Shown: positions 1 to 36,133 of the stretch, one piece after another | Numbering within the stretch: position 1 is the stretch's first letter | How the letters are laid out: each line of letters opens with the position of its first letter | From: Tannerella sp. | Lineage (GTDB): Bacteria; Bacteroidota; Bacteroidia; Bacteroidales; Tannerellaceae | Length of the DNA: 36,133 nucleotides | NCBI GenBank assembly: GCA_031266995.1 | Contig: JAIRZY010000095.1 | Span: forward strand, 1 to 36,133 | Direction of reading: 5' to 3' | Program-made: the position numbers and the translations under genes | The notes under the pieces: generated by a model | Seen by the model: only the letters and a program-made list of their open reading frames with translations | Told to the model about the DNA's origin: nothing | The model's database searches: none

Positions 1-63
1 GTGGTAACAGGCAAAATGCCATACCGCGAAAACTACTTGAATCCGTTCGCTGACTGTGCCTGA
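1..63 (+). CDS. possible C-terminal tail of a gene entering from the left edge (VVTGKMPYRENYLNPFADCA*)
   Basis: Frame 1 is open from base 1 to TGA at 61-63 with plausible amino-acid composition; too short to be sure. Confidence 0.3.
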   Translation: MVTGKMPYRENYLNPFADCA

Positions 64-141
64 AAAATATTGATGATAATTAACAGAATATATTTGGATC
101 AGTCATAGAATTCAGACAGCGTCGCGGGATCGACGGCCGAG

Positions 142-204
142 CCGCGGGTCGATGACCCGCGGTTATGAAAATCAAGCCCTTCGGGCCGCAGGGGCAAACC
201 TGCG
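142..204. repeat. composite hairpin module (CCGCGGGTC-GAT-GACCCGCGG ttatgaaaat GCCC-TTC-GGGC, then CGCAGG..CCTGCG)
   Basis: Perfect stem 142-150/154-162, stem 176-179/183-186, stem 187-192/199-204; shares the module plus linker ttatgaaaat with 22052-22097. Confidence 0.75.
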
Positions 205-298
205 TGTTCGCCCGCATTTCGACGTCATGCAAAACGGCACCTTGCGTAACATCAATGATTTATATCATTTCTTATCCCGAACTCAGGCTGAAAAAGCG

Positions 299-466
299 TC
301 TGATCATGTCAGAAAACCCGCTCACGCCGTGAGGAAGAAATCTGACCATGTCAGAAAACTCGCTCACGCCGTGAGGAAGAAATCTGACCATGTCAGAAAG
401 TTCGCCGACACCGTCGGGAAGAAATCTGACCATGTCGGAAAGTTCGCCGACACCGTCGGGAAGAAA
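299..466. repeat. tandem array A, 4 x 42 bp (tctgaccatgtcagaaaactcgctcacgccgtgaggaagaaa)
   Basis: Units 299-340, 341-382, 383-424, 425-466; each has two dyads (tctga/tcaga and ctcac/gtgag or ccgac/gtcgg). Confidence 0.92.
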
Positions 467-530
467 TATACACAGTGTATAAAGAGACCGAAGTCCCGGC
501 GTGGGGAACCGCCGGCGGCGTCTCCCTGCC

Positions 531-563
531 GAATCTTAAATTTTGAATCTTGAATCTTGAATT
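531..563. repeat. degenerate TTGAATC/TTAAATTT short repeat tract
   Basis: gaatcttaaattttgaatcttgaatcttgaatt; near-identical tract at 4425-4465. Confidence 0.7.
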
Positions 564-566
564 ACA

Positions 567-2354
567 TCAGTCCCCCGAAAACGTCTGCACCAGCACATCC
601 CTGTAGGAGTTGAAGATTTTCGACTGCGAGACGAAGCCCATGTAATGCCCCTCGCGGTCGACGACGGGCAGGTTCCACGCCTTCGTGTCGTCGAAGATCT
701 GCATGATTTTCTCCATCGGCATGTCTGCGCGTATCTTGTCGGAGGGCGAGACCATGATGCGCGACACGCGGAAGCGGTCGTAGAGTTCGGGGCGGAAGAT
801 GATGTTGCGGATATTGTCGAGCAGGACAAGTCCGACAAGCATGTTGTCGCGGTCGACGACGGGAAACATGTTGCGCGGCGAACGCGCGATGGCGTCGCGC
901 ACCACCTCGCCCAGCGTCATGCCCGGGCGGAGGGTGATGAAGTCGGTCTCGATGACGCTGTCGATCTTGAGCAGCGTCAGGACGGCCTTGTCCTTGTGGT
1001 GCGTCAGCAGTTCGCCTTTCTTGGCCAGACGCATGGAGTAGATGCTGTGTGGCTCGAAGGCGACGATCAGCATGTATGAGCTGATAGAGACGATCAGGAG
1101 GGGGAGGAAGAGGTCGTATCCGCCCGTGAGTTCGGCGATGAGGAAGACGCCGGTGAGCGGGGCATGCATGACGCCCGACATGACGCCGGCCATGCCGAGG
1201 AGGGCGAAGTTTTTTTCGGACAGATACATGGTGAAGTCGAAATAGTTGGAGACGTGCGAGAAGACGAACCCCGCGATGCAGCCCAGATAGAGGCTGGGCG
1301 CGAAGATGCCGCCGCATCCGCCGCCGCCGTTCGTCGCGCTCGCGGCAAAGACCTTCGTGAGCAGTATCAGTCCGAGGAAGACGACGATGCCCCAGTAGCT
1401 GCCGCCGAGGGCGCGAAAGGGGCTGCTGTCGAGCATGAACGCATACTGCCCGTCGAGCAGCGACTCGATCGTGCCGTATCCCTCGCCGTAGAGGGGCGGG
1501 AAGATGAAGATGAGGATGCTGAGCATCGCGGCGCCGAGCATGAAGCGGTGTCGCTGGAGCTTCAGACGGCGGTAGACGCCTTCGATCCAGTTCATGGCGC
1601 GGGTGAAGTAGAGCGAGACGAGGCCGCAGAAGACGCCGAGGAGGAGGACGTAGGGGATGCGCCCCATCTCGAAGACCTCGGTCTGCGAGAATTTGAACAT
1701 GGCCTCCGAGCCGGTGAAGATGTACGAAATGGTGGCGGCCGTGACCGACGAGATGAGCAGCGGCAGTACCGACGTCATCGTCAGGTCGAGCATCAGCACC
1801 TCGATGACGAAGACGAGGCCCGCGATGGGCGCCTTGAAGATGCCGGCCACCGCGCCCGCCGCGCCGCAGCCGACGAGCAGCATGAGCGTCTTCTGCTCGA
1901 TGCGGAACATGCGCCCGAGATTCGACCCGATGGCGGCGCCCGTCAGCACGATGGGGGCCTCGGCGCCGACCGAGCCGCCGAAGCCGATCGTCATCGCGCT
2001 GGCGACGAGCGACGACCAGATGTTGTGTCCCTTGATGCGGCTCTTGCGCTGCGAGATGGCGTAGAGTATCTTCGTCACGCCGTGGCTGATGTCGTCGCGC
2101 ACGACGTAGCGCACGAACAGGCCGGAGAGCAGGATCCCCGCGACGGGATAGACGAGCAGCAGGTAGTTGACGCCGCCGCCGGCGCCGGTCATCAGCAGGG
2201 TCTGGATGGAATGTATCAGATATTTCAGCAAAATGGCCGCCGCCGCCGCGCCGATGCCGACGAAAAAACTGACGGCGAGCACGAACGTCTTCTCCCGGAC
2301 GTGCTTCTCGCGCCAGAGCAGAAAGCGGTAAAACAGGCCCCGGTTCTCCGTCAT
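567..2354 (-). CDS. CLC-type voltage-gated chloride channel/antiporter with C-terminal CBS domains
   Basis: Multi-TM protein with GSVGAEAP and GGGGCGGIFAP selectivity-type motifs and a tandem CBS-like tail. Confidence 0.9.
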   Translation of the reverse strand: MTENRGLFYRFLLWREKHVREKTFVLAVSFFVGIGAAAAAILLKYLIHSIQTLLMTGAGGGVNYLLLVYPVAGILLSGLFVRYVVRDDISHGVTKILYAISQRKSRIKGHNIWSSLVASAMTIGFGGSVGAEAPIVLTGAAIGSNLGRMFRIEQKTLMLLVGCGAAGAVAGIFKAPIAGLVFVIEVLMLDLTMTSVLPLLISSVTAATISYIFTGSEAMFKFSQTEVFEMGRIPYVLLLGVFCGLVSLYFTRAMNWIEGVYRRLKLQRHRFMLGAAMLSILIFIFPPLYGEGYGTIESLLDGQYAFMLDSSPFRALGGSYWGIVVFLGLILLTKVFAASATNGGGGCGGIFAPSLYLGCIAGFVFSHVSNYFDFTMYLSEKNFALLGMAGVMSGVMHAPLTGVFLIAELTGGYDLFLPLLIVSISSYMLIVAFEPHSIYSMRLAKKGELLTHHKDKAVLTLLKIDSVIETDFITLRPGMTLGEVVRDAIARSPRNMFPVVDRDNMLVGLVLLDNIRNIIFRPELYDRFRVSRIMVSPSDKIRADMPMEKIMQIFDDTKAWNLPVVDREGHYMGFVSQSKIFNSYRDVLVQTFSGD

Positions 2355-2357
2355 GCG

Positions 2358-3782
2358 TCAGACTCCTTTCCCCGTAAACACGATTTTCACCGTATAAAAC
2401 AATATCGTCAGATCGAGCGTGAGCGACATGTTTTTGTAGTACATCATGTCGTAGTCGAGGCGCTCGATCATCTTGTCCACCGTGTCGGCATAGCCGTATT
2501 TCACCATGCCCCACGACGTGATGCCGGGGCGGACGTTGTGCAGCAGGTAGTAGTACGGCGCCTTGCGGACGATGCGGTCGATGTAGTACCGCTGCTCCGG
2601 CCGCGGCCCGACGAGGCTCATGTCTCCCTTGAGGATGTTCCAGAACTGCGGGATCTCGTCGAGGCGATATTTGCGCAGGAAACGTCCGAAGGGCGTCACG
2701 CGCGGATCGTCGCGGTCGGTCAGCAGCGCCCCCTGGCCGGCGGCGTCGGCATACATCGAGCGGAACTTGTAGATGGTGAACGGCCGCCCCATGTATCCGA
2801 TGCGTTCCTGCCTGAAGAAGACCGGCCCCTTCGAGCTGCGCTTCACGCCGATGGCGATCCATGCGTACAGAGGCGCGAAGAGCGTCAGCACGAGCACGGC
2901 CGCGGTCATGTCGAGCGCCCACTTGATGTTCCGGCCCGCTTCCGAGAAATTATTGTCCGTCACCTCTATCAGCGGGATGCCGTGGATGGTGCGGACGTCG
3001 ACCGTATAGAACGGATTGTCTTTCTCGACCCATATTTTAATGGGACGCTTGTAGTGATAGAGCGAATAGAGCAGGCGGATGCTCTCGTCGCTGTGCACGA
3101 CGCCGGGCGCGAATATCAGCTCGTCGACCGGCAGCGTGTCCATCAGCCGCGGCAGGTCGCCGACGCTCCCCCGCGCCCCGTCCGCCCCTGCCGTCCCGTC
3201 CGCCGCCGCACCGTCGCACCCGCCTTCGCCTCCGAAATCCACAAAGCCGATGATGCGGTAGCCCACCTTGGGCAGCTCGCGCCTGATCTTCGCCGCCTGA
3301 CTGCCGATGCCGATGACCAGCACGTTGAGCGCCCATTCGCCGCGTGCAATCCTGCGCGCCGCATAGCCGGTCGTCATGCTGCGACACACGTATGTCAGGA
3401 AAAGCTGCATCCCGCCATACGAGAGATAGATGGTGTAGTAGATCTCGAACGACTTGGGCAAATCGTTCAGCACGACCACGAAGAATATGAACGTGACGCC
3501 GATGGCCACCGTCGCAACGGTATTGAACAGTTCGTCGATGCGCGACTTGCCGAACGGACGGTTATAGTATCCCGAAAAATAATACAGCGCCAGCCAGAAG
3601 AGCGGTATCAGGATCTGTACGGCAACGACCCGGTGCGAGGAAAGGTATCCTGCGAGCGAAGAGAAGCCCTCGTACTGCGCCACTTCATAATAGCGTATCA
3701 CGTTGAGCAGAAACCACGCGACCGCGGCAGTCGCAAGGTCGGCGGCGATATACGTCAGTGTCTGCCTTCGCCTGTCCATCAT
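2358..3782 (-). CDS. undecaprenyl-phosphate sugar phosphotransferase (polyprenyl glycosylphosphotransferase, WcaJ-like)
   Basis: N-terminal TM segments; C-terminal [24 protein letters not shown]...[24 protein letters not shown] signature. Confidence 0.92.
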
Positions 3783-4373
3783 CTATTCGCGGATTACCTG
3801 AATGATACCTTCCCCGTCGATTCTGACGATGGATGACGGGCGGCGGCCGGCGGCCTTTTCGTCGCGGCGGTAGCGCACGACGTAGTCCACGCCGCTGCGT
3901 ATCGTCTCCGATATGTCGCCGAACGTCGCGGGCGAAGGCTCGCCGCTGACGTTTGCCGACGTGGATACGAGCGGCTTGCGGAAACGCGCGCAGAGGGCGT
4001 GCGAGAAGCGTTCGTTTGTGATGCGGATGCCCAGGCTGCCGTCGCTGCCCGTCAGGTTGGGCGCGACGCGGCGGGCGTCCGGATAGATGACGGTCAGCGG
4101 ACGGGTGGCGGCGGCGAGCAGCTCGCGCGCGGCGTCGGGCACCTTCGCGACGTACGTCTCCAGCCTGTCCGCGCTGTCGAGCAGGACGAGCATCGCCCTG
4201 TGGTCGGCGCGCCGCTTCAGCTCGTAGACGCGCCGGACGGCGTCCGCACAGGTCGCGTCGCACCCGATACTCCAGACCGTATCCGTCGGATAAAGTATCA
4301 GGCCGCCCCCGCGCAGCGCTTCGCACGCATTGCGGATCTCTTCGTGAATCAATGTGACGTCGTCTTCTTCCAT
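3783..4373 (-). CDS. L-threonylcarbamoyladenylate synthase (Sua5/YciO/YrdC family)
   Basis: LYPTDTVWSIGCDATCADAVRRVYELKRR...PLTVIYPDA...SLGIRITNERF..PLVSTSANVSGEPSP; ORF reaches 4415 but MEEDDVTL at 4373 is the likelier start. Confidence 0.9.
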   Translation of the reverse strand: MEEDDVTLIHEEIRNACEALRGGGLILYPTDTVWSIGCDATCADAVRRVYELKRRADHRAMLVLLDSADRLETYVAKVPDAARELLAAATRPLTVIYPDARRVAPNLTGSDGSLGIRITNERFSHALCARFRKPLVSTSANVSGEPSPATFGDISETIRSGVDYVVRYRRDEKAAGRRPSSIVRIDGEGIIQVIRE

Positions 4374-4404
4374 AACTCGTGTCGCTTCCAGAGCAAATAC
4401 GGGG

Positions 4405-4412
4405 CAAAAATA
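4405..4412 (-). promoter_or_regulatory. candidate Bacteroidetes -7 box (TATTTTTG on minus strand)
   Basis: Plus-strand CAAAAATA about 32 bp upstream of the proposed start at 4373; matches TAnnTTTG. Confidence 0.4.
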
Positions 4413-4424
4413 CAAATCATTTGC

Positions 4425-4465
4425 CGAATCCCGAATCTTGAATCTTAAATTTTGAATCTTGAATT
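4425..4465. repeat. degenerate TTGAATC/TTAAATTT short repeat tract
   Basis: cgaatcccgaatcttgaatcttaaattttgaatcttgaatt, ends 1 bp before the stop codon of the OmpA-like gene. Confidence 0.7.
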
Positions 4466-4466
4466 A

Positions 4467-5090
4467 TCACTCCCCCACGCTCATCCGCGCCTCGCGGATC
4501 ATTTCGTCTCCGGGCATGACGAAGATTTCGATGCGGCGGTTCAGGGCGCGACCCTCCTCCGTATCGTTGTCGGCCACGGGGTAATGTATCCCCTTGCCTT
4601 CGGCGGTCATGCGCGCCGCGTCGACGCCGTTTGCCGCCAGCAGGTCGCAGACGCTCTTTGCCCGTCGCGACGAGAGGGAGCGGTTCAGCTCGGCCCGGCC
4701 TGCGCTGTCCGTGTGTCCGACGATTCTGAGCGACGTGCCGGGATGGTCGTTGAGGTATGCGGCGAGGAGGCGGAGGGCCTGGCGGGAAGGTTCGGCGAGC
4801 GTGCTCGAATTGGCGCTGAACATGGCGGCGGCGCGAAAGGTAAGCCGCAACGCCTCGCCGCGGTTGGCGGTTTCGACCGTCACTTCGCCGGGCAGCATGG
4901 CGCGCAGCTCTTCTTTCTGCGCCTGCATGTGGCGGCCGACTGCGGCGCCCGCCTCGCCGCCGATAAGGGCCGTGGGCGCATCGTTTTCATCCTCCGCATC
5001 GTCTTTCGACACCGACTTGCCCGTCCCGCAGCCGGTCAGCAGCAGGGTGGCACATGCGGCGATGAGTGTCAGCAATCTGATTTGTTTCAT
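4467..5090 (-). CDS. OmpA/MotB C-terminal-domain lipoprotein
   Basis: Lipobox LLTGC; OmpA-like LRIVGHTDSAGRAELNRSLSSRRAKSVCDLLAANGV...NRRIEIFV. Confidence 0.92.
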   Translation of the reverse strand: MKQIRLLTLIAACATLLLTGCGTGKSVSKDDAEDENDAPTALIGGEAGAAVGRHMQAQKEELRAMLPGEVTVETANRGEALRLTFRAAAMFSANSSTLAEPSRQALRLLAAYLNDHPGTSLRIVGHTDSAGRAELNRSLSSRRAKSVCDLLAANGVDAARMTAEGKGIHYPVADNDTEEGRALNRRIEIFVMPGDEMIREARMSVGE

Positions 5091-5096
5091 ATCTGT

Positions 5097-5408
5097 TCAG
5101 TCGGACGAATCGAGTCCGCAGTATTCCAGTTCTCCCTGTACGATAAACATGATTTCGTCTCTCTCGAAATGCGTGACGCCGTCCCGCCGGGCGTTTTTCT
5201 CGACATACATGATCAGTTCGTCCTCGTCGATGTCTACCACCGTATCGTCGTCGAAATCCAGATAGCCGCTGGAGTCGCAGAAGTCGGATATCAGATCAAT
5301 GATGTAGATGATGTCGTCGTCGCTGAACTTCTCTTTCATATCCTGCGGAAGGTAGTTGCGAATGAATCGTATCGCATCGTCGTCGTTATATGTCGTGTCG
5401 TCGTTCAT
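5097..5408 (-). CDS. small highly acidic conserved-type hypothetical protein
   Basis: 103 aa ORF immediately upstream of the OmpA-like gene, same strand, rich in D/E. Confidence 0.75.
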   Translation of the reverse strand: MNDDTTYNDDDAIRFIRNYLPQDMKEKFSDDDIIYIIDLISDFCDSSGYLDFDDDTVVDIDEDELIMYVEKNARRDGVTHFERDEIMFIVQGELEYCGLDSSD

Positions 5409-5566
5409 AGTTATGTTACATTATGTTTTTGGGGCGCAAGTTACGAAGAATTGTTGAGTTACACGGCGTTTTATTACTTTATTTACCGCGCGCCGCTTCG
5501 CTTCCGGATTCGGGATTCCCGAGCCGGCTGTCCGGTTATTCCGTCATTCCTCCGTGACATGCGCAA

Positions 5567-5630
5567 AACCGTCCCGCACAAAGTATAATGATCTGTCTGC
5601 TATGCACCATTATACCCGCACGGGACGGTT
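5567..5630. repeat. interrupted inverted repeat (AACCGTCCCG..GTATAATG / CATTATAC..CGGGACGGTT)
   Basis: Outer 10-bp arms 5567-5576/5621-5630 and inner 8-bp arms 5583-5590/5608-5615. Confidence 0.8.
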
Positions 5631-5723
5631 ATGCCGGGGAATCCTGAATCGACCTCTCCCCCGCCCTCTCATCGCAGGGGAAGGGAGAATGTTGAATCTT
5701 GAATCCTGAATTTTAAATCCCCT

Positions 5724-6671
5724 TTAGAGGGGATACTCGTCGAACGAATAGAGAACGGTCGAGAGGTATCGTTCGCCCGTATCCGGCAGGATGATCACGA
5801 TGTTTTTACCCCTGTTTTCGGGCAGCCGTCCCGTCTCGGTCGCGGCGTGAACGGCGGCGCCGGCCGAGATGCCGACCAGCAGGCCTTCCGTCTGCGCAAG
5901 CTTGCGGCTGGCGAGGATGGCCTCGTCGTTTTTCACCCTGAAGATTTGATCCGTAACGGAAGCATCGAAATTCCTGGGCACGAATCCCGCGCCGATGCCC
6001 TGAATCTTGTGCGGGCCGGGGTTGCCGCCGGACAGGACGGGCGATTCGGCCGGTTCGACGGCGATGATCCTGATCTGCGGATTCAGTTCCCTGAGCCGCC
6101 GCCCGGCACCGCTGACCGTGCCGCCCGTGCCGACGCCGGAGACGAGGATGTCGACCTTGCCGTCCGTGTCGCGCCAGATTTCTTCGGCCGTCGTCTGGTA
6201 GTGGATGGCCGGGTTGGCCGGGTTATCGAACTGCTGCAGGATGACGGCGCCGGGTATCTCGCCGCGCAGCGACTCGGCCCGGCCGATGGCGCCCTTCATG
6301 CCTTCGCCGCCGGGCGTGAGCACGAGCTGGGCGCCCAGCGCTTTCAGCAGATTGCGGCGCTCGAGGCTCATCGTCTCGGGCATGGTCAGAATCAGCCTGT
6401 AGCCTTTCGAGGCGGCTACGAAGGCGAGGCCGATGCCGGTGTTGCCGCTCGTCGGCTCGATGATCGTCGAGCCGGGTTTCAGTGTGCCCTCCGCTTCCGC
6501 GTCTTCGACCATCGCCAACGCGATGCGGTCCTTGACGCTTCCCAGCGGATTGAAATACTCCAGTTTGCCGATCAGACGGGCGTCTACGGACTGTTGTTTT
6601 GCGTAACCGCCAAGCTCCAGGAGCGGCGTGTTACCGATAAGTTCTGTCAGTTTTTTTGCTATCTTTGCCAT
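5724..6671 (-). CDS. cysK: cysteine synthase A (O-acetylserine sulfhydrylase)
   Basis: NPLGSVKDRIA PLP-lysine motif, EPTSGNTGIGLAF, VSGVGTGGTVSG, LVGISAGAAVHAA. Confidence 0.96.
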   Translation of the reverse strand: MAKIAKKLTELIGNTPLLELGGYAKQQSVDARLIGKLEYFNPLGSVKDRIALAMVEDAEAEGTLKPGSTIIEPTSGNTGIGLAFVAASKGYRLILTMPETMSLERRNLLKALGAQLVLTPGGEGMKGAIGRAESLRGEIPGAVILQQFDNPANPAIHYQTTAEEIWRDTDGKVDILVSGVGTGGTVSGAGRRLRELNPQIRIIAVEPAESPVLSGGNPGPHKIQGIGAGFVPRNFDASVTDQIFRVKNDEAILASRKLAQTEGLLVGISAGAAVHAATETGRLPENRGKNIVIILPDTGERYLSTVLYSFDEYPL

Positions 6672-6700
6672 ACTATTTCAAATAAGTTTGTTTCATGCCG

Positions 6701-6708
6701 CAAAGATA
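6701..6708 (-). promoter_or_regulatory. candidate -7 box for cysK (TATCTTTG)
   Basis: Plus-strand CAAAGATA 30 bp upstream of the cysK start. Confidence 0.5.
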
Positions 6709-6770
6709 CGGCGCGCCGCCGAATCGCGAACTCACATATTTGTGGTATATTCGGGTATGCGCGAAAGCGC

Positions 6771-6778
6771 TATTTTTG
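6771..6778 (+). promoter_or_regulatory. candidate -7 box for the LuxR-type regulator (TATTTTTG)
   Basis: TAnnTTTG match 18 bp upstream of the start at 6796. Confidence 0.45.
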
Positions 6779-6795
6779 CAGCACGATGACACAAC

Positions 6796-7452
6796 ATGAA
6801 TCTTATGAAGAAAACGTTTATACTTGCGGACAATCAATACATCACGCGCGAAGGCATCGCCTCGGCCCTGACGGGTGAGAAGCTGGCGGAGCGGATCGTG
6901 ACGGCGGGGCGGCTGACGGAGCTGCAGGACGCGCTGGGCGAATATCCCGATGCGGTCGTCGTGCTCGACTATTCCCTGTTCGACTTTTCGTCGCAGCAGC
7001 AGATGCTTGCCGTGAAAGCCGGGGTCAGGGATTCGCTGTGGATTCTTTTCTCCGGCGAGCTGGGGGAACGGTTTTTGCGCTACGTGCTCCTGCAGGACGA
7101 CACGCTGAGCGTCGTGATGAAGCACGACGGCGGAGAGGAAATCATGGCCGCGCTGCAAAACGCCGCATACGGCGAGATCTATATCTGTGACTATGCCGCC
7201 CAGGTGCTGAAAGACCGCGTGCCGCCGCAGAGCCTGCCCAGCGTGCTGACGCCTTCGGAAAAAACCATACTGCGCGAAATCGCGCTGGGCAAGATGACGA
7301 AAGAGATCGCCTGGGAAAAGCATCTCAGCTTCCACACCGTCAATTCGCACCGGAAAAACATCTTCCGCAAAATCGAGGTGAACAGCATTCAGGAGGCCAT
7401 TCGCTACGCGATCTGTTCGGGCATCATCGACATGTCGGACTACTACATTTGA
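6796..7452 (+). CDS. LuxR/NarL-type response regulator transcription factor
   Basis: Receiver-like N-terminus (ILADNQYITREGI...VVLDYS) and C-terminal HTH LTPSEKTILREIALGKMTKEIAWEKHLSFHTVNSHRKNIFRKI. Confidence 0.9.
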   Translation: MNLMKKTFILADNQYITREGIASALTGEKLAERIVTAGRLTELQDALGEYPDAVVVLDYSLFDFSSQQQMLAVKAGVRDSLWILFSGELGERFLRYVLLQDDTLSVVMKHDGGEEIMAALQNAAYGEIYICDYAAQVLKDRVPPQSLPSVLTPSEKTILREIALGKMTKEIAWEKHLSFHTVNSHRKNIFRKIEVNSIQEAIRYAICSGIIDMSDYYI

Positions 7453-7600
7453 CGAAATCGCGCCCTCCGCCGCGCTTCCGTGCAGCATTTCGGCGCCGCC
7501 CGGCATCTACATTAATATACGGCGTACCGGAACGACGGTATTTTGAAATCATTGAATTTTGAATTTTGAATACGCTTGAAATGGGGGGAGATGCGCGTGA

Positions 7601-7640
7601 AAGGCTTCAGCCGGAACTGTTCCGGCAGAAGCCTTTTTTT
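7601..7640 (+). terminator. strong intrinsic terminator-like hairpin
   Basis: aaggcttc-a-gccggaa-ctg-ttccggc-a-gaagcctt followed by a T run to 7640. Confidence 0.8.
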
Positions 7641-7678
7641 GATTCGGGAGTACATGCGAACGTGAAATTGCGGCAGCA

Positions 7679-7731
7679 TCTCCGTGCGGAGAAAGTCTCC
7701 CGGTTGCGCCGGGATTACCATAAAAATGGTA
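7679..7731. repeat. three consecutive short hairpins
   Basis: tctccg-tg-cggaga 7679-7692; tcccgg-ttgcg-ccggga 7698-7714; taccat-aaaa-atggta 7716-7731. Confidence 0.75.
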
Positions 7732-7754
7732 TTGCGGCCCGCAGGGAGCGCCCG

Positions 7755-7762
7755 TACCTTTG
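7755..7762 (+). promoter_or_regulatory. candidate -7 box (TACCTTTG) for the first susC operon
   Basis: TAnnTTTG match with TTG at 7732-7734, about 20 bp upstream; implies a ~270-nt leader before 8037. Confidence 0.5.
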
Positions 7763-7963
7763 CCGGCGGAATTGAAAAAAAAGAAAAATAATGACGGTTC
7801 ATTCGCACATATATATTTTTTCAGTAATTCTCGGCCGTCGGGCGGAGAGCGCTGCCTGCCGTATGGACTGCTGTTCTTCCCGAATGTGCTCGCACGAGCA
7901 CGCCATATATACTTCCACCATTTGACGGGACGGCCGTTTCCGCGCCCTGCCCGACAGGATGAA

Positions 7964-7994
7964 AAAAGCGCATCCCTGCGAACGGAGCGCTTTT
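7964..7994 (+). promoter_or_regulatory. leader hairpin with terminator-like T tail upstream of susC
   Basis: aaaagcgc 7964-7971 / gcgctttt 7987-7994, 15-nt loop, ~43 bp before the susC start. Confidence 0.5.
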
Positions 7995-8036
7995 ACCGGT
8001 AAATATTTTCAATCAATCATCACAAAAACGTAAAAC

Positions 8037-11009
8037 ATGAAACGAATAAAACTGTTACTTATAATCATGCTTGTCCCCGCATCTGTTTGGGGACAGGAGC
8101 TTAAAATCGAGGGAAAAGTGATCGACGGCCGGACGCAGGACGCGGTCATCGGAGCGACCGTGTCGCTGATAAACGGGAGCAGCGGCGTCGCAACCGGCGT
8201 CGACGGGCGTTTCTCGCTGGCAATCGCATCGCTGCCGGCAACGGTCGAAGTAAACTACGTCGGATACAAGCGTCAGGAAATAGAAGTCTATGACGCCTCG
8301 GAAGCCACCGTAATCAGGCTCGACGAGGATGTGAATCTGCTCGACGAGGTGATCATCACAGGCTATATACAGCAAAGACGCGGAGTAGTAACCGCTTCCG
8401 TATCAAACGTGAAGGGACGCGAAATAGAAGACGTTCACGGCAGCAGCCTCGACCAGAAACTGCAGGGCAAGGTTCCCGGCATGACCGTCTCCAGCAACTC
8501 GGGCGCCCCGGGTACGAGCGTCTCCCTGCGTATCCGTGGAACCACGTCCATCAACGCCGGCAACAGCCCGCTGTACGTCGTCGACGGCGTGTTCGTCAAC
8601 AGCGAAGCCCTTCAGCGCATAGACAACGGCGGTCAGGTCGTCAATTCGCTTGCCGACCTCAATCCCAACGATATTGAGAGCATCGAAGTGCTGAAAGACG
8701 CCAATGCGACGTCTATCTACGGCGCCCGCGGCGCCAACGGCGTCATCATCATCACCACGAAACAGGGCAAGCTGAATGCCCGGACGAGCGTTTCCGCAGG
8801 CATTTCGCTCGGCGTTTCCAAAGTCAGAAAACTCTGGCACATGGTCGACGGGCCGCAGTATGCCGAGCTTACAAACGAAGTATTCCTGAACGACGGCGGC
8901 GATCCGGCTAAAATACCATATCCCAATCCTGCCGCCGAACCGAGTTATATTGAAGAAAAACTGAACGATATTTTCAGGACGGGCTTGCAGCAAAACCATT
9001 ACGTGAACGTGACGGGCGGCGATACGAAGACGCGATATTATCTCGGAGTGGATTTCAACCGGGAAGTGGGGACGCAGAAGCCCGACGACCTGAAGAGATA
9101 CAGCATCAGAGTCAACCTCGACCACAAAATCTCCGAAAGGCTGAAGGTCGGAACGAACATCGGCCTATCCCGTGTCGACAGGCGGATTTCGCTGAACGGC
9201 AACAACACGGCGGCGCCCGTCCCGTCGGCAATCTACCCGCCCGCCAACATACCGCCGCGCTATCCCGACGGCAGCTACGTTTCGTGGGCTATCCACGACA
9301 GTTACCTGGCGATGATTCACGACCTCGACAACACTTCGGTCAGCAACCGGCTGATCGGCGCGCTGTTTGCAGAATGGACAATAATCCGTAACCTTGTGCT
9401 CCGTTCGAACTGGAACATTGATTACAATACCTTCGACGAAGACATTTATTATCCCGCCACGACGACGACGGCAGCAGCAAGAGGCGGCTCAACGACTTCG
9501 GCGCGTACGAAACGCCAGACGCTGATTAACGAACAGACGCTCCGCTACGGCGTTTCGCCGCGGGACGCTCACAACCTGTCGTTTCTGCTGGGGAATACGG
9601 TCCAGAAAAATATCCAGTCGTGGCGCTCGATCACGGCCTACGGGTTTCCGAGCGACGACTTCCACGAAATCTCGTCGGCAGCGACGCCATCGTCGGTCAC
9701 GGGCGGCGGTTCGCAGAACGGATTGCTGTCGTTTTTCGGACGGGCAGCATACGACTTCGACGGCAAATATATTGCAGACGTCAATATCCGCACCGATGCA
9801 TCCTCCAAGTTCGGCGCCAACAAGAAATGGGGCACATTCCCTTCAGCCGGTCTTGCATGGAACATCCGGAAAGAATCATGGTTCACCGCCAGATGGATCA
9901 GTGAACTGAAATTGAGAGCAAGCTACGGAATCACCGGCAATCAGAACGGAATCGGTAACTATTCATCCTACGGGCTATGGTCGGGCGGAGCAAACTACAA
10001 CGGGCAGTCGGGTCTGACACCGTCGCAACTGGCCAATCCGGAGCTGAAATGGGAAACAACAGCGCAGGCAAATTTCGGCATAGACGGGCTGTTTTTCGAC
10101 GACCGTCTGCAGCTTGAGTTTAACCTGTATGACAAACACACGCGCGATTTGCTCGTAAGCTTGCCGATTGCTGCCATTTCAGGGTTTTCGAGCATTACAA
10201 AAAATGCAGGCGAGATAAGCAATCGAGGCGTCGAATTTGCAGTAACGACCACAAATATCAGAAAAAGAAAATTTGAATGGACTACGTCGTTCAACATCGC
10301 CCACAATTCAAATAAAGTCGAGAAACTTGATTCGCCCATCGACCAGTACAGCTGGATCCGTATCGAAGAAGGCTATCCGATGTTCTCATTCTTTGCCTAC
10401 AAGTCGCTTGGAGTGGATAAACAAACCGGCGACCTTATAATCGACGATTACAACGGAGACGGAAGAATCACGGCCGACGACCGCGAGCATATCGGCAATG
10501 CGCTTCCGCTATTCAGCGGCGGGTTTGGCAATACTTTTAAAGTCGGGAATTTCGACGCCGACATATTCTTCTCGTATTCATACGGCAACGACGTCCTCTA
10601 CATGTTTCAATACATGATGCAGCATGGAGGCACCCGTCCCAGTTGGGGCTACACGACAGAACAGTTGCAACGCTGGCAAAAACCCGGTGACGAAACAGAC
10701 GTGCCGCGCCTGACGGTAATGGGCAATAACTATTCGCTGCGCAACAGTCGATTCATGGAAGACGGCTCGAATATCAAACTTCGCTCGGTCTCGATAGGCT
10801 ATAACCTTCCGAAAAGCCTGCTGCGTCCGACCGGAATTACGGCGGCAAGGATTTATGCGACAGGAACCAATCTGCTCATATTCACTAAATATTCGGGCAC
10901 AGATCCCGAAATAAACGTTGCAGGCAACAGCGAACAGATACTCGGAATAGATTTTGCTACTTCGCCTTCGCCGCGTACGGCCGTTTTCGGACTCAATCTT
11001 ACATTTTAA
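8037..11009 (+). CDS. SusC/RagA-family TonB-linked outer membrane protein
   Basis: Signal peptide, CarboxypepD_reg-like N-domain, plug motif SLRIRGTTSINAGNSPLYVVDGVFV, IESIEVLKDANATSIYGARGANGVIIITTKQGK, C-terminal beta-barrel ending in F. Confidence 0.97.
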   Translation: MKRIKLLLIIMLVPASVWGQELKIEGKVIDGRTQDAVIGATVSLINGSSGVATGVDGRFSLAIASLPATVEVNYVGYKRQEIEVYDASEATVIRLDEDVNLLDEVIITGYIQQRRGVVTASVSNVKGREIEDVHGSSLDQKLQGKVPGMTVSSNSGAPGTSVSLRIRGTTSINAGNSPLYVVDGVFVNSEALQRIDNGGQVVNSLADLNPNDIESIEVLKDANATSIYGARGANGVIIITTKQGKLNARTSVSAGISLGVSKVRKLWHMVDGPQYAELTNEVFLNDGGDPAKIPYPNPAAEPSYIEEKLNDIFRTGLQQNHYVNVTGGDTKTRYYLGVDFNREVGTQKPDDLKRYSIRVNLDHKISERLKVGTNIGLSRVDRRISLNGNNTAAPVPSAIYPPANIPPRYPDGSYVSWAIHDSYLAMIHDLDNTSVSNRLIGALFAEWTIIRNLVLRSNWNIDYNTFDEDIYYPATTTTAAARGGSTTSARTKRQTLINEQTLRYGVSPRDAHNLSFLLGNTVQKNIQSWRSITAYGFPSDDFHEISSAATPSSVTGGGSQNGLLSFFGRAAYDFDGKYIADVNIRTDASSKFGANKKWGTFPSAGLAWNIRKESWFTARWISELKLRASYGITGNQNGIGNYSSYGLWSGGANYNGQSGLTPSQLANPELKWETTAQANFGIDGLFFDDRLQLEFNLYDKHTRDLLVSLPIAAISGFSSITKNAGEISNRGVEFAVTTTNIRKRKFEWTTSFNIAHNSNKVEKLDSPIDQYSWIRIEEGYPMFSFFAYKSLGVDKQTGDLIIDDYNGDGRITADDREHIGNALPLFSGGFGNTFKVGNFDADIFFSYSYGNDVLYMFQYMMQHGGTRPSWGYTTEQLQRWQKPGDETDVPRLTVMGNNYSLRNSRFMEDGSNIKLRSVSIGYNLPKSLLRPTGITAARIYATGTNLLIFTKYSGTDPEINVAGNSEQILGIDFATSPSPRTAVFGLNLTF

Positions 11010-11026
11010 CTCAAATACAAACAGAT

Positions 11027-12388
11027 ATGATACAAATAACTATTAACCGGATATTACTTTTTGCTGCGGCAATATTATTTTTGTCGTGCGACGACCTGCT
11101 GACGCCCGAACCTACGGCAAGCGTCAGCGACAGCAAATCCATTTATGACGAAAAAAGCGCCGGCGCCGCTCTCAACGGAGCGTATAGTCAGTTGATGTCG
11201 AGTGGCTATTACGGACTTGATTTCGACATTGCACCCTATCTTTTTGCCGACAATGTTAAATTTGTCGGTATCCAGACCTACTATAAGGCCTTTGTGCGTT
11301 TGAACAACTACGGTCCGGCCACGCTGCAGTCCGACAACAGTTCGCTGAGCGGAACATGGACGGCGATCTACCGCACTGTCAACAAGACAAATCATATTAT
11401 AGAAAAAGTTGATGGCGTGACAGACGACAATTTTACCCGGGACGAACGTAATGCCATCCTCGGACAAGCATATTTTATCCGTGCTCTGTCGTACTTCGAC
11501 CTGACACGTTTCTGGGGCGGAGTTCAGATCGTTACAAAGCCAACCACAAGCCCCGAAGACGTTTCGAATATTCAGCGCAGCTCGCTCGAAGACACATACA
11601 GGCAGATAGAAAGCGACCTGAAAAAAGCGGAAGAACTGCTTTTGCCGACCGATTCGCGCATATATGTTGATTTGGGAACCGTTCAGGCTCTGACGGCCCG
11701 CATAGCGCTCTATCGCGAACAGTGGGAAAAAGCCGAAGCATATTCATCGTTCGTTATTTCCAACAGCAAATACAGTCTGGTAAAACCGTATTCCGTGTTC
11801 TTTACGACAGAAGCTTCGCCGGAATCAATCTTCGAATTGAATTTTACAACAACACAGACAAATCCTGCCGGTCACTGGTGGAGGCCTTCGGAGCTTGGCG
11901 GACGTTATGAAGTCACTCTGAACGAAACAGTCATCGGATTGCTCGAAGACCCTGCCGTTGGTGGAAATCGTGCGGATATTATCACGGTCGCCGAAAAGAG
12001 TAAACAGATTTACAACGGAATGTACTGGCGGTCGGGTCAGAACAACCCTGCTTATCTGTTTCGCATCGCCGAGCAATACCTTATTCGCGCCGAAGCCCGC
12101 GCCCATCTTAACAAATTCGAAGAAAGCCGCGCAGATATAAACGCCGTACGCAACCGCGCCGACGTGCCTGATATTGAAACGTCCGAATATAACACCCGGG
12201 CCAAAGCCCTGCAGGCAATTGAAACCGAACGCCGGCTGGAGTTTGCAGTCGAAAATCACCGGTTCTTCGACCTGCGCCGTACCGGTCGCCTCGCAACCGT
12301 TCTCGGCGAAACGGAAGGATACCTCTTCCCCATACCGATCGACGAGATTACAAAAGATCCGTCTCTGACTCCCAATCCATCAAATTAA
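11027..12388 (+). CDS. SusD/RagB-family nutrient-binding lipoprotein
   Basis: Lipobox FLSCDD; RALSYFDLTRFWGGV; C-terminal ERRLEFAVENHRFFDLRRTGR and LFPIPIDEI. Confidence 0.97.
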   Translation: MIQITINRILLFAAAILFLSCDDLLTPEPTASVSDSKSIYDEKSAGAALNGAYSQLMSSGYYGLDFDIAPYLFADNVKFVGIQTYYKAFVRLNNYGPATLQSDNSSLSGTWTAIYRTVNKTNHIIEKVDGVTDDNFTRDERNAILGQAYFIRALSYFDLTRFWGGVQIVTKPTTSPEDVSNIQRSSLEDTYRQIESDLKKAEELLLPTDSRIYVDLGTVQALTARIALYREQWEKAEAYSSFVISNSKYSLVKPYSVFFTTEASPESIFELNFTTTQTNPAGHWWRPSELGGRYEVTLNETVIGLLEDPAVGGNRADIITVAEKSKQIYNGMYWRSGQNNPAYLFRIAEQYLIRAEARAHLNKFEESRADINAVRNRADVPDIETSEYNTRAKALQAIETERRLEFAVENHRFFDLRRTGRLATVLGETEGYLFPIPIDEITKDPSLTPNPSN

Positions 12389-12400
12389 ATTATAACAGCA

Positions 12401-14473
12401 ATGAAAAAGAACATTTTATTTACTGTAATTTCATTATTAATCCTGTCCGCCGCTTTCGCTTCAGGTCAGGAATCGGGCGTAAAAAAACCTGTTGGAATTG
12501 ATTTCTTTACCAAAGTCAAAAGCATTTCCAACCTGAAAGAAAAAGACGGGAACATATTTTTTGTCATCAGCCAGCCCGACAGAGAAGAAAACACTTACAC
12601 GCGAAACCTGTATCAGTTGATTGATGGTCGAGCCGTAAGAATATCACAGAATGTGTCGGATTACTTTTTTGAAGAAGGCGGAACCGGCATCATCTTCCGC
12701 TCAATAAGAGAAGAGAAAGACCGTGAAAGGGTGCGCAAAGGCGAAGAACTGACCGTATTTCAGAAGCTTGCCCCTGGCTACGGAGAAGCGACGGAATGGT
12801 TGCGTCTGCCTTTTTCGGCAGGTCAGATTCAATGGATTGACAAAGACAGATTTTTCTATACCGCGCCGTACAGTCAGCATTTTCAGCAATTTCTGAACGA
12901 ATCAGGCGGTAATCGACAGGACGCGCTGAAAAAGCGGGACGAAAATCGCAATTACAGGATTTTCGACGAGCTGCCATTCTGGTCGAACGGCCGCGGCGAC
13001 GTCAGCGGCCAGCGTTCCCACCTTTATTTCTATAACAATGGCGAACGCACGCTGCTGAATGATACACTCGAATCCGTATCGCAGGCCGAGCTGTCGCCCG
13101 ACAGGAAAACACTGATTTTCGTCAAACAGGATGCGCGGTACGGCAAAGCGCCAAATACGGGCAACAAACTGTTCGTGCTTGATGTGGCAACGCTGACAAA
13201 GAAAGAACTGCCGCTGTTCGACAAAGTATCTTACGGAGGATTTTATTTTATTGACAACGACGAGGTCGTTCTGACAGTCAACCACAGTATTGAGCGGGAC
13301 AAAAACTTAAATTCAGGAATTTACCGCCTGAATCTGAAAACCGGCAAGGCCACGGAGATTTACGACGGCTCGTATTACAGTCCGGGTGGCATCGGTACCG
13401 ACATCGGCTCCGGAGGCAGGTCCGGCTTCCGTCACGACAAGGATGGGCTGTTCTACGTGTCCACAATCATTGACCAGGCTCACCTGATACATCAGGCATT
13501 CCGGGATGCAAAAGTAAATATCCTGACCAAAGGTCAGATAGCAGTGTCGGAATTCCTGCCATACAAGGATGGTTTCCTGATTGCAGCGCTTGTCGAACAG
13601 CGCGGCAGCGAAGTTTATTTTCTCGACAAAAAAGGCGTCCTCACACAGTTGACTTCAATCAACAAACCTTTGTTTGACGAGCATAAAATAGTCTCTCCTC
13701 TCGAGATAACTTTCACAAACGGGGAAGGGCGGAAACTGAACGGATACGTCCTGCCTCCTGCCTATTATGAAAAGGGAAAGAAATACCCTGCAATTCTCGA
13801 TATCCACGGCGGCCCGAAATCCACTTATGGCACTGTATTTTTCCACGAGATGCAATACTGGGCCAATCAGGGCTATGCTGTGCTGTTCACCAATCCGACA
13901 GGCAGCAGCGGACGGGGTAACGACTTTGCAGACATACGCGGGAAAATCGGCACTGTAGACTACAACGACCTTATGAACTTTGTCGATGCGGCAATCGAAC
14001 AGTCGGGATTTATTGATGAAAATCGTCTGGGAGTCACAGGAGGTTCTTACGGCGGCGTGATGACAAACTGGATTATCGGGCATACCGACCGTTTCAAGGC
14101 CGCGGCTTCACAGCGTAGCGCCTCGTCGTGGCTGACGTTCAGCAATACAAGCGATATAGGATATACTTTCACATATACCTATTTCGGAACTGATTTATGG
14201 AAAAATCACGACTTGCTGTGGGACAGGTCGCCGTTGAAATACGCCGACAGGGTGAAAACGCCGACACTTTTCCTTCACAGCGAAGAAGACTACCGTTGCT
14301 GGCTTGTCGAAGGGCTGCAAATGTATTATGCGCTGCAATATTTTGAAGTGCCATCCAGAATTGTGATTTTCAAAGGCGAAAACCACGAGCTCTCGCGTTC
14401 GGGCAAGCCCGTCAACCGCATCAAACGCCTCGACGAGATAACGAAATGGTTTGACAACTATCTTAAAAAATGA
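12401..14473 (+). CDS. S9-family serine peptidase (prolyl oligopeptidase-like)
   Basis: Nucleophile motif GVTGGSYGGVMTNW, Asp in SEEDYRC, His in GENHELSRSGKP; N-terminal propeller and signal peptide. Confidence 0.94.
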   Translation: MKKNILFTVISLLILSAAFASGQESGVKKPVGIDFFTKVKSISNLKEKDGNIFFVISQPDREENTYTRNLYQLIDGRAVRISQNVSDYFFEEGGTGIIFRSIREEKDRERVRKGEELTVFQKLAPGYGEATEWLRLPFSAGQIQWIDKDRFFYTAPYSQHFQQFLNESGGNRQDALKKRDENRNYRIFDELPFWSNGRGDVSGQRSHLYFYNNGERTLLNDTLESVSQAELSPDRKTLIFVKQDARYGKAPNTGNKLFVLDVATLTKKELPLFDKVSYGGFYFIDNDEVVLTVNHSIERDKNLNSGIYRLNLKTGKATEIYDGSYYSPGGIGTDIGSGGRSGFRHDKDGLFYVSTIIDQAHLIHQAFRDAKVNILTKGQIAVSEFLPYKDGFLIAALVEQRGSEVYFLDKKGVLTQLTSINKPLFDEHKIVSPLEITFTNGEGRKLNGYVLPPAYYEKGKKYPAILDIHGGPKSTYGTVFFHEMQYWANQGYAVLFTNPTGSSGRGNDFADIRGKIGTVDYNDLMNFVDAAIEQSGFIDENRLGVTGGSYGGVMTNWIIGHTDRFKAAASQRSASSWLTFSNTSDIGYTFTYTYFGTDLWKNHDLLWDRSPLKYADRVKTPTLFLHSEEDYRCWLVEGLQMYYALQYFEVPSRIVIFKGENHELSRSGKPVNRIKRLDEITKWFDNYLKK

Positions 14474-17053
14474 TTGATTATGAATATGAACAGGAAAATT
14501 TTGCTTTTACTGATGCTTGTGCAGACCGTCTTTCACGGATTTTCGCAGGACGAATATTATTTTGCAGGCCGCGGCAAACTCAATCCCGCCATTCCTGCGC
14601 CCGAGGAGTTTTTCGGCTTTCGCATCGGTCATTCACTTGTCCGTTACGACAAGACGGTCGAGTATTTTCGCCTGCTGGCAGAAAAGTCCGACCGCGCCTC
14701 GCTCGAAGTGTTCGGTCATTCGTATGAAGGACGCGAACAGGTAGTGCTCATCATCACTTCACCCGAAAATCAGCGTAATCTGGAAGCCATCCGCAGGGAG
14801 CGCCTGAAAGTGACCGACCCGTCTGCAACGCCCGACATCGCTTCGCAGAAAGTCGTCGTGCATCTGGGTTATAACGTTCACGGCGGCGAGATTGCCGGCA
14901 TGGACGCATCCGTCGTGGCGGCATACTATCTCGTAGCCTCCGAAGATGAGGATATCACGCGCCGGCTGCAGGAGGCGGTGACGCTCGTCGAGCCTTCGCT
15001 CAACCCCGACGGACGCGACCGCGCGGCCACGTTTATCAACGGTTTCGGATCGGTTGTACCCGTCGCCGACCCTGCCGACCGCGGTCACAGCGGCGGCTTC
15101 GTGCCCCATCGCGGCAACCACTTCTTCTGCGACCTCAACCGCGACTGGCTCCCCCTCTCACAGCCGGAAAGCCGCAATCGCGTGGCTTACTATCACAAAT
15201 GGTATCCTAACGTCTATCTCGACTTCCATGAAATGGGCAGCAGCAGCACGTACTATTTCGAGCCTTCGCCGCGACCGACCTGGAGTCCCGGCATCCCGCA
15301 GGCAACCTACGAGGTGATGCACAACCTGCTCGCCCGCTACTTTGCCGGTGCGCTGAACCGTATCGGCTCTCTGTACTACACAAAAGAAAATTTCACCAAC
15401 TACTCGCCTATCTACGGCTCCACCTATCCCGATTTCGAGGGCGGCGTCGGTACCACGCTCGAAATCGGCAGCACGTCGGGCGTAGAGATAGAGACCGAAG
15501 CAGGCCTGCGCACCTTTGCACGCAATGTCCGCGACAATTTCGAGATAAGCATTGCCGCCCTCCGCGCCGCCACAGGCGACAAAGCCGCCTTCCTCGATCA
15601 CCAGAAAGAATTTTTCAAAAGCGCTTTGACGCAGGCGGACAAAGACGCCGGGAAGTATATCGTCTTTGGCAGTCGCGACGATAAATCGCTCAACAGCATC
15701 TTTATCGACTATCTGCTGACCCACCGGATCGCAGTGTATGAACTGGCAGTGCCGTTCGCACAGGGCGACAGGAGCTTCTCGCCCGGCAGCGCATACGTCA
15801 TCCCCTGTCGCCAGCCACATTACAGAATACTGAACGCCATCTTTGAGGAACAGAAATCTTTCGCAACCAACGTCTTCATGGACATCTCGGCGCCGAGCAT
15901 CGCGCACGGCTACGGCATCCCGTTCGTCAGGACCGAAAGCGCGGTGAAAGAAGGCGTGCAGGTAACGAAAGCCTCCGGGATACGCGGCTCCGTCGCAGCA
16001 CGTTCAAACTATGCCTATGCCTTCGAATGGCACGACTATCTGGCGCCAAAAGCCCTCTATTACCTGCAAAGCAAAGGCGTGAAAACCCGCGTGGCGCAAA
16101 AGGCATTTACCTCTAAAACGGGCGACGGCGAGAAGCGCTTCGCCCGCGGAACAATAGTGATACCGGTCCATTATCAGGACGCTTCGGCCGACGAACTTTA
16201 CAGGCTGCTGACCGAAGCGGCCGCCCTGGCAAATATCACCGTCAGCGCCATCACCGACGGATTCAGCGTTGCGGGCGTCGACATCGGCAGCGACAATATC
16301 CGCGTCACAAAAAAACCTGTCGTCGCCACCATAACCGGCAGCGGATACGGCGACGGCGCCAACTGGACAGGCGTCGGCGAACTCTGGGCGCTGCTGAGCA
16401 ATACGTATAACATCCCGCTGAGCAAAATCGACCGTCAGGCGTTTGAAAACCTCAACCCTTCGCGCTACACGACGATCGTCCTGACCGGCCCGGCGCCCTT
16501 ATCCCGGCAGGCCGTCGCGCGGCTGACCGACTGGGTAGAAAACGGCGGCACGCTGATAGCCGCGGGCAGCGGCGCGGCGCAATATGTCATATCTGCCGGT
16601 ATTGCGACAGGACTGGAGGTCGATACCGCAGCCATCGAACGCGACTCCCGGCCTGCCGCAGCAGCCGGCAATCGCAGAGGCGGCAGTCCGGACGAATCCA
16701 TCAGCGGCGCGATCCTCAACGGCTCCCTCAATCTGACTCATCCGCTTACTTACGGTTTTACCTCCAAAGACTTCCATGTTCTGAAAACCTCACCTTCGGG
16801 ACTGCCTCTTCCGCAAAACAAAGACAACACCGTGCTGACGGTGACGTCGGGCGAGCCGGTGAGCGGATACGTACCCGATAAACTGCGTGAAAAACTGAAA
16901 GACCAGGCCATTGTCGTTGCGCTCAATCGCGGACGGGGCGCCATTGTCCTCTTCGGCGAGTCGCCCACCTTCCGGGGCTACTGGCTGGCGCCCGGCAGGC
17001 TGCTGACAAACGCCGTGTTCTTCGGGCTGGGAACGGCGATCAGGGAGTATTAG
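14474..17053 (+). CDS. M14-family zinc carboxypeptidase-like exported protein with long C-terminal extension
   Basis: HxxE in NVHGGEIAG, NPDG, DLNRDW, third His in DFHEMG, catalytic Glu region TTLEIGS; start overlaps the end of the upstream ORF. Confidence 0.9.
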   Translation: MIMNMNRKILLLLMLVQTVFHGFSQDEYYFAGRGKLNPAIPAPEEFFGFRIGHSLVRYDKTVEYFRLLAEKSDRASLEVFGHSYEGREQVVLIITSPENQRNLEAIRRERLKVTDPSATPDIASQKVVVHLGYNVHGGEIAGMDASVVAAYYLVASEDEDITRRLQEAVTLVEPSLNPDGRDRAATFINGFGSVVPVADPADRGHSGGFVPHRGNHFFCDLNRDWLPLSQPESRNRVAYYHKWYPNVYLDFHEMGSSSTYYFEPSPRPTWSPGIPQATYEVMHNLLARYFAGALNRIGSLYYTKENFTNYSPIYGSTYPDFEGGVGTTLEIGSTSGVEIETEAGLRTFARNVRDNFEISIAALRAATGDKAAFLDHQKEFFKSALTQADKDAGKYIVFGSRDDKSLNSIFIDYLLTHRIAVYELAVPFAQGDRSFSPGSAYVIPCRQPHYRILNAIFEEQKSFATNVFMDISAPSIAHGYGIPFVRTESAVKEGVQVTKASGIRGSVAARSNYAYAFEWHDYLAPKALYYLQSKGVKTRVAQKAFTSKTGDGEKRFARGTIVIPVHYQDASADELYRLLTEAAALANITVSAITDGFSVAGVDIGSDNIRVTKKPVVATITGSGYGDGANWTGVGELWALLSNTYNIPLSKIDRQAFENLNPSRYTTIVLTGPAPLSRQAVARLTDWVENGGTLIAAGSGAAQYVISAGIATGLEVDTAAIERDSRPAAAAGNRRGGSPDESISGAILNGSLNLTHPLTYGFTSKDFHVLKTSPSGLPLPQNKDNTVLTVTSGEPVSGYVPDKLREKLKDQAIVVALNRGRGAIVLFGESPTFRGYWLAPGRLLTNAVFFGLGTAIREY

Positions 17054-17148
17054 CCTGTTATCGAAGCTGCGTATTGGAATCTCTGCAAAAGTATTTCCAT
17101 GAATTTTGCTGTAAACCCAAATATCCATTCGCGCATTTATTGATTCTC

Positions 17149-17460
17149 TGCCGGAATTTCCGGGAGACTTGTCACCATGAGTGGCAACCTTCCCGGATTT
17201 TCCGAGAGACTTGCCACCATGAGTGGCAACCTTCCCGGATTTTCCGGGAGACTTGTCACCATGAGTGGCAACCTTCCCGGATTTTCCGGGAGACTTGTCA
17301 CCATGAGTGACAACCTTCCCGGATTTTCCGGGGGACTTGCCACCATGAGTGACAACCTTCCCGGATTTTCCGGGAGACTTGCCACCATGAGTGACAACCT
17401 TCCCGGATTTTCCGGGGGACTTGCCACCATGAGTGGCCGGCCTGCCGCAAGTTGCGGGAG
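17149..17460. repeat. tandem array B, 7 x 42 bp plus a partial leading hairpin (acttgccaccatgagtggcaaccttcccggattttccgggag)
   Basis: Units from 17167 with 42-bp period to 17460; dyads ttgccac/gtggcaa and tcccgga/tccggga in most units; unit 7 has a different second stem. Confidence 0.95.
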
Positions 17461-17552
17461 ACTTGCCAACGGGTATTTCGGCTGACAGGCGGATGACTGC
17501 CTCTGTCTCATGCGAAAATCAGTGTGGGAAAGGCAAATTACGGACAGTCATT

Positions 17553-18266
17553 TCAAAGTATTTCCCTCAGCTCCGCAAAGTCGGAGATGACGGCGTCGGC
17601 CGTCTCGCTGCCGTCGCAGTCGTTCCAGCCGGTCTTCCTGAGCCATATCGTGCGGCATCCGGCGGCGGCCGAGGGAACGATGTCCTTGTCATACGAATCG
17701 CCGACGGCGACCACTTCACATGCCGGCAGGCGCAGCGCCTCCACGCCGAGCCGGAATATCTGCGGATCAGGCTTGCGGACGCCGACGACGGCCGATTCTA
17801 TCACGGCGGGGAAAAATTCGCTCAGCCGGAAGTCGGCGAGGACGGCGGCTATGTTGCCGTAGAAGTTGGATACCAGCGCGAGGGGATAGTCCGTCGCGAG
17901 CGCGGCGATGACCGGCCGCGCGGCGTCGACCGAGCGCGCGGCGTATACGTAGCAGCGGTCGGCGACGGCGCGCACCGTCGACGGCGCGGCGGCGACCGGG
18001 AAGCCGTTTTCTTTCAGGAAGTCGACCTGGATGCCGATCTTCAGGCGCATCATGTCGGCAAACGTGTGGCCGGGGCGGATGAGGGGCGTGCGTCCGAGCG
18101 TCCTTTCGCCGTGTATGTAGGCGTTTCTGAACGTGTCGCGGTCGGCAAACGTGAGGCCCTCCGCCTCGTATGCCTGCCGGATGACTTCGGCCCAGTGTAC
18201 GCCGTTGCTGTCTATCGTCCCGCCGTAGTCGAAGAGGATGCCCCTGATGTCGCGGCGGTCTATCAT
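17553..18266 (-). CDS. HAD-superfamily hydrolase (HAD-IA-like)
   Basis: Motif I GILFDYGGTIDSNG, LVSNFYGN, KPDPQIF, VAVGDSYDKDIVPSAAAGCRTIWL; start at 18266 with ATGA overlap to the upstream gene. Confidence 0.88.
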   Translation of the reverse strand: MIDRRDIRGILFDYGGTIDSNGVHWAEVIRQAYEAEGLTFADRDTFRNAYIHGERTLGRTPLIRPGHTFADMMRLKIGIQVDFLKENGFPVAAAPSTVRAVADRCYVYAARSVDAARPVIAALATDYPLALVSNFYGNIAAVLADFRLSEFFPAVIESAVVGVRKPDPQIFRLGVEALRLPACEVVAVGDSYDKDIVPSAAAGCRTIWLRKTGWNDCDGSETADAVISDFAELREIL

Positions 18267-19183
18267 GATGTTTCTGCGGACAGGCGGGCGACGAACGACT
18301 TGCAGAAACGCTCGTGCGTGACAACCATATAGGCCAGCAGGACGTTGAGCACGGTCAGCTCGAAGGCGAAGTATGCCCACGGCACGTTGAGCAGCAGCGA
18401 GAGGCAGAGCACGAGGGCGCGCGTGTTGAACGAAAGCATGTTGGTATACTTCATCAGCGGCAGGCTCTTCGCGCGGAACTCGGCGCGAAACCATTCGGGG
18501 ATGTCGGCGGGATACTTCCGCGCCAGCACGGCCCTCAGCTCGAGGAACCGCACGGCCCACGCTTCCTGTCCTTTCGTGTAGCTGTAATACATGCGGTCGG
18601 AGAAGCGTGAGAAGAATCCGCCCGCGTTTTTCCGCTCGCAGTGCGCGCGCAGCGTCTGCGAATCGGCGAGTTCGCTTCCCGCTTCGCCCTTGATGAAAAA
18701 CAGGTGCACGTTGCGGTAGTAGTCGGCCATCGCCGCCTGCCGTCCGTGGAAAAATCCCGTCACGGCGCCCAGCAGCCATATCCAGAGATCCCACTGCGGC
18801 ATCAGGCGGAAGCAGATGGCGGCGTAGATGCAGACGAACCACACGTCGCCGCAGAACCCGTCCAGCATGCGTCCGAGCGGCGACGCCTGTCCCGTCATGC
18901 GCGCCAACTGGCCGTCGGCGCTGTCATACGCGTTGGCCCAGACGAGGAGCAGCATCCCGGCAACGTTTATCCACAGTTCCGTGAAATAGAAACACGCGCC
19001 CGCCATCGCGCCGATCAGCATCGAGGCGAAGGTCACGACGTTGGGATGAACGCCCAGCCGCCTGAAAAGCAGCGCCCAGAAGTAGCCCGCGGGACGGTAG
19101 AAATGGATGTCGATAAACTCTTCCGTGTCCGTCGATTTCAGCGTGGCCTCGATGCCTGCACACAGCTTGCGATCCTTCTTCAT
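18263..19183 (-). CDS. CDP-alcohol phosphatidyltransferase family membrane protein
   Basis: YDSADGQLARMTGQASPLGRMLDGFCGD variant of the CDP-alcohol motif; MKKDRK start at 19183 overlaps the upstream stop as ATGA. Confidence 0.9.
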   Translation of the reverse strand: MKKDRKLCAGIEATLKSTDTEEFIDIHFYRPAGYFWALLFRRLGVHPNVVTFASMLIGAMAGACFYFTELWINVAGMLLLVWANAYDSADGQLARMTGQASPLGRMLDGFCGDVWFVCIYAAICFRLMPQWDLWIWLLGAVTGFFHGRQAAMADYYRNVHLFFIKGEAGSELADSQTLRAHCERKNAGGFFSRFSDRMYYSYTKGQEAWAVRFLELRAVLARKYPADIPEWFRAEFRAKSLPLMKYTNMLSFNTRALVLCLSLLLNVPWAYFAFELTVLNVLLAYMVVTHERFCKSFVARLSAETS

Positions 19184-20052
19184 TGCCGGCCCTCGATTAA
19201 GCGGTGAATACAATCGGCGATGCTGGGCGCCGCAGCGTCGCGGCAGGGGGCAAAGCTCGGCCAGTCGTTGAGGTCGATCAGGCGTATCGAGCCGTCTTCG
19301 GCCACGATGCAGTCGCCGCCATATATGCTGATGCCGAGGATCTCGGCAGCGGCAGCGCAGATACTGTACAGGTGCTCCTCGTCGAAGGGGATGCCCCGCG
19401 CCTGGCCGTTGATCTGTTCGAGGCCGAACTTGCTGTGCTGTCCGGGCGTGTTCGTGGGATAGAATCGGTAGAAGAAGTCGGATCCGGCGACGCCGTAGAA
19501 CTTCACGAGGTCGCCCACGAGATGCTCGTTCACGACGGCCGTCTCAATCCCGCGGAGGGCATATTCTTTCAGTATGCCTTCGGCCTCCTCGATGTGGCGC
19601 ACGTAGGTGACGTCTTCGCGGTGGATGGCGTGAAAGTCGCCGCGCTTGATCCAGCAGTTGCCGAAGCCGGCGGCCTCGAGCTGGGGGACGGGGTTGCAGC
19701 CGGTCTCGACGATGATGCTGCGGGGGTGGGTGACGCCGTGCGAGAGGAGCAGGCGCGTCATCCGTTCGCGCGTGCAGTTCTCGATGCCGTAGCCGGAATT
19801 GACGACGACGCGCCCCTCGTCTTCCAGTTGCTTCAGCCTTCGCACCGCGCCGGGGCTGCGCGCCATGCCGAAGACGGCGCGCTCGTCGAAGGCGACGCCC
19901 GTCAGCAAATCCGTTTCGACGTATTCGCGTATCACATATCCCTTCCCGCGCAGGTGTTCGGCCGTCAGCGAGAATATGGCGGCGTCGTTCCCCACGTGAT
20001 TGGGCGAAAAACGGTTCCCCCGACGGATGCCGGCTATTGTTTCTTTCATCAT
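19180..20052 (-). CDS. ATP-grasp-like protein of unknown substrate
   Basis: Weak ATP-grasp-like pattern (VNEHLVGDLVKFYGV ... GGDCIVAEDGSIRLIDLNDWPSFAP). Confidence 0.65.
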   Translation of the reverse strand: MMKETIAGIRRGNRFSPNHVGNDAAIFSLTAEHLRGKGYVIREYVETDLLTGVAFDERAVFGMARSPGAVRRLKQLEDEGRVVVNSGYGIENCTRERMTRLLLSHGVTHPRSIIVETGCNPVPQLEAAGFGNCWIKRGDFHAIHREDVTYVRHIEEAEGILKEYALRGIETAVVNEHLVGDLVKFYGVAGSDFFYRFYPTNTPGQHSKFGLEQINGQARGIPFDEEHLYSICAAAAEILGISIYGGDCIVAEDGSIRLIDLNDWPSFAPCRDAAAPSIADCIHRLIEGRQ

Positions 20053-20083
20053 CTCCTTGCTGTCAATTGCATAAAAACGGTGG

Positions 20084-20091
20084 CAAAGATA
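20084..20091 (-). promoter_or_regulatory. candidate -7 box for the ATP-grasp/CDP-alcohol/HAD operon (TATCTTTG)
   Basis: Plus-strand CAAAGATA 32 bp upstream of the start at 20052. Confidence 0.5.
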
Positions 20092-20133
20092 GCAAATGAT
20101 TCAAATATCCGGCGGCTTCGGGGTCTCGAAAAT

Positions 20134-21078
20134 TCAGAAATTAAGTAACTCCGTGTCTCTCCGTGCCTTTTGATAACCGTCGACCAGGTCTTTCATCACC
20201 TCATCCACGCTCTGAAGGTCGCGAAAGAGGGATGCGACCTGCCCGATCTCAAGCTCTCCCCCGCTCAGGTCGCCTTCGAAGATGCCTTTGCGGGCGCGTC
20301 CCCGCCCCACGAATGCGAGCAGTTCGTCGGCGGTGGCGCCCCGTGCCTCCATCTCTTCCACCGTCGTGCGGAAGTCGCCCTTCACCAGGCGCGTGGGCGA
20401 CAGTTTTTTCAGCAGCAGCTTCGTGTCGCCCTCGTTCAGGGACAGGCACAACTGCTTGAAGCGCTCGTGCGCCGAACTCTCGTGCGTCAGTGCAAAGCGG
20501 GTTCCGATCTGCACGCCGTCGGCTCCCAGCGCATGGACGGCGAGCATCGCACTGCCCGTCCCCACGCCGCCCGCGGCCATGAGGGGGAGCGACGTCGCGC
20601 GGCGTACGGCCGGGACGAGGCAGAGAGTCGTCGTTTCCTCGCGGCCATTGTGCCCGCCGGCCTCAAAGCCTTCGGCTACGACGGCGTCGACGCCGGCCGC
20701 TTCGCTTTTTGCCGCAAAACGGGCGCTGCTCACGACGTGCGCCACCGTGACGCGGTGCGACTTCAGGAATCCCGTCCACGTGGCGGGATTGCCGGCCGAC
20801 GTGAAGGCGATCCTTACGCCTTCGTCGACAATGACCTGCATCAGCGCCTCCATTTCGGGATACATCAGGGGGATGTTTACCCCGAAAGGCTCGCCGGTCG
20901 CGGCACGGCACTTGCGTATGTGTTCCCTGAGCACGTCCGGATGCATCGACCCGGCACCCAGCAGGCCCAGCCCGCCGGCATTGCTCACGGCCGACGCCAG
21001 ACGCCAGCCGCTGCACCACACCATGCCGCCCTGCACGACGGGATAGCGTATGCCAAATAATTTACATATTCTGTTCAT
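20134..21078 (-). CDS. nitronate monooxygenase / FabK-like FMN TIM-barrel enzyme
   Basis: GIRYPVVQGGMVW, AEGFEAGGHNGREETTTLCLVPAV, PLMAAGGVGTGSAMLAVHALGADGVQIGTRFALTHES. Confidence 0.93.
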   Translation of the reverse strand: MNRICKLFGIRYPVVQGGMVWCSGWRLASAVSNAGGLGLLGAGSMHPDVLREHIRKCRAATGEPFGVNIPLMYPEMEALMQVIVDEGVRIAFTSAGNPATWTGFLKSHRVTVAHVVSSARFAAKSEAAGVDAVVAEGFEAGGHNGREETTTLCLVPAVRRATSLPLMAAGGVGTGSAMLAVHALGADGVQIGTRFALTHESSAHERFKQLCLSLNEGDTKLLLKKLSPTRLVKGDFRTTVEEMEARGATADELLAFVGRGRARKGIFEGDLSGGELEIGQVASLFRDLQSVDEVMKDLVDGYQKARRDTELLNF

Positions 21079-21104
21079 TCCGTTTCTGTTTTTTAATCCG
21101 GGTG

Positions 21105-21112
21105 CAAAGATA
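21105..21112 (-). promoter_or_regulatory. candidate -7 box for the nitronate monooxygenase gene (TATCTTTG)
   Basis: Plus-strand CAAAGATA 27 bp upstream of the start at 21078. Confidence 0.5.
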
Positions 21113-21471
21113 CGGATTTAATCTCCAAAGATTCAAAAAATCAGAGATTCGCGGGGACGGGATGAGGCGGCAGAATTTTTTTTACGAAAAAAATGCGGCT
21201 TCTACTGATAGATATGCCGCACCGGCAGACTCAAGTAAATAAAACGAATCGCGACGGGATTTGAAAAGACTGCGCAGCCGGCAGACGCCCCGCCTGCCTC
21301 CGGCCTCCGCCCCGAAAAGAAGGGACGGCGGAGGGGACGGCGGAGGAAAAGACAGGGGCGACGGCCGGCGGCAAAGTCGAACATTCGGGAACGGGTTTTT
21401 AACGGGGGCTTCAGGCCCGGCCCCGGACAGGTATATTGTCGCAAGCCTCCGGAATTTAACTTAATAATGAT

Positions 21472-21879
21472 ATGAAGAATTTTTTTACACTTGCTGCAGC
21501 AGCAGTCTTGAGCATGGCGCCGTTTTTCGCATCGGCGCAGAAGGGGGCCGTCGACGGCGTAATGACGGTCACGGAAATTGCATTGCCTTCGCCCGGCAAT
21601 ACCTACGGTTTCATAAGAGGGACGACAGGCGGGAAAGCCGTTCAGACGAAAACAGATTCGCGCGAATGGTTCGAATCGGGCGGGCCAAAGTCGTTTAGCC
21701 TTCCCAAGGGCACCAAAGTAGTTATGACGATGAAAAACGGAAAACCGGTACTTCACATATCGGAAGGTTCGGTTTCCTTCGTATTCAGCGACAGCTTCAA
21801 GCGGGAAATCAAGATCGGCATGAACTTGAAATACAAGCGGTCGGGGAAATTTGCCGTCATCATCAACGACGGCTTGTGA
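21472..21879 (+). CDS. small exported hypothetical protein
   Basis: 135 aa with a clear signal peptide (MKNFFTLAAAAVLSMAPFFASAQ); no recognised family. Confidence 0.75.
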   Translation: MKNFFTLAAAAVLSMAPFFASAQKGAVDGVMTVTEIALPSPGNTYGFIRGTTGGKAVQTKTDSREWFESGGPKSFSLPKGTKVVMTMKNGKPVLHISEGSVSFVFSDSFKREIKIGMNLKYKRSGKFAVIINDGL

Positions 21880-21880
21880 A

Positions 21881-22122
21881 CAATGTCATTAAATTAAGCC
21901 GTAATTGCCTGAAGGGCAGAATCTGCATAACCGCAGGTCAACGACCTGCGGGAGGTACCGCGCCCCCTCTTTCTCTGCCTGGAAGGCAGGATATGATGAT
22001 CCGGCGCTGTGTCCTGCCTTTCAGGCAGCAGATTTGGCGCGCATTCTGTCCCCGCAGGTCGGTGACCTGCGGTTATGAAAATATAACCTTTCAGGTTGTT
22101 ACGGCTTAATTTAATGATATTG
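21881..22122. repeat. ~242-bp composite palindromic element with 24-bp terminal inverted repeats and nested triloop hairpins
   Basis: caatgtcattaaattaagccgtaa (21881-21904) vs inverted 22099-22122 with one mismatch; internal collinear inverted arms including ccgcaggtc-NNN-gacctgcgg on both sides. Confidence 0.93.
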
Positions 22123-22197
22123 GCCCTGTAATGTGGCATAAAACAAACCCTTTTTATTAACAACCGCCCTCCGGGTGAGGGCATAATACTTAACAAA

Positions 22198-22635
22198 ATG
22201 AACAGCGTAGAATTGAAAAACAGAAAAGGCGCTCATGCGAGCGCAGTGAAATGGATGAAGGCGTCATGCCTGCTCGTGGCAAGCCTGATGTGCACGGGAC
22301 TTGCCGGATGCGGCGACGACGATCCGGCGGGGAAGTCGGGCAGCCTGGCTTTCGAAGGTAAGTCATATGCGGTGCATATCCGCCGCATAGACTACGGCGA
22401 GGACGGAAATCTTTTTATCGAAATGGGCTGCGACCTTCCGACGAAAACGACCATACGAAACGGTACGGCAGTGGCCGCCTTCGACATGAAAGTCGACGTG
22501 GGCGGGCGCACTTACGAGGCGCAGTACATCCTCGCTTCGTCCGACAGCTTCATATACTATTTCGCGACCTCGAAGCCGCCAAAGAAAATCACCGTATACA
22601 GCAACGACGGCTCGGGCGCAAGCATTTCATTTTAA
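22198..22635 (+). CDS. small hypothetical lipoprotein
   Basis: Lipobox-like CTGLAGCGDDD; start could instead be Met at 22255. Confidence 0.7.
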   Translation: MNSVELKNRKGAHASAVKWMKASCLLVASLMCTGLAGCGDDDPAGKSGSLAFEGKSYAVHIRRIDYGEDGNLFIEMGCDLPTKTTIRNGTAVAAFDMKVDVGGRTYEAQYILASSDSFIYYFATSKPPKKITVYSNDGSGASISF

Positions 22636-22748
22636 CCTCCTGCCGCGCGGGCGCCGAGCGGCGCACCGGCATGGCGAACACTGGGGAACGGCAGCCTGAC
22701 GACGGAGCATATATATTAATGTATGTCGGACGGGCTGCCGATTCTTTT

Positions 22749-22916
22749 GAGACGCCGGCACCCCTGGGGTGCCGGGCCGCCGGAACTTCCGAGACGCCGG
22801 CACCCCAGGGGTGCCGGGCTGCCGGAACTTCCCAGACGCCCGCACCCCTGGGGTGCCGGGCTGCCGGAACTTCCGGGATGCCGGCACCCCTGGGGTGCCG
22901 GGTTGCCGAAAGGCGC
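22749..22916. repeat. tandem array C, 4 x 42 bp (gagacgccggcacccctggggtgccgggctgccggaacttcc)
   Basis: Units 22749-22790, 22791-22832, 22833-22874, 22875-22916; near-perfect 10-bp-arm dyad ccggcacccc-t-ggggtgccgg. Confidence 0.95.
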
Positions 22917-23032
22917 GAAAAGGCGTCCGCCATGACCGACAAAAATGCGGGAATGAGACCGTCCACCGTCTCATCCCCGCATTTATCCGTTTGCAGAGTC
23001 CTGCATCTGTCAACCTGCTAATTCCCGCATCC

Positions 23033-23098
23033 GCTCATTCACATATTTACAAATTCTCACATTTACTAATTTGCTAATTCTCACATTTACTAATTATG
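23033..23098. repeat. AT-rich short direct repeats (ctcacatttactaatt x2 and derivatives)
   Basis: tcacatttactaatttgctaattctcacatttactaatta, directly next to the stop codon of the minus-strand M14 gene. Confidence 0.65.
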
Positions 23099-23099
23099 C

Positions 23100-25037
23100 T
23101 CACTGCACCGCTATCTCGCGTTCGTCGAGCGCCCCGGCGCGCGTGGTGGTGAGCGTGGCCTTGAGGCCGAGCTTGCCGGCGCCATAGACGCGGAGGCGGA
23201 AGGTGAGCGTGTTGTCCGATTCGCCTCCGGCATAGCCTGCCTCGCCGAAATAGCGGTTCGAGGGCGTGGAGGGCGCGGCGAGGTTGCGCGGGCGGCGGGG
23301 CTGGCTGAGCGTGTTGTCCAGCACGCGGAAGCGCGCCTGCACATCGGCGGTCGACTCGGCGGCGGCGGCGGTAAACTCGATGTCGAAGCGGTCGGGCTTC
23401 ACGATCTTCACCAGATCGGCCTGGCGGAGCGCCGTCGGCAGCCGTCCCGTGTTGCGATAGGTGATGCTGACGCGATAGTCGGTCGAGTCTTTGCCGTAGC
23501 TTCTGGTACGGCGAACGTCGTACCCGCCCCACTCCAGCGCCGGCAGGTGGAGCACCATCGCGAGGTTGAAGAGCGCCTCGTTGCGTATCCACGGCTCCAG
23601 ATGGCGGGAGGGCGCGTTCTGGCTGAAAAATTTGGGATCCCAGCCGCCCGTTTCGACCCGTCCCAGCGTCGGATGGTCACATTCGCGCCAGGCGATGAAT
23701 CCCTCGCCGCCGTTCTCGCGCTCGTCCCATATCAGCTGGTCAAGCTCGTCCTTTTCGCCGTCGCCGTTGAGGTCTTCCTTCGGGCGGGCGTTGTCCCACA
23801 GCTCGTCGCCATACCATATCGCGCCGTAGTAGAAGTATCCGAAGTCCGGCCCGTGACCAAAGAGCGGCATGCCCGCGCCGCTGCTGTAGTCGAAATACAC
23901 GTCGCCCGCACGCTCGTATCCCGTGAAGCTCTGTCCCAGGCGGTCGAAGTAGCGGTACCACGTCAGGTCTTCGGGATACATCCGATCTTCGGACTTCGAG
24001 GTGCTGGGCGGGCGCAGGTGCATCGGCACGCGCGTATCCATCGAGTTGACGACGTATATGTTCGGATTGTCGAGCAGGAAGGCGACGACCGAGCGCGTCT
24101 CGGCCTCGCTCAGCGGGAACTCGCCGGCCCCGCCCTGCGTCCATCCGCGGCCGGTAGCCTCCGTCATCGGGCGCCAGTTTTCGGGGTAATTGCGGTGCAG
24201 GTCGAGGCCGCCGATGCCGTCCTCGCCGATGCGCCCGTCGCCGTCGCGGTCGAGGCCCTCGGCGACGACGCGATAGTCGCCCTTTCCCGCGCCGACGAAT
24301 TTCATGATCCGTCCGCTCGCGTCGCGCGGGTCGATCACGTAGTCGCCCTCCGCGTCTTTGTAGCGCATCCGCACGATGTTGCCGTCGCCGTCGATGTCCG
24401 CCGGACTGTCTTCGTCGAGCAGTCCGTCGCCGTCCTGGTCATACGGGCGCACCGTGCTGCGGTTCATCTGCGCGGTGTGGATATACAGGTTGTGGCCGTC
24501 GGGGTTGTTGATCGGGCGCAGATAGATCGCGTTCCTGTCCAGCGCGCGCGTCACGTCGTCGTCGCGCCCGTAGTTCGTCAGCAGGTAATTCATCAGCCAG
24601 AGCACCGACTCGGCACTTGTCACCTCGCCGCTGTGGCGGTTGCCCTCGAAGAAGGCGGCCGGCTTGAGCGTCGGCGCGCCGGTCCTGCGGTTCGTGAGCG
24701 TCATCTGCAAAATGGGGCGCCCCTCGTAGCTGCGCGCCGTCTCGTAGAGGTCGACGAGGTCGGGATACGCCTCGGCAAAGCGCTTCATCCACGTGTATAT
24801 CACTTCGGCCGAATGATAGCGGTCAAACCGCAGCTCGCCCGTGGCCTCATACTCCACGTGACGGTTACGCACCTTCGGAAAGAAACTGACGCCGTGGCGG
24901 TATCCGGCTACGGTGTATATCTTCGACGTATCCGATTCCGGAAACACGGCCTTTTCCAGCGTACGCACCTGCGCCGCAACGGGCAGGGACAGGCAGCCAC
25001 ATGCTGCGAGAATAAAGGGAATAAGATTCTTCATCAT
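23100..25037 (-). CDS. M14-family metallopeptidase-like exported protein with variant metal site
   Basis: GNRHSGEVTS (HxxE), INNPDGHN, LDLHRNYPENW, GDELW; DxDGDG loops; third zinc-ligand position reads NSMDTRVPMHLRPP. Confidence 0.88.
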   Translation of the reverse strand: MMKNLIPFILAACGCLSLPVAAQVRTLEKAVFPESDTSKIYTVAGYRHGVSFFPKVRNRHVEYEATGELRFDRYHSAEVIYTWMKRFAEAYPDLVDLYETARSYEGRPILQMTLTNRRTGAPTLKPAAFFEGNRHSGEVTSAESVLWLMNYLLTNYGRDDDVTRALDRNAIYLRPINNPDGHNLYIHTAQMNRSTVRPYDQDGDGLLDEDSPADIDGDGNIVRMRYKDAEGDYVIDPRDASGRIMKFVGAGKGDYRVVAEGLDRDGDGRIGEDGIGGLDLHRNYPENWRPMTEATGRGWTQGGAGEFPLSEAETRSVVAFLLDNPNIYVVNSMDTRVPMHLRPPSTSKSEDRMYPEDLTWYRYFDRLGQSFTGYERAGDVYFDYSSGAGMPLFGHGPDFGYFYYGAIWYGDELWDNARPKEDLNGDGEKDELDQLIWDERENGGEGFIAWRECDHPTLGRVETGGWDPKFFSQNAPSRHLEPWIRNEALFNLAMVLHLPALEWGGYDVRRTRSYGKDSTDYRVSITYRNTGRLPTALRQADLVKIVKPDRFDIEFTAAAAESTADVQARFRVLDNTLSQPRRPRNLAAPSTPSNRYFGEAGYAGGESDNTLTFRLRVYGAGKLGLKATLTTTRAGALDEREIAVQ

Positions 25038-25042
25038 TTTGT

Positions 25043-26884
25043 TCAGGATTTATTTGATAACGGGATTCTGATGCTGGCCTTTCCGCCGAGCGCGGAGTCG
25101 AGCGAGAGATCGAGCACGGCGTTGGGGCTGCTGCTGAGCACGACGTAGCGAAACACCTGCGTTGCGCTGCCGCGGGCGCGAAATTCGACCGTCTCGCCGG
25201 CCTGCGTCGCCTCCTTTCTGTACTGCGTGCGGTAAAACGCGGGCGTCGCGCCGCCCCCCGTCCCGTTGTCCACCGGGTTGACGACCGTGCCCGACGAGAC
25301 GGTCGCCCTGATGCGGTCGGGCGTGTAGCGCTTCATCAGCACCGAACGGTCGGAGGCCGTCGGAAACAGGCGGTCGTTCACCACCTCGACTTCGACTTCA
25401 TACACATTGCTGCCCGTCTTCTTCACCGAGCAGTTTCCGAACGACAGCCGCGGCAGTTGCTCGATGCAGTACATGACATACATGCACTGCTTGTCGGCCT
25501 CCTGCTCGATGTAGCGCGGCGGAGGCGTCCGCCCGACATGCTTCTTCGACGTGCCGCCGATCCAGATGTCGCCCAGTTGCGGATGCGCCGCCCTGTGCGG
25601 CTTCACCCACGCGTCGCCGCCCAGGTCGAGGGCGACCCATTTCGCATACTCCTCGTCCGACACGTATCCGTCGCCGTCCGTATCCGCGAAAGGCGTCGGC
25701 GCGCCCCACAACTCGATCAGGAACGAATAGGCGCCGAGCAGGTAGTACGACGTCGCCAGATGCTCGCCGTATTCGTTCCCCGCCTCCGGCTCGTACGTCT
25801 TCAGGATATACAGGCCGGCGCTGACGGTACGGTTGAACACGTCGGCGTCGTGCTGATATTCGGGGTCGACGCGCCGCGGCGAGACGAAGCGGTAGATGTC
25901 CTTCGCATCCGACGGGATTTCGCGCCGTGTCGTGGCTGCGGCGGGGCGCTTCGCCTCGGGAGGCATCATGTACATGATCAGGCGGCCCACGTTATGATAG
26001 TTGAACGAGACGAGGATATTTTTCTTCGCAAGCTGGAAGTTCAGCACGTTGCGCGTCTCGGGTTCGGACAGGGGATACGACTTGCCGTTTTCCTTGCGGA
26101 AGTCCCACGGGAAATTGCGGTTCGGGTCGATGCCGCCCAAGTCGTCCTCGGCCAGCTCGCCGTCGCCATCGTTGTCGAAGCCTTCGCCCCCGATGCGGCG
26201 GAAGCGCGTGCCTTCCCACCAGTCGCCCTCCGCGATGCGTACGAAGCGCATCCCGTCGCGGCTCAGGCGATACTCGCCGCTGCGGTCTTCGGCATACATC
26301 ACCGACAGCTCGCCGTCGCCGTCCACGTCCTCCGTCATGTCTTCGTCATACAGCCCGTCGCGGTCGTCGTCGACGGGGCGGAACGGTTCGCGCGGATTGT
26401 TTTCCGTATTGGGAAAGCGCACGTACGAGTCGTTGCCGTCGACGTTGAAGCCGGGCAGGATATACACCGTCGAGCGGTTGAGCGATTCATGCACGCGCGC
26501 ATCATAGTCGTAGCGCGTGAGCAGGTACCAGGCGAGATAGAGCGAGCACGTGATGCCGTTCACCTCGTTGCCATGTATCGCGCCGTCGACCCATACGGCC
26601 GGCTTGGACGTATCCGCGCCGGTGTTCTTCGCCGTGAGCGTCATCACATACATCTCGCGCCCCATGCGGCTGCGACCGATACTCTCGACGCGGCACAGGT
26701 GGGGATACTTCTTCTCGAGGTCCATCATGATCTTTACCCATTCGTCATACGCGTAATACTGTTTCCAGTTGATGACGAAATCCGTCTCTCCGTGCGGACG
26801 TCCGAGCTTCTCCTGCTTCCGGCTCTGGGCCGTGGCCGCGAGCGTCAGTGCGAGGAGGAACAGTGAAATCATATATCGTTTCAT
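25043..26884 (-). CDS. M14-family zinc carboxypeptidase-like exported protein
   Basis: GAIHGNEVNG, NVDGNDSY, DPNRNFPWDF, NYHNVGRL, LIELWG; several Ca-binding-like DxDGDG loops. Confidence 0.92.
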   Translation of the reverse strand: MKRYMISLFLLALTLAATAQSRKQEKLGRPHGETDFVINWKQYYAYDEWVKIMMDLEKKYPHLCRVESIGRSRMGREMYVMTLTAKNTGADTSKPAVWVDGAIHGNEVNGITCSLYLAWYLLTRYDYDARVHESLNRSTVYILPGFNVDGNDSYVRFPNTENNPREPFRPVDDDRDGLYDEDMTEDVDGDGELSVMYAEDRSGEYRLSRDGMRFVRIAEGDWWEGTRFRRIGGEGFDNDGDGELAEDDLGGIDPNRNFPWDFRKENGKSYPLSEPETRNVLNFQLAKKNILVSFNYHNVGRLIMYMMPPEAKRPAAATTRREIPSDAKDIYRFVSPRRVDPEYQHDADVFNRTVSAGLYILKTYEPEAGNEYGEHLATSYYLLGAYSFLIELWGAPTPFADTDGDGYVSDEEYAKWVALDLGGDAWVKPHRAAHPQLGDIWIGGTSKKHVGRTPPPRYIEQEADKQCMYVMYCIEQLPRLSFGNCSVKKTGSNVYEVEVEVVNDRLFPTASDRSVLMKRYTPDRIRATVSSGTVVNPVDNGTGGGATPAFYRTQYRKEATQAGETVEFRARGSATQVFRYVVLSSSPNAVLDLSLDSALGGKASIRIPLSNKS

Positions 26885-26903
26885 AGCTTGATTCTTTTAT
26901 ACA

Positions 26904-28772
26904 TTAATAATTTACCTCTTTCACGACCGTACCCCCCTTGAGCGAGGAGGCAACGATGCTGATCTTCTCCCGCCCTTCGACGGCGACGGTCCAGCGCAGC
27001 GTCTTCCTGTGGCCGCCCCGCATTTCGAAGCCGGGTATCTGCATCTGGCCGTACAGGTTGCCTATCTTCTCGCACGGATTGCCTGCGAGGAAGATGAGGC
27101 GGTTGTGCTCGCCCGTGAGCCAGACGACGTCGCCGCGGTTGAACGCCATCCGCTCCGTATGCGACAGCCCGGTCGGCAGCGCTCCCGTGTTTTCCACTTC
27201 AGCGGTGATTTCGAGTACGGTCGTTCCGCCCGTCGACTGCTTTTTGACGTTGACGGAGTTGACGGTCATCTGCGGCATGAGCCGTGTGCGGTAGAGGTCG
27301 AACTGCCATTGCCGTTCGCAGATGCGCTCGAGCGTCTCGCCGGGAAAAGCGTTGTTGCGCCCGATGTGTCCCACCCATCCGCCGACCTCGACGTCGCCAT
27401 GCTTCGGATGCTTCGCCAGCTTCCAGTCGAGGTAGTAGTTCATGCTCTTTTCGTCAAGATACGTGAGTACGGCGCGCTGCAGCTCGGTGTCCTTCAGGCC
27501 TGCCAGCGCAGGTATGTCGTGAGCGGGATTCCACAGCTCGGTCACGAGGGAGTATATGCCACACTGCTTATAGAGCCAGTCGAGAAAGAGGCCATAGTAA
27601 GCAGAGCGCCCCTCGGCCTCGTTGTAGGGCACACGCCATTCGTATGGCAGGACATATCCGCGCCGGGCGGCAAACGGGTTTGTGCTGTTTCGCTGCTCAT
27701 CCCGGTACTGCGGAATGGCTTTCGGATTCTTCCACGCTTCGGGCATCTCGACACCCATCAGCTCCATATATTTGCGTCCCATAATCAGGTCGTACACGGC
27801 GATGTCGCGGCCTTCCATCCCGCCGTCGCCCGTGGAACCCATCGGACGGTAAACGTGTCCGCCCTGCGTGTGGTATTCGTTGACCATGATGATGTTCGGG
27901 TGGGTGATGATGAACTCGCAAAGGGCGTGTACTTCGGGCGCCGAGGTCGGGTATTCGCCCGTGCCTCCCGGCATTGTTGTCGTGAGGTTCCACCACGCTT
28001 CGGGGAAGTTGCGATTGATGTCGATGCCACGGTCGGCCTGCGCTTCGGACTCGACGCTGTAGCGCTGAGGGTCGGGATAGGTCTCGCCCTCACGCCATGC
28101 GACCATCAGGCGCGGGTCGACGGGGTCTTTCACGTAGCGTCCTTCGGGCGAAGGGTAGCGTATCTGCGACATGAGGCGGTCGCCGTTCAGGTCGCGACGC
28201 TGCGGGACGGTGGCGGTATCGGTCTGGTACATCGAGTTCGTGCGCTGCGGCGCGCCGAGGTCGACGGTATTGTACAGTCCGTCGGGGTTGTTGGCCGGGC
28301 AGACGTAGAATACCTTCGTGTCTACCATTGCCGTAATCTCGGCATCTTCGCCGTAGGCCGAGAGCAGGCGGTCGATGAAGTAGAGGCATACCTCGGTGCC
28401 CGTCTGCTCGTTGCCGTGGGTGGCGCCGGTCAGCATGTGGCCGCCCTTGCCCGTGTGGAGGGGCATGACGGGAGGTTCGGGTACTTCGAGTCGCCGTTCG
28501 TGCACGAGCGTGATCTCGCGGTCGAGCGTTGCGCCCGTCTTACGGTTCGTGATGACGAGCACGTAGATGGGCCGCTGCTGAAAGCTCTTGCCGATTACGG
28601 TCAGCTCCGTAATGTCGGGATAGGCGCGGTGGACGGCAGTCAGATAGTCGACCGTACCTGTGTAGCCGTGATAGCGGTCGAATGCGATGGGTACCTTGCG
28701 CGCGGCAGACGCCGGCAGGCAGAGCACGACCGGCAGGATCAAACATAAATACAATCTGATACAATGTTTCAT
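26904..28772 (-). CDS. M14-family zinc carboxypeptidase-like exported protein
   Basis: GATHGNEQTG, NNPDGLY, IDINRNFPEAW, EYHTQGGH, VTELWN; ORF extends to 28847 but MKHCIRLYLCLILPVVLCLPASA at 28772 is a signal peptide. Confidence 0.92.
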   Translation of the reverse strand: MKHCIRLYLCLILPVVLCLPASAARKVPIAFDRYHGYTGTVDYLTAVHRAYPDITELTVIGKSFQQRPIYVLVITNRKTGATLDREITLVHERRLEVPEPPVMPLHTGKGGHMLTGATHGNEQTGTEVCLYFIDRLLSAYGEDAEITAMVDTKVFYVCPANNPDGLYNTVDLGAPQRTNSMYQTDTATVPQRRDLNGDRLMSQIRYPSPEGRYVKDPVDPRLMVAWREGETYPDPQRYSVESEAQADRGIDINRNFPEAWWNLTTTMPGGTGEYPTSAPEVHALCEFIITHPNIIMVNEYHTQGGHVYRPMGSTGDGGMEGRDIAVYDLIMGRKYMELMGVEMPEAWKNPKAIPQYRDEQRNSTNPFAARRGYVLPYEWRVPYNEAEGRSAYYGLFLDWLYKQCGIYSLVTELWNPAHDIPALAGLKDTELQRAVLTYLDEKSMNYYLDWKLAKHPKHGDVEVGGWVGHIGRNNAFPGETLERICERQWQFDLYRTRLMPQMTVNSVNVKKQSTGGTTVLEITAEVENTGALPTGLSHTERMAFNRGDVVWLTGEHNRLIFLAGNPCEKIGNLYGQMQIPGFEMRGGHRKTLRWTVAVEGREKISIVASSLKGGTVVKEVNY

Positions 28773-28833
28773 ACGGAATTGATTATATAAATTAAACTTC
28801 TTAATATGTCTCCACGTAAATAGAAAACAGATG

Positions 28834-28841
28834 CAAATGTA
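28834..28841 (-). promoter_or_regulatory. candidate -7 box for the M14 triple operon (TACATTTG)
   Basis: Plus-strand CAAATGTA ~62 bp upstream of the start at 28772. Confidence 0.35.
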
Positions 28842-28999
28842 CAACAATTATTGAACATTTAATACCGTTCCGGTGATTCAATGATGCAAAGATTCAATGA
28901 TTCCATGATTCTGCGACCGGGGAGGCCGGCAGCGCCGGTGCATGGAGCTGTGTCACACGCGGTTTATACTTATTGAATATATAAGGTAAAATTTTTTTA

Positions 29000-29036
29000 A
29001 TGACACGCATAGGGTTCCCCGCGTTTGCAGTGTCAT
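29000..29036. promoter_or_regulatory. inverted repeat ATGACAC-N23-GTGTCAT upstream of fecR
   Basis: Perfect 7-bp arms 29000-29006/29030-29036, 16 bp from the fecR start; further GTGTCA at 28950-28955. Confidence 0.5.
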
Positions 29037-29052
29037 ACATAAAATCGAATCA

Positions 29053-30060
29053 ATGGAACGACACATACCCTGGGAACTGCTGATATCCCACCTGAATCAT
29101 GAAACGAACGCCGACGAAGAGGCCGTACTGACGCAGTGGCGCAGAACGGACGCGAATGAACTCATGTACAGAGATATTGCCTCCCTGTGGGACGAGATAC
29201 GCCACGAGGCGAGCGCCTACGAGCCTGACCGCGATTACTACTGGAAGAAGCTGGAAGCAAGGCTGAACGCGATGGAACGGCAGAAAGAGGCGCGCCTGAC
29301 CGTCCCGCTGCGCAGGCTGCGCGCAGCCGTCGCCGTCGCCGCCACGCTGCTCGTTATCGTCGTGGCAGGCGCCTACCTGCTTGGCACGACGCGGACGAAG
29401 CGCGAGACGGGCGTTCAGACATGCAGGGCGGTGAGCGGAAAGACGCAGCTCGTGCTGCCGGACGGCAGCCTTGTATGGCTCAATCTCGGCTCGACGCTGA
29501 CGTACGAAACTCCGTTTACGCACCGTCGCGAAGTAACGCTCGGCGGAGAGGCGCTCTTCGAGGTGCGAAAGGACGGCTCGCACCCGTTTACGGTAAGGGC
29601 CGATGACGTGAGTATCACCGTATTGGGAACGCGCTTCAATGTGCACGCCTACGCGGAGGAGGCCGACATACGCGTCGCGCTGCTCGACGGCGCGGTGCAC
29701 GTGGAGGCCGACGGCAAGGCGCGCGACATGGCACCCGGCGATGTCGTGGCGTTCGACCGCGAAACGCACCTGCTCACGGTCATGGAGTCCGACGCCGACG
29801 TCGAGTCATGCTGGGCAAACAGCGCCTGCTCGTTCGAGGCAAAGACGCTCGGCTACATCTGCAGGCGCCTCGAGCGATGGTATAACGTTGACATACGCCT
29901 CGACGCCTCGATCGCCGAGGCGCAGACGTACACGTTCACCGTCACCGACGAGCCGCTCGAGACGGTGCTCCAAATCATGTCGCGCATCAATCCCCTCCGC
30001 TATTCATTCGACGGAGAGCGGACGGTTACGATATCGCAAGTCAAACACTTAAAACACTGA
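29053..30060 (+). CDS. FecR-family anti-sigma factor
   Basis: Cytoplasmic N-domain, one TM (VAVAATLLVIVVAGAYLLG), FecR core LPDGSLVWLNLGSTLTYETPF...REVTLGGEALFEV...VLGTRFNVHAY, C-terminal DUF4974-like region. Confidence 0.95.
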   Translation: MERHIPWELLISHLNHETNADEEAVLTQWRRTDANELMYRDIASLWDEIRHEASAYEPDRDYYWKKLEARLNAMERQKEARLTVPLRRLRAAVAVAATLLVIVVAGAYLLGTTRTKRETGVQTCRAVSGKTQLVLPDGSLVWLNLGSTLTYETPFTHRREVTLGGEALFEVRKDGSHPFTVRADDVSITVLGTRFNVHAYAEEADIRVALLDGAVHVEADGKARDMAPGDVVAFDRETHLLTVMESDADVESCWANSACSFEAKTLGYICRRLERWYNVDIRLDASIAEAQTYTFTVTDEPLETVLQIMSRINPLRYSFDGERTVTISQVKHLKH

Positions 30061-30096
30061 CATGCCTATGGAAGAGGACGAATAACAGGAAAAGAG

Positions 30097-30197
30097 CTGC
30101 CGGGATATGCCGTCCCGGCAGCCTGGGAGAACAACCCTCCCGAGAGAAAAACACCCGAATCGCCTGCATAGGAGTTGCACCTCCGGGACGGCGATTC
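30097..30197 (+). promoter_or_regulatory. structured spacer between fecR and susC (two stem-loops)
   Basis: CTGCCGGGA 30097-30105 / TCCCGGCAG 30113-30121; GAATCGCC 30157-30164 / GGCGATTC 30190-30197. Confidence 0.55.
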
Positions 30198-30227
30198 GAA
30201 ATACCAAACTTAATAATTTGCAAAAAT

Positions 30228-33200
30228 ATGAAGAGCACAAGAATCATCAAGCATAAATGGCTATATTCTGCCGTTTATTTAGTTTTTTTATCCTTTACCA
30301 TCGCGTTACATGCAGGAGAGGCACAGGAGAAACTCACCCTTTCCTTTTCAGACCTCCCTCTGTCGGAAGCCATCAGGAAGGTAGAAGGCGCAAGCAGCTA
30401 CACATTTTTCTACGACGCCGTCCGCACGAACCTCGGCCAGCGCGTCAGCCTCGACGCCGCAGGGCTGGACATGGACCGGGCGATGGCAAACATGCTGAAG
30501 TCCACGAACCTGACGTTCGACATCACCAACCGTCAGATAGCCCTCATCCCCCGCCGCGAACAGGCGGACAGCCCGATGCAGAACAGCCCCGCACGCCGCA
30601 TTACCGGCACCGTCGTCGACGAGCAGGGCGAGGCCATCATCGGCGCTAACGTACTTGAAAAAGGCGCTGGTAACGGAACGGTCACCGACACGGAAGGACA
30701 CTTCTCACTGAGCGTGCAGGAGAACGCCATCCTGCAGGTTTCATTCATCGGTTATATCACACAGGAGGTCAGCGCATTACCGGGGGGGGGCACTCCTCTG
30801 GTTATCAGGTTGTTAGAAGACCTTCAGGCGCTTGACGAGGTCGTCGTCGTCGGATACGGCACCCAGAAGAAGATTACCCTGACCGGCGCCGTAGCCGCAA
30901 TCGGCAGCGACGAAATCCTCACGACCAAGAGCGAGAACGTGGAAAACATGCTCGCCGGAAAGATCGCAGGTGTGAAGATCACGCAGAAGACGTCCGAGCC
31001 GGGCGCCTACAGCAACGACTTCCAGATACGCGGCATGGGCGAGCCGCTGATCATCGTCGACGGCGTGCCGCGCGACAACTTCAATCGCCTCGACCCGAAT
31101 GAGATTGAATCCATCTCCGTCCTCAAGGACGCCTCGGCCTCGATCTACGGCGTCCGCGCTGCCAACGGCGTCGTACTGGTCACGACCCGCAAGGGCACGA
31201 AGGGCGCCGCCTTCCGCCTTGACTATAACGGCTATGCAGGCCTGCAGCACATGATCAACCAGCCCCAGCCGCTCGACGCCATCGGCTTCATGCAGCTACA
31301 GAACGAGAAGGCTTTTAACGGCGGCAGCACAACGCCGTCGTATCCCCAGTCCTCGTTTGACCCCTACCTGAACGGTACGCGACAGTCCACCGACTGGCAG
31401 TCCGCAACGATGCGCGAGGAGGCGTTTCAGACGCAGCACAGCATCAGCGCAACGGGCGGGACGGAAAAGCTCACATACTTCGTCAACTTCGCCTACAATC
31501 AGCAGGACGGTTTCTGGAAGAGTAACGACCTCTACTACAAGCGCTTCAACCTGCGCTCCAACGTGACCGCAGAGCTGGCCAAAGGCCTGAAGACGGACAT
31601 CTCGATAAACCTGACGGAGGATACGAAAAACCAGCCTTCGTCATGGTCTACATGGAACCTGTTCAAGGGCTTCTGGACCCAGATCCCGCTCAATCCCTAC
31701 TACGTGAACGACGACCCGAACTACCCGTTTTTCGCTGCCGACGGGCTGCACCCGGACTATATGACCGACGCCTCGAAGTCCGGCTATCAGAGGCGAAATC
31801 AGCGTATCATCCAGACCAACATGGCGCTCGAGTGGGACGTTCCGTGGGTCGCCGGACTCAAGGCAAAGGGCATGTACAGCTACGACTACAAGGAGTATGA
31901 GGACAAGAACTTTCGCAAGTCATTCAATCTCTATACTTACGATGAAGCATCGGCCACGTACTCGGCCGCTGCCGTGAACGCCCCGACACGCCTCACACGG
32001 CGGTATTACGGCTTCAAAAACACGCTGATGCAGCTCTCTCTCAACTACAGTCACACGTTCAACGCCAGCCACAACGTCGGCGCCCTCCTGCTCTATGAAG
32101 AGGGCAGTCGCGAGGGCGATAACTTCTACGCACAGAGGGACTACAGCATGGACGCCCTCGACCAGCTATTTGCCGGTAACAGCACGAATCAGGTGGGCAA
32201 CATGGGCACAGGACGCAGCGACCTCTTCCACTATACCAACAAGGCATGGGTCGGACGTGTGAACTACGACTTCGACTCGCGCTACATCGCTGAGTTCAGC
32301 TTCCGCTACGACGGATCCTCCCGCTTTATGGCCGGCCATCAGTGGGGCTTCTTCCCCGCCGGATCCATCGGGTGGCGCATGTCCGAAGAGGCATTTATGA
32401 AGAACAGCGACGCGCTGCGCAATGTCTCGAACCTGAAGTGGAGGCTGTCATACGGCATCATGGGTGATGATAATGCATCAAGCTACCAGTTCCTCTCCGG
32501 ATACACCTATCCGTCCAACGGATACGTCTTTGGCGACAGCTACGTCAACGCGCTGGGAATGCGCGGCATGCCGAACCAGGCGATTACATGGTTTGAGGCT
32601 GCGGTGCTCAACGCCGGCGTCGACGTCGACCTCTGGCACGGCCTTCTCGGCATCAGCCTCGACGCCTTTGAGCGCAACCGCTCGAACCTCCTGGCGACGC
32701 GCAGTCAGAGCCTTCCCGGCCTCGTCGGATCAAACCTGCCGCAGGAAAACCTCGAAAGCGACCGCACGCGCGGCTTCGAGCTGACGCTGACACACCGCCA
32801 TCGCCTCGGTAAGGACTTCTCGTACAACGTGTCCGGAAACATGTCCATGGCTCGCACGATGTGGAAATACCGCGAGATTGCACGTCAGGGAAATTCCTAT
32901 CTCGACTGGCGTAACAACCAGAACGGGCGATGGAACGATGTATGGTGGGGCTGGGAAAACACGGGCCGCTTCCAGACCTTCGACCAGATCTATTCGGGCA
33001 TCATTTATAACAAAAGTCGCGGCAACTCGCTCATGCTGCCCGGAGACCTGATCTACGACGACTGGAATGGCGACGGTATCATAGATGACAACGACATCCA
33101 CCCCATAGGAATAAGCACCTCCATACGCAAGCGCGATGACAACAATAACCCGCTGTATAACGGCGGAATGCCCCTGATCAGCTATGGCCTGACGCTTGGC

Positions 33201-33674
33201 GCCGAATACCGAAACTTCGACCTTAACCTCGTCTTCCAGGGCACGGCGATGAGCTGGCTCCGCTACCCCGAGCAGTTGGAAATGCCCCTGCCGTGGAACC
33301 GCAACGGGCTGGACATGTTCCTCGACCGCTGGCACCGCGTGGATCAGCTCGATCCCAACAGTGCATGGGTCGCAGGTGACTTCCCCTCGACCTTTCGCGA
33401 CAACGGGCGCAGCGACTTCATCACGCCACAGTCTACCTACTGGATACAGAATGCATCCTACCTGCGCCTGAAGAGCGTCGAACTCGGATACACGCTGCCC
33501 GCGCACCTCATCCGCGTCGTGGGAATGCAGTCTGCACGCGTCTTTTTCAGTGGCTACAATCTGCTGACGTTCACCGGCCTCCGTTACTGTGACCCGGAGC
33601 ATACCGCGGAAGATTACGGATACATCTATCCCCTGAACCAGACGTTCAACTTCGGCGTAAACGTTTCATTCTAA
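30228..33674 (+). CDS. SusC/RagA-family TonB-dependent receptor with N-terminal STN (FecA-like signalling) domain
   Basis: STN-like LSFSDLPLSEAIRKVEGASSYTFFYDAVR, CarboxypepD_reg, LDEVVVVGYGTQKKITLTGAV plug start, beta-barrel. Confidence 0.96.
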   Translation: MKSTRIIKHKWLYSAVYLVFLSFTIALHAGEAQEKLTLSFSDLPLSEAIRKVEGASSYTFFYDAVRTNLGQRVSLDAAGLDMDRAMANMLKSTNLTFDITNRQIALIPRREQADSPMQNSPARRITGTVVDEQGEAIIGANVLEKGAGNGTVTDTEGHFSLSVQENAILQVSFIGYITQEVSALPGGGTPLVIRLLEDLQALDEVVVVGYGTQKKITLTGAVAAIGSDEILTTKSENVENMLAGKIAGVKITQKTSEPGAYSNDFQIRGMGEPLIIVDGVPRDNFNRLDPNEIESISVLKDASASIYGVRAANGVVLVTTRKGTKGAAFRLDYNGYAGLQHMINQPQPLDAIGFMQLQNEKAFNGGSTTPSYPQSSFDPYLNGTRQSTDWQSATMREEAFQTQHSISATGGTEKLTYFVNFAYNQQDGFWKSNDLYYKRFNLRSNVTAELAKGLKTDISINLTEDTKNQPSSWSTWNLFKGFWTQIPLNPYYVNDDPNYPFFAADGLHPDYMTDASKSGYQRRNQRIIQTNMALEWDVPWVAGLKAKGMYSYDYKEYEDKNFRKSFNLYTYDEASATYSAAAVNAPTRLTRRYYGFKNTLMQLSLNYSHTFNASHNVGALLLYEEGSREGDNFYAQRDYSMDALDQLFAGNSTNQVGNMGTGRSDLFHYTNKAWVGRVNYDFDSRYIAEFSFRYDGSSRFMAGHQWGFFPAGSIGWRMSEEAFMKNSDALRNVSNLKWRLSYGIMGDDNASSYQFLSGYTYPSNGYVFGDSYVNALGMRGMPNQAITWFEAAVLNAGVDVDLWHGLLGISLDAFERNRSNLLATRSQSLPGLVGSNLPQENLESDRTRGFELTLTHRHRLGKDFSYNVSGNMSMARTMWKYREIARQGNSYLDWRNNQNGRWNDVWWGWENTGRFQTFDQIYSGIIYNKSRGNSLMLPGDLIYDDWNGDGIIDDNDIHPIGISTSIRKRDDNNNPLYNGGMPLISYGLTLGAEYRNFDLNLVFQGTAMSWLRYPEQLEMPLPWNRNGLDMFLDRWHRVDQLDPNSAWVAGDFPSTFRDNGRSDFITPQSTYWIQNASYLRLKSVELGYTLPAHLIRVVGMQSARVFFSGYNLLTFTGLRYCDPEHTAEDYGYIYPLNQTFNFGVNVSF
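30782..30790 (+). repeat. poly-G tract (9 G) inside the coding sequence
   Basis: ac-c-ggggggggg-cactcc read as CCG GGG GGG GGC (PGGG). Confidence 0.9.
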
Positions 33675-33695
33675 CAACTTAGAACATATACAATC

Positions 33696-35486
33696 ATGAA
33701 GATAAACAGATATACATGGATAATCGCCCTCGTGATCGCGATGGCGACGGCGTGCAACGACCTCGATGTGCCGCCGATCAATATCGTCGGAGACCAGGAC
33801 GTCTTTACCTCCGAATCGGGGATTACCGCCTACATAGCACGGCTTTACCGCGACCTCCCGATCGAGGATTTTATGACCAACGCCGGCGGAATGCGTTCCA
33901 ACCCCGAAGGAAGCGCGCAGGAGTATACCGACGAGTCACTGAACCCTAATCCGCGCCGCAGCAACCTCAGCGGCACGGACTTTAACTACTACGACTATGC
34001 CCCTGTTCGCAACATGAACTATTTCCTGCAGGAGTTCCCGACCTACGCCGGCGACTTCCCCCAAAGCGCGGCAGACGCCTGGCTCGGTGAGCTTTACTTC
34101 CTCCGCGCCTACCACTACTACGCGATGGTGAAACGCTACGGAGGTGTGCCCATCGTGCAGGAGGTGATGAACTACACGGGGCAGCCCGTTGACGAGCTGA
34201 AACGTCCGCGAAACACCGAGTCCGACTGCATCGACTTCATACTCAGTGACCTCGACGAGGCCATACGCCTTCTCCCGGACGCCAGCCTGGCCGCCGGTCG
34301 CGCAAACCGCTTCATCGCATACGGCATGAAGGCGCGCGTCGCACTGTATGCCGCGTCCGTCGCAAAGTACGGAACGGTGCAGCTCGACGGCGTCCTGGGC
34401 ATACCCGCCACTCGCGCGCGCGATCTATATATAATAGCCTACGACGCGGCGCGCGAAACAGCCCGCGGAGGGTATGAACTCTACAACAAGGGTGGCGACC
34501 TCGCAGCCAACTATTCGAACATCTTCCTCGACCGCAGCAGCACCGAGAACATGTTCGTCAAGTACTACAAATATCCCGACTTTGCCCATCACTACGAGCT
34601 GTTCATGATACCCTGGCAGATACGCGGCGCGCAAAACTATTCCAGCCGTGGTAACCCGACCCTCGACTTCATAGAACGCTTCGATGACGCGGACGGTAAC
34701 CCCTTCATACTTAACACGGGAACGGACGACGCACCGGTCTATTACACCAACCGCACCGACCTCTTCGAGCGTGCCGAACCCCGCCTGCAGGGCATCGTCA
34801 TCTTCCCCGGAGGCGAATACAAGGGCACGGTGATTGACGTGCGCAAAGGCATCGTAGAAGCCGGACACCCCGTCACCGACGTCACCTCGACCGACAGCTT
34901 CACCGACGAATACAACGGCATGACCATTCAGGGAGCCAGCGGAATGGGATACAACGAGACGACCTCGACCGGCTTCTATATCCGCAAGTACCTCGATCCC
35001 TCGATCCCCCGTGCCGAGGTAGCGCTCGACCGCACCGAGACGCCGTGGATCGAAATGCGCTATGCCGAGATGCTGCTCGTGCGCGCCGAGGCAGCCGTTG
35101 AATTACAGACGTTTGGCGACGCATCACGCATGGACGACGCCGCCGGCTGCATGAGAGCCATACGCGAACGCGCCGGAGCAAAGCGCATGTTCACCGCCCA
35201 GGACCTCACCGTCGACCTCGTTCGTAACGAACGCCGCATGGAGCTGTTTTTTGAAAACAAAACCTTCTGGGATCTAAAGCGCTGGCGCACCTTTGACCGC
35301 GAGTTCTCCAACCGGGAAATGCGCGTCCTCTGGCCCATATACGTCTATGATCAGCAGAAATATTACATGAAGAAAACCGTCTTCAATGAGTTTCGATACA
35401 CCTTCCAGCCCGTACTCTACTACCAGAAAGTGCCCGAGGCCGAAATTCAGAAGAATACGCTCCTCATTCAGAACCCCGGTTACTAA
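33696..35486 (+). CDS. SusD/RagB-family nutrient-binding lipoprotein
   Basis: Lipobox ATACND; ELYFLRAYHYYAMVKRYGGVPIV; RNERRMELFFENKTFWDLKRWRTF. Confidence 0.96.
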   Translation: MKINRYTWIIALVIAMATACNDLDVPPINIVGDQDVFTSESGITAYIARLYRDLPIEDFMTNAGGMRSNPEGSAQEYTDESLNPNPRRSNLSGTDFNYYDYAPVRNMNYFLQEFPTYAGDFPQSAADAWLGELYFLRAYHYYAMVKRYGGVPIVQEVMNYTGQPVDELKRPRNTESDCIDFILSDLDEAIRLLPDASLAAGRANRFIAYGMKARVALYAASVAKYGTVQLDGVLGIPATRARDLYIIAYDAARETARGGYELYNKGGDLAANYSNIFLDRSSTENMFVKYYKYPDFAHHYELFMIPWQIRGAQNYSSRGNPTLDFIERFDDADGNPFILNTGTDDAPVYYTNRTDLFERAEPRLQGIVIFPGGEYKGTVIDVRKGIVEAGHPVTDVTSTDSFTDEYNGMTIQGASGMGYNETTSTGFYIRKYLDPSIPRAEVALDRTETPWIEMRYAEMLLVRAEAAVELQTFGDASRMDDAAGCMRAIRERAGAKRMFTAQDLTVDLVRNERRMELFFENKTFWDLKRWRTFDREFSNREMRVLWPIYVYDQQKYYMKKTVFNEFRYTFQPVLYYQKVPEAEIQKNTLLIQNPGY

Positions 35487-35505
35487 CCTAAAAACCTTGA
35501 CAGAG

Positions 35506-36133
35506 ATGAAACAAATCAATTCATTCACAGCGGCCTTCTGCGCCGCCGCAATACTCGCCGCAGGCCTCGCCTCGTGCGAAACAGACAACTACGACGGCCC
35601 CGACTGCACGCTCGAAGGCCGCGTCATAGACACCGTAACCGGCCGTCCCCTCCTCACCGAGCAGCCCGACGGCTTCCGCATACGCTACGACGAGACAAGC
35701 TGGGGAGACAACCCCGTCGCGCAGTACTTCTGGGCGCGCGCCGATGGCACCTTTACCAACACACGCCTCTTCGCAGGTACATACAGCGTTACGCCCGTAG
35801 AAGGAGCCTTCGTCACGCCCGCCGCGCAGACCGTCACCATGCAGCCCGGCGCCACCACGTCGGTCGAATTCACCGTCACGCCCTACATCAGCTTCCGCGA
35901 CGTCGCCATCGCACCCGCCGGCCCCACATCCGTCCGGGTCACCTTCACCCTCTCGCGCAACGTCGCCTCCGCACCCCTGCAGGACTACCGTGTCTTCGCC
36001 TCCTCAAAGACACCCTACGTCGGCACCATTGTCTTCGAGACCGCCATCAGTACAGATGCTATCCCCCTGACCGAGGCCGACATGGATCATCCGCTCACCC
36101 TCGTACTCGAAAACTACGAGCCGGGCACGACCT
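35506..36133 (+). CDS. DUF3823-type SusE-position lipoprotein, truncated by the window end
   Basis: Own translation from ATG 35506: MKQINSFTAAFCAAAILAAGLASCETDNYDGPDCTLEGRVIDTVTGRPLLTEQPDGFRIRYDETSWGDNPVAQYFWARADGTFTNTRLFAGTYSVTPVEGAF...; no stop before 36133, so absent from the ORF track. Confidence 0.85.
   Translation, partial: MKQINSFTAAFCAAAILAAGLASCETDNYDGPDCTLEGRVIDTVTGRPLLTEQPDGFRIRYDETSWGDNPVAQYFWARADGTFTNTRLFAGTYSVTPVEGAFVTPAAQTVTMQPGATTSVEFTVTPYISFRDVAIAPAGPTSVRVTFTLSRNVASAPLQDYRVFASSKTPYVGTIVFETAISTDAIPLTEADMDHPLTLVLENYEPGTT

Follow-up and report, generated by a model that had tools for sequence, protein, structure and literature searches.

The window analysed here, a stretch of 36,133 nucleotides from a Tannerella sp. 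genome (contig JAIRZY010000095.1), contained a tandem array of seven 42-bp units (array B, 17166–17459, + strand) between the 3′ ends of two convergent genes. The left neighbour (14474–17053, + strand) encoded Peptidase_M14 and DUF4350 domains, and the right neighbour (17553–18842, − strand), whose start codon was uncertain, encoded a HAD hydrolase domain; both had their 3′ ends towards the array. Units started at 17166, 17208, 17250, 17292, 17334, 17376 and 17418, and each was built of GAC, a 7-bp stem with a 5-nt loop, CCT, and a second 7-bp stem with a 3-nt loop, giving 42 bp in total. About 1 in 100 shuffled units was as palindromic as the consensus unit of array B. Arms of the first dyad were TTGTCAC/GTGGCAA in units 1 and 3, TTGCCAC/GTGGCAA in unit 2, TTGTCAC/GTGACAA in unit 4, TTGCCAC/GTGACAA in units 5 and 6, and TTGCCAC/GTGGCCG in unit 7, where the second dyad was CCGCAA-G-TTGCGG (17445–17457). 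The arm variants and unit-7 dyad listed in an earlier sequence-only reading of this DNA were all present, letter for letter.

Several familiar identities were considered for the repeats. A CRISPR array was rejected, as every part of the unit repeated head to tail without unique spacers, and a plasmid origin gave no match. No Rho-independent terminator (a GC-rich stem followed by a T run) was found on either strand between 16900 and 17700, and no structured RNA in Rfam 15 matched the window above its gathering threshold. A coding repeat was considered since 42 is divisible by three, but arrays of 41 bp were equally common and are not a multiple of three, so coding cannot be a general reason for such arrays; some of the arrays with 42- and 21-bp units may encode protein, and those of 41 bp are not in frame.

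The sequence-only reading had proposed that substitutions in the two arms of array B were linked, with a double compensatory change in unit 4. Neither claim held when array B was taken alone. The single variable pair read T·G, C-G, T·G, T-A, C·A, C·A and C-G in units 1 to 7, so that it was Watson-Crick in three of seven units versus 3.6 expected by chance, and the change in unit 4 is the outcome expected of independent drift. When the arms were permuted, 107 of 1,000 shuffles paired as well across all pairs, and 244 of 1,000 had as many double changes, in a test that took in one extra, spurious unit upstream of the array.

Two further arrays of the same plan were found in the window. Array A (299–467, + strand) comprised four 42-bp units whose second stem was CTCAC/GTGAG in units 1 and 2 and CCGAC/GTCGG in units 3 and 4, a real paired change within one array and a better one than any in array B. 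Array C (22731–22908, + strand) comprised 4.2 units of 42 bp with no recognised end repeats; its units held a 10-bp GC-rich palindrome, and it too lay between convergent genes. Short tandem repeats of the same 7-mer, GAATCTT, occurred at 531–562 and 4433–4464.

Terminal repeats and the element family

A search of its own genome with array B returned 54 matches, of which 27 had E below 1e-5. The assembly of this genome comprises 284 contigs (92.8% complete, with 7% contamination) and was surveyed as sampled stretches; many arrays lie at contig ends, so that copy numbers may be wrong. Arrays in this genome lay between CCCGAAATRTCCATTAG and CCAATGGACATTTCGGG, with 77 matches to this pattern compared to six for the reversed one, and intact relatives of the array B element had inverted ends of the form CCCGAAATGTCCATTAG. 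We collected 16 complete elements of 92–590 bp, all filled with repeats and none with a transposase gene inside, and 10 of the 16 were flanked by identical 5-bp A/T-only sequences representing target duplications. Remnants of the same ends were recognised around array B. A decayed 5′ terminal inverted repeat, CCCAAATATCCATTCG (17116–17131, + strand), had lost one base relative to the consensus CCCGAAATGTCCATTAG and scored three mismatches to that pattern, and a decayed 3′ terminal inverted repeat, CCAACGGGTATTTCGGC (17466–17482, + strand), matched the consensus CCAATGGACATTTCGGG at 13 of 17 positions. As these remnant ends at 17116 and 17466 carried three to four mismatches, and the flanks of array B held no clear target duplication, the insertion appears to be an old one.

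The same family of ends accounts for unit 7, whose second stem had been described as a swap of one stem for an unrelated sequence. A stem of the form GCCGCAAGTTGCGG was found with at most one mismatch at 14 of 23 unique 5′-type element ends, and 3′ ends carried diverged forms of it. In array B the supposedly replaced stem, GCCGCAAGTTGCGGG (17444–17458, + strand), is this conserved end module, with the end-repeat remnant following at 17466, and a 5′ boundary stem, GCCGGAATTTCCGGG (17150–17164, + strand), is placed as the terminal stem is in other copies. The second stem of unit 7 is thus a boundary module belonging to a larger element, not a stem that was swapped.

No IS1380-family transposase with these ends was found in this Tannerella sp. 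genome. In a congener, an IS1380-family transposase (NF033539) lay between the same end repeats (locus L084, 3484–5026), where its fragments each fell below the curated cut-off of NF033539 because the reading frame is broken, and in other congeners copies of an IS1380-family transposase adjoined the same end repeat. Shared terminal inverted repeats, target duplications, no internal transposase and an autonomous partner (in the congeners), four of the features by which miniature inverted-repeat transposable elements (MITEs) are recognised, were found in the family. Array B is probably what lies inside an old and decayed IS1380-type MITE, a non-autonomous element filled by a minisatellite of near-palindromic 41/42-bp units, whose arms would have been kept complementary mainly by template switching.

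The ends and their contents were found in other combinations. A second type of end repeat, CTTATCCCGAACTCAGG, lay at 271–287 (+ strand), 12 bp before array A, and adjoined 23-, 41- and 42-bp arrays there and at four other loci, indicating that arrays of this sort are carried by two or more types of ends. Composite elements at five loci had a GAC/CCT array running straight into a different 41-bp array (GAACTGATCGGAATCGGCTCCGGTTCTGAAAAGTTACGACA) within the same ends. At four more loci, three in congener G017 and one in Prevotellaceae, the same end repeat was followed by other short palindromic tandem units, of 21 or 42 bp by eye. Seven loci on contigs from Muribaculaceae and other Bacteroidales carried an end repeat read as CCCGAAATGTCCATTAG followed by TCA(C/T)TCAAAATGTCCATTAGG, several of them at contig ends, and this is likely another repeated element.

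No B-type array was found behind the orthologous HAD gene at 24 congener loci, suggesting that the insertion of array B is lineage-specific, although gene order on the other side differed there and no locus offered a clean empty site. Three congeners carried unrelated 21-, 41- and 42-bp arrays behind that gene. Conservation of arrays by position was rejected, as across five genes there was no excess behind array genes (3/24, 0/7 and 2/25) compared to controls (4/25 and 0/26). Congener arrays with periods of 20–24 or 39–44 bp occurred more often downstream of the five test genes (9 of 107 cases) than upstream (3 of 112).

Stem covariation across the family

Within array B the arm substitutions were uncorrelated; in the wider family they were correlated. 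We assembled 30 arrays (207 units) of the GAC/CCT plan from this genome, extracted without a pairing threshold; first scans for units had demanded good pairing, and so favoured covariation, and the analysis was therefore redone without a threshold on interior units only. Across these arrays and those of congeners the 3-nt linkers GAC and CCT were common while the stems differed. Arms paired at 0.733 within the same unit compared to 0.692 and 0.661 between neighbouring units, and 28 interior cells were doubly compensated versus 11.8 in shuffled data (sd 3.0; none of 500 shuffles as high). Between arrays, 195 of 210 arm positions of the first helix were paired, compared to an average of 139 and at most 157 in shuffled data, in units whose choice had depended in part on pairing.

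The same plan with further stems was found in three congeners (G012, G014 and G015). Consensus units, one from each of 16 arrays of this genome and congeners, were paired in 91.1% of cells, with 37 cells changed on both sides versus 14.8 after shuffling, and their covariation score was 0.476 compared to 0.167 (none of 500 shuffles as high), in an alignment restricted to the 42-bp set and with shuffles that take no account of relatedness. Sliding the partners by one to three columns lowered the score to 0.169 or less. At least 10 distinct complete stems were found (GCCAC, TCCCC, TCCGC, TCCTA, GTACA, TCCAA, GCATA, TCCCG, GCACA and CATAC types), with new types in the congeners. The earlier suggestion of selection on, or generation through, a fold-back structure is thus not supported by array B, with its uncorrelated arms and terminal module in unit 7, but is supported by the family.

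Origin of the paired stems and of their period

Covariation of this kind could in principle arise by shared ancestry and homogenisation of plain minisatellites descended from a small number of ancestral units, in which nothing would tie one arm to the other. Arrays are indeed homogenised internally, the linkers are common to the family by descent, and the cells counted above are sequences rather than events; against this, at least 10 different complete stems with new types in congeners, and the collapse of the score when partners were slid by a few columns, make such an origin very improbable. Alternatively, the stems might be RNA hairpins under selection, transcribed from the neighbouring genes and serving to terminate transcription or protect mRNA 3′ ends. 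The strong covariation would suit such hairpins, as would the very high stability predicted for folds of either strand (z −14.4 and −14.1, values that repeats alone inflate) and the location of array B between convergent genes, a setting in which arrays of this genome were somewhat enriched (13/40 vs 11/74, p 0.03, with crude gene calls). This preference was weak here, however, and the trend was opposite in congener G003, and the element strand was sense to flanking genes in eight cases and antisense in five. Selection on one RNA strand should leave G-U in excess of A-C mismatches on that strand, but in interior units the element strand had 48 G-U and 51 A-C cells (28 and 32 distinct events). 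The minimum-energy fold of four units was one long rod (−97.0 kcal/mol) rather than local hairpins (−70.8 kcal/mol), and the 16900–17700 interval offered no terminator-like site. We consider selection on RNA hairpins unlikely. Since the whole-array fold is a long rod, arms that correlate only within their own unit are in keeping with a local event in DNA. When template switching takes place between inverted repeats, inverted spacers are expected as a by-product, and among loops within the same stem we found five reverse-complement pairs, compared to none reversed and one complemented, though the count is small. Equal numbers of G-U and A-C mismatches, inverted loops and the lack of a terminator-like site in the interval searched therefore favour fold-back generation at the DNA level rather than selection acting on a single RNA strand, a mutational route that we infer from these patterns.

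Compensatory changes in stems have been documented to arise by template switching (PMC8794818). In the fold-back scheme, unit copy number would change by slippage or unequal exchange, while arms would be kept complementary mainly by fold-back template switching during replication, with one arm templating the other. Such switching would alter several bases on both sides of a stem together and would invert loops, with no G-U intermediates along the way. The element would then be mostly a neutral passenger between the 3′ ends of convergent genes and, if transcribed from either side, would give a strongly folded 3′ tail. Template switching does not account for the constancy of the 3-nt linkers or for the 41/42-bp period.

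Among loci of this genome homologous to array B or to its end repeats, the only periods between 36 and 46 bp were 41 and 42. The same lengths recurred in congener G003, which is without array B-type ends: in an unselected 500 kb of its complete genome (25 stretches) we found 67 arrays with a period of 35–50 bp, belonging to 33 unrelated sequence families, whose periods ranged from 39 to 44 and were nearly all 41 or 42. Longer periods in G003 were often near-multiples of these (82, 84, 123, 126, 165, 168 and 210). Other congeners had periods mostly of 21–24 and 41–42 bp, and in G017 the period was 23 bp. Of 35 arrays in which two dyads were clear, 33 had the dyad centres separated by exactly half a unit, a spacing that is automatic in any near-palindromic tandem unit, so it is the period itself that needs explaining. 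One candidate is a DNA lattice, in which dyads placed every 20.5–21 bp, or two helical turns, are read by shape by a dimeric or cruciform-binding protein while sequence is free to vary. The concentration of periods at 41/42 (with 21–23) over unrelated sequences in several congeners, and the half-unit placement of dyads, are what such a lattice would give; yet that placement is automatic, a period of 41 bp loses register with the helix over the length of an array, fewer than half of the G003 arrays (25/62) had significant dyads, and the binding protein is hypothetical, and we regard a lattice as quite unlikely. A broader possibility, which we put forward tentatively and with some doubt, is that intergenic minisatellites of this group obey a sequence-independent length rule (41–42 or 21–23 bp, which is roughly four or two helical turns, and often including dyads), that either fixed-length copying by fold-back or a shape-reading protein creates or selects them, and that MITE ends merely carry them.

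Comparison with known elements and significance

The closest known systems are the BrickBuilt and MITE464/PgRS elements of Porphyromonas gingivalis and, more loosely, the BOX elements of Streptococcus pneumoniae. BrickBuilt belongs to the same order of bacteria and likewise has terminal inverted repeats around a head-to-tail minisatellite, is intergenic, and resembles our elements in its roughly 19 copies with predicted long stem-loops (PMC4596501). It differs in a unit of 22–23 nt rather than 41/42 and in ends similar to the IS5-family ISPg1/ISPg9 rather than IS1380, its sequence is unrelated, and its published ends (GAGACCTTTGCA type) are unlike CCCGAAATGTCCATTAG by eye; stem covariation or interchangeable stems are not among the features given in the portions of the report drawn on here (PMC4596501). 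MITE464/PgRS, likened here by its description, is a MITE with 41-nt tandem direct repeats, a period also found in our arrays, and those same portions report its sequence as having no match outside P. gingivalis (PMC4596501). BOX elements are also MITE-like, their end modules making up an inverted repeat that encloses internal modules in varying number, but they are found in a Firmicute, their boxB modules are not described as interchangeable palindromes, and their sequence is unrelated, leaving a likeness in architecture only (PMC3049150). The precedent for maintenance of RNA stems by template switching involves the same mechanism, with multi-base compensatory changes in inverted repeats, but concerns RNA genes and not tandem arrays in transposable elements (PMC8794818). 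In a limited search of the open-access literature we found neither interchangeable stems that covary nor a common 41/42-bp period described.

Within one complete genome, unrelated sequences return again and again to a 41/42-bp period, a regularity that is unexplained. Compensatory substitutions are usually held to prove that an RNA structure is under selection. In the arrays described here, stems covary without a G-U bias in hundreds of units, dozens of arrays and several species, making the mutational alternative directly testable, and such arrays are a source of false structured-RNA calls.

Follow-up and report, generated by a model that had tools for sequence, protein, structure and literature searches.

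Layout of the palindromic element

The window, by which we mean the whole 36,133-nucleotide stretch of Tannerella sp. DNA that was analysed, carries a nested palindrome of 242 bp at 21881-22122, with exact boundaries. It lies between two ORFs of the same strand, one ending at 21879 and the next starting at 22198, and begins 1 base past the stop codon of the former (TGA, 21877-21879), directly after the gene as the initial annotation had it. The upstream ORF (21472-21879, 135 aa) is an orphan without a Pfam match, and no relatives of it were found in the 36 other genomes searched. The terminal inverted repeats span 24 bp, and ungapped arm-to-arm pairing holds at 60 of 72 positions, or 82 of 121 across the half-element. 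The coordinates, the ends with their single mismatch and the gapless extension of the pairing were as the initial annotation had described them, and all of its triloop hairpins were present as given (Table 1). Its description of a non-coding nested palindrome also stood. The sole ORF of at least 80 aa over the element (21894-22196, minus strand, 100 aa) crosses the palindromes. The RNA fold reached -157.8 kcal/mol, compared with a mean of -77.9 for dinucleotide shuffles (n = 200; z = -16.3; 0 of 200 shuffles as stable).

Table 1. Features of the element and its flanks (window coordinates)
Feature	Position	Strand	Remarks
Candidate left target-site duplication GGCTTGTGAA	21871-21880	.	Holds the stop codon of the upstream ORF; 6/10 vs right flank
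Left terminal inverted repeat	21881-21904	+	First 18 bp are an IS4-subgroup type end, CAATGTCATTAAATTAAG
Hairpin P1, left unit, GCCT-GAA-GGGC	21907-21917	+	
Linker, left unit, ATCTGCATAACC (consensus ATTTTCATAACC)	21921-21932	+	Conserved
Hairpin P2, left unit, CCGCAGGTC-AAC-GACCTGCGG	21931-21951	+	
Hairpin P3, left unit, CTGCCT-GGA-AGGCAG	21975-21989	+	
Hairpin P3, right unit, CTGCCT-TTC-AGGCAG	22014-22028	-	
Hairpin P2, right unit, CCGCAGGTC-GGT-GACCTGCGG	22052-22072	-	
Linker, right unit, GGTTATGAAAAT (reverse complement ATTTTCATAACC)	22071-22082	-	Conserved
Hairpin P1, right unit, AACCT-TTC-AGGTT	22085-22097	-	
Right terminal inverted repeat	22099-22122	-	1 mismatch vs left end over 24 bp
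Candidate right target-site duplication GCCCTGTAAT	22123-22132	.	6/10 vs left flank

Copies of the element were found at about 20 separate places in its own genome (G000, a draft of 284 contigs, 93% complete), many of them cut at contig ends, and the nine longer copies were 81-98% identical to one another. Matches to the core occurred in 24 of 61 genomes searched. The initial annotation would have given way to a single-copy locus lacking homologues, a description that does not apply here. No phage or plasmid copies were detected by distant blastn. In being short, non-coding, multi-copy and bounded by terminal inverted repeats, the element has the features of a MITE.

IS4-type ends and target duplications

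The element end CAATGTCATTAAGTTAAG, allowing up to 3 mismatches, gave 32 matches in the own genome versus 0 for the reversed control. At least 118 stretches of public genomes, from Flavobacterium, Aquimarina, Allobaculum, Clostridium and others, contained the exact 18-mer end, as did 19 viral contigs. Across many Bacteroidota and Firmicutes, paired ends of this type delimit two size classes, elements of about 1.5-1.7 kb and MITEs of 80-350 bp. Two of three transposases tested from the long elements passed the IS4 cut-off of NF033592 (157.6 and 135.2 bits; cut-off 115 bits), and the third, a frameshifted ORF, scored 109.5 bits, below the cut-off. The IS4 subgroup is characterized by ends of the form -AATR--------WTW and target repeats of 10-13 bp (PMC2266710), and the ends of the window element fit this consensus. 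The 24-bp ends of the element belong to the IS4 subgroup, so it can have been moved by a DDE transposase of this type. Two other sources were considered and dropped: the IS231 subgroup, as the published table (PMC2266710) fits the IS4 subgroup better, and IS982 as mobiliser. An IS982-like C-terminus does adjoin a matching end at locus L058, but at L008/L058 the MITE end is interrupted by the end of the IS982-like element itself, CGTGAGTTCGATATAA, which marks that element as an intruder. The end of L008 and the start of L058 (contigs C107 and C262 of G000), both with the IS982-like insertion in the terminal repeat, may represent a single copy divided between two contigs.

Flanking 10-mers were identical in 16 of 48 elements with these ends and agreed at 8 or more of 10 positions in 26 of 48, whereas the null of mismatched pairs gave about 0.4%. 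Among the five complete own-genome copies, the flanks matched at 10, 10, 8, 7 and 6 of 10 positions, the window copy being the last. Target duplications of the expected length are thus a property of the family, with perfect 10/10 duplications at the sister copies L002 and L003 and also at L073; the search for duplications that the initial annotation had proposed succeeded in those sister copies, while that of the window copy is only suggestive, because 6/10 arises by chance in about 5% of cases. The outcome for empty sites, which the initial annotation had also proposed to look for, was similarly divided. L003 is inserted in a dispersed repeat, and BLAST located an uninterrupted paralogue of that repeat at G000:C32:733-792, which represents a paralogous empty site, but no orthologous empty site was found for the window locus, whose flanking gene turned up in none of the 36 other genomes searched. 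Dispersed palindromes of other kinds (GTAGAGACGCGATGCATCGCGTCTCTAC; CCCCTCCCCACAAGGGAGGGG) are abundant in the genome and were seen at the flanks of L072, L073, L064 and L003; MITEs frequently lie in or near such palindromes (CCC..GGG or GGC..GCC targets).

A search of the draft G000 assembly (284 contigs, 93% complete) returned no IS4_1 gene matching NF033592. The same-genus genome G024 carries a decayed IS4_1 gene with two in-frame TGA codons inside a 1,175-bp element (L227), the ends of which, CAATGTCATCAAGTTAAG and CAATGTTATCAAGTTAAG, are near-identical to those of the window element; no target duplication was seen around it.

Interior hairpin units and their link to Y1 transposases

The interior of the element is an inverted pair of units, each consisting of hairpin P1, a linker ATTTTCATAACC, hairpin P2 and hairpin P3. 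P1 is a stem around a GAA triloop, and the 12-base linker is mostly unpaired and holds the motif ATAACC. Extraction from the own and related genomes yielded 116 units, 92 of them distinct, and the exact 12-mer linker was retained in 56 of the 92. REP-like sequences are arranged as inverted pairs of imperfect hairpins scattered through intergenic DNA, and this arrangement was found here, with intergenic status seen for the window copy. The GTAG/GGAG-type tetranucleotide of REPs was absent from the hairpin foot, and the ATTTTCATAACC linker stands in its place.

The Watson-Crick fraction was 0.776 in P1, compared with 0.455 when partners were reshuffled (maximum 0.505), and 0.944 in P2, compared with 0.844 (maximum 0.869), although these shuffles ignore relatedness. 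The four inner P1 pairs were Watson-Crick in 90% of cells in the own genome and 94% in relatives, whereas arm-to-arm complementarity of the same columns was only 55% and 63%, respectively. It is therefore the small local hairpins that are conserved, rather than a long foldback. The co-variation claimed by the initial annotation held and was stronger genus-wide, but the G-C to A-T difference between arms, on which it had been based, mostly reflects two arm types inherited in the own genome (GCC..GGC and AACC..GGTT) and mostly not repeated independent changes.

Template switching during replication (quasipalindrome correction) could generate the covariation in place of selection by a transposase or on RNA, and would be compatible with the composite element proposed below. 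The excess of perfect complements over mispaired intermediates in P2 (238 Watson-Crick, 1 G-T and 4 A-C of 252 pairs) is in keeping with such a process, whereas the strong conservation of a mostly unpaired linker and the retention of local P1 pairing while arm-to-arm identity drifted argue against it, leaving template switching a doubtful cause of the covariation. The initial annotation had also suggested a structured RNA. A terminator, stabiliser or other mRNA-end element, with hairpins under selection in the transcript and transposition secondary, would agree with the very stable fold, the position between two same-strand ORFs and the conservation of stems through compensatory change. However, the element matched no Rfam family at the gathering threshold, each copy holds units in both orientations, and the ratio of G-T to A-C mispairs (28:11 in P1 with outer pairs, 12:8 in the four inner P1 pairs, 1:4 in P2) showed no clear strand bias. 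The suggestion was not supported, and we regard a primary role in RNA as quite unlikely.

The repeat is itself a site of insertion. At L011, L012 and L013 (contigs C107, C88 and C87 of G000), a mobile-element end beginning CTTTAGATTTGCACTCGG breaks the repeat between CCT and GAAAGG or at the equivalent P1/P3 loop, which suggests loop-specific targeting of the kind that PMC1525189 reports for ISs with REPs as targets. A different element end, terminating in GATCAGTCATAGAATT, abuts a P3 hairpin at three sites (window 1-256, L018 and L020), always at the same position, and at the start of the window it joins a core with a second type of shell, whose end is at 243-256.

Similar units were found in related genomes beside IS200-like Y1 (HUH) transposase genes (PF01797) of Bacteroidales, namely in G053, G032 and G013. 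They stand inverted on both sides of the Y1 gene most clearly at G053:C75 and G013:C288, and the module detector matched on one side at G032, G053:C220 and G048. Among 25 Y1 loci classed by motif as subclass-1.2-like, only five have a TAACC module no more than 600 bp away, and the proteins of these five group in a single clade (support 100/99), an outcome reached by 0 of 500 label shuffles. Four of the five loci had been viewed before the detector was designed, so the fifth, G048, is the only independent one. Y1 subclass 1.2, with the Y motif YIKNQKEHH, occurs in Cyanobacteria and Bacteroidetes and has been described without REPs (PMC6006769). The core of the window element matched the G053 Y1 locus (E 7e-11), the closest Y1 locus lying in another family of the same order. 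Over all queries, 8 query-locus pairs matched on the 25 Y1 loci, compared with 2 on 30 IS4 loci, 1 on 26 other Y1 loci and 0 on 30 distant loci; the two matches in IS4 loci lie beside other genes, as REP-type repeats are dispersed.

No Y1 gene (PF01797) was found in G000, a draft that is 93% complete. The initial annotation's proposal to look for a Y1-type or DDE transposase with the same ends thus led to IS4 elements elsewhere and the decayed copy in G024, but to neither gene in G000. With neither transposase in the assembly, the own-genome copies may be relics or may rely on genes in assembly gaps.

A probable composite of two transposition systems

The window-type core also occurs in other shells. 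In G007, G010, G016 and G022 it lies between ends ACTSATGTTACGCA, and 14 complete elements with this shell had identical 5-bp flanks in seven cases and identical 6-bp flanks in one more; a shell with 5-bp duplications implies a different transposase. The ACTSATGTTACGCA shell is present in the own genome as well, where one such end is visible at L011, which has a window-type core, and L400 encloses a different repeat, which matches the flank of a Y1 gene in G025 (E 1e-24). Two further own-genome elements, L072 and L073, have slightly different IS4-type ends CAATGTCGTCAACTTAAG and a core matching the G032 Y1 flanks (E 4e-9 for L073). Further shells were seen, one of the GGGGCTGTCTCAAAAG type in G029 and more in G021, G024 and G010, with few complete pairs. 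An own-genome element with the second shell, L396 (G000:C27:3089-3379), has another palindromic core, which matches none of the Y1 loci examined.

These cores bear on whether the element is simply an IS4-type MITE, the interior palindromes being incidental products of internal deletion or chance with no connection to Y1 enzymes. Ends of the CAATGTCATTAAGTTAAG type do enclose unrelated interiors in many genomes, and the lack of a detected Y1 gene in G000 would also be expected. Such a MITE is nevertheless unlikely, given that at least two shells, differing in duplication length, contain the core, that it matches inverted sequence beside Y1 genes and that its hairpin stems covary.

Judged from its sequence, the element has the look of a hybrid that parasitises two unrelated transposases, because its ends are of IS4 type and its hairpin middle resembles the repeats beside IS200/RAYT-type genes. 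It is probably a composite, in which REP-like cores of Y1 type ride in a MITE shell moved by an IS4-type DDE transposase. What is established is a multi-copy family with shared IS4 ends and 10-bp duplications at the family level, units similar to those flanking a Y1 clade, and a core that recurs in shells with differing ends and duplication lengths; we infer the loading by a Y1 enzyme, the mobilisation by a transposase acting in trans, and which step came first. A Y1 enzyme, whose relatives recognise single-stranded DNA hairpins, would most likely have inserted the doublet into a short palindromic MITE, and an IS4-type transposase would afterwards have spread the composite. An IS4-subgroup DDE transposase would have cut and pasted the element in trans, leaving 10-bp target duplications.

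The initial annotation had offered a MITE-like or a REPIN-like REP doublet, and both descriptions stood in part, as the element has IS4-type MITE ends and an inverted doublet of units resembling those beside Y1 genes but is not a canonical REPIN. The latter was dropped owing to the missing GTAG/GGAG foot, the conserved ATAACC linker between two hairpins and the IS4-type outer ends. An ordinary REPIN or BIME moved by a RAYT alone, with the outer inverted repeats merely part of the repeat, would account for the paired, inverted hairpin units, for their intergenic position in the window and for the similar units flanking Y1 genes. We consider it very improbable, as the outer ends belong to the IS4 subgroup, carry 10-bp duplications and are spread far outside this genus, related cores carry other ends, and the GTAG foot is lacking.

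The composite shares features with several known systems. With the IS4 subgroup and its MITEs (PMC2266710) it has in common the end consensus, the 10-bp duplications and autonomous relatives of about 1.5-1.7 kb with an NF033592-type transposase; unlike them, the window element has no transposase, none was found in the draft, and its interior resembles Y1-associated repeats and does not look IS-derived. The inverted doublet of short hairpins and the units flanking Y1 genes recall REP/REPIN sequences and their RAYTs (TnpA-REP; PMC3116915, PMC6006769), but the window element lacks the GTAG/GGAG foot, joins the two hairpins of each unit by ATTTTCATAACC and is enclosed by DDE-type ends, and the Y1 genes here are subclass 1.2-like, a group reported without REPs (PMC6006769). 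REP dimers inside longer palindromes, as in the window element, are described for GTAG-15 of A. variabilis and CGTC-1 of H. neapolitanus (PMC3733652, section 7); their outer palindromes are not identified there as transposon ends, whereas the window family has IS4 ends, duplications and more than one shell. BrickBuilt and other Porphyromonas gingivalis MITEs (PMC4596501) are likewise Bacteroidota MITEs with repeated interiors, but they differ in their ends and in having a minisatellite interior. The mobile insertion cassettes MIC231 of Bacillus cereus are cited in PMC2266710. Like the window element, they are non-autonomous and bounded by IS4-family ends. MIC231 carries gene cargo, whereas the window element carries REP-like hairpins. 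REP dimers in longer palindromes (PMC3733652) and IS4-family MITEs and cassettes are thus already known; no description of REP-like cores common to several DDE shells was found in a limited search of the open-licence literature.

MITEs and REPs are usually regarded as separate classes with unrelated enzymes, the former moved by double-strand DDE cut-and-paste and the latter by single-strand HUH transfer. A family uniting the two, with its core in shells of differing ends and duplication lengths, suggests an exchange of hairpin cargo between the two systems. Tentatively, a modular trade may operate in this Bacteroidales genus, in which REP-like doublets of subclass-1.2 Y1 enzymes are repeatedly loaded into several unrelated DDE MITE shells, giving combinations that either enzyme could spread. 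If true, this would supply the missing cognate repeats for Y1 subclass 1.2, which has been described without any. Single strands comprising P1, linker and P2 are candidate substrates for subclass 1.2, so that the biochemistry of these enzymes becomes testable.
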